Shown here: piece by piece, positions 1-43,304 of the stretch
How the letters are laid out: each line of letters opens with the position of its first letter
Position numbering within the stretch: position 1 is the stretch's first letter
Origin: an uncultured Atopobiaceae bacterium
Lineage (GTDB): Bacteria; Actinomycetota; Coriobacteriia; Coriobacteriales; Atopobiaceae
Direction: 5' to 3'
Assembly: GCA_947599965.1 (NCBI GenBank)
Contig: CANQFP010000005.1
Coordinates: 1-43,304, forward strand
DNA: 43,304 bases
Translations under genes and position numbers: made by a program
Notes under the pieces: model-generated
Told to the model about the DNA's origin: nothing
Database searches by the model: none
The model's input: only the letters and a program-made list of their open reading frames with translations

Positions 1-1439
1 ACTTGCGCGACCATCATCATGTTCGTGCTGGTCACGTAGTCGCCCGTGGACGGCGAGGTCTGCGGGTCACCCGCCGTGATGACGGCCATGTCGCCCGTCT
101 CGACGACACCGTTCTTCTTCGCGACGGCCAGGGCCTCGTAGATCGTCGCCGAGAGGGTGCCCTGGGTCGTCGACTTGAAGGCCTGCACGCCCCAGTAGAA
201 GGAGCACTTGCGGATCGTGATCTCGGAGGGCGAGAACGCGTAGACCGGCAGGTGCGGGCGGAAGTTCGAGATGAGGCGCGCCGTGCGGCCGGTGGCCGTG
301 GGCGTGAGGATGGAGCTCGCGCCGCAGCGCTCGGCCGTGGTCACGCAGGCGAAGCCGATGGCGCCGTTCACGTTGCGCACGCCGCCGCGGTCGAAGTAGT
401 GCTGGCGCTCCTCGAGGAAGTGCTCGGTCTCCTGGCAGATGGAGCGCATCATCTTCACGGACTCCACCGGGTACTTGCCGGCCGCCGTCTCGCCGGAGAG
501 CATCACGCAGTCCGTGCCGTCGAGGACGGCGTTGGCGACGTCGGTCACCTCGGCGCGGGTGGGGCGGGGGTTGCGGATCATGGAGTCGAGCATCTGCGTG
601 GCGGTGATGACGGGCTTGTAGCCCTCGTTGCACTTGCGGATGATCATCTTCTGGATGTGCGGCACCTTCTCGGGCGGGATCTCCACGCCGAGGTCGCCGC
701 GCGCCACCATGACGCCCGAGGAGACCTCGAGGATCTCGTCGAAGTTGGTGACGCCGAGGGCGCATTCGATCTTGGGATAGATGGAGATGCGCGGGCAGCC
801 GTTGGCGAGGCAGATCTCCTTGATCTCCTCCACGGCCCTCGCGTCGCGGACGAAGGAGGCGGCGATGGCATCCACGCCCATCTCGCATCCGAAGGCGATG
901 TCCTCCTTGTCCTGCTCGGTCACGGCGGGCAGTCCGACGTTCACGTTCGGCACGTTCACGCCCTTGCGCTCGCCGAGCATGCCGCCGTTTGTGACGACGC
1001 AGTAGATGTCGGGGCCGTCCACGTGGTCGACGGTGAGGCCGATGAGGCCGTCGTCGATGAGGATCACGTGGCCGCGATCCACCTCCTCCGGCAATCCGGC
1101 GTAGGAGATCGAGAAGCGATCGTGGTTGCCCACGACGTCGTCGGTGGTGATGACCACGTGGTCGCCGGTGGCGAAGGCCACGGGCTCGCCGTTCTCGAGG
1201 AGCCCGGTGCGGATCTCGGGACCCTTGGTGTCGAGCAGGATGGCCACGTGGGCGTCCAGCTCATCGGAGATGCGGCGCACCCGCTCGATGCCCGCCTTGT
1301 GGTAGGCGTGGGAGCCGTGGGAGAAGTTGAAGCGGGCGACGTTCATGCCCGCCTTCATGAGCTCGCGCAGGACGTCCTCGTCCTCGGTGGCGGGGCCCAT
1401 GGTGCAGACGATCTTGGTGCGCTTGGTGTCGAGAATCAT
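1..1439 (-). CDS. pyk: Pyruvate kinase, 3' end cut by window edge
   Basis: Converts phosphoenolpyruvate and ADP to pyruvate and ATP, the last step of glycolysis, in the cytosol. Reading leftward from the ATG at 1439, the protein begins MILDTKRTKIVCTMGPAT, the usual pyruvate kinase start, and contains NFSHG near residue 38. The metal/phosphate-site segment YPKIE is followed by the nucleotide-barrel motif MVARGDLGVEI and by ITATQMLDSM. The C-terminal regulatory domain is present. 479 codons are visible and the last residues (TNMMMVAQ) match the end of the family, so only a few residues are lost at the left edge. An AGGAGG ribosome site lies at 1452-1458. It is transcribed in the same direction as the D-lactate dehydrogenase gene just upstream of it, and the pair links pyruvate formation to its reduction. 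Confidence 0.97.
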   Translation of the reverse strand, partial: MILDTKRTKIVCTMGPATEDEDVLRELMKAGMNVARFNFSHGSHAYHKAGIERVRRISDELDAHVAILLDTKGPEIRTGLLENGEPVAFATGDHVVITTDDVVGNHDRFSISYAGLPEEVDRGHVILIDDGLIGLTVDHVDGPDIYCVVTNGGMLGERKGVNVPNVNVGLPAVTEQDKEDIAFGCEMGVDAIAASFVRDARAVEEIKEICLANGCPRISIYPKIECALGVTNFDEILEVSSGVMVARGDLGVEIPPEKVPHIQKMIIRKCNEGYKPVITATQMLDSMIRNPRPTRAEVTDVANAVLDGTDCVMLSGETAAGKYPVESVKMMRSICQETEHFLEERQHYFDRGGVRNVNGAIGFACVTTAERCGASSILTPTATGRTARLISNFRPHLPVYAFSPSEITIRKCSFYWGVQAFKSTTQGTLSATIYEALAVAKKNGVVETGDMAVITAGDPQTSPSTGDYVTSTNMMMVAQ

Positions 1440-1490
1440 GTGCGGTCGAAACCTCCTGCCGCTACCGGCATGGAACGGATGGAAGACGAG

Positions 1491-2483
1491 CTAGCAGACC
1501 ACGTTCGCCTTGGGGAGCTCGCCGCCCTCGGAGAAGGCTTGCGCGTTCGAGAGGGTGGTGTTGGCGATGGCGGCCAGCGCCTCCTTGGTGAAGAAGGCCT
1601 GGTGCGACGTGACGACGCAGTTGGGGAACGCGCAGAGCGTCGAGGTCACCGATTCCATGATCGCCGAGGAGCGGTTGCGGAAGACGTTGGCGCCCTCCTC
1701 CTCGTAGACGTCGATGCCGCAGGCGCCGATCTTCTGGCTGCGGATGCCGTCGATGAGGGCCTCGGTATCCACGAGGCCGCCGCGGGCGGTGTTCACGAAG
1801 ATGACGCCCTTCTTCATCTTCTCGATGGCCTTGGCATCGATCATGTGGTAGTTCGAATCGAAGAGCGGGCAGTGGAGCGAGATGAGGTCGGAGCGCTCGA
1901 GCAGCTCGTCGAGCTCGACGTAGGTGACGTAGTCCATGAGGTCGGGGTTCTGGTAGACGTCGTAGCCGAGGACCTCCATGCCGAAGCCCTTGACGATCTC
2001 GCACATGGCGGCGCCGATCTTTCCCGTGCCCACGATGCCGGCGGTCTTGCCGTGGAGCGTGTGGCCGAGGAGGCCGGAGAGCTCGAAGTCGTTCTCGCGG
2101 ACGCGGTTGAAGCCCTTGACGATGTGGCGGTCGGCGGCGAGCGCCAAGCCCATGGCGTGCTCGGCGATGGCCTCGGGGGAGTAGCCCGGCACGCGCATGA
2201 CGGTGATGCCGAGGTCCTTGGCCACGTTCACGTTCACCGCGTCGAAGCCGGCGCAGCGCATGAGCACGAGGTTGACGCCGAAGCCGGCGAGGATCTCGAG
2301 CGCGAAGGCGTTGATCTTGGAGTTCACGAAGCCGCAGACCGCGTCGTAGCCGTTGGCGAGGGTGGCGGTCATGGGGTTGATGTCGGCCTCGATGAAGTCG
2401 ATGGAGATGTCGGGGAAGTCCTTGAGCTGCTCCTCGAAGGAATCCTTGTCGTAATCGCGGGTGTCGTAGAACAGGATCTTCAT
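1491..2483 (-). CDS. ldhA: D-lactate dehydrogenase (2-hydroxyacid dehydrogenase family)
   Basis: Reduces pyruvate to D-lactate with NADH, regenerating NAD+ during fermentation. The 330-aa length is normal for the family. The Rossmann motif VGTGKIG is at about residues 151-157. The catalytic arginine is in NTARGG (R234), the glutamate in DVYEEE (261-263) and the histidine in TSHQAFF (H294). The stretch around NRSSAIMES resembles the LdhA branch more than formate or phosphoglycerate dehydrogenases. The ATG at 2483 is preceded by GAAGGAGAG. It lies upstream of pyruvate kinase on the same strand with a 51-nt gap, so co-transcription is plausible. Substrate preference is inferred from family resemblance. 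Confidence 0.93.
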   Translation of the reverse strand: MKILFYDTRDYDKDSFEEQLKDFPDISIDFIEADINPMTATLANGYDAVCGFVNSKINAFALEILAGFGVNLVLMRCAGFDAVNVNVAKDLGITVMRVPGYSPEAIAEHAMGLALAADRHIVKGFNRVRENDFELSGLLGHTLHGKTAGIVGTGKIGAAMCEIVKGFGMEVLGYDVYQNPDLMDYVTYVELDELLERSDLISLHCPLFDSNYHMIDAKAIEKMKKGVIFVNTARGGLVDTEALIDGIRSQKIGACGIDVYEEEGANVFRNRSSAIMESVTSTLCAFPNCVVTSHQAFFTKEALAAIANTTLSNAQAFSEGGELPKANVVC

Positions 2484-2689
2484 GGAATGCCTCTCCTTCG
2501 GAAGCCGTGCCTTCGCTGGTCTCGAACGCGTTCATTCTAGTTTCAAGGATCCGCCGCGCGTGCCAAACAATCGCTCAGGTCGTATCGTGTATCCGTGGAT
2601 GGGGAACGATCATCCGGATGGCCGGTTTCGCCGGCTCGTCTTGGTCGGTCGCGGGCCGTTTCGGCTCGGACAAGCGCATTGAGCGGAGG

Positions 2690-5389
2690 ATGGGCGTGAG
2701 AGAACACCTGCAGGAGAGGGACGAGGTCCTCGCGAGCTTGGGAAGCGACGCGCAAAACGGCCTCTCCGGAGCCGAAGCCGAGCGACGCCTCGCGAATTAC
2801 GGACCCAACAAGCTCGAGGAATCCGCGAAGGACCCCCTCTGGAAGCGCTTCTTGGCCCAGCTCGCCGACCCTATGATCATCCTGCTTCTCGTGGCCGCCG
2901 TGATCAGCGCCATCACGGGCGCGCTCCAGGGCGAGAACGACATCGCCGACGTCGTGATCATCCTCTTCGTCGTCGTGGTGAACGCCGTGCTCGGCGTCGT
3001 GCAGGAATCCAAGGCCGAGGAGGCGCTGAAGGCGCTCCAGGAGATGGCCGCGGCCACCTCCAAGGTCATCCGCGACGGGCGGCTCGTGGACCTCAAGAGC
3101 GAGGAGCTCGTGCCCGGCGACGTGGTGGTGCTCGAGGCCGGCGACGCCGTGCCCGCGGACGCCCGCATCATCGAGTGCGCCTCGATGAAGGTCGAGGAAT
3201 CCGCCCTCACGGGCGAGAGCGTGCCGGTTGACAAGACCGTGGAGGCGCTCAGCGTGCCCGACGGCGCCGACGACGTGCCGCTCGGCGATCGCACCGACAT
3301 GGTCTACATGGGCTCCACCGTGGTCTACGGGCGCGGTCGCGCCGTGATCACGGGCACCGGCATGGCCACCGAGATGGGCAAGATCGCCGAATCCATCTCC
3401 GAGGCCGAGGACGAGCGCACGCCGCTCCAGCTCCGCCTCGCCGAGCTCTCCCGCATCCTCACCATCGGCGTCATCGTCATCTGCCTCGTGATCTTCGGCG
3501 TCGGCTTCATCCGCCACGGCTCCGAGTTCCTCGCCGATCCAAACCTCATCCTCGACACCTTCATGGTGGCCGTCTCGCTCGCCGTCGCGGCCATCCCCGA
3601 GGGCCTCGTGGCCGTGGTCACGATCGTGCTCTCCATCGGCGTGACGAAGATGAGCCATCAGGCGGCCATCGTGCGCAAGCTCACGGCCGTGGAGACGCTC
3701 GGCTGCACGCAGGTCATCTGCTCCGACAAGACCGGCACCCTCACCCAGAACCGCATGACCGTCGTGCGCCACGCCACCGAGAGCCTCCGCGACCTCGTCT
3801 GCGCGATGGCGCTCGCCTCCGACGCCACCTGGGATGCCGTGGAGAACACGGCGAAGGGCGAGCCCACCGAGGCGGCCCTCGTGGCCGACGCCGCCAAGGA
3901 GGGCGAGTTCAAGACCGATCTCGAATACAACTTCCCGCGCGTGGGCGAGGCGCCCTTCGATTCGGGCCGCAAGATGATGAGCGTCATCGTGGAGACCCCG
4001 CACGGCTCCTTCGTGCAATACACGAAGGGCGCGCCCGACGAGGTGCTGAAGCGCTGCACCACCGTGCTCGAAGACGACGGCGTGAAGCCGCTCACGGACG
4101 AGATCCGCGCGAGGATCCTCGAGGAGAACAAGGGCATGGCCGACGAGGCGCTCCGCGTGCTCGCCGCCGCCAAGCGCGATTGGAACGAGCGCCCGAGCTC
4201 CGAGGAGGCCTCCTACCTCGAGCAGGACCTCACCTTCATCGGTCTCTCGGGCATGATCGACCCGGTGCGCCCCGAGGTGGGGCCCGCCGTGGCCGAGGCC
4301 CACGGCGCCGGCATCCGCCCCGTGATGATCACGGGCGACCACATCGACACCGCCGTGGCCATCGCCAAGCAACTCGACATCATCGAGGACCGCTCGCAGG
4401 CGCTCACGGGCGCCGAGCTCGACCACATCTCCGAGGAGGAGCTCGACGCCACCATCGATCGCTACGGCGTCTACGCGCGCGTGCAGCCCGAGCACAAGGT
4501 GCGCATCGTCGAGGCGTGGAAGGCGCGCGGCAACGTCGTGGCCATGACCGGCGACGGCGTGAACGACGCGCCCTCCATCAAGCGCGCCGACATCGGCATC
4601 GGCATGGGCATCACCGGCACCGACGTGACCAAGAACGTGGCCGACATGGTGCTCGCCGACGACAACTTCGCCACGATCGTGAGCGCCGTGGAGGAGGGCC
4701 GGCGGATCTACGACAACATCCGCAAGGCCATCCAGTTCCTGCTCTCCTCGAACATCGCCGAGGTCATCGCCGTCTTCGTGGCCACGATGATCGGCTTCAC
4801 GATCCTGGAGCCGGTGCACCTGCTCTGGATCAACCTCATCACCGACTGCTTCCCGGCGCTCGCCCTCGGCATGGAGCACGCGGAGCCCAACATCATGCAG
4901 CGCAAGCCCCGGAGCGCCACCGACGGCATCTTCGCGGGCGGCATGGGCTTCGACGTCTGCTTCCAGGGCGTGATCATCGCCTTCTTCACGCTGCTCAGCT
5001 ACTTCATCGGCGAGTACTTCCAGACGGGCTCCTTCTCCATCGCGAGCGCCGTGACCTCGTCGGTCCACGGCAACGAGGGCGTGACGATGGCCTTCCTCAC
5101 GCTCTCGATGGTGGAAATGTTCCACTCGTTCAACATGCGCTCGAGGCGCCAATCCATCTTCCGCCTCGGCTCGCACAACTGGTGGCTCTGGGGCTCCTTC
5201 GCACTTTCGCTCGTGCTCACGACCATCGTGGTCGAGGTGCCGTTCCTCGTGGAGATCTTCGACTTCACCGAGCTCCCGCCCCACGCCTACTTCATCGCCA
5301 TGGGGCTCGCGTTCCTGATCATCCCGATCATGGAGATCTATAAGGCCTTCTGGCGCGCCCACGATAGGCACGCCGGCGTCGAGGCCTAG
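2690..5389 (+). CDS. Ca2+-type P-type ATPase (SERCA/PMCA-like cation pump)
   Basis: ATP-driven cation export through the cytoplasmic membrane. From the ATG at 2690 the protein is 899 aa with the full P2-type layout: an N-terminal cation-ATPase domain, the actuator TGES at about residue 174, M4 with PEGL (E304, matching the Ca2+-binding glutamate of SERCA), the phosphorylated aspartate in SDKTGTLTQN (D346), the hinge TGDGVNDAP near 620, and a C-terminal group of membrane helices including NLITDCFPALALG. The open frame extends upstream to 2507, but those residues do not look like the family. The ATG at 2690 follows GCGGAGG very closely, and a GTG six bases later (2696) is an equally good start. 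Divergent from D-lactate dehydrogenase. Ca2+ specificity is by family only. Confidence 0.94.
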   Translation: MGVREHLQERDEVLASLGSDAQNGLSGAEAERRLANYGPNKLEESAKDPLWKRFLAQLADPMIILLLVAAVISAITGALQGENDIADVVIILFVVVVNAVLGVVQESKAEEALKALQEMAAATSKVIRDGRLVDLKSEELVPGDVVVLEAGDAVPADARIIECASMKVEESALTGESVPVDKTVEALSVPDGADDVPLGDRTDMVYMGSTVVYGRGRAVITGTGMATEMGKIAESISEAEDERTPLQLRLAELSRILTIGVIVICLVIFGVGFIRHGSEFLADPNLILDTFMVAVSLAVAAIPEGLVAVVTIVLSIGVTKMSHQAAIVRKLTAVETLGCTQVICSDKTGTLTQNRMTVVRHATESLRDLVCAMALASDATWDAVENTAKGEPTEAALVADAAKEGEFKTDLEYNFPRVGEAPFDSGRKMMSVIVETPHGSFVQYTKGAPDEVLKRCTTVLEDDGVKPLTDEIRARILEENKGMADEALRVLAAAKRDWNERPSSEEASYLEQDLTFIGLSGMIDPVRPEVGPAVAEAHGAGIRPVMITGDHIDTAVAIAKQLDIIEDRSQALTGAELDHISEEELDATIDRYGVYARVQPEHKVRIVEAWKARGNVVAMTGDGVNDAPSIKRADIGIGMGITGTDVTKNVADMVLADDNFATIVSAVEEGRRIYDNIRKAIQFLLSSNIAEVIAVFVATMIGFTILEPVHLLWINLITDCFPALALGMEHAEPNIMQRKPRSATDGIFAGGMGFDVCFQGVIIAFFTLLSYFIGEYFQTGSFSIASAVTSSVHGNEGVTMAFLTLSMVEMFHSFNMRSRRQSIFRLGSHNWWLWGSFALSLVLTTIVVEVPFLVEIFDFTELPPHAYFIAMGLAFLIIPIMEIYKAFWRAHDRHAGVEA

Positions 5390-5401
5390 CCGGCGACGCG
5401 C

Positions 5402-6634
5402 GTGGCGAAGCGCAACGCGGGAAGGACGAAGGTCCGCACCTCCTCGCTCGCGCGCGGCTCTCGCGCGCGGCGGGGCGAGGGCGCAGACGGCGTCCGCGAG
5501 GCGCGCGGGCTGCCGGCCCTGGAGAGCCTCGCCCACGTGCCGGCCTTCGGAGATTGCACGCCCACGGAGGCCCAGCGCACGGCGTTCGCCGCGTTCACGG
5601 CGGCCTGCGGGCAAGACCCGGAGCTCGAGCTCGGCTTCGTCTGCCGGCTCGATCGCAACTTCCCCGCCGTGCGCACCGAGCGCGCCCTCGAGCGCGCCGA
5701 GCACGCCGAGCGGATCTTCAAGGGCGATCTCGAGCGTCCGGCGGTGGGGGATTGGGTGGTGCTTCGGCGCCCCGCGGTCCACGACGTGGCCCTCATCGAG
5801 CAGGTGCTGCCGCGAAAGCAGGCCCTCACGCGCTGGCGGGGTAGCCGCCGGGGCGAGTTCCAGGTGCTCGCCGCCAACGTGGACGAGGTGCTCGTGACCC
5901 AGCCGGTGGGAGGGCGCGGGCTCTCGCTCGACCGCATCGCCCGTTCCGCCGTGGTCGCGTCGGATAGCGGAGCTGCGGTGAGCGTGCTTCTCACCAAAGC
6001 CGATCGCACGCTCTCCGCGGCCGAGCTCGCCCGCGATGTGGCGAGCGTGAGGGCGCTTCTGGGCGAGGATGCGCGGGTGTGCGTCCTCGCCTCGCTGGAT
6101 GGCGCCACGGCCGAGGAGGCCGACCTCGCGTCGCTCGAGGAGGCGACGCTCGAGGCGGGCGGGACCTTCGGCTTGGATGCCGTGCGCGAGGTGGTGGCGC
6201 CGGGGGTCGTGGGGCTCGTCCTCGGTGAATCCGGCGCCGGCAAGTCCACGCTCCTGAACGCGCTTCTCGGCGAGAGCGTGCTCGACACGACGGCGGTGCG
6301 CGCGGCCGATGACGCGGGACGCCACACGACGGTGGCGCGTCGCATGGTGAAGATCCCGGGCGCGGGCGTCATCATCGACTGCCCCGGGCTGAGGAGCCTT
6401 CCCCTCGTGGGCCATGGGCAGGGCCTGCAGGAGGTCTTCGGCGAGGTCGCCGAGCTCGCCGGGGAGTGCCGCTTCCGCGATTGCACGCACACCGGCGAGC
6501 CGGGTTGCCGCATCGCCGAGGCGCTTTCCGCGGGCGAGCTTTCCGACGTGCGCACTCGGGCCTACCTCGAGCTCGCCGGGGAGATGCGCCGCCACGCCGG
6601 GAGCCTCGATCCCGATGTGACCCTCGCGCCCTAG
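5402..6634 (+). CDS. rsgA: Ribosome small-subunit-dependent GTPase RsgA
   Basis: Late-stage 30S ribosome assembly GTPase. The G motifs occur in the circularly permuted order diagnostic of the family: TKAD (G4, about residue 198), then GESGAGKST (G1, about 275), then DCPGLRS (G3). A C-terminal zinc-binding region follows, with CRFRDC, HTGEPGC and cysteines from about residue 356. The N-terminal part fits the OB-fold domain, preceded by a basic tail of about 35 residues rich in Arg and Ala. The start is GTG, 12 nt after the ATPase stop, so the two may be co-transcribed. The 410-aa length is slightly longer than typical because of the basic tail. Confidence 0.95.
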   Translation: MAKRNAGRTKVRTSSLARGSRARRGEGADGVREARGLPALESLAHVPAFGDCTPTEAQRTAFAAFTAACGQDPELELGFVCRLDRNFPAVRTERALERAEHAERIFKGDLERPAVGDWVVLRRPAVHDVALIEQVLPRKQALTRWRGSRRGEFQVLAANVDEVLVTQPVGGRGLSLDRIARSAVVASDSGAAVSVLLTKADRTLSAAELARDVASVRALLGEDARVCVLASLDGATAEEADLASLEEATLEAGGTFGLDAVREVVAPGVVGLVLGESGAGKSTLLNALLGESVLDTTAVRAADDAGRHTTVARRMVKIPGAGVIIDCPGLRSLPLVGHGQGLQEVFGEVAELAGECRFRDCTHTGEPGCRIAEALSAGELSDVRTRAYLELAGEMRRHAGSLDPDVTLAP

Positions 6635-6666
6635 GGCGCCTCGGCGCCTCGGCGCTTCGGCGCGCA
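6635..6666. repeat. Four tandem 8-bp units after rsgA
   Basis: Immediately after the rsgA stop, GGCGCCTC occurs twice, then GGCGCTTC, then GGCGCGCA. The units are self-complementary at GGCGCC and could fold. A T5 run follows at 6680-6684, so part of this may act as a weak terminator. The rest of 6667-6904 holds no gene I can support and presumably carries the pilus operon promoter. Confidence 0.6.
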
Positions 6667-6706
6667 GGTGCGATCCCCCTTTTTCGGCTGATTGCGGAGG
6701 GCGTGT

Positions 6707-6726
6707 GGAGGCGGGGCTTCGCCTCC
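6707..6726. other. Hairpin upstream of the pilus operon
   Basis: GGAGGCG at 6707-6713 pairs perfectly with CGCCTCC at 6720-6726 across a six-base loop. It lies about 180 bp before cpaB and is followed by a T-poor stretch, so it is not a clear terminator. It could be a leader element or chance in GC-rich DNA. Confidence 0.35.
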
Positions 6727-6904
6727 TCGGTTTCTCCACGGGATTCTCGAACCCCCGATAGAGCCTCTGAGCTCGCAGAATCACTCGTTTGTTGGAGTTT
6801 GGTCGGCCCCCGGTCGGCTCGACGAGACGGTTTTCGGGCGAATGGCGCCGAGGGGTGCGCCGAGGGCTCCCAGACTGGCCGTGCGGCTCGTCAGAGGGAG
6901 CTCG

Positions 6905-7690
6905 ATGTCCAAACGCTTTCGCCTCATACTCTCCGCGTCCTTCGCGGTCCTCGCGCTTCTCGCCTGCTTCGCCTACGGCGAATCGGTGCGCGCGGAGGCC
7001 AAGATCGATCGCGCCGAGGCCCTTGAGCGCTACGGCGGTGAGCTCGCCTCCATCGTCGTGGCCGCGCGCGATCTCGAGCCGGGCGAGAAGGTCGATTCCC
7101 TCACCTGCGAGGAGCGGGAGTGGGTGGCCGAGCTCGTGCCCGAGGGCGCGCTCACCTCGCTCGATGATTCCCTCGGCCTCACCCTCACCTCGCCCGTGAG
7201 CGCGGGCACGCCCCTCACCGAGACGGCGCTTCGAGAGGACAGCGCCCGGCTCGCCATCCCCGAGGGGACGCTCGCCATGGCCGTGGCCCTCGGCGACAAG
7301 ATCGGCGTACGCGACGAGGTTCCGCTCGGAACGACGCTCGTGGGCTATCGCGTCGTGGACGGCGAAACCCGCTGCATCTCCACGCACCTCACGGTTATCG
7401 GCATCGACGACGAGGGCGCCGGCAGCGCGTCCTCCATCACCGTGGCCGTGCCCCTCGAGGACGTCTCCGCCTTCATCGCGGCGGCCGGCGACGGCAGTCT
7501 CCGCCTCGGCCAGCCTGCAGACGGCCTCTACGCGCAAGGTTCGGATGGGCAGGAGGAGGCGTCGAGCTCGGAGGGCGAGACCAGCCCCACGGCGCCCGTC
7601 GACGTCGAACCGGTGGAAGGGGAGCTCCCGCCCGCAGACGAGGGCATCCTCACCGAACCCATTCCCTCCACTCCCGAGGAGCAACTATGA
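6905..7690 (+). CDS. cpaB: Flp pilus assembly protein CpaB-like (SAF domain)
   Basis: First gene of the Tad operon. From the ATG at 6905 (preceded by AGAGGGAG) the protein is 261 aa. A short basic N-terminus (MSKRFR) leads to one membrane segment, then a SAF-like domain with VVAARDLEPGEKV at about residues 53-65 and AGTPLTETALRED near 98-110, the usual CpaB signature. An acidic, Pro/Ser-rich tail ends the protein. In diderms CpaB supports the secretin; no secretin gene is present here, so it probably acts at the cell-wall face of the membrane. Its stop overlaps the start of the next gene as ATGA. Confidence 0.85.
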   Translation: MSKRFRLILSASFAVLALLACFAYGESVRAEAKIDRAEALERYGGELASIVVAARDLEPGEKVDSLTCEEREWVAELVPEGALTSLDDSLGLTLTSPVSAGTPLTETALREDSARLAIPEGTLAMAVALGDKIGVRDEVPLGTTLVGYRVVDGETRCISTHLTVIGIDDEGAGSASSITVAVPLEDVSAFIAAAGDGSLRLGQPADGLYAQGSDGQEEASSSEGETSPTAPVDVEPVEGELPPADEGILTEPIPSTPEEQL

Positions 7691-9306
7691 ATCCGGCTCG
7701 AGACAACCGTTCCCCCATCGCGCTTCTCGCCGATCCCGGCGATGCGTGGGCCGAGGAGCTGTGCAGGGTGCGCACCGTGGCCGTCGACGCCTATGACGAC
7801 GCCTGGCAGCTCCGCTCAGCGCTCCTCGAGGCGCCTGCGGGAATCTGGCGCGCCGTCATCGGGGGTTCGGGAACGCTCGAGGCCGTGAACGTGGCGGCCG
7901 CCGTCGCACGAGACGGGCACGCGCGAAGCGTCACCCTCGTGGCCGAGCACCCCTCCGGCTCGCTTCGCTCTCGAGCGGCGCTGGCCTCCATCGCCCAGGT
8001 GGTGGAACCCGAGGACCTCCCGGCCGCGCTCGGCCTCGATCGGCAGGCGACGGACATTGGCGCATCATCCGCTTCCCCATCCGATGCGCCCGAACGACCG
8101 AGCGGGCGGCTTCGGCTGGTGGAGGGCGGCAGGGAAGGCGACGGGAGGGTGCGAGGCGCGAACGAGGGAGCTCGAAGGTCGATGCCCGAGCTCCCGAGCA
8201 TCGAGGATGACGGGCTTCCCTGGGAGGCGGATCTCGACGAGCCCGATCCCGCGGACGCTCCGAAGCGGGAGTCGATGCGTCTTCCGCACGTTGCGCTCGC
8301 CGAGGGGGAATCTTCCGCTTTGGCCGGGGAGGAGCGCGGGCGGCTTCGCCACAAGCCCTTTCCGGGTCGTCTCCACGCCGCGCGCGAGCCTCTCCACGCC
8401 GCGCCGACGGACACGATGAACCTGCCCGCCTTCGGCGACGGCGAGCCGGGAGGCGCCCTCGCGTTCCATGAGGGCAGCGGATCCTCGGCTCCGCGCCTCG
8501 TCCTCGTGAGCGGGAGGGGAGGGGTCGGCAAGAGCGCCATCGCCGCCCTCATGGCCGCCACCGCGGCTTCCTGGGGCATGGAGGTGGCCCTCCTCGATCT
8601 CGACCTCGCTTTCGGCAACCTCTTCGGCTACTTCGGCCTCGACGGTCCGGCCGATCTCACGCCCGTGGCATCCGCGGGCATCGCGGAGGAGCTCTCCCAC
8701 TGCGGGCGGGGCGTCGCCGAGCGGCTGACCCTCTTCGGACCCTGCGAGAAGCCGGAATTCTCAGACACGGTGGCCCCGCTCACCTCCGAGATCCTCGCCG
8801 AGCTCTCCCGAACCCACAACCTCGTGGTGGTGGATGGGGGCACGTCCTGGGGAGACGCCGTGGCTCAGGCCGTGCAGGGCGCCGACCGGCTTCTCGTCTG
8901 CTCGGATGAGCGGGCGGGCGCCATCGGCACGCTCTCCCGCGTCGCGCTCCTCGCGGTGCGGCTCGGCGTGGCGCGCACGCGCATCTGCCGCCTGCTCAAC
9001 CGCTGCGACCCGCGACATCGCGACGAGGGCTTCATCTCCCGCGCCGACGCCGGCTTCGAGACGGCGCGTCCGCTCTCCATCTACGAGGGCGGCATCGAGG
9101 TGCCCGAGCTCATGAGCGCGGGGCACGCGCCGGAGCTCGTGGATCTCCCCAATCCCTTCTCCGAGAGCGTAGCGCGCCACCTCGCGCAGATCCTCGCGGA
9201 GCTCGGGGTCCTGCCCGAGGACGAACGAGCCCGCAAGGCGGCCGGTGAGAGGGGCCACGCGAAGCGCTCCGAGGCCTTCCCGTTCTTCAAGGCGCTCGCC
9301 TCATGA
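7687..9306 (+). CDS. cpaE: CpaE-like MinD/ParA-family ATPase of the Tad system
   Basis: 539 aa. A poorly conserved N-terminal domain (about 1-130, receiver-like position but no clear phosphorylation site) is followed by a low-complexity charged linker, then a deviant Walker A GRGGVGKS at about 276-283 and the MinD-like segment LLDLDLAFGNLFGYFGL. The family localises or organises pilus assembly at the membrane. It overlaps cpaB and cpaF by 4 bp each (ATGA), implying translational coupling. Confidence 0.88.
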   Translation: MNPARDNRSPIALLADPGDAWAEELCRVRTVAVDAYDDAWQLRSALLEAPAGIWRAVIGGSGTLEAVNVAAAVARDGHARSVTLVAEHPSGSLRSRAALASIAQVVEPEDLPAALGLDRQATDIGASSASPSDAPERPSGRLRLVEGGREGDGRVRGANEGARRSMPELPSIEDDGLPWEADLDEPDPADAPKRESMRLPHVALAEGESSALAGEERGRLRHKPFPGRLHAAREPLHAAPTDTMNLPAFGDGEPGGALAFHEGSGSSAPRLVLVSGRGGVGKSAIAALMAATAASWGMEVALLDLDLAFGNLFGYFGLDGPADLTPVASAGIAEELSHCGRGVAERLTLFGPCEKPEFSDTVAPLTSEILAELSRTHNLVVVDGGTSWGDAVAQAVQGADRLLVCSDERAGAIGTLSRVALLAVRLGVARTRICRLLNRCDPRHRDEGFISRADAGFETARPLSIYEGGIEVPELMSAGHAPELVDLPNPFSESVARHLAQILAELGVLPEDERARKAAGERGHAKRSEAFPFFKALAS

Positions 9307-10610
9307 GTCTGCTCGAGCGGGTCATAGCCTCGCAGGTCGAGGTGGCGGAGGAGGAACCGCGGGCGAATCTCAGCCCCCTCAGGGAGCAACTCAAACGCGA
9401 CCTCGTCGAGCGGCTCGGCCTCAAGGCCATCGCGGGCGTCGTGGGCTCGGAGAGCATCGAGCGTTCCCGCGACGAGCTCTCCGTCACGCTCGAGGCGCTT
9501 CTGAACGAGCAGGATCGCCGCTGGATCGGCGAGCAGGATCGCCGACGGCTCGTGGCCGAGGTCCTCGACGAGGTCGTGGGCCTCGGGCCCATCCAGCCGC
9601 TCCTCGACGATCCGACGGTGACCGAGGTGATGGTGAACGGCACCTCCTCGCTCTTCTTCGAACGCGGGGGACGCCTGCTCGAAGCCGAGCGTGTCTTCGA
9701 GAGCTCCGAGCAGATCCTCCTCGTGGTCGATCGCATCCTCGCGCCCCTCGGGCGCCGGCTGGACGAATCGAGCCCCATCGTGAACGCGCGCCTTCGAAAC
9801 GGCGATCGCGTGAACGCGGTGGCCGCCCCGGTGGCCATCGACGGCCCCGTGGTGACGATCCGCAAGTTCACCGGGCGCATCCACCGGCTCGAGAGCCTCG
9901 TGGCCATGGGGAGCCTGCCGGGGTGGTACGCCCGACTCCTCTCGCAGGCGGTGATGAGCCGCCAGGACATCGCCGTGGCCGGCGGCACCGGCTCCGGCAA
10001 GACCACGCTCCTGAACGCGCTTTCCGCCGAGATCAGCCATGCCGAGCGCATCGTGACCATCGAGGATTCCGCCGAACTCTCCTTCGAGGAGCACCCCCAC
10101 GTGGTGCGCCTCGAGGCCCGAGACGCCTCCGTGGAGGGTCGTGGCCAGGTGACCATTCGCGATCTCGTGACGAACGCCCTGCGCATGCGCCCCGATCGAA
10201 TCATCGTCGGCGAGGTGCGCGGCGCGGAATGCGTCGACATGCTCCAGGCCATGAACACCGGCCACGACGGCTCCATGACAACGCTCCACGCCGGCACCGA
10301 GGAGGAGGCCATCCTGCGCCTCGTGCTCATGGCGCGCTTCGGGATGGATCTCCCGGCCTCGCTCATCGAGGAGCAGATCGCGACCGCCCTCGACCTCATC
10401 GTCATGAGCAAGCGCATGGCCACCGGCGAGCGGCGCGTGACGTCGGCCTCTGCCGTGACGCGCGCTCCCGACGGTTCCGTGGCGCTCTCGCCGATCGTCA
10501 CCTACGACGAGGAGTGCGATCGGTGGGATCTCGTGGCCGATCCGCCCTTCCTCGTCGCGGGGGACGCGCACGTGGCGCCCGATCGTGCCTCGGAGGAGGT
10601 GGCGGCGTGA
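9303..10610 (+). CDS. cpaF: CpaF/TadA secretion ATPase
   Basis: Hexameric ATPase that powers Flp pilus extension at the inner face of the membrane. 435 aa. The N-terminal helical domain is followed by VTEVMVNG, Walker A GGTGSGKTTL at about residue 227, the Asp-box segment IEDSAELSF, and a Walker B/His-box region with RPDRIIVGEVRG and GSMTTLHAG. All catalytic motifs look intact. The ATG overlaps the cpaE stop, and the gene's own stop overlaps the GTG of tadB. Confidence 0.96.
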   Translation: MSLLERVIASQVEVAEEEPRANLSPLREQLKRDLVERLGLKAIAGVVGSESIERSRDELSVTLEALLNEQDRRWIGEQDRRRLVAEVLDEVVGLGPIQPLLDDPTVTEVMVNGTSSLFFERGGRLLEAERVFESSEQILLVVDRILAPLGRRLDESSPIVNARLRNGDRVNAVAAPVAIDGPVVTIRKFTGRIHRLESLVAMGSLPGWYARLLSQAVMSRQDIAVAGGTGSGKTTLLNALSAEISHAERIVTIEDSAELSFEEHPHVVRLEARDASVEGRGQVTIRDLVTNALRMRPDRIIVGEVRGAECVDMLQAMNTGHDGSMTTLHAGTEEEAILRLVLMARFGMDLPASLIEEQIATALDLIVMSKRMATGERRVTSASAVTRAPDGSVALSPIVTYDEECDRWDLVADPPFLVAGDAHVAPDRASEEVAA

Positions 10611-11533
10611 CGTATTGCCTTCTCGCCTGCGTCTCCGCGTTCCTCGCGGTCGCGCTCCTCGTCTCCCCGGCTCGCGAACGTGGTGCGGCGGGTCGCCTCG
10701 TGCTCCATCGCCGTCTTCTCGATCTCTGCACCGAGCTCGGATCCACTCGTCCGCTGCTCGCGCTTGAGGCGTGGGATCCCTGGCGTGCCTGCGTGGGCGC
10801 CGTTCGCGAGCACGCGGCCAACTACGAGATCTACCTCGGAGATCGCGCGGCGAGCGGGGCGATGGTCCTCGGTGCGCTCGGGGCCGCGCTCGTCGTGAGC
10901 TGGCTCTTGGGCTCGCTTTGGGCCTGGCCGGTCGCACTCGCGTGCGCGCTCGCCGCCGTCCCCGTCGTCGCTCGAAGCCTCGAGCGCGCCCGCAGAGACG
11001 CCGTCGCCCGCGCCATGCCCGATCTTCTGCGCTCGCTCTCCTCGAGTCTCGGCGCCGGCAAGACCCTCACGCAGGCCATCGGCTACGTGGGCACGCACAC
11101 GCCGGGCGATGCCGGACGCGCCTTCACGCGGGCGAGCCTCGCCGTGCAATGCGGCATGTCGGTGAACCAGGCGCTCGCCGATCTCGAGCGCTCCCTCGAC
11201 GCGCCCGGCGTGGCACTGCTCACCTGCGCCCTCGTGGTATCCCAGCGCACGGGGGCGCCGCTCGACGACCTCCTCAACCGTTCCGCCGCCCTCGTGGAGG
11301 AGCAGGAGACCCTCAAGGCCGAACTCACCACCAAGACGGCCCAGGTGCGACTCTCGGCCCGGCTCGTGATGGCGCTTCCCGTTGCGCTCGTCGCGTTCCT
11401 CGCGGCGCTCACGCCCGATTACCGGGCCGGCCTCGCCACGCCGGTGGGGCTCGCCTGCCTGCTCATCGCCATCGTCCTCGACGCCGTGGCCCTCGTGGCC
11501 ATGAAGCGGATCATGGATCAGGTGAGCCCATGA
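10607..11533 (+). CDS. tadB: TadB-like pilus platform protein (T2SS F domain)
   Basis: Polytopic membrane platform on which the CpaF ATPase acts. The GTG at 10607, overlapping the cpaF stop and preceded by CGGAGGAGG, gives 308 aa starting MTYCLLACVSAFLAVALL. There is one N-terminal membrane helix, a second pair near residues 85-120, a cytoplasmic T2SSF domain with MPDLLRSLSSSLGAGKTLTQ, and C-terminal membrane helices. The frame is open far upstream of 10607, but that extension is antisense-like and overlaps cpaF, so I rejected it. Confidence 0.88.
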   Translation: MTYCLLACVSAFLAVALLVSPARERGAAGRLVLHRRLLDLCTELGSTRPLLALEAWDPWRACVGAVREHAANYEIYLGDRAASGAMVLGALGAALVVSWLLGSLWAWPVALACALAAVPVVARSLERARRDAVARAMPDLLRSLSSSLGAGKTLTQAIGYVGTHTPGDAGRAFTRASLAVQCGMSVNQALADLERSLDAPGVALLTCALVVSQRTGAPLDDLLNRSAALVEEQETLKAELTTKTAQVRLSARLVMALPVALVAFLAALTPDYRAGLATPVGLACLLIAIVLDAVALVAMKRIMDQVSP

Positions 11534-12168
11534 GCGCGCTTCTCCTCATACTCGCCGCGCTCGCCGCGGGCCTCGGGGTGTGGTTCATCCCGTCGGGATC
11601 CGTGGATGGGGGTCGCTCCCGCACGATCACGCGGAGGTCGGCTCGTGCGCGGGGCGTTCTCGATCACGTGTCCCTCGTCGGCGAGCTTCGGCGTCGTCGG
11701 GAGCGCGAGGGGATCCAGATCACGCGGCTCGCCGAAGTGCCCGAGATGCTCGACATCCTCACCCTCGGGCTTTCCGCCGGGCTCTCCTTCGATGCATCGC
11801 TCGCACTCTACTGCGAGCGCTTCGACACACCGCTATCCGAGCTCATGGATCTCACGCGGCTCACCTGGTCGATGGGTGTGGCCTCGCGCTCCGAGGCCCT
11901 GAGCTCCATGGCGAAGACCGTCCACGCCACCTCGCTCGAGCGCTTCGCCGCGGCGGTCTCCGAATCACTCGCCTTCGGCATCCCCCTCGTGCAGACCCTC
12001 GTTCGCCAGGCTTCCGCGATTCGCGCCGACCACCGCCGCGACGTGGAGGAGGCCATCGAGAAGGTGCCCGTGAAGATGCTCGTCCCGCTGGGGACGCTCG
12101 TCGTGCCCGCCATGCTCCTCGCCGTGCTCGGTCCGCTCGTGGCGGCCGCGCTCACGGGCGTGGGATGA
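11530..12168 (+). CDS. tadC: TadC-like pilus platform protein (T2SS F domain)
   Basis: Second platform protein of the Tad machine. The ATG at 11530 overlaps the tadB stop, giving 212 aa. An N-terminal hydrophobic segment is followed by the T2SSF core with EVPEMLDILTLGLSAGLSFD, a long amphipathic helical region and a hydrophobic C-terminus (LVVPAMLLAVLGPLVAAAL). It is shorter than many TadC proteins, which run to about 300 aa. TadB and TadC normally work as a pair. Confidence 0.86.
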   Translation: MSALLLILAALAAGLGVWFIPSGSVDGGRSRTITRRSARARGVLDHVSLVGELRRRREREGIQITRLAEVPEMLDILTLGLSAGLSFDASLALYCERFDTPLSELMDLTRLTWSMGVASRSEALSSMAKTVHATSLERFAAAVSESLAFGIPLVQTLVRQASAIRADHRRDVEEAIEKVPVKMLVPLGTLVVPAMLLAVLGPLVAAALTGVG

Positions 12169-12239
12169 GCCGGCATGTGCGAGCGGGGAGCCCCGGGAGC
12201 TTGCCGTCCGTTGTCCATCTGAGAGGAAGGGAAACCACC

Positions 12240-12554
12240 ATGGGAGCAAAAGCGCAGGTCATCCTCTATGACGACGAAACCGTCACGCGGCACGTCCTCG
12301 GGGGTGCGGCTCGCGTCAAACGCGTCGTTGCGCCGGGAGGGGCGGAGGTGATCCCGTTCAAGACGCTCGACGAGCTGAGGGCTCCCGCGCTCACCTCGAG
12401 TGACGTCTTCTCCGAGGAAAGCGGTCAGGGAACGACGGAGTACGCCATCCTCGTCGGCGTGCTCGTGGTGATCGCGATCATGGCCATCCTCCTCTTCCGC
12501 GACAAGGTGCAGGAGCTCTGGACCGCCATCGCCGACGGCGTCAACTCGCTGTGA
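12240..12554 (+). CDS. flp: Flp-type prepilin, start ambiguous
   Basis: Major pilin candidate. The processing motif is classic Flp: SG then QGTTEY, with Glu at +5 and Tyr at +6 after the predicted cut, and a hydrophobic helix (AILVGVLVVIAIMAILLF). The mature pilin would be 42 aa. From the ATG at 12240 (GAGAGGAAGG upstream) the leader is 62 aa, far longer than usual for Flp. A GTG at 12348 preceded by GGGAGGGG would give a conventional 26-aa leader and a 68-aa prepilin. The sequence between them reads like real protein, so both starts remain possible. No prepilin peptidase gene is in the window. Confidence 0.85.
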   Translation: MGAKAQVILYDDETVTRHVLGGAARVKRVVAPGGAEVIPFKTLDELRAPALTSSDVFSEESGQGTTEYAILVGVLVVIAIMAILLFRDKVQELWTAIADGVNSL

Positions 12555-13099
12555 GACGCGGGTCCGACCATCGGAGGAGGTGGATCGCCATGGCGCTCTT
12601 GGCGGCATTGGGACTCACGGGTGCGGGTGCCCTCATGTGCCTCTCGAACCCGGGGGAATACCCCGAAGACACGTCGAGCTCGACTGATTCCGCTTTCTCG
12701 ACGGAGGGGGAGCGAAGTGCCCTGCGCACCACCCTGGATGCGCTCGCCGACGTCTCCGAGCTCTCGTCCGACGAGGCGGCTGATGAGGCGGCGCTTCAGG
12801 CTGCCTCATCCATCGAGCGCGTGTTGGGAGAGCTCGGAGACGTCGGCGCCTTCGAGCGCGAGGGAGCGGTGCCCGAGGTGGCGGGCGGCATCCTCGAGGA
12901 CTATCGCGATGGTGGTGCGGAGCTCTTCGAGGCCACCTACCTCGACTATCTCGGGCGCGCGTGGGGCTGCGTGGTCGCGGACGCGGGATGGGTCGACATC
13001 TGCTGCGTACGCGAGCTGGAAGGCGGGCGGTGCCTCGTCGAGGTGGTGAGGCTCGATGCGCAGACGTGGGAGCGGGCGTTGGCGAGCGATCCTTCATGA
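12551..13099 (+). CDS. Uncharacterised exported or membrane-anchored protein of the Tad operon
   Basis: 182 aa from a GTG overlapping the flp stop (GTGA). The N-terminus is basic (RRGSDHRRRW), followed by a membrane segment or signal (about residues 12-30) ending in LMCLSNPG. The Cys could suggest a lipoprotein, but the lipobox is poor. A Ser/Thr/Glu-rich linker and an acidic helical region lead to a C-terminal part with WGCVVADAGWVDICC. I do not recognise the family. Its place between the pilins suggests a pilus-associated surface or assembly role, which is inference. Confidence 0.7.
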   Translation: MRRGSDHRRRWIAMALLAALGLTGAGALMCLSNPGEYPEDTSSSTDSAFSTEGERSALRTTLDALADVSELSSDEAADEAALQAASSIERVLGELGDVGAFEREGAVPEVAGGILEDYRDGGAELFEATYLDYLGRAWGCVVADAGWVDICCVRELEGGRCLVEVVRLDAQTWERALASDPS

Positions 13100-13286
13100 G
13101 CGCTCGGGCCAGTCGACCGTGGAGTACGCGATCGTGCTCTTGGCGTTTCTGGCCATGGTGCTCGCGCTCGGGGCCATCGCACGCCAAGCGCAAGCCGGGG
13201 CCATCGTGCGACCGGCCGTGGAAGCGGCGTCCCATGCCAACGGCGGCTCCTTCCTGGGAGCTCTCCAGGATGCGACGCTCTACTGA
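13056..13286 (+). CDS. Small Flp/TadE-like pseudopilin
   Basis: 76 aa, starting inside the 3' end of the previous gene (44-bp overlap). An 18-aa basic leader ends SG, then QSTVEYAIVLLAFLAMVLAL. Glu at +5 and Tyr at +6 match the class III (Flp/TadE) prepilin peptidase site. The mature part is about 58 aa with one helix and a short polar tail. ATG is the only standard start in this stretch of the frame, preceded by GAGGTGGTGAGG. Probably a minor pilin. Confidence 0.75.
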   Translation: MRRRGSGRWRAILHERSGQSTVEYAIVLLAFLAMVLALGAIARQAQAGAIVRPAVEAASHANGGSFLGALQDATLY

Positions 13287-13818
13287 GCCTCGGAGCGGGC
13301 GACGTGCGTTCCCGAATCGAAAGGCGACGACCCTCCACCTGCTCGTCCGCGAGGAACGCGGGCAGTCGAGCGTCGAGGCGGCCCTCCTCCTCCCCTCGCT
13401 CCTCATCGTCTTCGCGGTGCTTCTGGAACCGACCTGCATCCTCTACACCCGCGCGGTCATGGCCGAGACCGCCTCCGAGCTCTGCCGGATCCTCGTCACG
13501 CGCCGAAGCGACATCACCGACGCGCAGCTGCTCGCCTTCGCGCGCAGGCGACTCGCCGCCGTGCCCGAGACGGCGCCTTTCCATGGAGGCGGCGAGGGGG
13601 ATTGGAGCGTCGAGACGACGGGAGGCGAGGGCGACGCCTCCGTCGCGGTGACGGTGCGCGGGCACGTGCCGCTCCTTCCGCTTTTCTCCCTCGTCGGACG
13701 AGCACTCGGCGTGGTGGGCGAGGAGGGGCTGCTCCTCACGGTCACCTCGGAGGAACGGTTGAGACCGGAATGGTTGGAGGGAGGCTACGATGATTGGGTT
13801 TCCATGTGGAGCTCCTGA
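13270..13818 (+). CDS. tadE: TadE-like pseudopilin
   Basis: 182 aa from the ATG at 13270, overlapping the previous gene by 17 bp. The 31-aa leader ends VREERG, followed by QSSVEAALLLPSLLIVFAVL. Glu at +5 of the predicted mature protein is kept and Tyr is replaced by Ala, as in TadE. About 125 residues of exported domain follow. Ribosome site GGGAG lies 9 nt upstream. Likely a minor pilin needed for pilus biogenesis; the exact TadE/TadF assignment is uncertain. Confidence 0.78.
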   Translation: MRRSTEPRSGRRAFPNRKATTLHLLVREERGQSSVEAALLLPSLLIVFAVLLEPTCILYTRAVMAETASELCRILVTRRSDITDAQLLAFARRRLAAVPETAPFHGGGEGDWSVETTGGEGDASVAVTVRGHVPLLPLFSLVGRALGVVGEEGLLLTVTSEERLRPEWLEGGYDDWVSMWSS

Positions 13819-15973
13819 TGGGGGCCGCCGGGCCCGCCTCCGCCGTCCGGGGTCCAGGCGCCTTCGGGTGCGCACGTGGCCGCGTGCGTTCTGCCACCTT
13901 CTGCCGGTTGGGCGGGACGGCTATCTCGAGCGCCCGAAACCTCGCGCTGCCCGGCCCTGCCACCTCGGCCTCTCCCTCTTCCTCGACGAGGAGGAGGGCT
14001 ACACGACGGTCGCCGTGGCCTGTGCGCTCCTCGTCTCGCTCGCCCTCACGCTCTCCCTCGCCCAAGTGCAGTGGATCGGCGCCCGTTCGGCGGACGTGCA
14101 GGAGGTGGCCGACGCGGCGGCGCTCTCCGGAACCCAGGTGGTGCGCGCCTACACGCTCATCGCGGAGATCGAGGACGCCTGCGTGCTCTCCCTCGGCCTC
14201 GGCGGTCTCTTCGTCATGGGTGCGGGGCTCATCACCTGCGCCGTTCCCGGCATGGCGCCCGCCGGGCTCAAGGTGGTGGACGCCGGAGGCAAGATCCTCG
14301 ACGCGCGCAAGGAGTTCGCGACCTCGGCCGCCGAGAACCTCGAGAAGCTCGAGACGAGCCTCCCCGCGCTCATCGCCGCCGATTCGTTCATGACGGTCGA
14401 GGCGAACGCCACCGGCTCCGTCGACTACTGCGGGGTGGCCGTGGGCTTCCCCGAGGAGGGGCAATCCGACTTCGGGCTCGCCGACGAGGTGGATCCGGAT
14501 GACCTCGAGAGCACCGCCGAGGAGCTCGGCGAGGCCTCGGACGAGGCGAAGGAGGCCCAAGACGCCGTCGACGCGGCGCTCGAGCGCGGTTGGCACGCCG
14601 ATTGCGTGGACGATCCGATGTGCCTGCGCTCGCGGGCCGCCGATTTGGCCGGCCTCTCGGGCACGGCCAACCCCGGCTACGCCCATCCCGAGGGGTGGAA
14701 CTTCGGCGTTGCCCTCCAGCGCGCCCGCGCCTACTACCGAGCCCGCTACGCACGCGAGACTCCGCACGATGGCAGCGACGACGAGCGCGCCGGCTCCGCC
14801 ATGCGCAAGGTCTTCTACGCCTACGCGCTGAACGAGCTCGACGGCGGCTATTACCGCGAGGGAGCCGACGGTTCGGTGGACGTGTACCTGCCACGACTCG
14901 CGCGCAAGCCCGATGAGATCCGCGAGACGCCCGTCTACTACAACGTCGGCTGGCCGTGCACCCAAGAGGGGGACAAGCGCGTCATCCACGCCTTCTCCGG
15001 CTGCTCGGGGGCGACGGGCCCATCCGCCGGATCGTGCACGCTCGCGCAAATGGAAAACGGAGCCGCCGAGGAGTGCGAGCACTGCCATCTCAATCCCACG
15101 CAGATGGGGCTCGTCCCCTTCGCCTCCACCAACATCGACAACGGCTTCGAGTACTACTGGCGCATCATCCAGGAGGCCTCCGAGGAGTGGGAGCGTGCCA
15201 AAGGCGAGCTCGCGGCCGCCGAGGAGGCCATGCGCGAAGCGGGGGAGAGCGGTGCCGACCTCTTCGACGAGGCCCTGAAGGCGCTCGCCGTGCCGCGCCC
15301 GAAGCTCTGCCCTCCGGGAGCGTGGGGATGCGTGGCCGTCGTCTGCCACGGAGAGGCGGCGAGCCCCGCCTCGCTCGCGAGCGCCTTCACCGGAGACGCG
15401 GAGCTACCCGCCGGAGCCGCCATGGCCGCGGCCACCCTGGCGCCCGACGACGCCACGGCCGAGAACAACATCCTCGCCCGCTTCTTCGATTCCGTGTCGC
15501 AAGGGCAAGACGGCGGGATCGAGGGGATCCTCCAGGGCATCACGGGAATCTGGGGTCGCCTCCTCGTGGCCTACGGTTCCGCCTCGGAATCGCTCGGAGG
15601 AGCCGCGCGGAGCCTCTTCGACGGCCTCGATTCGATCGGCCTCGGCTTCGTCGCCGATTGGCTCTCCGAGAAACTCACCTCCGCGGTCGAGGCGCTCGGA
15701 TTCCAGCCGGCTGACCTGCGCATCAAGAAGCCCGTGCTCTGCAACACCCAGGACGTGCTCGACAAGGAGGGCTCCGGATCCTCGGCGGACATCCGCCGCT
15801 ACCTCCAGGCGATGCCCGCCGATGGGGATGTCGGCGAGCTATTGGCCGCCTTCGGGCGCGAGTACGTGAACGATCTTCGCGACGTGAAGTTCACCATCGC
15901 CGAACTGCCCATTCCCGGGACGGAGATCAAGATCCCGCTCACCGTGAGCCTCGGCCAATTGGGGGTCCTATGA
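13790..15973 (+). CDS. tadG: TadG-like large Tad-locus protein with prepilin-like N-terminus
   Basis: 727 aa. A long basic N-terminal stretch (about 63 aa) precedes DEEEG then YTTVAVACALLVSLALTLSL, a prepilin-like helix in which the usual Glu at +5 is missing. It continues AQVQWIGARSADVQEVADAAALSG, typical of TadG/Tad-domain proteins. The large extracytoplasmic part carries scattered Cys (for example CEHCH near residue 440), an acidic helical stretch and no recognised enzymatic motif. Preceded by GGAGGGAGG and overlapping the previous gene by 29 bp. TadG proteins help anchor or shape Flp pili. Confidence 0.78.
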   Translation: MIGFPCGAPDGGRRARLRRPGSRRLRVRTWPRAFCHLLPVGRDGYLERPKPRAARPCHLGLSLFLDEEEGYTTVAVACALLVSLALTLSLAQVQWIGARSADVQEVADAAALSGTQVVRAYTLIAEIEDACVLSLGLGGLFVMGAGLITCAVPGMAPAGLKVVDAGGKILDARKEFATSAAENLEKLETSLPALIAADSFMTVEANATGSVDYCGVAVGFPEEGQSDFGLADEVDPDDLESTAEELGEASDEAKEAQDAVDAALERGWHADCVDDPMCLRSRAADLAGLSGTANPGYAHPEGWNFGVALQRARAYYRARYARETPHDGSDDERAGSAMRKVFYAYALNELDGGYYREGADGSVDVYLPRLARKPDEIRETPVYYNVGWPCTQEGDKRVIHAFSGCSGATGPSAGSCTLAQMENGAAEECEHCHLNPTQMGLVPFASTNIDNGFEYYWRIIQEASEEWERAKGELAAAEEAMREAGESGADLFDEALKALAVPRPKLCPPGAWGCVAVVCHGEAASPASLASAFTGDAELPAGAAMAAATLAPDDATAENNILARFFDSVSQGQDGGIEGILQGITGIWGRLLVAYGSASESLGGAARSLFDGLDSIGLGFVADWLSEKLTSAVEALGFQPADLRIKKPVLCNTQDVLDKEGSGSSADIRRYLQAMPADGDVGELLAAFGREYVNDLRDVKFTIAELPIPGTEIKIPLTVSLGQLGVL

Positions 15974-16440
15974 GGATCCTTCGCGAGGAGAGCGGCCAGA
16001 TGGTGGCCGAGATGGCGGTGATGGTGCCCGTCGTCATCGTCTGCGCGCTCGTGGCCATGAACGGAGCCTGGTTCGCCAACCTCTGCGCGCGCTTCGATCG
16101 GGTGGCGATGGACGCCGCGCTCGCCCACGGCGTCTCGCCGGCGGGGGAGCAGGACGCCACGTCCGCCTCGGGAGCCGTGAAGGCCGCCATCGAGGAGGCG
16201 ATGGCCGATCCGACCCTCGAGATCTCGGTTTCCATGGAACACCTCGACGGGCGGGATGGCGAGATCTTCTCGCTTTCGCCCGCTCGCGTGCGAATCCGCT
16301 GCTCCATGGGATATCGACCCCATCCCTCGAGCTTCTCGGTGGCGGGAGCCTCCTTCACGCTGCCCGTGCTCGTGGTCCACGAACGATCCGTCGTCGTGGA
16401 CGCCGGATCCATCGGCATCGGGGGTGAGGGTCATGGCTAG
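15970..16440 (+). CDS. TadE/TadF-like pseudopilin
   Basis: 156 aa. A very short leader, MRILREESG, is followed by QMVAEMAVMVPVVIVCALVAM: Glu at +5 after the predicted cut, then a hydrophobic helix, the class III pseudopilin pattern. An exported domain of about 120 residues with one Cys follows. The ATG overlaps the stop of the TadG-like gene by 4 bp. This is the fifth protein of the locus with a prepilin-like N-terminus. Confidence 0.78.
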   Translation: MRILREESGQMVAEMAVMVPVVIVCALVAMNGAWFANLCARFDRVAMDAALAHGVSPAGEQDATSASGAVKAAIEEAMADPTLEISVSMEHLDGRDGEIFSLSPARVRIRCSMGYRPHPSSFSVAGASFTLPVLVVHERSVVVDAGSIGIGGEGHG

Positions 16441-16810
16441 GGCTGCCTCTCTCGAGGCACCGCGCCTCCCGCAGGCGAGGATCCTCGTGCTCTGCGGCTT
16501 TTGGGAGCGGCTCGTGGGGCTTCTCGGGATTCGCGATCCGCAGGCGGCGCCCTGGGTGCTCCTCAGCGCCTGCCGCTCGGTGCACACCGTCGGCATGGCC
16601 TTCGACCTCGACCTCTGCTTCATCGATCGGCAGGGCTGCGTGGTGCGCTCGGAGCGGGTGGTTCGGCCGGGGCGCGTGCTCGGGGCGAGAGGAGCCGTCT
16701 GCGTGCTCGAGCGGGCGGCATCGGGCGATCCGTGGCCCGAGTTCGGCGAGCGCGTGCGCATCAGGTCCCATCGATCGGAAGATGCTCTTCGGAAGGGAGT
16801 AACGCAATGA
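16433..16810 (+). CDS. DUF192 family protein
   Basis: 125 aa. The motif HTVGMAFDLDLCFIDRQG at about residues 50-67 is the DUF192 signature (family form HTFGM..PIDVVFLD). The function is unknown. Most DUF192 proteins are exported, but this one has no signal peptide visible from the ATG at 16433, which overlaps the upstream stop by 8 bp. Its position inside a Tad operon, between a pseudopilin and an FHA protein, is its main functional clue. Confidence 0.8.
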   Translation: MARAASLEAPRLPQARILVLCGFWERLVGLLGIRDPQAAPWVLLSACRSVHTVGMAFDLDLCFIDRQGCVVRSERVVRPGRVLGARGAVCVLERAASGDPWPEFGERVRIRSHRSEDALRKGVTQ

Positions 16811-17703
16811 ACGGGATCCAGGGAGCGGCGTTGTCCGCATCGCTCGAGGCGAGCGGCCCGACGGGGCGCACGAAGGTGTGTCCGCGCTGCGGCGCCGAGG
16901 TCTTCGCAGACATGGACGTGTGCTACGGCTGCCTCTACGACTTCACGCGAGCGAACCTCGACTACCCGGGTTCGGGTTCGGTGATGGGTGCGGAGGTCGA
17001 GGCGAGGGGACCCGCCATCTCCGCCGACGCGGCGGCTGTGCGCGGAGCGGCTGCCGAGACGACGATCCTCTCCGCGTCGGCACTCGGCAGCGCGGTCTGC
17101 GCGGAAACGGCGTCCGGCCGGGCGGGGGTCGGGCGTGAGCTTCGAGGCGTGGAACCCGCGGCAGCGCGGATGGACGCTTCGGAGGAAGCGCCGACCGCGG
17201 AGTTCCCGCTCGCGGCGGCCGCGTCCCGGCGCTTCGCGCAAGCCGCACCGCCGATCGCGTCGCCTCTGCCCCAAGCGGTTTCCGGGGGAGACGAGGAGGA
17301 GTTCCGGCCCGCGAGCGCTTCCGGTGCCATGGCGCCGGAAGCGCTCGCGAGGCCCGCTTTCCAGCATGCGTTCCTTCGCCTCAGGTGGCGGGGCGTGGAG
17401 GCGCTCGTTCCCCTCGAGACCCGGCGCATCGCCATCGGCAGGCGTCCGCAATCGGACGTCGTGCTGAGCGATTTCTCCGTGCTCGACGAGCACGCGACGG
17501 TCGAGCTCGCCGAGGGAGGCGGCGCGGCGACGGTCACGCTCCTCTCTCCCGAGGCGCGTGCCATGAAGGACGGGTTGGAGGTCGCCGGCTCCACCGAGCT
17601 CAGAGCCGGCGAGGAGCTGGACATCGCGGGTGCGCGTTTCGCCCTCGTGCGCAGGGAGGAGGCGATGGATCGGCGATACTTGATCCAAAGCCGAACCGCC
17701 TGA
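16807..17703 (+). CDS. Zinc-ribbon and FHA-domain protein closing the Tad operon
   Basis: 298 aa from the ATG at 16807, overlapping the DUF192 stop. An N-terminal zinc ribbon (CPRC at 25-28 and CYGC at 39-42) is followed by a 130-residue Ala/Glu/Ser-rich linker, then a C-terminal FHA domain with IGRRPQSDVVLSDFSVLDEHA (about 205-225). FHA domains bind phosphothreonine, so this may couple the pilus machine to Ser/Thr kinase signalling. No kinase gene is in the window. The usual Ser of the FHA motif is replaced within SVLDEHA, so binding is not certain. Confidence 0.78.
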   Translation: MNGIQGAALSASLEASGPTGRTKVCPRCGAEVFADMDVCYGCLYDFTRANLDYPGSGSVMGAEVEARGPAISADAAAVRGAAAETTILSASALGSAVCAETASGRAGVGRELRGVEPAAARMDASEEAPTAEFPLAAAASRRFAQAAPPIASPLPQAVSGGDEEEFRPASASGAMAPEALARPAFQHAFLRLRWRGVEALVPLETRRIAIGRRPQSDVVLSDFSVLDEHATVELAEGGGAATVTLLSPEARAMKDGLEVAGSTELRAGEELDIAGARFALVRREEAMDRRYLIQSRTA

Positions 17704-17714
17704 CGGGAGAAGTC

Positions 17715-19256
17715 ATGGAAGCCGAGCGCCCATCGAACACCTCCGAGCTCATTCTCGCCCTGGACGCCCTCGAACGGCGTCGCTACGCCCTCGCGAGCGC
17801 CCAGGCGGTGCTGGAGTTCTCCGAGATCCGCGATCCGCCCGAGGCGGCCGCGGGCCGCGGCGTGGCCATGGCGGAGCTCGAGGCCGCCGATCACGAGCTC
17901 CTCTGCGGCGAGGAGGCGGGCGAGCTCCTGGCCTCTCTCGAGGCGCGCGCAGGCGAGCTCGACGACGACGTGCGGGCGCGCGTGCGCGTGCTCGGGCGGG
18001 ATCGCGCGGATCGCCTGAAGATCCCCGCCGAGCTCGAATCAAAGCGCGTGGAGCTCGTGAACCGCTCCTCGGCGCTCTGGCGCGAGGCGCGCGAGGCTGA
18101 TGACTGGGGCGTGCTCGCCCCCGCCCTGGAGGAGATGGTCGAGCTCTACCGGGCGATCGCCGCATCCGCCGCACCTGGGGTAGGCGCCTATGACTTCTGG
18201 CTGGACATGTTCGAACCGAAGAGCTCGGAGGCCTTCTTCATCGAGCTCTTCGACGAGCTCGCCGCGGGCATCGCGCCCCTCGCGGCCGGCGTGCGCGAAC
18301 GGATGGCGGCGGGAGACGTCTTTGAGCCCCGGCGCCTCGCCGGCCCCTTCGACCCCGCCGAGCAGATGGAGCTCTTCCGCGACGCCGCCCGGCTCGAGGG
18401 TATCGACCTCGGCAGGCTCGAGCTCGGATCGACCATCCACCCCTTCACCTCGTCCGTGGATTCGCACCACGTGATGATCGCCAACCACGCCGATCCGGAC
18501 GATCTCCTCTCCGGGCTACTCGCGGCGCTCCACGAGGGAGGCCACGCACTCTACGAATCCTCCGTCGACGGGCGCTTCGACTATACCTGCCTCGCCCACG
18601 GCACCTCCACCGGCATCCACGAGGCATCGTCGCGCTTCTACGAGAACTACCTCGGCAGGAACCGCGCCTTCGCGCCCGCCCTGCGCGCCCTCATCGAGAC
18701 GCGTTTCCCCGAGGCGCTCGAGGGCGTTTCCGAGCTCGACCTCTGGCGGCTCGTGAATGAGGTGCACTTCACGCCCTCGCGCCTCGACGCCGACGAGCTC
18801 ACCTACCCGCTCCACATCATGGTGCGCTTCGAGGTTGAGCGCGCGCTCATGGCGGGTGAGCTCTCCGTCGCGGAGGTCCCCGAGCGCTGGGCCGAGCTCT
18901 ATGAGCGCTACCTCGGCGTTCGTCCGACGGGAGATCTCGAGGGGCCGCTTTCGGACGTCCACTGGTCCATGGGCCTCATCGGCTACTTCCCGAGCTACGC
19001 CTTGGGAGGCGTCATCGGCGCGCAGTTCCTCGCGGCCATGAAGACCGCCGGCGTGCCCGTGGACGAGACGCTCGCCGCGGGCGATCTCGGCCCCATCACG
19101 CGCTGGATGGTCGAGCACGTCTGGCACTTCGGCCGCGCCGAAGACACCGCAGAGATCCTCGAGGAGGCGACGGGCGAGCCGCTCAATCCAGCCCACTACC
19201 TCGCCTACCTCGAGGAGAAGTTCGGCTCCGCGTCACCGCTTTTCGAAGGGGATTGA
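17715..19256 (+). CDS. M32 family (Taq-type) metallocarboxypeptidase
   Basis: Zinc-dependent removal of C-terminal residues from peptides, cytosolic. 513 aa, normal for the family. The catalytic HEGGH is at about residues 273-277, followed by GIHEASSRFYEN near 300, the second conserved M32 motif carrying the third metal ligand, and later HFTPSRLDADELTYPLHIM. The ATG at 17715 follows GGGAGAAG. It begins 11 nt after the FHA gene and is followed 3 nt later by a dehydrogenase, so read-through from the pilus operon is possible but a functional tie is not evident. Confidence 0.93.
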   Translation: MEAERPSNTSELILALDALERRRYALASAQAVLEFSEIRDPPEAAAGRGVAMAELEAADHELLCGEEAGELLASLEARAGELDDDVRARVRVLGRDRADRLKIPAELESKRVELVNRSSALWREAREADDWGVLAPALEEMVELYRAIAASAAPGVGAYDFWLDMFEPKSSEAFFIELFDELAAGIAPLAAGVRERMAAGDVFEPRRLAGPFDPAEQMELFRDAARLEGIDLGRLELGSTIHPFTSSVDSHHVMIANHADPDDLLSGLLAALHEGGHALYESSVDGRFDYTCLAHGTSTGIHEASSRFYENYLGRNRAFAPALRALIETRFPEALEGVSELDLWRLVNEVHFTPSRLDADELTYPLHIMVRFEVERALMAGELSVAEVPERWAELYERYLGVRPTGDLEGPLSDVHWSMGLIGYFPSYALGGVIGAQFLAAMKTAGVPVDETLAAGDLGPITRWMVEHVWHFGRAEDTAEILEEATGEPLNPAHYLAYLEEKFGSASPLFEGD

Positions 19257-19259
19257 TCC

Positions 19260-20225
19260 ATGGCAACGCGAGGAACAGTCGGAATCATCGGTCTCGGCCA
19301 CGTGGGAGCCCACGTGGCGAACGTGCTCCTGCTCCAAGGACAGGTCGCCGAGCTCAAGCTCTGCGAGCCGAAGGAGGGGAAGCTCGCGGCCGAGGTGCAG
19401 GATCTCGGCGACACCCTCTCCTTCTGCCCCCAGGCAGCCGCCATCACGCCCGTGGGCGGCGCCTACGAGGAGCTCGCGGACTGCGACATCATCGTGAACG
19501 CCGCGGGCGACGTGGCCCTCGCGGCCGAGAGCAGGGACGGCGAGCTCACCTTCACACCCGCGCAGGCGCGCGACTTCGTGCCCCGCGTGGAGGCCGCCGG
19601 CTTCGATGGCATCTGGCTCACCATCGCGAACCCCTGCGACGTCGTCGCGACCCTCATCCATCGCCTGGCGGGTGGCTCCTCGGCACGCGTCCTCGGCACC
19701 GGCACGGCCCTCGATTCGGCCCGCGTGCGGCACACCCTGGCCTCTCGGGTGGGCCTCGCCCAGCAGAGCGTCGACGCCTACATGCTCGGCGAGCACGGCT
19801 TCTCGCAGTTCGTGGCCTGGAGCGGCGTCGCCTTCGGCGGCATTCCGCTCGGCGTCCTCGAGAGGGAGCAGCCGGGGCGCTTCGGCTACGATCGCGCGGC
19901 CCTCGAGGACGAGGCCGTCCACGCCGGCTACGTGACCATGGCCGGCAAGCACTGCACCGAGTACGCCGTGGCCGCGGCCGCCGCCCAGATCATCCGCGCC
20001 ATCCTCGCCGACGAGAAGCGCATCGTCGCCTGCTCCACGCTCCTCACCGGCGAGTACGGCGAGGAGGGTATCTACGCGTCGCTTCCCTGCGTGGTCGGGA
20101 GCGGTGGCGTCGAGGAGGTGCTCCGCCCCGCTCTCACGCCCGAGGAGGTGGAGCGCTTCCACGCGAGCTGCGCCCATATCCGCGAGAACATCGCGCGCCT
20201 GGAGTGGTTCCCCGCGGCCTCGTAG
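19260..20225 (+). CDS. L-2-hydroxyacid dehydrogenase of the lactate/malate family
   Basis: NAD-dependent interconversion of an L-2-hydroxyacid and its 2-oxoacid. 321 aa. The Rossmann motif GIIGLGHVGAHVAN starts the protein. NP with N124, the DSAR motif (D152, R155) and the catalytic His in GEHG (H179) are intact. The substrate loop after VNAAG is not the usual lactate dehydrogenase loop (PGETR), so the substrate may be a branched or other oxoacid rather than pyruvate. The ATG at 19260 is preceded by AAGGGGA. Confidence 0.87.
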   Translation: MATRGTVGIIGLGHVGAHVANVLLLQGQVAELKLCEPKEGKLAAEVQDLGDTLSFCPQAAAITPVGGAYEELADCDIIVNAAGDVALAAESRDGELTFTPAQARDFVPRVEAAGFDGIWLTIANPCDVVATLIHRLAGGSSARVLGTGTALDSARVRHTLASRVGLAQQSVDAYMLGEHGFSQFVAWSGVAFGGIPLGVLEREQPGRFGYDRAALEDEAVHAGYVTMAGKHCTEYAVAAAAAQIIRAILADEKRIVACSTLLTGEYGEEGIYASLPCVVGSGGVEEVLRPALTPEEVERFHASCAHIRENIARLEWFPAAS

Positions 20226-20235
20226 CCTCGAGCTC

Positions 20236-20271
20236 CGCGCGAAACCCAACGCCGCGGGGCGCGCCGTTTTT
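20236..20271 (+). terminator. Possible terminator after the dehydrogenase
   Basis: GCGCG at 20237-20241 can pair with CGCGC at 20260-20264, and a T5 run follows at 20267-20271. The stem is short for the loop length, so support is modest. Confidence 0.35.
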
Positions 20272-20320
20272 GGCAGCGGCTCTTCCACCTGAAGGACATC
20301 AAGGACATCCCCTCCCCGTG

Positions 20321-20358
20321 TAAGGGGACGGTAAGGGCTCGTCAGCCGATCGTAAGGG
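20321..20358 (+). promoter_or_regulatory. Phased TAAGGG repeats, OmpR-family response-regulator operator
   Basis: TAAGGG occurs at 20321, 20332 and 20353, spaced 11 and 21 bp (one and two helical turns). Direct repeats at about 11 bp are the usual site form for OmpR/PhoB-type regulators. A candidate -10 (TATCTT) lies at 20395-20400. A two-component operon would be expected downstream, but only the tail of a histidine kinase remains. Confidence 0.5.
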
Positions 20359-20377
20359 ATCGCCGACGAGCCCTTTT
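20333..20377. other. Strong hairpin overlapping the TAAGGG repeats
   Basis: AAGGGCTCGTC at 20333-20343 pairs perfectly with GACGAGCCCTT at 20365-20375, and TTTT sits at its end. The 21-base loop contains a second small CGATC/GATCG pairing. It could be an intrinsic terminator for the upstream dehydrogenase or a transcript leader structure. The overlap with the operator repeats makes either reading possible. Confidence 0.5.
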
Positions 20378-20433
20378 CCACGCCATTCGCTCCCTATCTT
20401 CCTCTCAGCCGGGTTCCACCCGGCATCGACACG

Positions 20434-21072
20434 ATGGCGAGCGAGCTCATGGAAAACGGGATGTGCGAGCCCGCGGACGTCCCGGGGTTCGCCGGGCGCA
20501 TCCACTCGGAGGCCTCCCGCATGGAATCCCTCGTCTCGGATCTCCTCGTGCTCTCCCGCTTGGACGAATCCGAGCGCGCCGGCGACCGCAGCCTCGTGGG
20601 CGCGACGGAATCCCTCGAGCTCAACGCCGTCGTGGTGGATGCGGTGGCCCGCCTCGAGCCCCAAGCGGCCAAGGGCGAGGTCGCGCTCGAGGTGGATGTG
20701 CCGAAGGCGTCGATCGTGGCCACGGGAAATCCCAAGCTCTTGGACCTCCTCGTCTCCAACCTCACGGAAAACGCGATCCGCTACAACCATCCCGGAGGCT
20801 GGGTACGCGTGGCCCTCACGCTCGTCGATGGCCATCCACGCCTTACGGTCGCCGATTCAGGCGAGGGCATCCCCAAGGAGGCCCAGGAGAAGGTCTTCGA
20901 GCGCTTCTATCGCGTCGACACCTCGCGCTCCCGCGCACTCGGCGGCACGGGCCTCGGCCTCTCCATCGTGAAGCACGCCGCCAGCTTCCACCACGCCACC
21001 GTCTCCCTCGAAAGCGAGCCCGGCCACGGCACCACCGTGACGGTGGATTTCCGCCCTCCGCAAAGCTTTTAG
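20434..21072 (+). pseudogene. 5'-truncated sensor histidine kinase
   Basis: 212 aa comprising the end of a HisKA domain and a complete HATPase domain. The N box is LTENAIRYN, G1 is DSGEGIP, the F box is VFERFYRVD and G2 is GGTGLGLSIVKH. The protein starts MASELMENGM, which in full-length kinases lies just after the H box, so the phospho-accepting His, the sensor and the membrane helices are all missing. The frame upstream of 20434 does not supply an H box. No response regulator gene is adjacent. It is probably a remnant; expression as a soluble ATPase fragment is possible but unsupported. Confidence 0.82.
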
Positions 21073-21110
21073 CAGGGCGAATGCGGCTGTCGCAACCGCC
21101 CGTAGGGGTA

Positions 21111-21407
21111 TCAGAGCTCGTCGCGGAGGTACTCACGCAAATAGGGAATGGCGATATCGAGCGTACCGCGTCCAACGGAGTTGACGACACCCGCGTCGAT
21201 GAGGCGACGACGATAGGTTTGGACGTACCTTGAGCTCACGCCCATGCGCTCACGGATGGCGTCAACCCTGCTCGGCCCCTCGTCCTCGGCCATGGCATCG
21301 AGGAACTGGCGATCCTTCGGCGAGAGCGGCGCCAGCGCCGGCCGAAAGACCGTGTCCTGCATAAGGCGCCTCACTCCCTGCGCAAAACTGGCCAACGACG
21401 TGCCCAA
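21111..21407 (-). pseudogene. C-terminal fragment of an AAA ATPase with winged-helix tail
   Basis: 98 codons opening at a TTG, with no good ribosome site. The sequence PALAPLSPKDRQFLDAMAED, then RMGVSSRYVQTYRRRLIDAG and IPYLREYL, resembles the C-terminal winged-helix region of bacterial AAA/Orc-like ATPases of about 400 aa. Walker motifs are absent, so about three quarters of the gene is gone. A possible internal ATG is at 21362. A 10-bp repeat array sits 14 bp upstream. Family assignment is from memory of the tail pattern and should be read as likely. Confidence 0.65.
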
Positions 21408-21420
21408 ACGGGCTAATGGC

Positions 21421-21480
21421 TGATTATAGTCTCTTATAGTTTCTTATGGTTTCTTATAGTCTTTTATAGTCTCTTATGGT
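21421..21480. repeat. Six tandem 10-bp repeats, consensus YTCTTATAGT
   Basis: Six consecutive decamers: TGATTATAGT, CTCTTATAGT, TTCTTATGGT, TTCTTATAGT, CTTTTATAGT, CTCTTATGGT. The TTAT core is invariant and the following position is A or G. They are AT-rich in GC-rich surroundings and phased at one helical turn. The array lies just upstream (minus strand) of the ATPase fragment and just after the ribbon-helix-helix gene. The form suggests a multi-site protein-binding array. Confidence 0.9.
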
Positions 21481-21488
21481 TCGCGTGA

Positions 21489-21840
21489 TCAGGCCAGAGC
21501 AGCCAGTTCCCGGTCAATCGCCCTTCGGTAGAACTCGGATTTGCTGATGCCCGCCCTTAAAGCCGCCGCTTCCACTGCGGCAAGCCGCGACTTCGGCAAC
21601 CGAAACGAGACGGTCGTTGCGAGGCCCTCGATTGCCAGCCCGGCGACCTCCTCGAGTACCAGCCCGACGAGCCGAGGCCTGCATAGGGGTCGACGCCGCC
21701 GTTTTATCGAGTTTCTCGACATTTTCCCCTGATTCTCCGGTTTTTCCCAAGATACTCGACAACTCCGCGTCGGCTTTGGGGTGTTCCGCCTTAGCGACGA
21801 CCGTGCGATCCTGCTTGCCGTGCAGCACTGCGAGGCACAC
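21489..21840 (-). pseudogene. Frameshifted ribbon-helix-helix protein
   Basis: Two frames together make one protein. The first (from GTG 21840) reads LHGKQDRTVVAKAEHPKADA and on to KLDKTAAST. The second, ending at 21489, reads VAGLAIEGLATTVSFRLPKS and GISKSEFYRRAIDREL, a ribbon-helix-helix DNA-binding domain. The switch lies near the G4 run at 21686-21689. Removing one base there restores a single frame, so this is a homopolymer slip, a sequencing error or a real lesion. Relatives are small DNA-binding or plasmid-stability proteins. Confidence 0.65.
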
Positions 21841-21870
21841 CGCAAGCAGGTCCGCTCGGATGAAAGGCAG

Positions 21871-22629
21871 TTAGTTCCAAACGAGGTAGCCGCCCTCGCG
21901 CGTGGCCTGGGCGTTGGGGACGTAAACCTCGAGGCAGTAGCCCTTGTGGCCGCAGGTGGGGCAGGTGAGCCGGCGCATCGACGGGGTGTGGCGGGCGAAG
22001 AAGTTCTGCTTGAACGGCGGCCGGAAGATCGTCTCGTCCTCGGGGCACACGTAGGCCGTGTGCGTCATGTAGTGGTGCGAGATGAGGATGCCGAGCACCA
22101 CTGCCACGGGGATGCCGATCCAAAGCGGCCACCAGATGCCGGTGACGATGCCCACCACGAGCGGCGCGATCCACATGGCGTCCATCACGAGGCCCACCAC
22201 GACCATCACCGCGCGCATGCGAAAGAGCTTCTTCCTGTTTCCCATTAGGCTCGCTATGGCTCCGATGGATCCCTGGCTCACGTTGTTCAGGGATTCGACG
22301 ATTGACTTGAGCTCGGCGAGGCGTTCGAGCTTGCGTTGGCTCTCCTCGAGCGTGCCCTGGAGTTCCTGCTCTTGGTCGCAGATGAGGAGCTTCAGCATCT
22401 TCGTGGGGTCATCGTCCTTGAGCAGCGCCGCGATGTCCTTGAGCGAGAACCCGAGGTCCTTGAAGAAGAGGATGACGCGGAGCCGGTCGATGTCGGATTC
22501 GCTATAGAGCCTGCGCCCTCCCTCGGAGAGCTCGCTCGGTGCCAGAAGGCCCTTCTGGTCGTAGAACTGGAGCGTGCGCACCGTGACGCCGCATCGCTTG
22601 GCAACCTCGCCGATCGTGAAATGAACCAT
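21871..22629 (-). CDS. Membrane-anchored MerR-family regulator with zinc-binding tail
   Basis: 252 aa. The N-terminal MerR helix-turn-helix and wing (FTIGEVAKRCGVTVRTLQFY, then GGRRLYSESDIDRL) are followed by a coiled coil to about residue 115, two membrane helices (about 138-163 and 165-184), and a C-terminal domain with C195 and CPTCGHKGYC (223-232), likely a zinc ribbon. The ATG at 22629 has AAAGGAGGTG upstream. A MerR-type promoter sits directly upstream (22654-22684), so it probably controls itself. No obvious target operon is adjacent. The membrane and zinc modules suggest envelope sensing, which is inference. Confidence 0.88.
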   Translation of the reverse strand: MVHFTIGEVAKRCGVTVRTLQFYDQKGLLAPSELSEGGRRLYSESDIDRLRVILFFKDLGFSLKDIAALLKDDDPTKMLKLLICDQEQELQGTLEESQRKLERLAELKSIVESLNNVSQGSIGAIASLMGNRKKLFRMRAVMVVVGLVMDAMWIAPLVVGIVTGIWWPLWIGIPVAVVLGILISHHYMTHTAYVCPEDETIFRPPFKQNFFARHTPSMRRLTCPTCGHKGYCLEVYVPNAQATREGGYLVWN

Positions 22630-22653
22630 AGCTGCACCTCCTTTCTGGCGCCC

Positions 22654-22684
22654 ATTCCACGACGTGACGCAGCGTCACGAGCAA
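22654..22684 (-). promoter_or_regulatory. MerR-type promoter with 19-bp spacer and perfect dyad
   Basis: On the minus strand, TTGCTC (22684-22679) and TGGAAT (22659-22654) are separated by 19 bp. The spacer region holds the perfect dyad CGTGACGC-A-GCGTCACG (22663-22679). Overlong 19-20 bp spacers with a central dyad are the hallmark of promoters remodelled by MerR activators. Confidence 0.8.
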
Positions 22685-22726
22685 GCCCCAACGCAAGGTG
22701 ATTTTTCGAACATCGTGAACGTCGCG

Positions 22727-23035
22727 CTATTCAACACCCATGGAATCAAACCTATGACGAGGATTCTCCCGAGCATCGACGAGGAAGATGAACGTGAGCA
22801 GCGTGGCCTCTTCGTCCGCTATGAGGTAGAGGTCTTTCGCGGTGCGAGGTACGTGGTACCAGAGGCACGGCATTGGTGGACGAGCTGCTTCATAGACGGG
22901 ATCGTAGTCCCGTGCGAGTCCGGGATTGGTCGCCAGGATGTCGATGGAATGCTCGACGCGCTCGTAGTCTCCGTCGGAAAGTTCCATGAGCAGGGTTTCG
23001 AATTGGCGAGTGTAGAGGACGGTCCACGCGCTCAT
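22727..23035 (-). CDS. RelE/ParE-family toxin
   Basis: 102 aa (103 if the GTG at 23038 is used). The pattern MSAWTVLYTRQFETLLMELS, with a late hydrophobic strand LLTFIFLVDARENPRHRF, fits small RelE/ParE-fold toxins. The start overlaps the antitoxin stop (GTGATGA), so translation is coupled. Whether it is an mRNA interferase or a gyrase poison cannot be told from sequence alone. Confidence 0.7.
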   Translation of the reverse strand: MSAWTVLYTRQFETLLMELSDGDYERVEHSIDILATNPGLARDYDPVYEAARPPMPCLWYHVPRTAKDLYLIADEEATLLTFIFLVDARENPRHRFDSMGVE

Positions 23036-23325
23036 CACGCGGCACCGCGATTGCGCCTTCTGGCGCGGCTCTCTTCCCGCGCTACCACGTCACCCGCAGC
23101 GGCTTCTGCGAGTCCTCGCCGAATGCCCTCGGTGACCATCAGCTCATACGCCTCGTTCTCACCATCGTGCGCATTTGGAGCGGCAAGCTTGAAGGGAATG
23201 GCGCGATCGCGCACGACCGCCCTGGCAAAGAGTCCGATGGCGGTCGAGGGCGGAAGCCCGATCTCCCTGCACACCTCGGAAAACTCCCGCTTCAAATCGT
23301 CGTCGATGCTGATCGTCATCGCCAT
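23035..23325 (-). CDS. RelB/DinJ-family antitoxin
   Basis: 96 aa from the ATG at 23325 (MAMTISIDDDLKREFSEVCR), a RelB/DinJ ribbon-helix-helix start, followed by GLPPSTAIGLFARAVVRDRAIPF, strongly characteristic of DinJ. The basic C-terminus (RARRRNRGAA) would face the toxin. The first gene of the pair, as usual. A palindrome lies upstream at 23370-23379. Confidence 0.87.
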   Translation of the reverse strand: MAMTISIDDDLKREFSEVCREIGLPPSTAIGLFARAVVRDRAIPFKLAAPNAHDGENEAYELMVTEGIRRGLAEAAAGDVVAREESRARRRNRGAA

Positions 23326-23369
23326 GATGCGCTCCAAACATGGTCTGCATATATACTCAATACCCACTT

Positions 23370-23379
23370 TATACGTATA
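23370..23379. promoter_or_regulatory. TATACGTATA palindrome upstream of relB
   Basis: A perfect 10-bp palindrome 45 bp upstream of the antitoxin start, in an AT-rich island. It is a reasonable autoregulatory operator for the RelB ribbon-helix-helix domain. Confidence 0.5.
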
Positions 23380-23476
23380 GTTTAAGCATTGTTTGTATTC
23401 TCTCGCGAGCCTCGTCTCCTTCAACTACCTGTGCGTTATCCAGATTCAGCAGATTTCACTCCTCGAATTGTTGCGC

Positions 23477-23504
23477 ATATACTCGCAACTGATTGCGAAT
23501 ATAT
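23477..23504 (+). promoter_or_regulatory. Inverted repeat operator of the second TA pair
   Basis: ATATACTCGCAA and TTGCGAATATAT form 12-bp arms with one mismatch around a 4-bp centre (CTGA), ending 18 bp before the antitoxin ATG. The position and symmetry fit toxin-antitoxin autorepression. Confidence 0.7.
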
Positions 23505-23522
23505 GGTTCGAGGAGGCGCATC

Positions 23523-23888
23523 ATGGCACCTGAACTGCTTCAGAAGGTGGAGGACGTCTGTGCGCTCAGCAGATCCCACCGCCGCATCGGCCTCTCTGAG
23601 TTCTCCCATGGCCGTCGCTGGAGGGACGATCTCCACGAGCAGGGGATCATCGAGATCGTCGACAGGGACAAGTCTGCGGGCTGGCTCATCTCCTGGGAGT
23701 GCCTCAATGCCCTCACGCTGCGCATCCACGAGCTTGAGGAGGAGCAGGAACGCCAGGCGATCGAGGCGCTCATCGCGGACCGCCGCGACCGCACGGCGTG
23801 GAAGCAGGGCGAGGAGCTTGGGGCAGACGCGAAGGCCATGCTCGAGGCGCACTTCGACGAGTGGCGGGAGCTCGAAGTTGAGCATTAA
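23523..23888 (+). CDS. Putative Phd/YefM-like antitoxin
   Basis: 121 aa from the ATG at 23523, preceded by CGAGGAGG. The pattern HGRRWRDDLHEQGIIEIVDR then AGWLISWECLNALTLRIHEL resembles the Phd/YefM fold (short helices, then a strand pair ending in a helix with a valine/serine turn). A Glu/Gln-rich helix follows. A downstream gene overlapping by 11 bp and an upstream inverted repeat support a TA module. Family assignment is moderate. Confidence 0.65.
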   Translation: MAPELLQKVEDVCALSRSHRRIGLSEFSHGRRWRDDLHEQGIIEIVDRDKSAGWLISWECLNALTLRIHELEEEQERQAIEALIADRRDRTAWKQGEELGADAKAMLEAHFDEWRELEVEH

Positions 23889-24255
23889 CCGAGCGCTCCT
23901 CGACCGCGCAATCGACGAGATGGCCGCATTGCCGTTCCTTTCCATGGACGCGGCAAGCCTTGCCGAGGACGTCATGTGCGTCGCGCTCGCCTTTCCCGAA
24001 GAATGGAACTTCCTCGCCGCCATCGCGAACACCGTGAATGCCTTGCACCTCATCGCCGAGGATGAGGTGAGGCCCGCGAAGCTCAAATGGGACTTTTCGG
24101 GCTGGCTCTGCTTCCACTACCGCTCGTCGGCACGCCTTCAAGGCTCCGCCGACATGCGCATCGTCTACCGAAAGGTCGATAGCGAGGTCCTCGTCATGGG
24201 ATTCGGCCATCGATTCATTCCCAAGGACCTCTACCAGTGCATGCGTGAAGGTTGA
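23878..24255 (+). CDS. Putative toxin partner, RelE/ParE-like
   Basis: 125 aa from a TTG at 23878 that overlaps the end of the antitoxin gene. The core is RIVYRKVDSEVLVMGFGHRF followed by IPKDLYQCM, a typical RelE-like C-terminal strand pair with a basic/His residue. A longer acidic N-terminal part (about residues 1-70) precedes it. The frame is open further upstream, but that part is antisense-like to the antitoxin. It converges on the ROK remnant. Confidence 0.68.
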   Translation: MSINRALLDRAIDEMAALPFLSMDAASLAEDVMCVALAFPEEWNFLAAIANTVNALHLIAEDEVRPAKLKWDFSGWLCFHYRSSARLQGSADMRIVYRKVDSEVLVMGFGHRFIPKDLYQCMREG

Positions 24256-24267
24256 TCGCCGCTCTGC

Positions 24268-24661
24268 CTACGCCCCCATTCCCTCGTGCTCGCGCTCGAA
24301 GTGGTAGGCGGCGCCCACGAGGTTCGCGTCGGAGCGGAAGGTGCAGGGGATGAGCGTCGGCTTCGCGAAGTAGTACGGGAACCTCTCGCCCACGGCGTCA
24401 GCGGCCTCGCATGCACCGAACCGCGCCGCCATCGATGATGGCGCCGTGCTCCACGTCGATGCGGCCCGGAGCCGAGATGGCGAGGCCGCGCACCTCACCC
24501 GCCTCCTCGATGACGCCGTCCACGGCGGCCACGAAGCAGTCGAGGTCCTCGCAGGGAGTGGGCACCTTGCCCGTGCCGCCGATCTCCTTGCCGTCCCAAA
24601 AGCCGTACTTGATGGCGCTTCCGCCGATGTCGAGCACGAGGAGATGCCTCTCGTCCGCCAT
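24268..24661 (-). pseudogene. ROK-family sugar kinase with internal deletion
   Basis: The N-terminus is a normal ROK start (VLDIGGSAIKYGFWD, then VRGLAISAPGRIDVEHG) from the ATG at 24661, with GGAAGGAG upstream. The frame then stops after GGAVRC. In another frame the last codons (PYYFAKPTLIPCTFRSDAN, then LVGAAYHF) are the usual ROK C-terminus. About 150-160 residues of the middle, including the NDAN and zinc-binding motifs, are missing. The join is near 24400-24420. Non-functional as a kinase. Confidence 0.85.
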
Positions 24662-24787
24662 CACCCTCTCCTTCCCATCGCGTGGGCTATAGCTTTTAGC
24701 AGGAACGTTTGCCGAGCCTGGCCATGGGTTCCCCTCTCCATGTGGCACGCGGTGCCCTTGCGCATCACGCGGTTGGTGGCGCGGTGG

Positions 24788-25096
24788 CTATTCTCCCGTT
24801 TCCCAAGGGTGCGAGGTGAGGTGCCAGCCGTTGCAGTAGCGGCATTTGTAGATATGGAGGCCCGTGGTGCCGTACTCCGCGCAGGCGGCAACCGCGGCTT
24901 CGGCTTCCGCACGGCTGCGATAGCGATTCTTCGATTCGCAGGATTTCGCGCGCAAGGCCGCCTCATGTTCAGCCGCCGCCTCCTCGCGCCGCTCTTCCTC
25001 GCGCGTGAAGAGGTCGTCGAAGCCATCGCCCGCGCTAAGGGCGGCCTTGAACTCGCTCAACTGCCGCGCCTTGGCCGACCGCTTCCTGCTCCCCAT
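24788..25096 (-). CDS. Small protein with a CxxC...H motif
   Basis: 102 aa. A basic N-terminus (GSRKRSAKARQ), a charged Glu/Ala/Arg helix in the middle and a compact end with YKCRYCNGWHLTS, a short possible metal site of a type seen in phage or accessory small proteins. I do not recognise the family. The ATG at 25096 has a weak ribosome site. No conserved neighbours. Confidence 0.55.
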   Translation of the reverse strand: MGSRKRSAKARQLSEFKAALSAGDGFDDLFTREEERREEAAAEHEAALRAKSCESKNRYRSRAEAEAAVAACAEYGTTGLHIYKCRYCNGWHLTSHPWETGE

Positions 25097-25310
25097 CGCG
25101 CACCCCGCTCATCCAGCGCCTCACCACCCTGATTGTGGCACGCACGGGGCTACGAGGGTCGCCGAATGCCGAGGGCCATCGTTCCTGTCCCCATTTCGCC
25201 CCCTGTCCGCCATGCAGGGGCATTCAGTCCAGCCGCTCGGCTCGCAGAGCGCCTATGCACGCAGGCGGAGCCCCGCAAGTGGAATGTGTCACCGTGTACG
25301 CGAGGCGTAG
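25097..25310. other. Non-coding stretch with no recognised feature
   Basis: Open frames here are short and lack protein-like composition on either strand. I see no RNA fold or repeat worth naming. It lies between the small Cys protein and a palindromic operator. Confidence 0.5.
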
Positions 25311-25326
25311 CTCCTAAATTTAGGAG
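25311..25326. promoter_or_regulatory. Perfect 16-bp palindrome with adjacent -10 box
   Basis: CTCCTAAATTTAGGAG is a perfect 8+8 palindrome. TATACT at 25328-25333 is a good -10, so a bound protein would block the promoter. The short ORF at 25375 follows. Confidence 0.75.
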
Positions 25327-25374
25327 ATATACTGCATACTACATGATCCCAAAACATCATTCGAGGTGCTCGGC

Positions 25375-25500
25375 ATGTATGAGCCCTTCCTCACGGCCTT
25401 CCCCAATGCCCGCCGCATGATCGTCGGCGGCAGTGCCGCGGGTGCCCATACCCTCAACGAATTCCTCTGCGACGAAGTTGCCTTCCCCTGGGAGAGATGA
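25375..25500 (+). pseudogene. 41-codon ORF, likely tail of a DUF4143-type ATPase
   Basis: ATG with GAGGTG upstream. The peptide contains FPNARRMIVGGSAAGAHTLN then EFL, which resembles the C-terminal end of DUF4143-containing AAA ATPases (a hydrophobic VVG strand followed by an EFL helix). If so, promoter and tail are kept while some 350-400 codons are lost. The short length makes this tentative. Confidence 0.45.
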
Positions 25501-25575
25501 TCGGCTCAGGTCCGGCCGAAGGCCCTATGCGCACAAATGGAGCCGCACGAAAAGGCGCCGTTTTCAAAGGATCCT

Positions 25576-25657
25576 CGCCACAAGGCGCCACGTGGCGTCC
25601 GATGAATCGCAGCCTCCAAGCGAGGCCCCAGGGGGATCCATGTGGCGCCTTGTGGCG
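25576..25657. repeat. 16-bp inverted repeat with 50-bp spacer
   Basis: CGCCACAAGGCGCCAC at 25576-25591 is exactly matched in reverse complement by GTGGCGCCTTGTGGCG at 25642-25657. No gene is recognised within 25501-25924. It could be a structured RNA, a mini-element end pair or a recombination scar. Confidence 0.75.
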
Positions 25658-25924
25658 CAACGCAATGGGCTTCGAGGGGGGAGGCGGACCAGCCGAGGCT
25701 CAGTTCCCGGATGGCCGTGGGGTCGTCTTAGTGCTCGTTCGGAACCCAGAGAGCTCGTTTGGGGTTATGGGACAAACCGCGTTGGGGATCGGGAACTCCG
25801 GGGCCTTTTCGCGTCCATCTACGTGCGGTGTCAAGTCAGAAACGCCGACACGTTCCGTCCGACAACCCGGAGGCATCCCAAAAGAACGCCACGCGAATCC
25901 CACGCAGCGCCGTCCAATACGCAA

Positions 25925-25956
25925 GCAGGTCGGAGGCTTTTGAACCTCCGACCTGC
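25925..25956 (-). terminator. Hairpin downstream of tRNA-Phe
   Basis: GCAGGTCGGAGG and CCTCCGACCTGC form a perfect 12-bp stem with an 8-base loop, 10 nt past the tRNA 3' end on the minus strand. The T-run is poor (TTG), but the position fits termination of the tRNA transcript. Confidence 0.65.
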
Positions 25957-25965
25957 GGTTTCGTC

Positions 25966-26041
<76 letters not shown>

Positions 26042-26090
26042 ACTGAGTGGCGCACAGTCTAGCACAACGTCCGCGCGCCGCGCCCACGCG

Positions 26091-27068
26091 CTAGGCGCCG
26101 AGCTGGGCCTGGACTGCGGTGATGGCCACCACGGCCACGATGTCGGTTGCCTTGCAGCCGCGCGAGAGGTCGTTCACCGGTCGCGCGATGCCCTGGAGCA
26201 CGGGGCCGTAGGCCTCGGCGCCCGCGAGGCGCTCGACGAGCTTGTAGCCGATGTTGCCGGCGTCGAGGTTCGGGAAGATGAGGATGTCGGCGTCGCCCGC
26301 CACCTCGGACTCGGGCGCCTTCAGGCAGGCCACCTCCTCCATGAGGGCGGCGTCGAGCTGGAGTTCGCCGTCGCAGAGGATGTCGGGGCGCTTCTCGTGC
26401 ACGAGCTTCGTCGCCACGGCCACCTTGTCCACGTGCTCGGAGTTTGCCGACCCGTGGCTCGAATAGGAGAGCATGGCGATCTTGGGCTCGGTGCCCATGA
26501 GCGCCTTCCAGGAATCGTGGCTCGAGATGGCGATCTCGGAGAGGCCCTCGGCGTCGGGGTACTCGTTGAGGCCGATGTCGGCGAAGAGGAGCGTGCCATC
26601 GAGGCCGTGATCGCAGTCGGGGATGCACATGATCATGAAGCTGGAGACGAGCTTCGTGCCGGGCGCGGTCTTCAAGATCTGGAGCGCCGGGCGCAGCGTG
26701 TTGGCGGTGGAGTGGCAGGCGCCGGAGACGAGGCCGTCGGCGTCGCCCATCTTCACCATCATGGTGCCGAAGTACGTGTTGTCGTCCATGAGCTCGCGGG
26801 CCTGCTCGATGGTCATGCCCTTCTTCTCGCGAAGCTTTTGGAGGGCCTGGGCGTAGGGCTCGTGCTTGTCGGAAACCGTGGGATCGACGACCTCGGCGCC
26901 CTCGACGGAGATCTCGGAGGGGTCGCCCAGGATGACGAGGTTGGCGAGGCCCTCGGCGACGATCTGCCTCGCCGCGTCGATGGTGCGCTGATCCTCGCCC
27001 TCGGGCAGGACGATGGTCATCTTCCTGCTCTTGGCCTGCGCTTTCATACGATCGAGGAAGTTCGCCAT
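26091..27068 (-). CDS. pta: Phosphate acetyltransferase
   Basis: Converts acetyl-CoA and phosphate to acetyl phosphate and CoA, the first step of acetate production with ATP yield. 325 aa, the short Pta type. Signatures include VLPEGEDQRTIDAA near the start, GACHSTANTLRPALQI near the middle and FPNLDAGNIGYKLVERLAGA toward the end, then GIARPVNDLSRGC. The ATG at 27068 has AAGGAGATG upstream. On the minus strand a TATAAT at 27130-27125 could be its -10 box. No acetate kinase gene is adjacent, which is unusual since pta and ackA often pair. Confidence 0.97.
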   Translation of the reverse strand: MANFLDRMKAQAKSRKMTIVLPEGEDQRTIDAARQIVAEGLANLVILGDPSEISVEGAEVVDPTVSDKHEPYAQALQKLREKKGMTIEQARELMDDNTYFGTMMVKMGDADGLVSGACHSTANTLRPALQILKTAPGTKLVSSFMIMCIPDCDHGLDGTLLFADIGLNEYPDAEGLSEIAISSHDSWKALMGTEPKIAMLSYSSHGSANSEHVDKVAVATKLVHEKRPDILCDGELQLDAALMEEVACLKAPESEVAGDADILIFPNLDAGNIGYKLVERLAGAEAYGPVLQGIARPVNDLSRGCKATDIVAVVAITAVQAQLGA

Positions 27069-27160
27069 CGTCCATCTCCTTTGGTCGGTGCGGTTCGGTC
27101 GGCATCGCTTGATCGTCCAAATCCATTATAGGGTGCATGGTAGAATGCCCCGGTGAAGGC

Positions 27161-27184
27161 GGCCGCGGTTGCGCGGCCCTTTTT
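27161..27184 (+). terminator. Terminator-like hairpin ahead of glf
   Basis: GGCCGC (27161-27166) and GCGGCC (27173-27178) form a stem with a 6-base loop, followed by CTTTTT. It lies in the leader between the divergent pta start and glf, so it may be an attenuator rather than a gene end. Confidence 0.55.
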
Positions 27185-27238
27185 GTGGGCGAGACCCCGC
27201 ATTCCGCGGCCTCGCGTCCGACGACGGAGGGAGACCCC

Positions 27239-28453
27239 ATGGCCCTTGCCTGCGAACGTTCCATCCACGCGCTCGACCTGCACTCCTTCGACGTCATCTG
27301 CGTGGGCGCGGGCTACGCAGGCTCCGTGGTGGCGCGTCGCCTCGCCGAGGAGGGCGGACGCCGCGTGCTCGTCGTCGAGCTCCGCGACCACATCGCCGGC
27401 AACGCCTACGACTGCTTGGACGGGGCCGGCATCCTCATCCACGCCTACGGCCCGCACATCTACCACACGGTGAACGAGCGCGTGCACACCTTCCTCTCGC
27501 GCTTCACCGAGTGGGACCCCTACGAGCACCGCGTCCTCGCCGACATCCACGGCACGCTCATGCCCGTGCCCTTCAACCACGCCTCCCTGAAGCTCGCCTT
27601 CGGCGAGGAGGAGGGCGAGCGGCTCTATCGAAAGCTCGTGGCCACCTTCGGCGAGAACGTGAAGGTGCCCATCATGGAGCTCCGCGCCGCCGAGGACCCC
27701 GATCTCTGCCGCGTGGCCGACTACGTCTACGAGAACGTCTTCCTCCACTACACGATGAAGCAGTGGGGCCAGACGCCGGACGAGATCGACCCCTCCGTGA
27801 CGGGACGCGTGCCCGTCTTCATCGGCGATGACGATCGCTACTTCCCCCAGGCGACCTGGCAGGGCATGCCGAAAGACGGCTACACGGCGCTCTTCGAGCG
27901 GATGCTCGATCACGGCAACATCACCGTCGTCCTCGGCGTGGACGCGCGGAGCTTCCTCGCCGTCGAGGATGGGCGCGTGCTCGTGGACGGGCGCCCCTTC
28001 GCGGGCGAGGTGGTCTACAGCGGCCCGCTCGACGAGCTCTTCGGTCGCGATCTCGGCGCCCTGCCCTATCGCTCGCTGCGCATGGACTTCGAGACGCTTC
28101 CCATGGACCGCTTCCAGCCCGTGGCCACCGTCAACTACACGACGAGCGAGGACTTCACCCGCATCACCGAGTTCAAGAACCTCACGGGGCAGGTGAAGGA
28201 GGGCGTGACCACCATCATGCGCGAGTACCCGCGCGCCTTCGTGCCCGATAGCGGCATGGACGCCTACTACGCCATCCTCTCTCCCGAGAACATCGCCCTC
28301 TACGAGAGCTACCGCGCACGTGTGGAGGACGTGGAGAACTTCTCGCCCGTGGGCAGGCTCGCCGAGTACCGCTACTTTGACATGGACGGCGTCTGCGCCT
28401 CCGCCCTCGAGCTGGCGGATCGGCTGCTCGAGGGCGCGGGCGAGGGCGCCTAG
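27239..28453 (+). CDS. glf: UDP-galactopyranose mutase
   Basis: Flavoenzyme converting UDP-galactopyranose to UDP-galactofuranose for cell-surface glycans. 404 aa from the ATG at 27239 (GGAGGG upstream). FAD-binding GAGYAGSVVARRLAE is followed by VVELRDHIAGNAYD, then YGPHIYHTVNE, MKQWGQTPDEI and, toward the C-terminus, NYTTSEDFTRITEFKNLTGQ, all classic for the family. The tail PVGRLAEYRYFDMD is conserved too. The glycosyltransferase 43 nt downstream probably uses the product or works on the same polymer. Confidence 0.96.
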   Translation: MALACERSIHALDLHSFDVICVGAGYAGSVVARRLAEEGGRRVLVVELRDHIAGNAYDCLDGAGILIHAYGPHIYHTVNERVHTFLSRFTEWDPYEHRVLADIHGTLMPVPFNHASLKLAFGEEEGERLYRKLVATFGENVKVPIMELRAAEDPDLCRVADYVYENVFLHYTMKQWGQTPDEIDPSVTGRVPVFIGDDDRYFPQATWQGMPKDGYTALFERMLDHGNITVVLGVDARSFLAVEDGRVLVDGRPFAGEVVYSGPLDELFGRDLGALPYRSLRMDFETLPMDRFQPVATVNYTTSEDFTRITEFKNLTGQVKEGVTTIMREYPRAFVPDSGMDAYYAILSPENIALYESYRARVEDVENFSPVGRLAEYRYFDMDGVCASALELADRLLEGAGEGA

Positions 28454-28496
28454 GGCCTAGACTGGAGCCGAGAGCGAATTCGAAGGAGTCTCAGCC

Positions 28497-29534
28497 TTGG
28501 ATAAGACGATCACCATCGGCATTCCCTGCTACAACTCGTCTGCCTACATGGACCACGCCATCTCTGCGATCCTCGAAGGTTCTGATTACGCCGATGACGT
28601 GGAGATCGTGATCGTCGACGACGGCTCCACCAAGGACGACACGTGGGAGAAGGCGCAGGACTGGCAGCGCCGCTTCCCCGACATCGTGTGCGCCGTGCAC
28701 CAGGAGAACGGCGGCCACGGCACGGCCGTCTTGACGGCGCTCGCGAACGCCCACGGCGTGTACTACAAGGTCTGCGATTCCGACGACTGGTACGACACCG
28801 AGGCCTTCCACGAGCTCCTCGGCACGCTGCGCGGCTTCATCGAGGGCGGCGATCCGGTCGACCTCGTGATCAACAACTACGTCTACGAGCACGCCGACGA
28901 CGGCTCCTCCAAGGCCATCGACTACCGCAGCGCGCTCAAGCCGAACAAGGTGATGGGCTGGGACGACATCGGCCACTTCGGCTACGCGCAGAACATCCTC
29001 ATGCACTCGCTCACCTATCGCACGGAGATCCTGCGCTCGCACGGCGGCCTGCCGCTTCCGCCGCACACGTTCTACGTGGACAACATCTACGCCTACGTGC
29101 CGCTGCCCCGCTGCAAGACCCTCTACTACCTCGACGTGGACCTCTACCGCTACTACATCGGCCGCGAGGACCAGTCGGTGAACGAGAAGGTCATGGCGAG
29201 CCGAATCGATCACCAGCTGCGCGTCTCGCGCATCCTCATCGACAGCTACCACCTCTACGACGACGTGAAGAGCGTGAAGCTCAGGAACTACATGCTCCAC
29301 TCGCTCACGATGACGCTCACGGTGTCGGCGATCTTCGCGCGTCTCTCCGAGCAGCCGGGCGCCAAGGACGACATGACGGCGCTCTGGGACTACTTCAAGC
29401 ACTACGACATCCGCATGTACCGCCACGCGCGCATGACGCTCCTCGGCATCCTCGCGAACCTGCCCACGAAGGCGGGCGAGGCCCTGACGATCGGCATGTA
29501 TCGCATCGCCCACAGCGTCTTCGGGTTCAACTGA
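28497..29534 (+). CDS. GT2-family glycosyltransferase
   Basis: 345 aa from a TTG with GAAGGAG upstream. The GT-A fold start is ITIGIPCYNSS, VIVDDGS at 38-44, and the metal-binding acid pair is in DSDDW (94-98). The remainder is a helical C-terminal region without clear membrane helices, so it is probably cytosolic or peripheral. It follows UDP-galactopyranose mutase, suggesting surface galactan or glycolipid synthesis. Donor and acceptor are unknown. Confidence 0.9.
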   Translation: MDKTITIGIPCYNSSAYMDHAISAILEGSDYADDVEIVIVDDGSTKDDTWEKAQDWQRRFPDIVCAVHQENGGHGTAVLTALANAHGVYYKVCDSDDWYDTEAFHELLGTLRGFIEGGDPVDLVINNYVYEHADDGSSKAIDYRSALKPNKVMGWDDIGHFGYAQNILMHSLTYRTEILRSHGGLPLPPHTFYVDNIYAYVPLPRCKTLYYLDVDLYRYYIGREDQSVNEKVMASRIDHQLRVSRILIDSYHLYDDVKSVKLRNYMLHSLTMTLTVSAIFARLSEQPGAKDDMTALWDYFKHYDIRMYRHARMTLLGILANLPTKAGEALTIGMYRIAHSVFGFN

Positions 29535-29555
29535 TTTCCTCGCCCCGGCGAAGGG

Positions 29556-29589
29556 AAACGGCCGACACCGCGAGGGCGCCGGCCGTTTT
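29556..29589. terminator. Bidirectional terminator between GT2 and maf
   Basis: AAACGGCCG and CGGCCGTTTT form a 9-bp stem around a 15-base loop, with T-runs on both strands. It separates convergent genes, so it can serve both. Confidence 0.85.
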
Positions 29590-29612
29590 CGCGTTGCTGG
29601 CTTTTCGCGTTG

Positions 29613-30188
29613 CTAGAACTCCTTCGAGAACGCGAGGAACTCGCGCACGAAGCGCCCGAGCGGAAGCCCCACGACGTTGTCGTAGTTGCCCTCGATCGCC
29701 TTCACGAAGAGCCGCGCGGCGCCCTGGATGGCGTAGGCGCCGGCCTTGTCGAGCGGCTCGTCGCCTTTCACGTAGGCCTCGATCTCGGCGGGCGTGAGCT
29801 CGAAGAACGTGACGTCGGTGGTATCGGAGAAGACGCGGCGGCGCTCATGGCCGGAGGCGTCCTTCGCGATGAGGGCCACGCCGGTGGTGACGGCGTGGGT
29901 CTTGCCGGAGAGCCTCTCGAGCATCGAGCGGGCCTCGTCGGCGTTCGCGGGCTTGCCCAGGGTCTCGTCGCCCAGCCAGACGATGGTGTCGGCCCCGACG
30001 ACCACCTCGTATGGGGCCGCCTCGGTCGAGACGGCGGCCGCCTTCTCCTCGGCCAGGCGGCAGACGAGGGCGACGGGATCCTCGCCCTCGCGGCGGGTCT
30101 CGTCGACGTTCGCGGGAGAGACGCGGGGCGTGTAGCCTGCGACGGCGAGGAGCTCGCGGCGTCGGGGCGATGCGGAGGCGAGTATCAC
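29613..30188 (-). CDS. maf: Maf-like nucleotide pyrophosphatase
   Basis: Hydrolyses non-canonical or excess nucleoside triphosphates (family: dTTP/UTP or m7GTP). 191 aa. ASASPRRRELL starts the protein, VVVGADTIV holds the catalytic Asp (D67), then GKP and DKAGAYAIQG. The DTIV and YAIQG forms suit the dTTP/UTP pyrophosphatase group. The next minus-strand gene upstream (DJ-1 type) ends 21 nt before it, so an operon is likely. Confidence 0.92.
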   Translation of the reverse strand: MILASASPRRRELLAVAGYTPRVSPANVDETRREGEDPVALVCRLAEEKAAAVSTEAAPYEVVVGADTIVWLGDETLGKPANADEARSMLERLSGKTHAVTTGVALIAKDASGHERRRVFSDTTDVTFFELTPAEIEAYVKGDEPLDKAGAYAIQGAARLFVKAIEGNYDNVVGLPLGRFVREFLAFSKEF

Positions 30189-30209
30189 GATGGCTCCCTC
30201 GCTCTCCCG

Positions 30210-30764
30210 CTACTCGTAGAGCATGGAGGCCGCGACCTTCTTCGCCGCCTCCTCGCCGCAGAGCTGGCGGACGTTGGCGAGCGCGAAGGGGAGCGCGAAG
30301 CCGGCGCCGGAGGCGGTGACGAGGTTGTCGTCGAAGTAGACGCCGTGCTTGGCGGGCAGGACGCCCTCGGGGAAGTCGGTCTCGAAGCCGGGGTAGACGG
30401 TGGCCACGCGACCCTTCAGAAGCCCCCACTTCGCGAGCAGGCTCGGGGCGGCGCAGATCGCCGAGACCTTGAGGTCGGCGGCCATGCGGTTCTCGACGTC
30501 GCGACGCAGCACCTCGCACTCGCCGAGGTTCGTGGTGCCGGGCATGCCGCCGGGCAGCACGACGAGGTCGAAGGAGCCGAGGTCCACCTCGCCCACCTTG
30601 GCGTCGGCGACGACCGTCACCTTGTGGGAGCTCGTGACGGTCTGCTCGTCCATCACGGAAACCGTCGTCACCTCGACGCCGGCGCGACGCAGGCAGTCGA
30701 CGGTGGTGAGCGCCTCGATGTCCTCGAAGCCGTTGGCGAGCATGACGGCACAGGTCTTGGCCAT
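30210..30764 (-). CDS. DJ-1/PfpI-family protein
   Basis: 184 aa from the ATG at 30764 (AAAGGAGAT upstream). Conserved Glu in NGFEDIEA (E14) and the nucleophile Cys in SAICAAPSLL (C104) define the DJ-1/YajL/ThiJ subgroup, proposed as a protein or nucleotide deglycase and stress protein. The frame is open to 30881, but the extension has no support and overlaps the divergent promoter region. Confidence 0.9.
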   Translation of the reverse strand: MAKTCAVMLANGFEDIEALTTVDCLRRAGVEVTTVSVMDEQTVTSSHKVTVVADAKVGEVDLGSFDLVVLPGGMPGTTNLGECEVLRRDVENRMAADLKVSAICAAPSLLAKWGLLKGRVATVYPGFETDFPEGVLPAKHGVYFDDNLVTASGAGFALPFALANVRQLCGEEAAKKVAASMLYE

Positions 30765-30873
30765 GGGATCTCCTTTCAGTCGTGTGCGCAGACAACTATA
30801 GGCGCGCGTGGGCGCGCTGCGCGCCGTGCGATCGATCCCTATCATGGGAGCGGCGCCGAATGGGAGGCTGTTG

Positions 30874-31680
30874 ATGATCAAGGCCGCGTTTTTCGATTTC
30901 GACGGTACGCTCGTGGGAAGCGACTACTCGGGGCTCTCGCGCTCCGTGCGGGCCGCGCTGGCCGGCCTGCGCGAGCGCGGGGTCTCGCTCTGGCTCTCCA
31001 CCGGCCGGCCCCTCTACGAGGTTCCCGCCTACGTGACGGGCGAGATCGAGGGCGTGGGGCGCTTCGACGGCTTCCTCTGCAACTCGGGATCGTGGTGCGT
31101 GGACGCAACCGGCGTCTTCCACTCGGCGACGCTCGCGTCCGCAGACGTGGAGACCATCGTGGCCGCCGTTCGGCGCGGCGAGTTCGACGTGGTGGTGCTC
31201 TTGCCCGACCACGAGCTCGCGAGCCATCGCTCAGAGCGCGTGCGCAAGCTCGAGGAGCTCGTGGATCTGAGGTATCCCGAGGGCCCGGTGGAGAGCGTGA
31301 TCGGCGAGCCGGTGCTCCAGATGTGCGCCTTCGTGCCCGAGGAGATGGACGGAGCGATCGAGGACATGTGCGAGCACGTGGTCTGCTATCGCTGGAGCGA
31401 ACTCTTCTGCGACGTGGTGCCGGATACGTCCGGCAAGGACGAGGGCGTCCTCGCCACGCTCGATCATCTGGGAATCTCGCCCGCCTGCGCCATCGCCTTC
31501 GGCGATGGCGGAAACGACGTGCCGATGCTTGCCGTATGCGGGGAATCAGTTGCCATGGGAAACGGCACGCCCGAGGCGAAGGCGCAGGCCACGTTCGTGA
31601 CCGACACGGCCGACCGCGACGGCCTCTACAAGGCCTGCGTGGCGCTCGGCCTCATCGACGACGTGCTCGGGCTTTGTTGA
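30874..31680 (+). CDS. HAD-IIB (Cof-type) phosphatase
   Basis: 268 aa. Motif I is FFDFDGTLVG (D8, D10), motif II is LSTGRP, the C2 cap follows, then SGKDEG (motif III lysine) and AFGDGGNDVPML (motif IV). Probably a sugar-phosphate or cofactor phosphatase. The ATG at 30874 follows GGGAGG; a TTG three bases earlier is possible. Divergent from the DJ-1 gene. Confidence 0.93.
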   Translation: MIKAAFFDFDGTLVGSDYSGLSRSVRAALAGLRERGVSLWLSTGRPLYEVPAYVTGEIEGVGRFDGFLCNSGSWCVDATGVFHSATLASADVETIVAAVRRGEFDVVVLLPDHELASHRSERVRKLEELVDLRYPEGPVESVIGEPVLQMCAFVPEEMDGAIEDMCEHVVCYRWSELFCDVVPDTSGKDEGVLATLDHLGISPACAIAFGDGGNDVPMLAVCGESVAMGNGTPEAKAQATFVTDTADRDGLYKACVALGLIDDVLGLC

Positions 31681-31692
31681 AAGCGAGCGGCG

Positions 31693-31842
31693 GTGCGCGA
31701 GGAAGCGTTGAACTGGGGAGCCTTCTGGACGATCGCGGGGGTCTACCTCCTCATGATCGTCGCCGCGTGGTGCTCGGCCGACCCGGCCCTCGCGGTGATC
31801 GCCGCCTTCCTCGTCGGCTGCCAGGCCTTCGGGCTCCGGTAG
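31693..31842 (+). CDS. Small hydrophobic protein with two predicted membrane segments
   Basis: 49 aa from a GTG at 31693. Two hydrophobic stretches (AFWTIAGVYLLMIVAAW and PALAVIAAFLVGCQAFGL) flank a short turn, so it is probably a membrane microprotein. A TTG at 31708 with GAGGAAG upstream would give 44 aa and a better ribosome site. It lies 12 nt after a HAD gene and 80 nt before another. No family recognised. Confidence 0.5.
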   Translation: MREEALNWGAFWTIAGVYLLMIVAAWCSADPALAVIAAFLVGCQAFGLR

Positions 31843-31922
31843 CGCTCACCGGCGCTTTTGCCGAGAACGCCTCCTTGGCGTAGAGTTCGGGCGTTTGCGG
31901 GCGAGCGGCAAGGGGAGTGCGC

Positions 31923-32771
31923 GTGGAACCGGATGCGATCGCATCGAAGATCAAGGTGGCGTTCTTCGACGTCGACGGGACGCTCATCCCCTTCAGGCGC
32001 GTCAACGGAGAGCGCGTCATGCCCGCCTCGACGCAGGCGGCGCTCCTCGCCCTCCGCGAGAAGGGCATCCCCCTTCTGCTCTGCACCGGGCGCTTCATCG
32101 AGATGGCGCGCGATTGCGAGGCCTACGTCCCCATCGACGGCTACGTGACGCTGAACGGGCAATGGTGCACGCTCGGCGACGAGGTCGTGCGCGCGGTGGA
32201 GCTCGATCCCGTGGAGGCCGAGCGGCTCTTCCACCACTACCTCGACGGCGAGGTTGCGGGCTTCATCATGTACGACGACGAGGCCGTGTTCACGGGCTCG
32301 CCCGAGCGCCTCGCGGAGATCGACGAGGAATGGCGCATGAGGTGGTACGTGCCGCTCTCGCCCGATATGGCGGATCGGCCCATCTACCAGTTCGTGGTGC
32401 AGACGCCGAAGTCCGGCCCGGTGGACGTGCTCGCGGATTGCCCGCATCTCGTGGCCACGCGCTGGGATCCCGAATCCGAGGACATCATCTCGACGGGCTC
32501 GGGGAAGGTCGTGGGGATGGAGGCGCTGCTCTGCCGCCTCGGCCTCACGTTCGACGAGGTGATCGCCTTCGGCGACGGCGACAACGACCTCGAGATGCTC
32601 AAGGCCGCCGGCGTGAGCGTGGCCATGGGGAACGCGACCCCCGAGGTGAAGGAGGCGGCCACCTTCGTCACCGATTCCGATGAGGAGAACGGCGTGTGGA
32701 ACGCGCTCTGCCGCCTCGGCCTCATCGACGGCGAGCCCATCGCGCCCGGCGAGGCGGTCTGCGAGGCCTAG
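31923..32771 (+). CDS. HAD-IIB (Cof-type) phosphatase
   Basis: 282 aa from the GTG at 31923 (AAGGGGA upstream; another GTG at 31917 overlaps that site). FFDVDGTLIPF is motif I, LLCTGR motif II, STGSGKVVGM motif III and AFGDGDNDLEML motif IV. It is paralogous to the gene upstream, suggesting local duplication of HAD phosphatases. It ends 3 nt before the convergent transporter gene's stop. Confidence 0.93.
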   Translation: MEPDAIASKIKVAFFDVDGTLIPFRRVNGERVMPASTQAALLALREKGIPLLLCTGRFIEMARDCEAYVPIDGYVTLNGQWCTLGDEVVRAVELDPVEAERLFHHYLDGEVAGFIMYDDEAVFTGSPERLAEIDEEWRMRWYVPLSPDMADRPIYQFVVQTPKSGPVDVLADCPHLVATRWDPESEDIISTGSGKVVGMEALLCRLGLTFDEVIAFGDGDNDLEMLKAAGVSVAMGNATPEVKEAATFVTDSDEENGVWNALCRLGLIDGEPIAPGEAVCEA

Positions 32772-32774
32772 CGG

Positions 32775-33824
32775 CTAGGCGCCCTCGACCTCGGCTTTCG
32801 CCTCCGCCTCCACCTCGTCGTAGTCCTCGGTCTCGGTGTCGGGCGTGCCCACGCGCTGGCCGATGATGGCGGCGATCGTGGCCTGGTAGAGGATGCCCGA
32901 GAGGATGGGCAGGTTCGCCCCCTCGGGCAGGTACGCCGAGGCGATGGTGGAGGCCGAGGAGAGGTTCTTCATGCCCATGGCGAGGCTCATGGCCACGCGA
33001 TCCGCCCGATTGCGCCGCATGAGCGTTGAGGCGGCGAGGCCCCCGAGGAAGAAGAGCACGGTGACGCCGATCATGTAGAGCACGACCCAGAGGTGCGTGA
33101 GCGTGAGGTGGGCGACGATATCGGCGAGCGTCGATGAGTTGCACATGTTGATGAAGAGCATGAGGAAGTAGGCGATCGGCGCGAGCTTGGGCGCGAGGAC
33201 CTTCTCACCCCAGCCGTTCGTCTTCTCCGTGATGGCCATGGCCACGATCGCCGGGACCACGACCATGAAGAGGAGCTGCAGCATCATCGGGATGATGTCG
33301 ATGTGGACGGAGGCGCCCACGAGGAACTGCAGCATGAGCGGCAGGGTGAGGGGCGCGAAGAGCGAGGTGATCACCGTGCCCGTGAGGCCGAGCGAGGTGT
33401 TGCCACCGTAAAGGCCCACCCAGATCATGCAGGTGGTGGCGATGGGCGCCGAGAAGGTGGCGACGACCCCGCTCATGATCGCCGGATCGTCGCCGAAGAG
33501 GAGGTGCGCCCCGAGGAAGGCGATGACGGGGTAGACGAGCTGGCCCATGATGAAGATGACGATGATGGCCAAGGGGCGCGTGAAGACGTCCTTCACGTCG
33601 CTCAGGTGGTTGGAGAGGGCGCCCTGGAAGGCCATGCAGGCGAAGAGCGCCGGCGCGATGACGTTCAGGGGACCGAACACCTGCGGGAGCAGGATGCCGG
33701 GAAAGAGCGAGAGCGGCACGAGCCACGCGAGGTTCTTGCCGAGAAACCCGCCGACGGCATAGTAGAGCTTGACCAGCGCGGCCACGAACAACCATCTCCC
33801 TCTCGCCGTCGAGGATCTCCCCAC
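32775..33824 (-). CDS. BASS-type (bile acid:sodium symporter superfamily) transporter
   Basis: Up to 349 aa with about nine or ten hydrophobic segments and short loops. Sequences such as MGMKNLSSASTIASAYLPEG near the end resemble the conserved discontinuous-helix region of the BASS fold, and the middle holds SGVVATFSAPIATTCMIW. Uptake of an organic anion is likely; the substrate is unknown. An acidic tail of about 20 residues ends the protein. The start is uncertain: GTG 33824, or TTG 33791 with GAGGGAG upstream, which fits better and removes an Arg-rich tail. Convergent with the HAD gene. Confidence 0.8.
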   Translation of the reverse strand: MGRSSTARGRWLFVAALVKLYYAVGGFLGKNLAWLVPLSLFPGILLPQVFGPLNVIAPALFACMAFQGALSNHLSDVKDVFTRPLAIIVIFIMGQLVYPVIAFLGAHLLFGDDPAIMSGVVATFSAPIATTCMIWVGLYGGNTSLGLTGTVITSLFAPLTLPLMLQFLVGASVHIDIIPMMLQLLFMVVVPAIVAMAITEKTNGWGEKVLAPKLAPIAYFLMLFINMCNSSTLADIVAHLTLTHLWVVLYMIGVTVLFFLGGLAASTLMRRNRADRVAMSLAMGMKNLSSASTIASAYLPEGANLPILSGILYQATIAAIIGQRVGTPDTETEDYDEVEAEAKAEVEGA

Positions 33825-34044
33825 CGCCCGACGGCTCTCATCTCACTCTGAGCATAGCCCTATTCGAAGGCCTCCCGCAGCCGCGGCCAAGCCGGATGTG
33901 ACGCCCGCTGCGCCTGGGCGCCGGTTCCTTCCCGAGAGCTCGGCGACGCATTGGGCACGTTCGCGGATGGAAACAAAAGGTATACATTTTTAGCGGGCAC
34001 TCGGCTGCTAGCATGGCGCGGGATACGGAGCGGGGGGGTTCGAG

Positions 34045-34308
34045 ATGTTCGAGTGGAAAGAAACGCGCATCGGTTCGCACAACATGTTCGAGGGCTACGA
34101 CGCGGAGAGCTGCATCGAGGCTTGGGTCGGGATCACGCCCGAGGACGAGGACGATCGCTGCGTGAAGTGGCACTGGGAAAGCGACGACGACAGCGAGCGC
34201 GGCATCGTCCTCATCGACGACAAGGGCGTCGGTTGGGCACTCGAGGAGGCCATGAACCGCTGCGAGCGCACGGCCGAACTCGAGAGCCGCTCCTGGTCGA
34301 ACCGCTGA
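34045..34308 (+). CDS. Small acidic hypothetical protein
   Basis: 87 aa, rich in Asp and Glu (for example GITPEDEDDRCVKWHWESDD), no membrane segment or known motif. The ATG has a weak upstream site (GCGGGGGGG). The upstream 33825-34044 gap contains a plausible promoter (TATACAT near 33979) in an AT-rich patch. A hairpin terminator follows. Composition is compatible with a real cytosolic protein, but I cannot assign a role. Confidence 0.6.
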   Translation: MFEWKETRIGSHNMFEGYDAESCIEAWVGITPEDEDDRCVKWHWESDDDSERGIVLIDDKGVGWALEEAMNRCERTAELESRSWSNR

Positions 34309-34344
34309 TCGGCCGGAAAGCCCCCGGGTTCCATCGACGAAAGA

Positions 34345-34390
34345 CGCGCGCAGGCGATGAGGACCATCGCCTGCGCGCGCCGCATTTTGC
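34345..34390. terminator. 15-bp hairpin after the small acidic gene
   Basis: CGCGCGCAGGCGATG and CATCGCCTGCGCGCG pair perfectly around AGGAC, with TTTT a few bases later. It stands between convergent genes. Confidence 0.75.
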
Positions 34391-34453
34391 CTTCCGCATG
34401 GCGACGGTTCGGACCTCACTGTCTTTTTTGCGGCGCCTGAGGACGGGGGATGC

Positions 34454-34765
34454 CTAGTCCTTGATGTGGGAAAGGCCGAGCTCGACGACGGCCTTCGCGT
34501 TCATGCGGCCGTAATCCATCATCGGGATGACGACGATGTCGATGCCCTTGTCGTTGAAGGGCTCGAAGGTCGGCACCGCGTAGCCGCACTGGGGGCCGAG
34601 GAGCACCACGTCGAACTCGCCCAGGCGCTGCATGCAGGAGCCCTCCATGAGTGGGATGAACGTCACATCCGCGTCGATTCCGTTCGTCTTCACGTACTCC
34701 TGCATCTTCTGGGTGAGAAGGCTCGAGGACATGCCGGCACCGCAAACCACGAGGATGTGCTTCAT
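34454..34765 (-). CDS. Orphan PTS IIB component, lactose/cellobiose family
   Basis: 103 aa from the ATG at 34765 (AAGGGAG upstream). VVCGAGMSSSLL carries the phosphorylated Cys (C8) and VVLLGPQCGY is the usual later strand. Family members pass phosphate from IIA to sugar on a IIC permease. Neither a matching IIC nor a lactose-type IIA is within the window, so it works with distant partners or is regulatory. The P1 peptidase gene lies just upstream on the same strand. Confidence 0.93.
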   Translation of the reverse strand: MKHILVVCGAGMSSSLLTQKMQEYVKTNGIDADVTFIPLMEGSCMQRLGEFDVVLLGPQCGYAVPTFEPFNDKGIDIVVIPMMDYGRMNAKAVVELGLSHIKD

Positions 34766-34867
34766 GGGAGCTCCCTTGCTCGCTCTGAGGGGTGATGACC
34801 CCATTCCGTTAGATGTCGTTCCCATGGTGCGGGAGTGAGCGCGTTCGCGCAAGAAGTCGGAGGGCGT

Positions 34868-35833
34868 TCAGCTCGCGGCTCCGGGGAGGCCGTAGGCCCC
34901 CTTCGCCTTTGCGCACGCCTCGACGATGGCGGCGGAGAGGGCGCGCACCGCAAGGAGCCCCACCAGGTCCTGCTCGGCCGGCACCTGCCCCGAGGCGAGG
35001 CAGAAGATCGTATCGCCGTCCATCGAGGTGTGGGTGGGCACGATCGTCTGAGCGTAGGCGTCGGCTCCCATCTGCGCCACGCGAAGCGCCTGGGGCTTCG
35101 TGAGCTTCGCGTTGGTGATGACGCAGGAGATCGTCGTGTTCGCACGTGGCGTGAGATCCGCGGCCGCGCTCGCCATGGCGCCGAGTGCCGCGTCGAGCGG
35201 CAGGGGAGCGGTTGCGGCGGGATCGGACCGGGCGCCGGCGATGACGCCGCCATCGGGTGCGATCACGTCGCCCACGGCGTTCACGGCGGCGATGGCGCCC
35301 ACGAGAAGCGGACCGGCCTCGACGACGGCCGTTCCGAGGCCGCTCTTCATCGAGCGCTCGGGGCCGAGGAACTTGCCCACGCTGCAGCCGGTGCCGGCGC
35401 CCACGTTGCCGATGGGAAGCGGGGTCTCGGGGTCCGCGTCGAGCGCGTCTGCCACGGCGGCGGCTCCCTCGGCGAGTCCGGGACGCACGAAGGCGCTCCC
35501 CACGGTGAGGTCGAAGACGCAGGCGGAGCTCACGATGGGCACCTTGCACACGCCCATGTCGAATCCGATGCCGCGACGCTCGAGCTCCTCGGCGGCGCCC
35601 GAGGCCGCGGTGAGCCCGAAGGCGGAGCCGCCGGAGAGCACGACGGCGTTCACCCGGTCCACCGTCTCCTCCGGGCGCAGGAGATCCGTCTCGCGGGTGG
35701 CCGGCGCGCCGCCGCGCACGTCCACGGCGCCCACGGCTCCCTCGGGGCACACGATGGCGGTGCAGCCGGTGCCGGCCTCCTCGAGGGTGGCGTGGCCGAT
35801 GAAGAAGCCGGGGATCTGTCGAACGTCTGCCAT
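34868..35833 (-). CDS. P1-family self-processing aminopeptidase
   Basis: 321 aa. DmpA/BapA/NylC-type Ntn hydrolases cut themselves before a Ser/Thr nucleophile; here PRANTTISCVITNAKL (residues 229-243) marks the processing site, with Thr233 the likely nucleophile. LSGGSAFGL (66-74) and GNVGAGTGCSVGKF are also typical. Such enzymes release N-terminal residues from beta-amino acid or D-amino acid peptides. The ATG at 35833 has TGAGGAGGAA upstream. It lies 102 nt upstream of a PTS IIB on the same strand. Confidence 0.92.
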   Translation of the reverse strand: MADVRQIPGFFIGHATLEEAGTGCTAIVCPEGAVGAVDVRGGAPATRETDLLRPEETVDRVNAVVLSGGSAFGLTAASGAAEELERRGIGFDMGVCKVPIVSSACVFDLTVGSAFVRPGLAEGAAAVADALDADPETPLPIGNVGAGTGCSVGKFLGPERSMKSGLGTAVVEAGPLLVGAIAAVNAVGDVIAPDGGVIAGARSDPAATAPLPLDAALGAMASAAADLTPRANTTISCVITNAKLTKPQALRVAQMGADAYAQTIVPTHTSMDGDTIFCLASGQVPAEQDLVGLLAVRALSAAIVEACAKAKGAYGLPGAAS

Positions 35834-36000
35834 GGTTCCTCCTCAGGTGGGGCGCTCGTTCTCGCGTTGCCACCTTATCCCATGCTTGAAGGTGATCAAT
35901 CTCCGCGCAAGCAGACGGTGGGCCTGATGGCGCAGAATCGTTCTGCACAAGCGGCGCACGACGGAGTTTCCCGCGAGCGTATGGATTTGGAGGCCGGTTC

Positions 36001-36783
36001 ATGGGCGAGACGGCGCGGATACGCATCATCGCGGGCGGACCCTATCGGGTCGAGGGGTCCGTCCCGCTTTCCCAAGACGCCATCACGCCCTCCGAGGGCG
36101 GCGGCTACCCCATGCACTACGAGCACGTCTGCGACTACGCGGTGCCGAGCGGGGGCTACCTCCTCTGCCGGTGCGGTCGCTCGAAGACGATGCTCTTCTG
36201 CGACGGATCCCACGCGAAGATCGGCTTTTCCGGCGAGGAGGAGGCCTCCCGCGAGCCCTACCTCGCGCGCGCCCGGGAGTATCGAGGCCCCAAGCTCCGC
36301 CTTCTCGACGACAACCGATGCGCCTACGCGCGCTTCTGCCACCGCGCGGGAAGCGAGGTCTGGACCCTCACCGAGCGGGCCGCGGACGAGGTGGGCGAGG
36401 AAGACGCCATCGCGGCCGCCTGGGAGTGCCCCACGGGGCGCCTCGTCTCCTACGACCGCGCGAGCGGGGAGGCCTACGAGCAGGCGTGGGAGCCCTCGAT
36501 CGTCATCCTCGAGGACGTGCAGGAGGGGTGCTCCGGGCCGCTCTTCGTGCGCGGGGGCGTGGAGCTCGTGGGAGCCGACGGCTACGTCTACGAGCGGCGC
36601 AATCGCTACGCGCTCTGCCGTTGCGGCATGAGCCGGGAGACGCCGTTTTGCGACGCGTCCCACGTGAGCTATCGCTTCCGGGACGGCTCGGCCGGTCTCG
36701 AGGGCCGCTGGGAGGGCCTTGACACGAGCATCGAGGAGCTGCCCGATCTGGAGCCGCCGCACATGGATCACGGCGAGGCGTAG
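36001..36783 (+). CDS. Double CDGSH iron-sulfur protein with central Cys motif
   Basis: 260 aa. Two CDGSH-type 2Fe-2S sites: CRCGRSKTMLFCDGSH (C56, C58, C67, H71) and CRCGMSRETPFCDASH (C206, C208, C217, H221). Between them lies a divergent ferredoxin-like segment with CAYARFC (107-113) and WECPTG (C143), as in the Fer4_19 domain. Probably an electron-transfer or redox-sensing protein of the cytosol. The ATG at 36001 follows GGAGG. No partner gene is obvious. Confidence 0.92.
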   Translation: MGETARIRIIAGGPYRVEGSVPLSQDAITPSEGGGYPMHYEHVCDYAVPSGGYLLCRCGRSKTMLFCDGSHAKIGFSGEEEASREPYLARAREYRGPKLRLLDDNRCAYARFCHRAGSEVWTLTERAADEVGEEDAIAAAWECPTGRLVSYDRASGEAYEQAWEPSIVILEDVQEGCSGPLFVRGGVELVGADGYVYERRNRYALCRCGMSRETPFCDASHVSYRFRDGSAGLEGRWEGLDTSIEELPDLEPPHMDHGEA

Positions 36784-36866
36784 CAGGGCGCCTCGCCTTC
36801 CGTTTCACCGCTCAGGGCGGGAAGTCCCCACGCTTGCGGGTCTTCGCTCTCGAGCACTTGGCTAAG

Positions 36867-36889
36867 TCATCTACAGATGCTATAGATGA
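36867..36889. promoter_or_regulatory. Dyad upstream of the PTS IIA gene
   Basis: TCATCTA (36867-36873) and TAGATGA (36883-36889) form an inverted repeat, and the compact dyad CATCT-AC-AGATG lies within 36868-36879. It is 36-58 bp before the IIA start, a good place for the GntR/UTRA regulator encoded downstream. Confidence 0.5.
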
Positions 36890-36924
36890 GTGCACCATTT
36901 CCACCTGAGCGAAGGGGGCTCTCC

Positions 36925-37302
36925 ATGAAGCAGATCGTTCTCGCATCCCATGGCAAGTTTGCGGAAGGCGCGGCCGACACCCTGAAGATGGTGCTCGGCG
37001 ACATCCCCGGGCTGCACGTGATCACCTTCGACATGGACGACGCCTCCACCATCGAGGGCCCGGCGCGCGAGCTCTTCACGAGCATCGGAACCGTCGACGA
37101 CGTCTACGTGCTCACCGACATGATGGGCTCCTCCGTGAACACCGCCATGGTGAACCTCAAGAAGGAGTTCCCGAACATCATCGTCATCGCGGGCGTGAAC
37201 TTCCCGCTCATCCTCTCCGTGGCGATGCCGATGTTCGGCGCCAAGGGCGATGCCCTCGCGGCGGTCGTCGAGGAGTGCCGCGGCGGCATGGTCATCTGCT
37301 AG
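36925..37302 (+). CDS. Orphan PTS IIA component, mannose family
   Basis: 125 aa from the ATG at 36925 (AAGGGGG upstream). The phosphorylated His is in VLASHGKFAEGA (H9), followed by VYVLTDMMGSSVNTAM, standard for the mannose-type IIA domain. No mannose-family IIB, IIC or IID gene is present. A terminator and a GntR regulator follow. Confidence 0.93.
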   Translation: MKQIVLASHGKFAEGAADTLKMVLGDIPGLHVITFDMDDASTIEGPARELFTSIGTVDDVYVLTDMMGSSVNTAMVNLKKEFPNIIVIAGVNFPLILSVAMPMFGAKGDALAAVVEECRGGMVIC

Positions 37303-37326
37303 CGCCGGAACGCGGGAGTTGAACGG

Positions 37327-37358
37327 GGCCCCGCCTCCCTCGGGAGGTGGGGCCTTCC
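37327..37358 (+). terminator. GC-rich terminator between IIA and gntR
   Basis: GGCCCCGCCTCCC and GGGAGGTGGGGCC pair along 13 bp (one G-T) with a 2-base gap, tightly folded, followed by a T-poor tract. Likely stops IIA transcription, at least in part. Confidence 0.6.
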
Positions 37359-37413
37359 CCTTACAATGGTTGATGGATCATCGAGCCGAAGGGTCGTCGA
37401 GAGAGCGAAGGCC

Positions 37414-38130
37414 ATGGCAGAGAAGAAGCCGCTCTATCGCAGGATCTACGAGGATCTGCGGGATGAGATCGCCGAGGGCGTCTATCCCGTCGGCACGCGC
37501 ATCCCCTCGGAAACCGAGCTCGTGAACCGCTACGGCGTGAGCCGCCTCACCGTGCGGCGGGCCATCTCCGATCTTTCCGCCGAGGGCTTCCTCATCACCG
37601 TGCAGGGGCGCGGGAGCTTCGTGAAGAAGAACCGGCTCTGGACCTCGAAGCTGCGCTCGACGGTGGCCAAGAGCTTCACCGACGTCTGCATCGAATCCGG
37701 GCTGAGACCCGGGGCGCGCGTCGTCTCGGAGGAGATCGTCCGGGCGCCGATCCACTACGCCCGCGAGCTCGGAGTCCCCGACGACACGCTCTTCCTTTGC
37801 ATTCGCCGCATCCGCACGGCCGACGACTGGCCGATCATCGACGAACACACCTTCGTTCCCTATGAGAAGTACAAGGGCCTTCTCGAGCTGGATCTGAATG
37901 ACGCCTCGATCTTCGAGGCCATCGAGCGGGTGGGGGGCATGCGGCCCCTGCACTTCCAAGGCCAGCTCGTGAACGCCGTCATCGCCCTGCCCGATCAGGC
38001 GCGTGAGCTGAACATCCCGCTCGGCTCCGCGCTCCTGAAGCGCAGCTACACCTTCGTGGGAGCCGACGGGGTGCCGATCTCGGTGGCGCGGTCCTTCTTC
38101 GTGGGAGAGCGCTATACGCTCGAGTTCTAG
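37414..38130 (+). CDS. GntR-family regulator, HutC/UTRA subfamily
   Basis: 238 aa from the ATG at 37414. The winged helix is at about residues 8-75 (YRRIYEDLRDEIAEGVYPVG, then NRYGVSRLTVRRAISDL). The C-terminal UTRA effector domain ends RSYTFVGADGVPISVARSFF. UTRA regulators sense sugar phosphates or other small ligands and commonly control PTS operons, consistent with the upstream IIA and its dyad. The downstream HAD gene begins 33 nt later. Confidence 0.94.
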   Translation: MAEKKPLYRRIYEDLRDEIAEGVYPVGTRIPSETELVNRYGVSRLTVRRAISDLSAEGFLITVQGRGSFVKKNRLWTSKLRSTVAKSFTDVCIESGLRPGARVVSEEIVRAPIHYARELGVPDDTLFLCIRRIRTADDWPIIDEHTFVPYEKYKGLLELDLNDASIFEAIERVGGMRPLHFQGQLVNAVIALPDQARELNIPLGSALLKRSYTFVGADGVPISVARSFFVGERYTLEF

Positions 38131-38163
38131 GTGCCGACATCTGCTGGAAGGGGTTTTCTGAGC

Positions 38164-38988
38164 ATGTACCGAATCGTCGCGAGCGATATGGACGAGACCT
38201 TCATCGGCTACGACCACCGCGTGAACCCGAAGAACTACGAGGCGGTGCGGCTCATGGAGGAGGCGGGCGTGAAGTTCGTCGTGGCCACGGGTCGGCCGTA
38301 CTACTCGGTGCAGGGCACGCTCGCCGACCTCGGCACGAAGGGCTCTCCCGACGACTACACCATCACCTTCAACGGCGGCTACGTCTGCGCCAACGACGAT
38401 CGGGTGCTCGCGAGCCATACCCTCGACGAACGAGACGCCCAGGAACTCCTCGACTACGGCCTCGAGCTCGGGCTCTGCGAGCACATCTACACCCTCGACA
38501 CCACCTACGTGACGAACATGAACGAGAACGAGGTGGCCTATCTCCGCGGCCGCATGGTGGTGGAGGAGCTGCCCGTGAGACGGCTCACCGACCTCGGCGA
38601 GCCCGTCTACAAGATCCTCTACCAGAGCAACGACTTCGCGGGCCTCCACGTTCTGAGGGAGCGGATGCTCGAGGAGCGCCCCGAGTTCATGGCGCACTTC
38701 CAGACGAGCTTCTCCTCGGAGCGCTACTTCGAGTTCAACCCGGCCGGCGTCTCAAAGGGCTCGGGGCTGAAGGACGTGGCCGATTACCTCGGGATTCCGA
38801 TGAGCGAGACCATCGGCGTGGGCGATTCGGTGAACGATCTGCCGATGATCCTCGACGCCGGACTCGGCCTCGCCGTCGCCAACGTCTCCTCCTCCATCGC
38901 CGACGTCGTGCCGCACATCCTCTCGAGCTCCTGCGACGAGGGCGCCATGATGGAGGTCTACGAGCGCTACATCGCCCCCTCCGCCTGA
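38164..38988 (+). CDS. HAD-IIB (Cof-type) phosphatase
   Basis: 274 aa. IVASDMDETFIGYD is motif I (D8, D10), VATGRPYYS motif II, GVSKGSGL motif III and IGVGDSVNDLPMI motif IV. Probably a phosphosugar phosphatase. It is 33 nt after gntR and likely shares its transcript. The ATG at 38164 follows GGAAGGGG; a GTG at 38131 directly after the gntR stop is less likely. Confidence 0.93.
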   Translation: MYRIVASDMDETFIGYDHRVNPKNYEAVRLMEEAGVKFVVATGRPYYSVQGTLADLGTKGSPDDYTITFNGGYVCANDDRVLASHTLDERDAQELLDYGLELGLCEHIYTLDTTYVTNMNENEVAYLRGRMVVEELPVRRLTDLGEPVYKILYQSNDFAGLHVLRERMLEERPEFMAHFQTSFSSERYFEFNPAGVSKGSGLKDVADYLGIPMSETIGVGDSVNDLPMILDAGLGLAVANVSSSIADVVPHILSSSCDEGAMMEVYERYIAPSA

Positions 38989-39140
38989 TATCCGAGCCGC
39001 CGCTCGAGGTCCGGGATCCCCATCCGAGATGCATGTGGTCGGCACCTCGGGTTCCTTGGAAAATCGAAGGACGATCACGATGGATCGCCATGCCAAAGGC
39101 GTGGGTTTGGTGCCATGATCGTCTCGTCGGGGGAGGGTGC

Positions 39141-40091
39141 TTGTCGGAATCGCTGGAAATCGTCCTCATCACCATCGAGCAGATGTCGGTGCTCTTCGTG
39201 GTGGCGTGCGTGGGCTTCTTCTGCGCCAAGCGCGGCATCATCGACTCCAACGTCCGCCAGAGGCTGACGCGCCTCCTCATGGACATCGGCATTCCCTGCA
39301 TGCTCATCGGCTCGGTGGGAAGCTCGGAGCCGGGCGGCGACGTCGGCGGCATCGTCATCGCGTTCGGCCTCTCCTTCTTCCAGGGCATCTCCATCTACGC
39401 CACCGGCTGGCTCTCCGACCTCGTGCTTCGCGTACCCAAGCGCGACTGGCCGCTCTACCCCTTCATGTCGCTCTGCAACAACACGGGCTTCGTCGGCATC
39501 CCCGTCTGCGCCGCCATCTTCGGCGAGGGCTGCATCATCTACGTGAGCGTCTACGTGATGATCATGAGCCTCATCACCTTCTCGCTCGGCTTCTTCACCA
39601 TCGCGCCCCATGAGCCGGGGACGAAGTTCACCGTGCCGTGGAAGATGATCGTGAGCCCCTGCATGGTGGGCGCGCTCATCGCGCTCGCGCTCTTCCTCTC
39701 GCCCTTCCGCCTGCCGGCCGTCGTGCAGGACTCCGTGACCACCATCGGCTCCATCACGACGCCGCTCGCGATGATGATCGTGGGCGCCATCGTCTCGGAG
39801 ATGCCCTTCGGCGAGATCTTCGGGGAGTGGCGGCTCTACGGCTACGCGCTCATCCGGCTCCTCATCGTGCCGGCGATCCTCTACTTCGCCCTCATGCCCA
39901 TCGTGGGCGATCCGCTCCAGGTGGGGATCTTCTGCACGCTCTTCGCCATGCCCACCGGCCCGATGTGCCCGACGTTCTGCCTGCAGTTCGGCGCGAACGA
40001 TCGGCTCGCGGCGCGCGGCGTCGTGCTCACGGCGATCCTCTCCTTCGTCCTCATCCCCATGCTCATCATCTTCATGAACGTCATGGCTTGA
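39141..40091 (+). CDS. AEC-family (auxin efflux carrier-like) transporter
   Basis: 316 aa from the TTG at 39141 (GGGAGGG upstream). About nine or ten membrane helices. The repeat-end motifs SLCNNTGFVGIPVCAAIFGE and MPTGPMCPTFCLQFGAND match the AEC fold, which exports or imports organic acids. The substrate is unknown. The open frame starts earlier (39033), but that part is not membrane-like. The preceding 150 bp hold no gene I recognise. Confidence 0.88.
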   Translation: MSESLEIVLITIEQMSVLFVVACVGFFCAKRGIIDSNVRQRLTRLLMDIGIPCMLIGSVGSSEPGGDVGGIVIAFGLSFFQGISIYATGWLSDLVLRVPKRDWPLYPFMSLCNNTGFVGIPVCAAIFGEGCIIYVSVYVMIMSLITFSLGFFTIAPHEPGTKFTVPWKMIVSPCMVGALIALALFLSPFRLPAVVQDSVTTIGSITTPLAMMIVGAIVSEMPFGEIFGEWRLYGYALIRLLIVPAILYFALMPIVGDPLQVGIFCTLFAMPTGPMCPTFCLQFGANDRLAARGVVLTAILSFVLIPMLIIFMNVMA

Positions 40092-40157
40092 CCGGGTGAC
40101 GATTCTTCAATCAGCACGTTTACGACGATCTGGAGGGCCTCTTCACTCGCGTAGAGG

Positions 40158-40456
40158 CTAGTAGGCCCGAGGCGAGACGCCGTAGCGCGCCTTGAAGGCG
40201 CGGTAGAAGTTCGAGCTGTTGCGATACCCGAGCATCTGGGCGATCTCCTCCACGGAGAGCGATGTCTCGCGCAAGAGCACCTCGGCGCGCTCCATCCTTT
40301 GCTCGGTGACGAGCTCCGTGAAGGTGCGTCCGGTCTGCCGAGCCAGCGAAAGTACGTCTCGCCGGGGATGCCCGTCTCCTCCGGCCGATAGGTCCAGTCG
40401 TAGGTGGCGAAGCGCTCCGCGAGGAGATCGATCGCCCTCGTGATGCCGAGTGCCAT
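40158..40456 (-). pseudogene. AraC-family regulator, truncated and frameshifted
   Basis: The C-terminal helix-turn-helix is clear in one frame: TGRTFTELVTEQRMERAEVL, then SVEEIAQMLGYRNSSNFYRA and FKARYGVSPRAY, ending in TAG at 40160-40158. The start region (MALGITRAIDLLAERF, then GETYFRWLGR) is in another frame, so a shift lies near 40345-40360. The usual ligand-binding domain of about 170 aa is absent. Probably non-functional. Confidence 0.75.
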
Positions 40457-40573
40457 GGTGCGGCCTTTCTGATATGAGGAAAAGTCACACTAGATCATAT
40501 GGATTGGCGCAGACAAGCGTGACGTTTCTCGAGAACATATGCCGTGGTACGAACTGTTTTCTAAGGAGTGCAC

Positions 40574-41062
40574 ATGACCGAACTCGAGAAGCTCGACGCA
40601 GGGCTCGAATACGACTTCTGGGACAAGGACGTGAACGCGCGCAAGCTTCGCGCGATCGACCTCTGCGCCGAGCTCAACGCCGCCCCCGAGGAGGACGAGC
40701 GCATCCAGGCGCTCACGAAGCACCTCATCACCCAGCGCTGGGAGCCCACGGCCGTGGACATCATCCAGGAGGGTGGCGGCAAGCGCCGTGCCATGGAGGC
40801 CTACTTCGAGCACCTGGGCATCGCGCCCGAGGAGACGATCGCCTTCGGCGACGGCGCGAACGACATCCCCATGCTCGAGACGGCGGGCATCGGCGTGGCG
40901 ATGGGAAACGCATCGGACGAGGTGAAGGCCCACGCCGACCTCGTGAGCGACGCCTGCGACGCGGGCGGCATCTGGAACGCGCTCGTCGCGCTCGGCGTGA
41001 TCGAGGGCGAGCGGGTGGAGCGCGAGAGCGCAGGGCAGGCGGGTGCGAGCGCGGTCTCCTAA
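40574..41062 (+). pseudogene. Chimeric ORF: sugar O-acetyltransferase start joined to HAD phosphatase tail
   Basis: 162 aa from the ATG at 40574 (TAAGGAG upstream). The first 45 residues (TELEKLDAGLEYDFWDKDVN, then ARKLRAIDLCAELN) resemble the maltose-acetyltransferase N-terminal domain. From about residue 48 onward the sequence is the C-terminal core of a Cof-type HAD: GGGKRRAMEAYFEHLGIAPE, then AFGDGANDIPML. The HAD motif I aspartates are missing, so no phosphatase activity is expected. It is open throughout, so it could be expressed, but a deletion-fusion remnant is more likely. Confidence 0.72.
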
Positions 41063-41110
41063 ACTACGTGCGGAATTGCCCATCGCGCGAGAGTCTTCCT
41101 TGGAGAACGC

Positions 41111-42562
41111 ATGACAAGCCTTTCGGAATCCTTCGTTTCCTGGGTGCTCGAGCAGGGGCTTCCCGGCAAGGTCACCGAGCTTCGAGGCGAGGGGCCCGTG
41201 GCGTGCTCCCTCGAGATCGAGACTGGGCAGGCCAGGGGCACCATCAACGTCTACGACCTCGGCGCCGAGGTACCGAACATCGTGGAGTTCCGCATCGTGC
41301 GGAAGGGCCACGAGGACGACCCTGCCTTCCACCTGCACTTCGAGATGCTCGACCTCGCCCGCGCCAAGGAGCTCTTCGGCGAGATGCGCGACGTGCTCGA
41401 GCGGCTCGAGCACCCGAGGGCCACGAAGGTGCTGCTCTGCTGCTCGGGCGGCCTCACGACGACGATGTTCGCCGACGAGCTCACGCGCACGGCCGAGCGC
41501 TTCCATCAGGACTACGTCTTCGAGGCGAAGGGGCTCGAGCGCGCGATCGAGGAGGCGCGTCGCATGGACGAGGGCTACGCCTGCGTGATGCTCGCGCCGC
41601 AGGTGGGCTACCTGCGCGATCGCGCCGTGAGGGCCTTCCCGGGCATCCCCGTCTTCGAGGCGCCGGCGAAGACCTTCGGCACCTACGACGCGCTCGGCGC
41701 CTTCCGCCTCGTGATGGACGCGCTCGAGCAGGAGATCGACGAGCCGGATCCGGCGGGGGAGAGGATCGCGCTCGAGCCGCTCCTCGACCTCGCGCGCGCC
41801 TCGAAGGTGCTCGTCATCCTCCTTCGTCATCTGAGCTCTGGGGCGCGCCTCGAATGGCGGCTCTACGAGCATGACGCGGTCGTGAAGAGCGGGCGCGTGG
41901 TGAAAGGGGCGCTTCGCTACCACGACGCGCGGGATCTCATCGCCACGCTCGCCTGCGGGGAGCTCGACGTGGCGGGCCTCGATGCGATTGGCATCGCGGT
42001 GCCCGGCATCGTGCAGGACGGGACGGCGATGCTGCCGTGGCGAAAGCTCGAGCCCTATGACCTCGCGGGCAAGATCGAGGAGCGCTTCGGCGTGCCCACC
42101 TTCGTGGAAAACGACGCGAACGCCGCCTGCGTGGGCTGCTACGTCTCGCAAGACGACTATGAGAACGTGACGCTCCTCGTGCAGCACGCGGGCCACGTCG
42201 TGGGTGGCGCCGGCACCATCGTGGGCGGCCGGCTCGTGAAGGGCTACAAGGGCTACGCGGGCGAGATCAAGGCCATCCAGCAGCTCTACAGCCTCCCCGA
42301 GGACGTCGAATCGCGCGCGTGGAGCCCCGAGGCCATGACGCAGGTGGCGATGGCGCACATCGTGGCCGCCTCCTCGCTCGTGGCGCCCGAGGCCTGCTTC
42401 GTGGCCATGGACATGGTCCCCGACATGGAGGCGCTCAAAGTCGAGGTGGAAAAGCACATGCCCGCCGCCTTCGCGCCCGCGCTCATCCACGTGGCAAACG
42501 AGCGCGAGCGCACGTTCCTCGGCATGTTCGCCCTCGCGCTCTCGGGCCTCCAAGCGAGGTAG
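41111..42562 (+). CDS. Fusion protein: unknown N-domain, PTS IIB-like domain, degenerate ROK domain
   Basis: 483 aa. Residues 1-95 form a domain I do not recognise. Residues 103-205 resemble a lactose-type PTS IIB: KVLLCCSGGLTTTMFADEL with Cys111 in the phospho-Cys position, then CVMLAPQVGYL, matching VVLLGPQCGY of the IIB at 34454. Residues 230-480 are ROK-like: IGIAVPGIVQDG, VENDANAACVG with the catalytic-position Asp335, and GAGTIVGGRLVKGYKGYAGEI. The DxGGT phosphate loop is absent (ILLRHLSSGARLEW sits there) and so is the zinc motif, so kinase activity is doubtful. A phosphorylation-responsive sensor is one inference. The C-terminus abuts an antisense remnant. Confidence 0.82.
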   Translation: MTSLSESFVSWVLEQGLPGKVTELRGEGPVACSLEIETGQARGTINVYDLGAEVPNIVEFRIVRKGHEDDPAFHLHFEMLDLARAKELFGEMRDVLERLEHPRATKVLLCCSGGLTTTMFADELTRTAERFHQDYVFEAKGLERAIEEARRMDEGYACVMLAPQVGYLRDRAVRAFPGIPVFEAPAKTFGTYDALGAFRLVMDALEQEIDEPDPAGERIALEPLLDLARASKVLVILLRHLSSGARLEWRLYEHDAVVKSGRVVKGALRYHDARDLIATLACGELDVAGLDAIGIAVPGIVQDGTAMLPWRKLEPYDLAGKIEERFGVPTFVENDANAACVGCYVSQDDYENVTLLVQHAGHVVGGAGTIVGGRLVKGYKGYAGEIKAIQQLYSLPEDVESRAWSPEAMTQVAMAHIVAASSLVAPEACFVAMDMVPDMEALKVEVEKHMPAAFAPALIHVANERERTFLGMFALALSGLQAR

Positions 42563-42651
42563 CGGGGCTTGGAGGCGCCGACGAGCGGCGCCGTCAAGCC
42601 CTTGGCGAAAAGCCAGGCGAGGGCCGCGTAATCCATCATCATGCCTTTCAC
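42556..42651 (-). pseudogene. Aldo-keto reductase remnant
   Basis: About 27 codons (DYAALAWLFAKGLTAPLVGA, then SKPRYL) match the late conserved segment of aldo-keto reductases (family form ALAWLLAKG.TAPIVGASKP). The frame then runs into the antisense of the preceding gene. No other part of the enzyme is visible, so it is a fragment. Confidence 0.65.
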
Positions 42652-42808
42652 TCATGGTCTTTCGACCGGTCGAGTCCTTCTTCCACCAAGAATAATGAGG
42701 GATGGGGAAAGGTATGTATAATGCCAATTGACGATGCGAGCATACGCTGCAGACATAGTGACTGCTAACTCCTAATGTGTTACAATGTCGTACACGAAAG
42801 GAGTGCGC

Positions 42809-43033
42809 ATGACCTCTTCTACAATCACCATTCGCCTGGACGCAGATGAGAAGCGCCTCATCAACGATTATGCGAACGCTTATGGCACATCGGTCTCGGA
42901 GTTCATCCGTAGAACGGTGCTCGAGTTCCTGGAGGACCAGCTGGACCTCCAACAGTGGTATGAGGCCAAGCGCGAGTTCGACCGCGATCCCGAGATCTTG
43001 AGCGCCGAGGAGATTGCCGAGAAGTACCTGTGA
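42809..43033 (+). CDS. RelB-like ribbon-helix-helix antitoxin
   Basis: 74 aa from the ATG at 42809 (AAAGGAG upstream). STITIRLDADEKRLINDYAN then GTSVSEFIRRTVLEFLED is the ribbon-helix-helix form common in RelB/DUF6290 antitoxins, with an acidic C-terminal toxin-binding segment. A TACAAT box (42781-42786) with flanking GTGT/ACAC could be the regulated promoter. The partner toxin overlaps by 4 bp. Confidence 0.85.
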   Translation: MTSSTITIRLDADEKRLINDYANAYGTSVSEFIRRTVLEFLEDQLDLQQWYEAKREFDRDPEILSAEEIAEKYL

Positions 43034-43302
43034 GCTGGCGCCTCGTTTTCTCCAAGCGCTCGGACCGGCAGCTCGGGAAGATGGACCCCGGGGTCCGGCG
43101 CATCATCGTCACCTGGCTGCTCAAGCACATCGACGGTTGCGAGGACCCGCGCACCTTCGGAAAGGCGTTGACAGCGAACCGTAGCGGGCAGTGGCGTTAT
43201 CGCGTAGGCGACTATCGGGTGCTCTGCGAACTCCATGATGATGAGGTCATCGTCCTCGTCATCGATGTGGGTCATAGAAGCAACATCTATCGGGACCGAT
43301 AG
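43030..43302 (+). CDS. RelE-family toxin
   Basis: 90 aa from a GTG overlapping the antitoxin stop (GTGA). LVFSKRSDRQLGKMDPGVRR, then DPRTFGKALTANRSGQWRYR and VGDYRVLCEL is the standard RelE pattern with the basic catalytic cluster (R and K residues) and IDVGHRSNIYRDR at the end. Likely a ribosome-dependent mRNA endonuclease. It ends 2 bp before the window edge. Confidence 0.92.
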   Translation: MSWRLVFSKRSDRQLGKMDPGVRRIIVTWLLKHIDGCEDPRTFGKALTANRSGQWRYRVGDYRVLCELHDDEVIVLVIDVGHRSNIYRDR

Positions 43303-43304
43303 GG

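Follow-up and report, generated by a model that had tools for sequence, protein, structure and literature searches.

Solitary AAA+ ATPases that end in a putative winged helix are mostly preceded, in one bacterial class, by tandem arrays of units about one helical turn long, and we judge it probable that each array serves the ATPase gene next to it as a private autoregulatory operator, where copies of the ATPase would line up side by side, bound by their own tails. The presence of the arrays, their phasing, their adjacency to the gene, the differences in motif between subfamilies and the association of motif with recognition helix are direct observations; binding, cooperativity, ATP control and repression are inferred. 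The window, the whole 43,304-nucleotide stretch of an uncultured Atopobiaceae contig that was analyzed, contains such an array beside the relic of an ATPase gene (Table 1).

Table 1. Features of the window at and around the decamer array
Feature	Coordinates	Strand	Basis
Array of six phased decamers (unit A C Y A T A A R A R)	21421..21480	-	Direct reading, TRF, assembly search, shuffles
ORF with ribbon-helix-helix end (RHH_1)	21489..21845	-	ORF list, Pfam, comparison with G011/G012
ATPase relic ORF from ATG, 84 aa; first 9 ATPase codons fused in frame to putative winged-helix tail	21111..21365	-	ORF, comparison with relatives
Deletion junction, single copy of 17-bp direct repeat	21340..21356	-	Comparison with intact G011 gene
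Putative recognition helix of tail (RYVQTYRRRLIDA)	21195..21233	-	Corresponds to best motif-tracking columns

Read directly from the higher coordinate to the lower, the six units of the window array are ACCATAAGAG, ACTATAAAAG, ACTATAAGAA, ACCATAAGAA, ACTATAAGAG, and ACTATAATCA, in exact tandem, and the final unit runs into TATAAT (21423-21428). TRF reported period 10 (5.4 copies, score 80) and period 30 (score 102), and the self-match score at lag 10 was 29.5, whereas none of 5000 dinucleotide shuffles exceeded 13.5, so that the near-identical tandem decamers described in the earlier note are real. The left end of 21407 given there lies about 14 bp too far, and what could be a seventh block, GCCATTAGCC (21420-21411), counts at most as a decayed unit. 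A search of the organism's own assembly (96 contigs, 1.43 Mb) located the array pattern at this one place only, with four overlapping matches; read backwards, the pattern gave no matches in that assembly. Rfam returned no gathering-score matches at 20800-22800. The placement upstream of an AAA-ATPase tail on the minus strand, also proposed in the earlier note, holds: the ATG of the 84-aa relic ORF follows 55 bp after the array, and a mechanical TTG start at 21407 would give an ORF of 98 aa.

Comparison within the genus identifies the window gene as a deletion relic. The array pattern was detected in 4 of 140 genomes of the family, all of one genus. In two sister species, nine units (G011) and ten units (G012) stand directly before an intact ATPase of ~364 aa that ends in the same tail as the window ORF, and in a third genome (G013) four units abut a 5′-truncated ATPase. 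The intact G011 gene carries, between two 17-bp direct repeats, 849 bp that have been lost from the window, where the conserved GxRGxGKT, DE, and AGLP motifs are all gone. Silent and replacement differences in the tail number 6 and 2 against G013, 8 and 3 against G012, and 34 and 15 against G015; the differences are mostly silent, but their number is too small to establish that the relic remains in use. With its gene reduced to a deletion relic, the window array has probably become an orphan operator, unless the surviving tail still serves it; either reading is inferred without binding data. A paralog in the same genome (L002, 385 aa) has 8-bp repeats in front of it. A mobile unit was sought from homology boundaries and no clear element ends were found: within the genus, shared sequence stops within ~12 bp of the ATPase stop codon, but other ortholog pairs share long flanks.

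The motifs lost from the window copy are invariant or nearly so in 21 aligned members of the ATPase family, as required of P-loop AAA+ ATPases, and include the Walker A and Walker B motifs and conserved downstream ones. AAA_16 (PF13191, gathering 32.6 bits) scored 39.2 with paralog L002 and 21.2, below threshold, with the G012 ortholog, and both fell below gathering for PF01637 (ATPase_2/archaeal ATPase, 33.2 bits), at 17.1 and 14.0, respectively. Weak profile matches of the ATPase were to DnaA, RuvB, and Cdc6-type ATPases, and no strong match to PADLOC profiles of anti-phage defense ATPases was detected, only weak P-loop or helix-turn-helix (HTH) matches (best E = 8.5e-4). For the tail, all Pfam matches were subthreshold and HTH-like (Rrf2, TrmB, HTH_24), and a PHROG match was to a transcriptional regulator (E = 9.5e-6). 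The predicted model of the 84-aa product is a helical HTH-like domain (pLDDT 70) whose best PDB matches are mostly HTH regulators (for example DosR, CodY, ArsR, and MarR), none at E ≤ 0.001; a full-length ATPase predicted from two sequences reached only pLDDT 38 and was not used.

Matches to the intact ATPase were found in 192 of 396 genomes of the class (E ≤ 1e-10). The survey sample comprised 87 among the matches listed, 80 after removal of redundancy; L025 (near-identical to L028), L029 (whose contig begins 46 bp before the match), and L035 (the truncated G013 copy) were left out. The 160 bp upstream of each ATPase were tested for an array, with 400 windows from the same loci as controls. 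An upstream array with ~10-bp periodicity was present in 70 of the 80 nonredundant ATPases at p ≤ 0.01 and in 73 at p ≤ 0.05, compared with 15 and 36, respectively, of the 400 control windows, and the pooled upstream self-match peaked at lags 10, 20, and 30. Two loci (L069 and L095) score through a different repeat. Among the seven misses, arrays could be seen by eye at L047 and L057, whose starts had been misassigned; the gene at L092 is truncated, short arrays stand at L036 and L084, L080 has about one unit, and no upstream array could be read by eye at L041. From the end of the array to the start codon the median distance is 23 bp. No neighboring gene family recurred at more than 4 of the 80 ATPase loci, and the array together with the ATPase is therefore the unit. 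The suggestion in the earlier note that the decamers may be the control array of a winged-helix ATPase family is thus supported, both by the arrays before the intact G011 and G012 genes and by those of the 70 relatives.

Spelling was compared in 75 arrays; L041, L080, L091, L092, and L095 were excluded, L036, L047, L057, and L084 were kept although nonsignificant (L047 and L057 with corrected starts), and the L069 segment was replaced by hand with the array as read. Subfamilies spell their arrays differently: TAGGAAA, GATAAA, TGCAAAA, AACGAAG, AGTGAAA, ACTAAAA, GTACAAAA, TACGAAA, GGCGAA, and others. Each motif is made up of a variable specifier of 3-4 nt and an A-tract on the coding strand, where A exceeds T in 73 of the 75 arrays. 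In the commonest subfamily, GGAAA, 16 of 30 loci have a spacing of exactly 9/10/9 bp, and the others mostly keep it with extra units or one-base shifts. TTGAC, a -35 core, stands at the 5′ edge of 27 of the 30 GGAAA arrays (background 2.8%) and of only 5 of 44 other arrays; the link is limited to one subfamily.

Array spelling co-varies with the putative recognition helix. Consistent pairs of helix and array are DYAQKYR with GGAAA, NYAS(Q/E/T)YK with GCAAA, (S/Y)FQ(Q/P)YR with ATAAA, GSVQSYR with ACGAAG, and GYASKYR with TACGAAA. In a blind scan of all variable protein columns against the motif, controlling for AAA-domain identity, position 330 ranked first in the full set (323 columns). With 40 ATPases below 60% identity, positions 330, 327, 332, and 326 ranked 1, 2, 3, and 7 of 328 at k = 4 and 1, 2, 24, and 12 at k = 5; label permutation gave p of about 0.001 for three helix columns in the top three at k = 4 and p = 0.007 for two at k = 5. 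Where position 330 is lysine, G precedes the A-tract in 33 of 34 arrays and ties with C in the remaining one; without this lysine, G occurred there in 8 of 38 scorable arrays. The window counterparts of the columns that best track the motif are T49, R45, Y46, and R51. Several results temper this association. Label permutations do not preserve relatedness, and the columns, k-mer lengths, and cut-offs were picked while viewing the data. The dominance of the recognition helix weakens once the GGAAA clade is removed (n = 44), the best helix column then ranking second behind AAA-domain column L136, and in the full set high scores also went to some AAA columns, T86 among them. Partial Mantel coefficients were alike for tail (0.28) and AAA domain (0.24); only four independent tree pairs were available, the second trait differing in none, which leaves that comparison without power; and arrays of paralogs within a genome did not differ more than those of matched pairs from separate genomes (16 pairs, p = 0.15). 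The co-variation is as would be expected if the ATPase tail binds the array, although there are no binding data.

The earlier note had asked how arrays associate with these ATPases elsewhere, and this check was made with one motif, TAGGAAAAAAAGGAAARAATAGGAAA, searched with up to two mismatches in 392 genomes. It gave 34 sites in 34 genomes, and none in the same genomes when read backwards. Twenty-seven sites adjoin an ATPase on the same strand (23 by tblastn, 4 by match coordinates), and two adjoin ATPase remnants, one of first codons only (L138) and one of a start and an out-of-frame tail (L162). Arrays without the gene exist but are a minority: the remaining five sites (L135, L136, L137, L146, and L147) are solo, with no ATPase within 1.5 kb by eye. 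Remnant and solo sites together indicate that arrays have repeatedly outlived the genes behind them, as happened in the window. A narrow 25-base pattern scanned against genome contigs matched a single locus, L007, where the contig (record title Chloroflexi bacterium) ends at three units, so that no following gene can be seen.

In the phylum, the ATPase family was detected at E ≤ 1e-30 in 34 of 296 genomes; outside the class, an array reached p ≤ 0.01 in only 3 of 18 loci (L204, L216, and L217), and most relatives there are without such arrays. By eye, four of them (L207, L214, L219, and L221) have hyphenated palindromes before the gene instead of tandem arrays, as if a dimeric operator had given way to a tandem one. 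Plasmids, viral contigs, and phages supplied 17 further relatives, two of which (L117 and L120) are versions of one locus; arrays were found in 6 of the 17 at p ≤ 0.01 and in 10 at p ≤ 0.05. Plasmid matches came from 96 records, annotated mostly as "ATP-binding protein," and phages gave one; viral contigs gave two ATPase relatives by profile, none with two single proteins as query, and one repeat match. In a plasmid recorded as Bacillus subtilis, the first ATPase residues and the array (TATAAACT) closely match their counterparts on a Brevibacterium plasmid (L128 and L129), reflecting either recent transfer or a misassigned record.

DUF4143-type ATPases, a second solitary family present in these genomes, were chosen as a negative control (L164-L193, 4 of 30 unusable). 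None of the 26 usable loci had a ~10-bp array, but 15 had upstream arrays at p ≤ 0.01 with lags of 21-33, mostly of 23-bp and some of 32-33-bp period (for example L182, L180, and L168). Orphan ATPases in general may thus be self-addressed, each family having its own unit length. That solitary AAA+ ATPases form a large self-addressed class, each with a private phased array, its own tail as reader, a residue-to-base code, an ATP-controlled oligomer, and spellings that separate paralogs like incompatibility groups, is a speculative extension that we hold only tentatively.

In the mechanism that we propose for the autoregulatory operator, the C-terminal winged helix of each ATPase subunit would read one ~10-bp unit, the 3-4-nt specifier and then the A-tract. 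With units one helical turn apart, the subunits would line up side by side along the same face of the double helix, close enough for their AAA+ modules to touch, and ATP-dependent contacts between these modules, themselves inferred, would make binding cooperative. The assembly would then cover the promoter region and limit expression of the ATPase's own gene; it is from the position of the array over the promoter region that negative autoregulation is argued, and its sign is an inference.

The alternative that survives best, although we regard it as unlikely, is that the array serves mainly as a platform on which the ATPase works, similar to an initiator site, a centromere, or a site of filament nucleation, with self-regulation as a by-product, as in ParR/parC, TubR/tubC, and iterons. 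In parC and tubC, direct repeats about one helical turn apart (10 bp in parC) lie just upstream of the operon and are bound side by side by ParR, an RHH protein, or TubR, a winged-helix protein, which also represses the promoter (PMC5016525). Partition complexes combine 10-bp phased repeats or winged-helix binding with repression of their own promoter, and such geometry can both build an oligomer and repress (PMC5016525). The arrays described here share the tandem repeats at helical spacing upstream of a gene; the weak matches to DnaA, RuvB, and Cdc6-type ATPases, the stand-alone character of array and ATPase, and the presence of up to 10 units, above the needs of simple repression, would also suit a working site. 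However, the genes occur mostly in genomes rather than in phages or viral contigs, with several paralogs per genome; no partner motor or replication gene recurs; and the array lies tightly before the gene, on the promoter in one subfamily. ParR and TubR are small DNA-binding proteins with a separate motor gene (ParM or TubZ), whereas in the present family the ATPase itself ends in the winged helix, no partner gene accompanies it, and genomes hold several differently spelled copies. Since motor and reader are one protein without a partner, we do not file the family as a partition system.

A markedly less likely explanation is that the A-tracts of the arrays, being phased, act as bent DNA or as an upstream promoter element and raise transcription with no ATPase bound. 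A-tracts recurring every 9-10 bp and the strand bias in A over T would fit it, but curvature needs no specifier, and the bases before the A-tract are specific to subfamilies and associated with the recognition helix.

We give scarcely any weight to the array being the operator of the RHH antitoxin-like gene that ends 8 bp before it. RHH proteins do bind tandem repeats in partition systems (PMC5016525), and the array has an RHH gene for a neighbor in the window as well as in G011 and G012; yet no neighbor family recurs at other ATPase loci, and G013 has an array and an ATPase remnant with no homology to the RHH region. Only the 3′ part of the window RHH ORF (to 21617) is common to the 89-aa RHH gene that precedes the array in G011 and G012; its 5′ half has been replaced by unrelated sequence with GA-rich, ~10-bp-like units (GGGGAAAATG, TCGAGAAACT, and CGATAAAACG; 21700-21780), possibly the leftover array of another lost ATPase. 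In G011 and G012, two small genes stand directly before the array, one of 91 aa without a Pfam match and the 89-aa RHH gene (L026 3023-3579 and L025 640-1195), an organization from which we infer a likeness to a toxin-antitoxin pair. Elsewhere in the window, a RelB-like antitoxin gene (23035-23424, minus strand) overlaps a 103-aa gene by 4 bp (22727-23424 together) and likely forms a RelBE-type pair with it.

Finally, a functionless slippage microsatellite, already disfavored, is hardly credible: copy number does vary among close species (6, 9, and 10), and the earlier note had named random variation as a refutation, but the 9/10/9 geometry conserved in the commonest subfamily is unlike random slippage, arrays stand at 70 of 80 loci, and there is no array elsewhere in the organism's own genome.

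As a proposed autoregulatory operator read by an ATPase, the array has partial counterparts in known systems. Iteron plasmid initiators are winged-helix proteins that bind direct repeats and repress their own expression, and iterons are longer than units of 9-10 bp; unlike them, the present family pairs 9-10-bp units with an AAA+ module in the DNA-binding polypeptide itself, and no replicon is involved. STAND-like regulators of the IniR type resemble the family in joining an AAA+ type ATPase to a DNA-binding C terminus. IniR has an SSO1545-like ATPase domain and binds and activates a promoter (PMC5760070). It is a protein of 818 aa with a MalT-like sensor domain acting on another operon, whereas the present ATPases have ~365 aa, no sensor region, and an array before their own gene, and the IniR NCBIfam model scored 16.5 bits against a cut-off of 750. 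AAA_16, ATPase_2 (archaeal-type), and arCOG03166-like AAA+ proteins with an HTH belong to the same P-loop ATPase neighborhood. Stand-alone ATPases with an HTH have been described there as having no known job (PMC4158269), and no repeat arrays are mentioned for them in the text consulted; the present family, in turn, has no nuclease domain.

Tandem operators and winged-helix arrays are already known, and in the literature, which we covered in part, no description was found of a solitary-ATPase family with its own differently spelled arrays and a visible code. These ATPases are widespread and have no known job, and the array is a first handle on them: it predicts a DNA ligand for each protein together with a readable specificity code, and it offers a route to orphan arrays and lost genes. 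The family is also a natural set in which to follow the joint divergence of a winged helix and its sites.

Follow-up and report, generated by a model that had tools for sequence, protein, structure and literature searches.

The gene at positions 41111–42562 (+ strand) of the window, by which we mean the entire 43,304-nucleotide stretch of uncultured Atopobiaceae DNA analyzed here, encodes a protein of 483 residues in which an N-terminal α-β5-α domain (residues 1–100) is followed by a PTS IIB domain of the lactose/cellobiose type (residues 101–212) and a full ROK fold (residues 231–483). This protein, IIB-ROK, probably acts not as an enzyme but as a sensor of a kind not yet described, and the data support a non-catalytic ROK portion joined to an intact-looking IIB domain. 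The sensor reading follows from the observation that genes of this family of dead kinases often adjoin, or are fused to, those of enzymes whose substrates are phosphorylated sugars. Specifically, we propose, with confidence that is about evenly balanced, that IIB-ROK is a pseudokinase that is gated by PTS phosphorylation and regulates phosphosugar enzymes, through a mechanism that we infer below.

As claimed in the initial annotation, the 483-codon frame is open; it is also intact. The domain searches suggested there placed both PF02302 (PTS_IIB) and PF00480 (ROK) above their Pfam cut-offs, and structure prediction likewise recovered both folds (AlphaFold2 on 41 sequences, mean pLDDT 86.3, pTM 0.81). 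Scanning the 483-residue protein against NCBIfam returned zero models at cut-off, which places it outside every curated NCBIfam family. Purifying selection acts on the gene, with dN/dS values of 0.18–0.35 against four orthologues from the same genus; ratios for single domains, such as the 3.5 obtained for the IIB domain in one pair, reflect too few changes to be usable. The source genome (G000) spans 1.43 Mb and is 96% complete.

With respect to the IIB domain (41411–41746, + strand), the Pfam match covers residues 106–188 (E 3.5e-5, 24.8 bits) and is shared by 40 of 41 relatives. A chance match, which the modest excess over the cut-off of 23.6 bits might suggest, was rejected in light of the agreement between family profile and fold. 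Specifically, the alignment of the family profile to the chitobiose IIB 1h9c runs from one end to the other (E 6.7e-14, residues 2–103 of 106), and Foldseek superimposes residues 101–212 on IIBchb 2wy2 across the entire IIB domain (TM 0.86, rmsd 1.9). Cys111 pairs with the IIB active-site cysteine in the alignment and opens the phosphorylation loop C111-S-G-G-L-T-T117 (41441–41461, + strand); along with Thr116, Pro163 and Gln164, it is invariant in 41/41 members. The IIB-like region with Cys111 that had been noted at the outset is thus borne out, and an IIB fold is present where it had been placed, in residues 103–205.

The ROK domain (41801–42559, + strand) is likewise recognizable as a fold but has lost kinase motifs. 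Pfam matches residues 277–386 (E 6.4e-14, 52.6 bits against a cut-off of 22.9) and does so in all 41 relatives, and residues 231–483 superimpose on the ManNAc kinase 6jda over 235 aligned positions (Z 22.5, rmsd 2.8), which amounts to a complete ROK fold. Using the list of ROK kinase motifs given in PMC5458393, the DxGxT nucleotide motif was not found at columns 236–247 in the 41 members, and the zinc motif CxCGxxGCx(E/D) was not found in the family alignment, although some ROK kinases also lack the latter (PMC5458393). At the ExGH motif (columns 383–390), Glu385 is kept in 36/41 members, the residues counted at position 388 include no His, and the protein in the window reads E-I-K-A. In the N334-D335-A336-N337 segment (42110–42121, + strand), Asn334 and Asn337 are conserved, whereas in the column of Asp335, the ROK catalytic base, 27 of the 41 sequences have Asn, 12 have Asp and 2 have Ser. 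The initial annotation was therefore correct that this protein keeps NDAN, but this is not a property of the family. Its description of a ROK region devoid of a DxGGT loop, a zinc motif and a helix-turn-helix does hold, both in the alignment and in Pfam searches of the 41 members, and its view of the ROK part as non-catalytic gains support from the lost kinase motifs. Taken together, an invariant phospho-switch beside lost kinase motifs indicates that selection keeps the switch and not kinase catalysis. The sugar contacts of the ROK fold are also partly lost, and ligand binding is therefore uncertain.

This architecture is not confined to one strain, a possibility that had been raised against it. 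Of 140 Atopobiaceae genomes searched for orthologues, 43 carry the N-terminal domain, with as many as 7 matches in a single genome; they belong to 6 of 35 genera, and the three-domain order occurs in these 43. Within carrier genomes the three-domain order is usually present in multiple copies (two IIB-ROK proteins in the source genome), and full-length members are either ~480 or ~740 residues long. Other Coriobacteriales families gave weak matches only, which were IIB-sized or partial, and samples of the class and phylum contained no relatives outside the source genus at E<=1e-20; the profile search was scoped to Actinomycetota, and absence elsewhere, Bacillota included, is not proven. A contig scan with the single sequence, which is able to find close relatives only, returned 'Lapin' MAGs, which carry the label uncultured Atopobiaceae. 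A mobile or phage origin was rejected, as no match to the family came from plasmids, phages or viral contigs.

Comparative evidence for function comes from the genes around IIB-ROK, which we tabulated for 82 loci holding 88 IIB-ROK genes, 87 of them testable for an upstream gene; genes in these loci were called with a simple codon-position script, and Pfam and NCBIfam served to confirm the families of the neighbors. The families matched were MupG_N, MupG_C, PTS_IIA, Glyco_hydro_1, OMPdecase/HUMPS, PTS-HPr, Hydrolase_3 and Alpha-amylase. The same-strand gene directly upstream encodes a HAD protein in 8 cases, GH1 in 6, MupG in 6, a hexulose-phosphate synthase-like protein in 6 and HPr in 1. These classes precede 27/87 IIB-ROK genes, and for the remaining genes of those loci the figure is 15/592 (Fisher p 3.6e-16, a value that is optimistic because related loci are counted repeatedly and the classes were picked with the data in view). 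Partners track clades on the tree: HAD recurs in four lineages (the source clade, a clade of five, L053 and, as the second gene, L143), and GH1 occurs at about five tree positions. In 31/87 cases the 350 bp upstream are free of same-strand genes. Since neighbors differ from clade to clade and many copies are solitary, no single partner is universal. Other recurrent arrangements include a conserved trio of an MFS sugar/H+ symporter-like gene, a hexulose-phosphate synthase-like gene and IIB-ROK (L049, L104, L107, L109, L110 and L117). One further clade follows STAS-domain genes and/or an SDF dicarboxylate symporter (L057:310-4266, L048:7277-10438 and L055:9191-11012); the N-terminal 140 residues of this symporter have no family match.

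The family is also associated with a metallophosphoesterase. In one clade, comprising 20 sampled genes, a metallophosphoesterase domain (PF00149, E 5e-6) is fused to the N-terminus of IIB-ROK, and the motifs GDIHG, CGDFG, GNHE, SHD and GHYH are all present in the 18 fully checkable genes, two members with over-extended starts having been left out of the SHD and GHYH check. At L105, a separate metallophosphoesterase gene with its motifs kept, though without a Pfam match, lies 8 bp downstream of an IIB-ROK gene that itself follows MupG. Fusion in one lineage combined with adjacency in another is classic evidence of joint function, which is thereby suggested for the metallophosphoesterase and IIB-ROK. 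An operon at L095:4010-9928 contains GH1, an 84-residue HPr-family protein, a metallophosphoesterase-IIB-ROK fusion and a second IIB-ROK.

In terms of mechanism, the invariant residues suggest that a lactose-type IIA phosphorylates Cys111, such that the phosphorylated share would report PEP and sugar influx via the PTS. The ROK domain, devoid of the ATP loop, may serve as a ligand-sensing and conformationally mobile module, the sugar-side Asn and Glu being kept in most members. Both inputs would then be read out by the N-terminal α-β5-α domain or by an attached partner, namely an operon-encoded or fused sugar-phosphate enzyme such as the metallophosphoesterase, a HAD phosphatase or the phosphoglycosidases. 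We propose that hydrolysis of phosphorylated sugars would thus be tuned to PTS traffic. A different output is conceivable, in which IIB-ROK would carry out soluble, ATP-independent phosphotransfer, with the IIB phosphocysteine either phosphorylating a sugar in the ROK cleft or switching the fused metallophosphoesterase as a phosphatase output of the PTS; this we regard as unlikely.

The gating that we favor requires a supply of phosphate to Cys111. EI and HPr are encoded on contig C12 of the source genome, a second HPr-like match lies on C1, and the one lactose-type IIA found is on a separate contig (C47:851–1132); these components provide a route to Cys111. The initial annotation had looked instead to the orphan IIA and IIB nearby, and this partnership was not supported. 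The IIA at 36886 is of the mannose type (EIIA-man, PF03610) and was rejected as the cognate partner because its PTS class differs from that of a lactose-type IIB, and the orphan lactose-type IIB (34454–34852) lies 6 kb from the IIB-ROK gene on the − strand. The comparative evidence, drawn from gene order and fusions, points to phosphosugar enzymes and phosphatases as the probable partners and not to these two orphans. As to their own surroundings, a GntR/UTRA regulator and then a HAD hydrolase come after the IIA (36886–38988), with no IIC or IID seen nearby, and the IIB follows a Peptidase S58 (DmpA-like) gene with which it possibly shares a transcript (34454–35833, − strand).

The same PTS genes bear on whether the IIB domain is simply a transporter subunit and the ROK domain an appendage to it, for example a membrane-tethered sensor of the transporter. 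Such a role would fit the full conservation of the IIB active-site loop as well as the lactose-type IIA found in an operon with IIB-ROK at L039, L040, L100, L103 and L114. It is nonetheless improbable, as most IIB-ROK copies have no adjacent PTS gene, the MupG-type operon of L114 has a stand-alone IIB-like gene, and a separate IIB match sits beside the lactose-type IIA on C47 of the source genome.

We consider it quite improbable that IIB-ROK is a soluble PEP-dependent sugar kinase, in which the IIB phosphocysteine would donate to a sugar in the ROK cleft and so replace both ATP and the membrane IIC. An intact IIB loop combined with a ROK fold in which the nucleotide side is lost, while Asn334 and Glu385 persist in most members, is what such an enzyme might look like; Asp335 is retained in the protein of the window, and a non-ATP donor has a precedent among ROK proteins in polyphosphate glucomannokinase (PMC12696579). 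Weighing more heavily is the loss of the catalytic base, Asp335 being Asn or Ser in 29/41 members, as well as that of the ExGH His. Moreover, the neighboring enzymes strip phosphate or split phosphosugars, for which no kinase is needed.

The N-terminal domain (41111–41410, + strand) raises the question of whether IIB-ROK is instead a ROK-type transcription regulator, with this domain replacing the helix-turn-helix and contacting DNA or RNA polymerase. No Pfam family covers residues 1–100. Modelled alone, they form an α-β5-α arrangement at a pLDDT of 94.4, with E59, F73 and L88 invariant, and fold matches are moderate, the best being an Rhs immunity protein (7zhm_C, Z 9.9), then the FP domain of Fbxo7 (Z 8.8) and, lower down, DR_1245 and SycT. 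We rejected homology to any of these in favor of a common arrangement. In the family search, the domain occurred only in frames of at least IIB-ROK size, apart from shorter and probably truncated ones. ROK repressors are related to sugar kinases and have sugar-sensing domains, E. coli Mlc is a ROK repressor controlled by binding dephosphorylated EIICB-Glc (PMC3901232), and the Mlc structure 3bp8 is among the fold matches listed for IIB-ROK. Nevertheless, Pfam revealed no DNA-binding or HTH family above chance in the 41 members, and the N-terminal domain, whose nearest folds include several of a protein-binding type, is not an HTH in the model, all of which leaves a transcriptional role with little credence.

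Within the window, genes upstream of IIB-ROK are deleted or truncated. The upstream neighbor (40568–41062, + strand) is an in-frame deletion chimera that joins the beginning of a maltose-acetyltransferase gene to the C-terminal half of a gene for a Cof-type HAD phosphatase, with a junction at about 40669–40684; relative to L003 some 980 bp are missing and a 16-bp overlap marks the junction, for which either a genuine deletion between short repeats or an error in the assembly could account. An intact HAD gene precedes the IIB-ROK orthologues in L003 and L004. With the adjacent HAD truncated and IIB-ROK still under purifying selection, HAD is not an essential partner here. Further upstream lie the remnant of an AraC-type regulator (39881–40488, − strand), intact in L004 (2579–3535, HTH_AraC), and a gene that combines CDGSH iron-sulfur motifs with a divergent ferredoxin-like Fer4_19 domain (36001–36783); just downstream is a toxin-antitoxin pair (42785–43302) of a DUF6290/ribbon-helix-helix antitoxin and a ParE-family toxin. 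Deleted or truncated AraC and HAD genes might suggest that IIB-ROK is itself a decaying or neutral fusion without function, but this is hardly credible given dN/dS of 0.18–0.35 among orthologues, multiple copies in 6 genera with invariant active-site residues, and full-length open frames in relatives from several genera.

Turning to known systems, PTS IIB domains are familiar either from transporters, of which they form a subunit, or from PRD regulators, where they act as switches, while known ROK proteins are kinases or repressors that bind DNA. The initial annotation knew of no described system with this domain order, and a search of open-access full-text literature found no paper describing a ROK-IIB fusion. 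As a IIB domain, that of IIB-ROK resembles those of the N,N'-diacetylchitobiose/cellobiose PTS (1h9c, 1iib and 2wy2) along its entire length, including the active-site Cys loop and the PQ motif, but it is fused to two further domains and a transporter role is only putative. The ROK part shares its entire fold and the Asn residues near the sugar site with sugar kinases such as ManNAc kinase and glucokinase, and differs from them in having no DxGxT, zinc motif or ExGH His and in having mostly lost the catalytic Asp. The PRD regulators with EIIB-Gat-like domains offer a parallel for an IIB-like domain inside a soluble protein, where in Bacillus subtilis MtlR the phosphorylation state of Cys419 sets activity (PMC3217849); Cys111 may be a comparable switch. 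IIB-ROK differs in that it has no IIA or DNA-binding domain, no PRD match in Pfam among the 41 members, and a ROK fold as the partner.

Another counterpart is Mlc, which in E. coli is sequestered by dephosphorylated EIICB-Glc, such that a ROK protein cooperates with a PTS IIB domain and the signal is the state of phosphorylation (PMC3901232). In that system the two partners are distinct proteins, the IIB is of the glucose family and the HTH of Mlc binds DNA, whereas here a lactose/cellobiose-family IIB is covalently fused and no DNA-binding domain is present. IIB-ROK can be seen as a covalent counterpart of the Mlc-EIIB pairing, in which one polypeptide would suffice to test how phosphorylation of a IIB domain affects a ROK fold. 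If our proposal is true, a conserved IIB switch and a dead ROK domain beside or fused to phosphatases and phosphoglycosidases would constitute a new output branch of PTS signaling in gut Actinomycetota.
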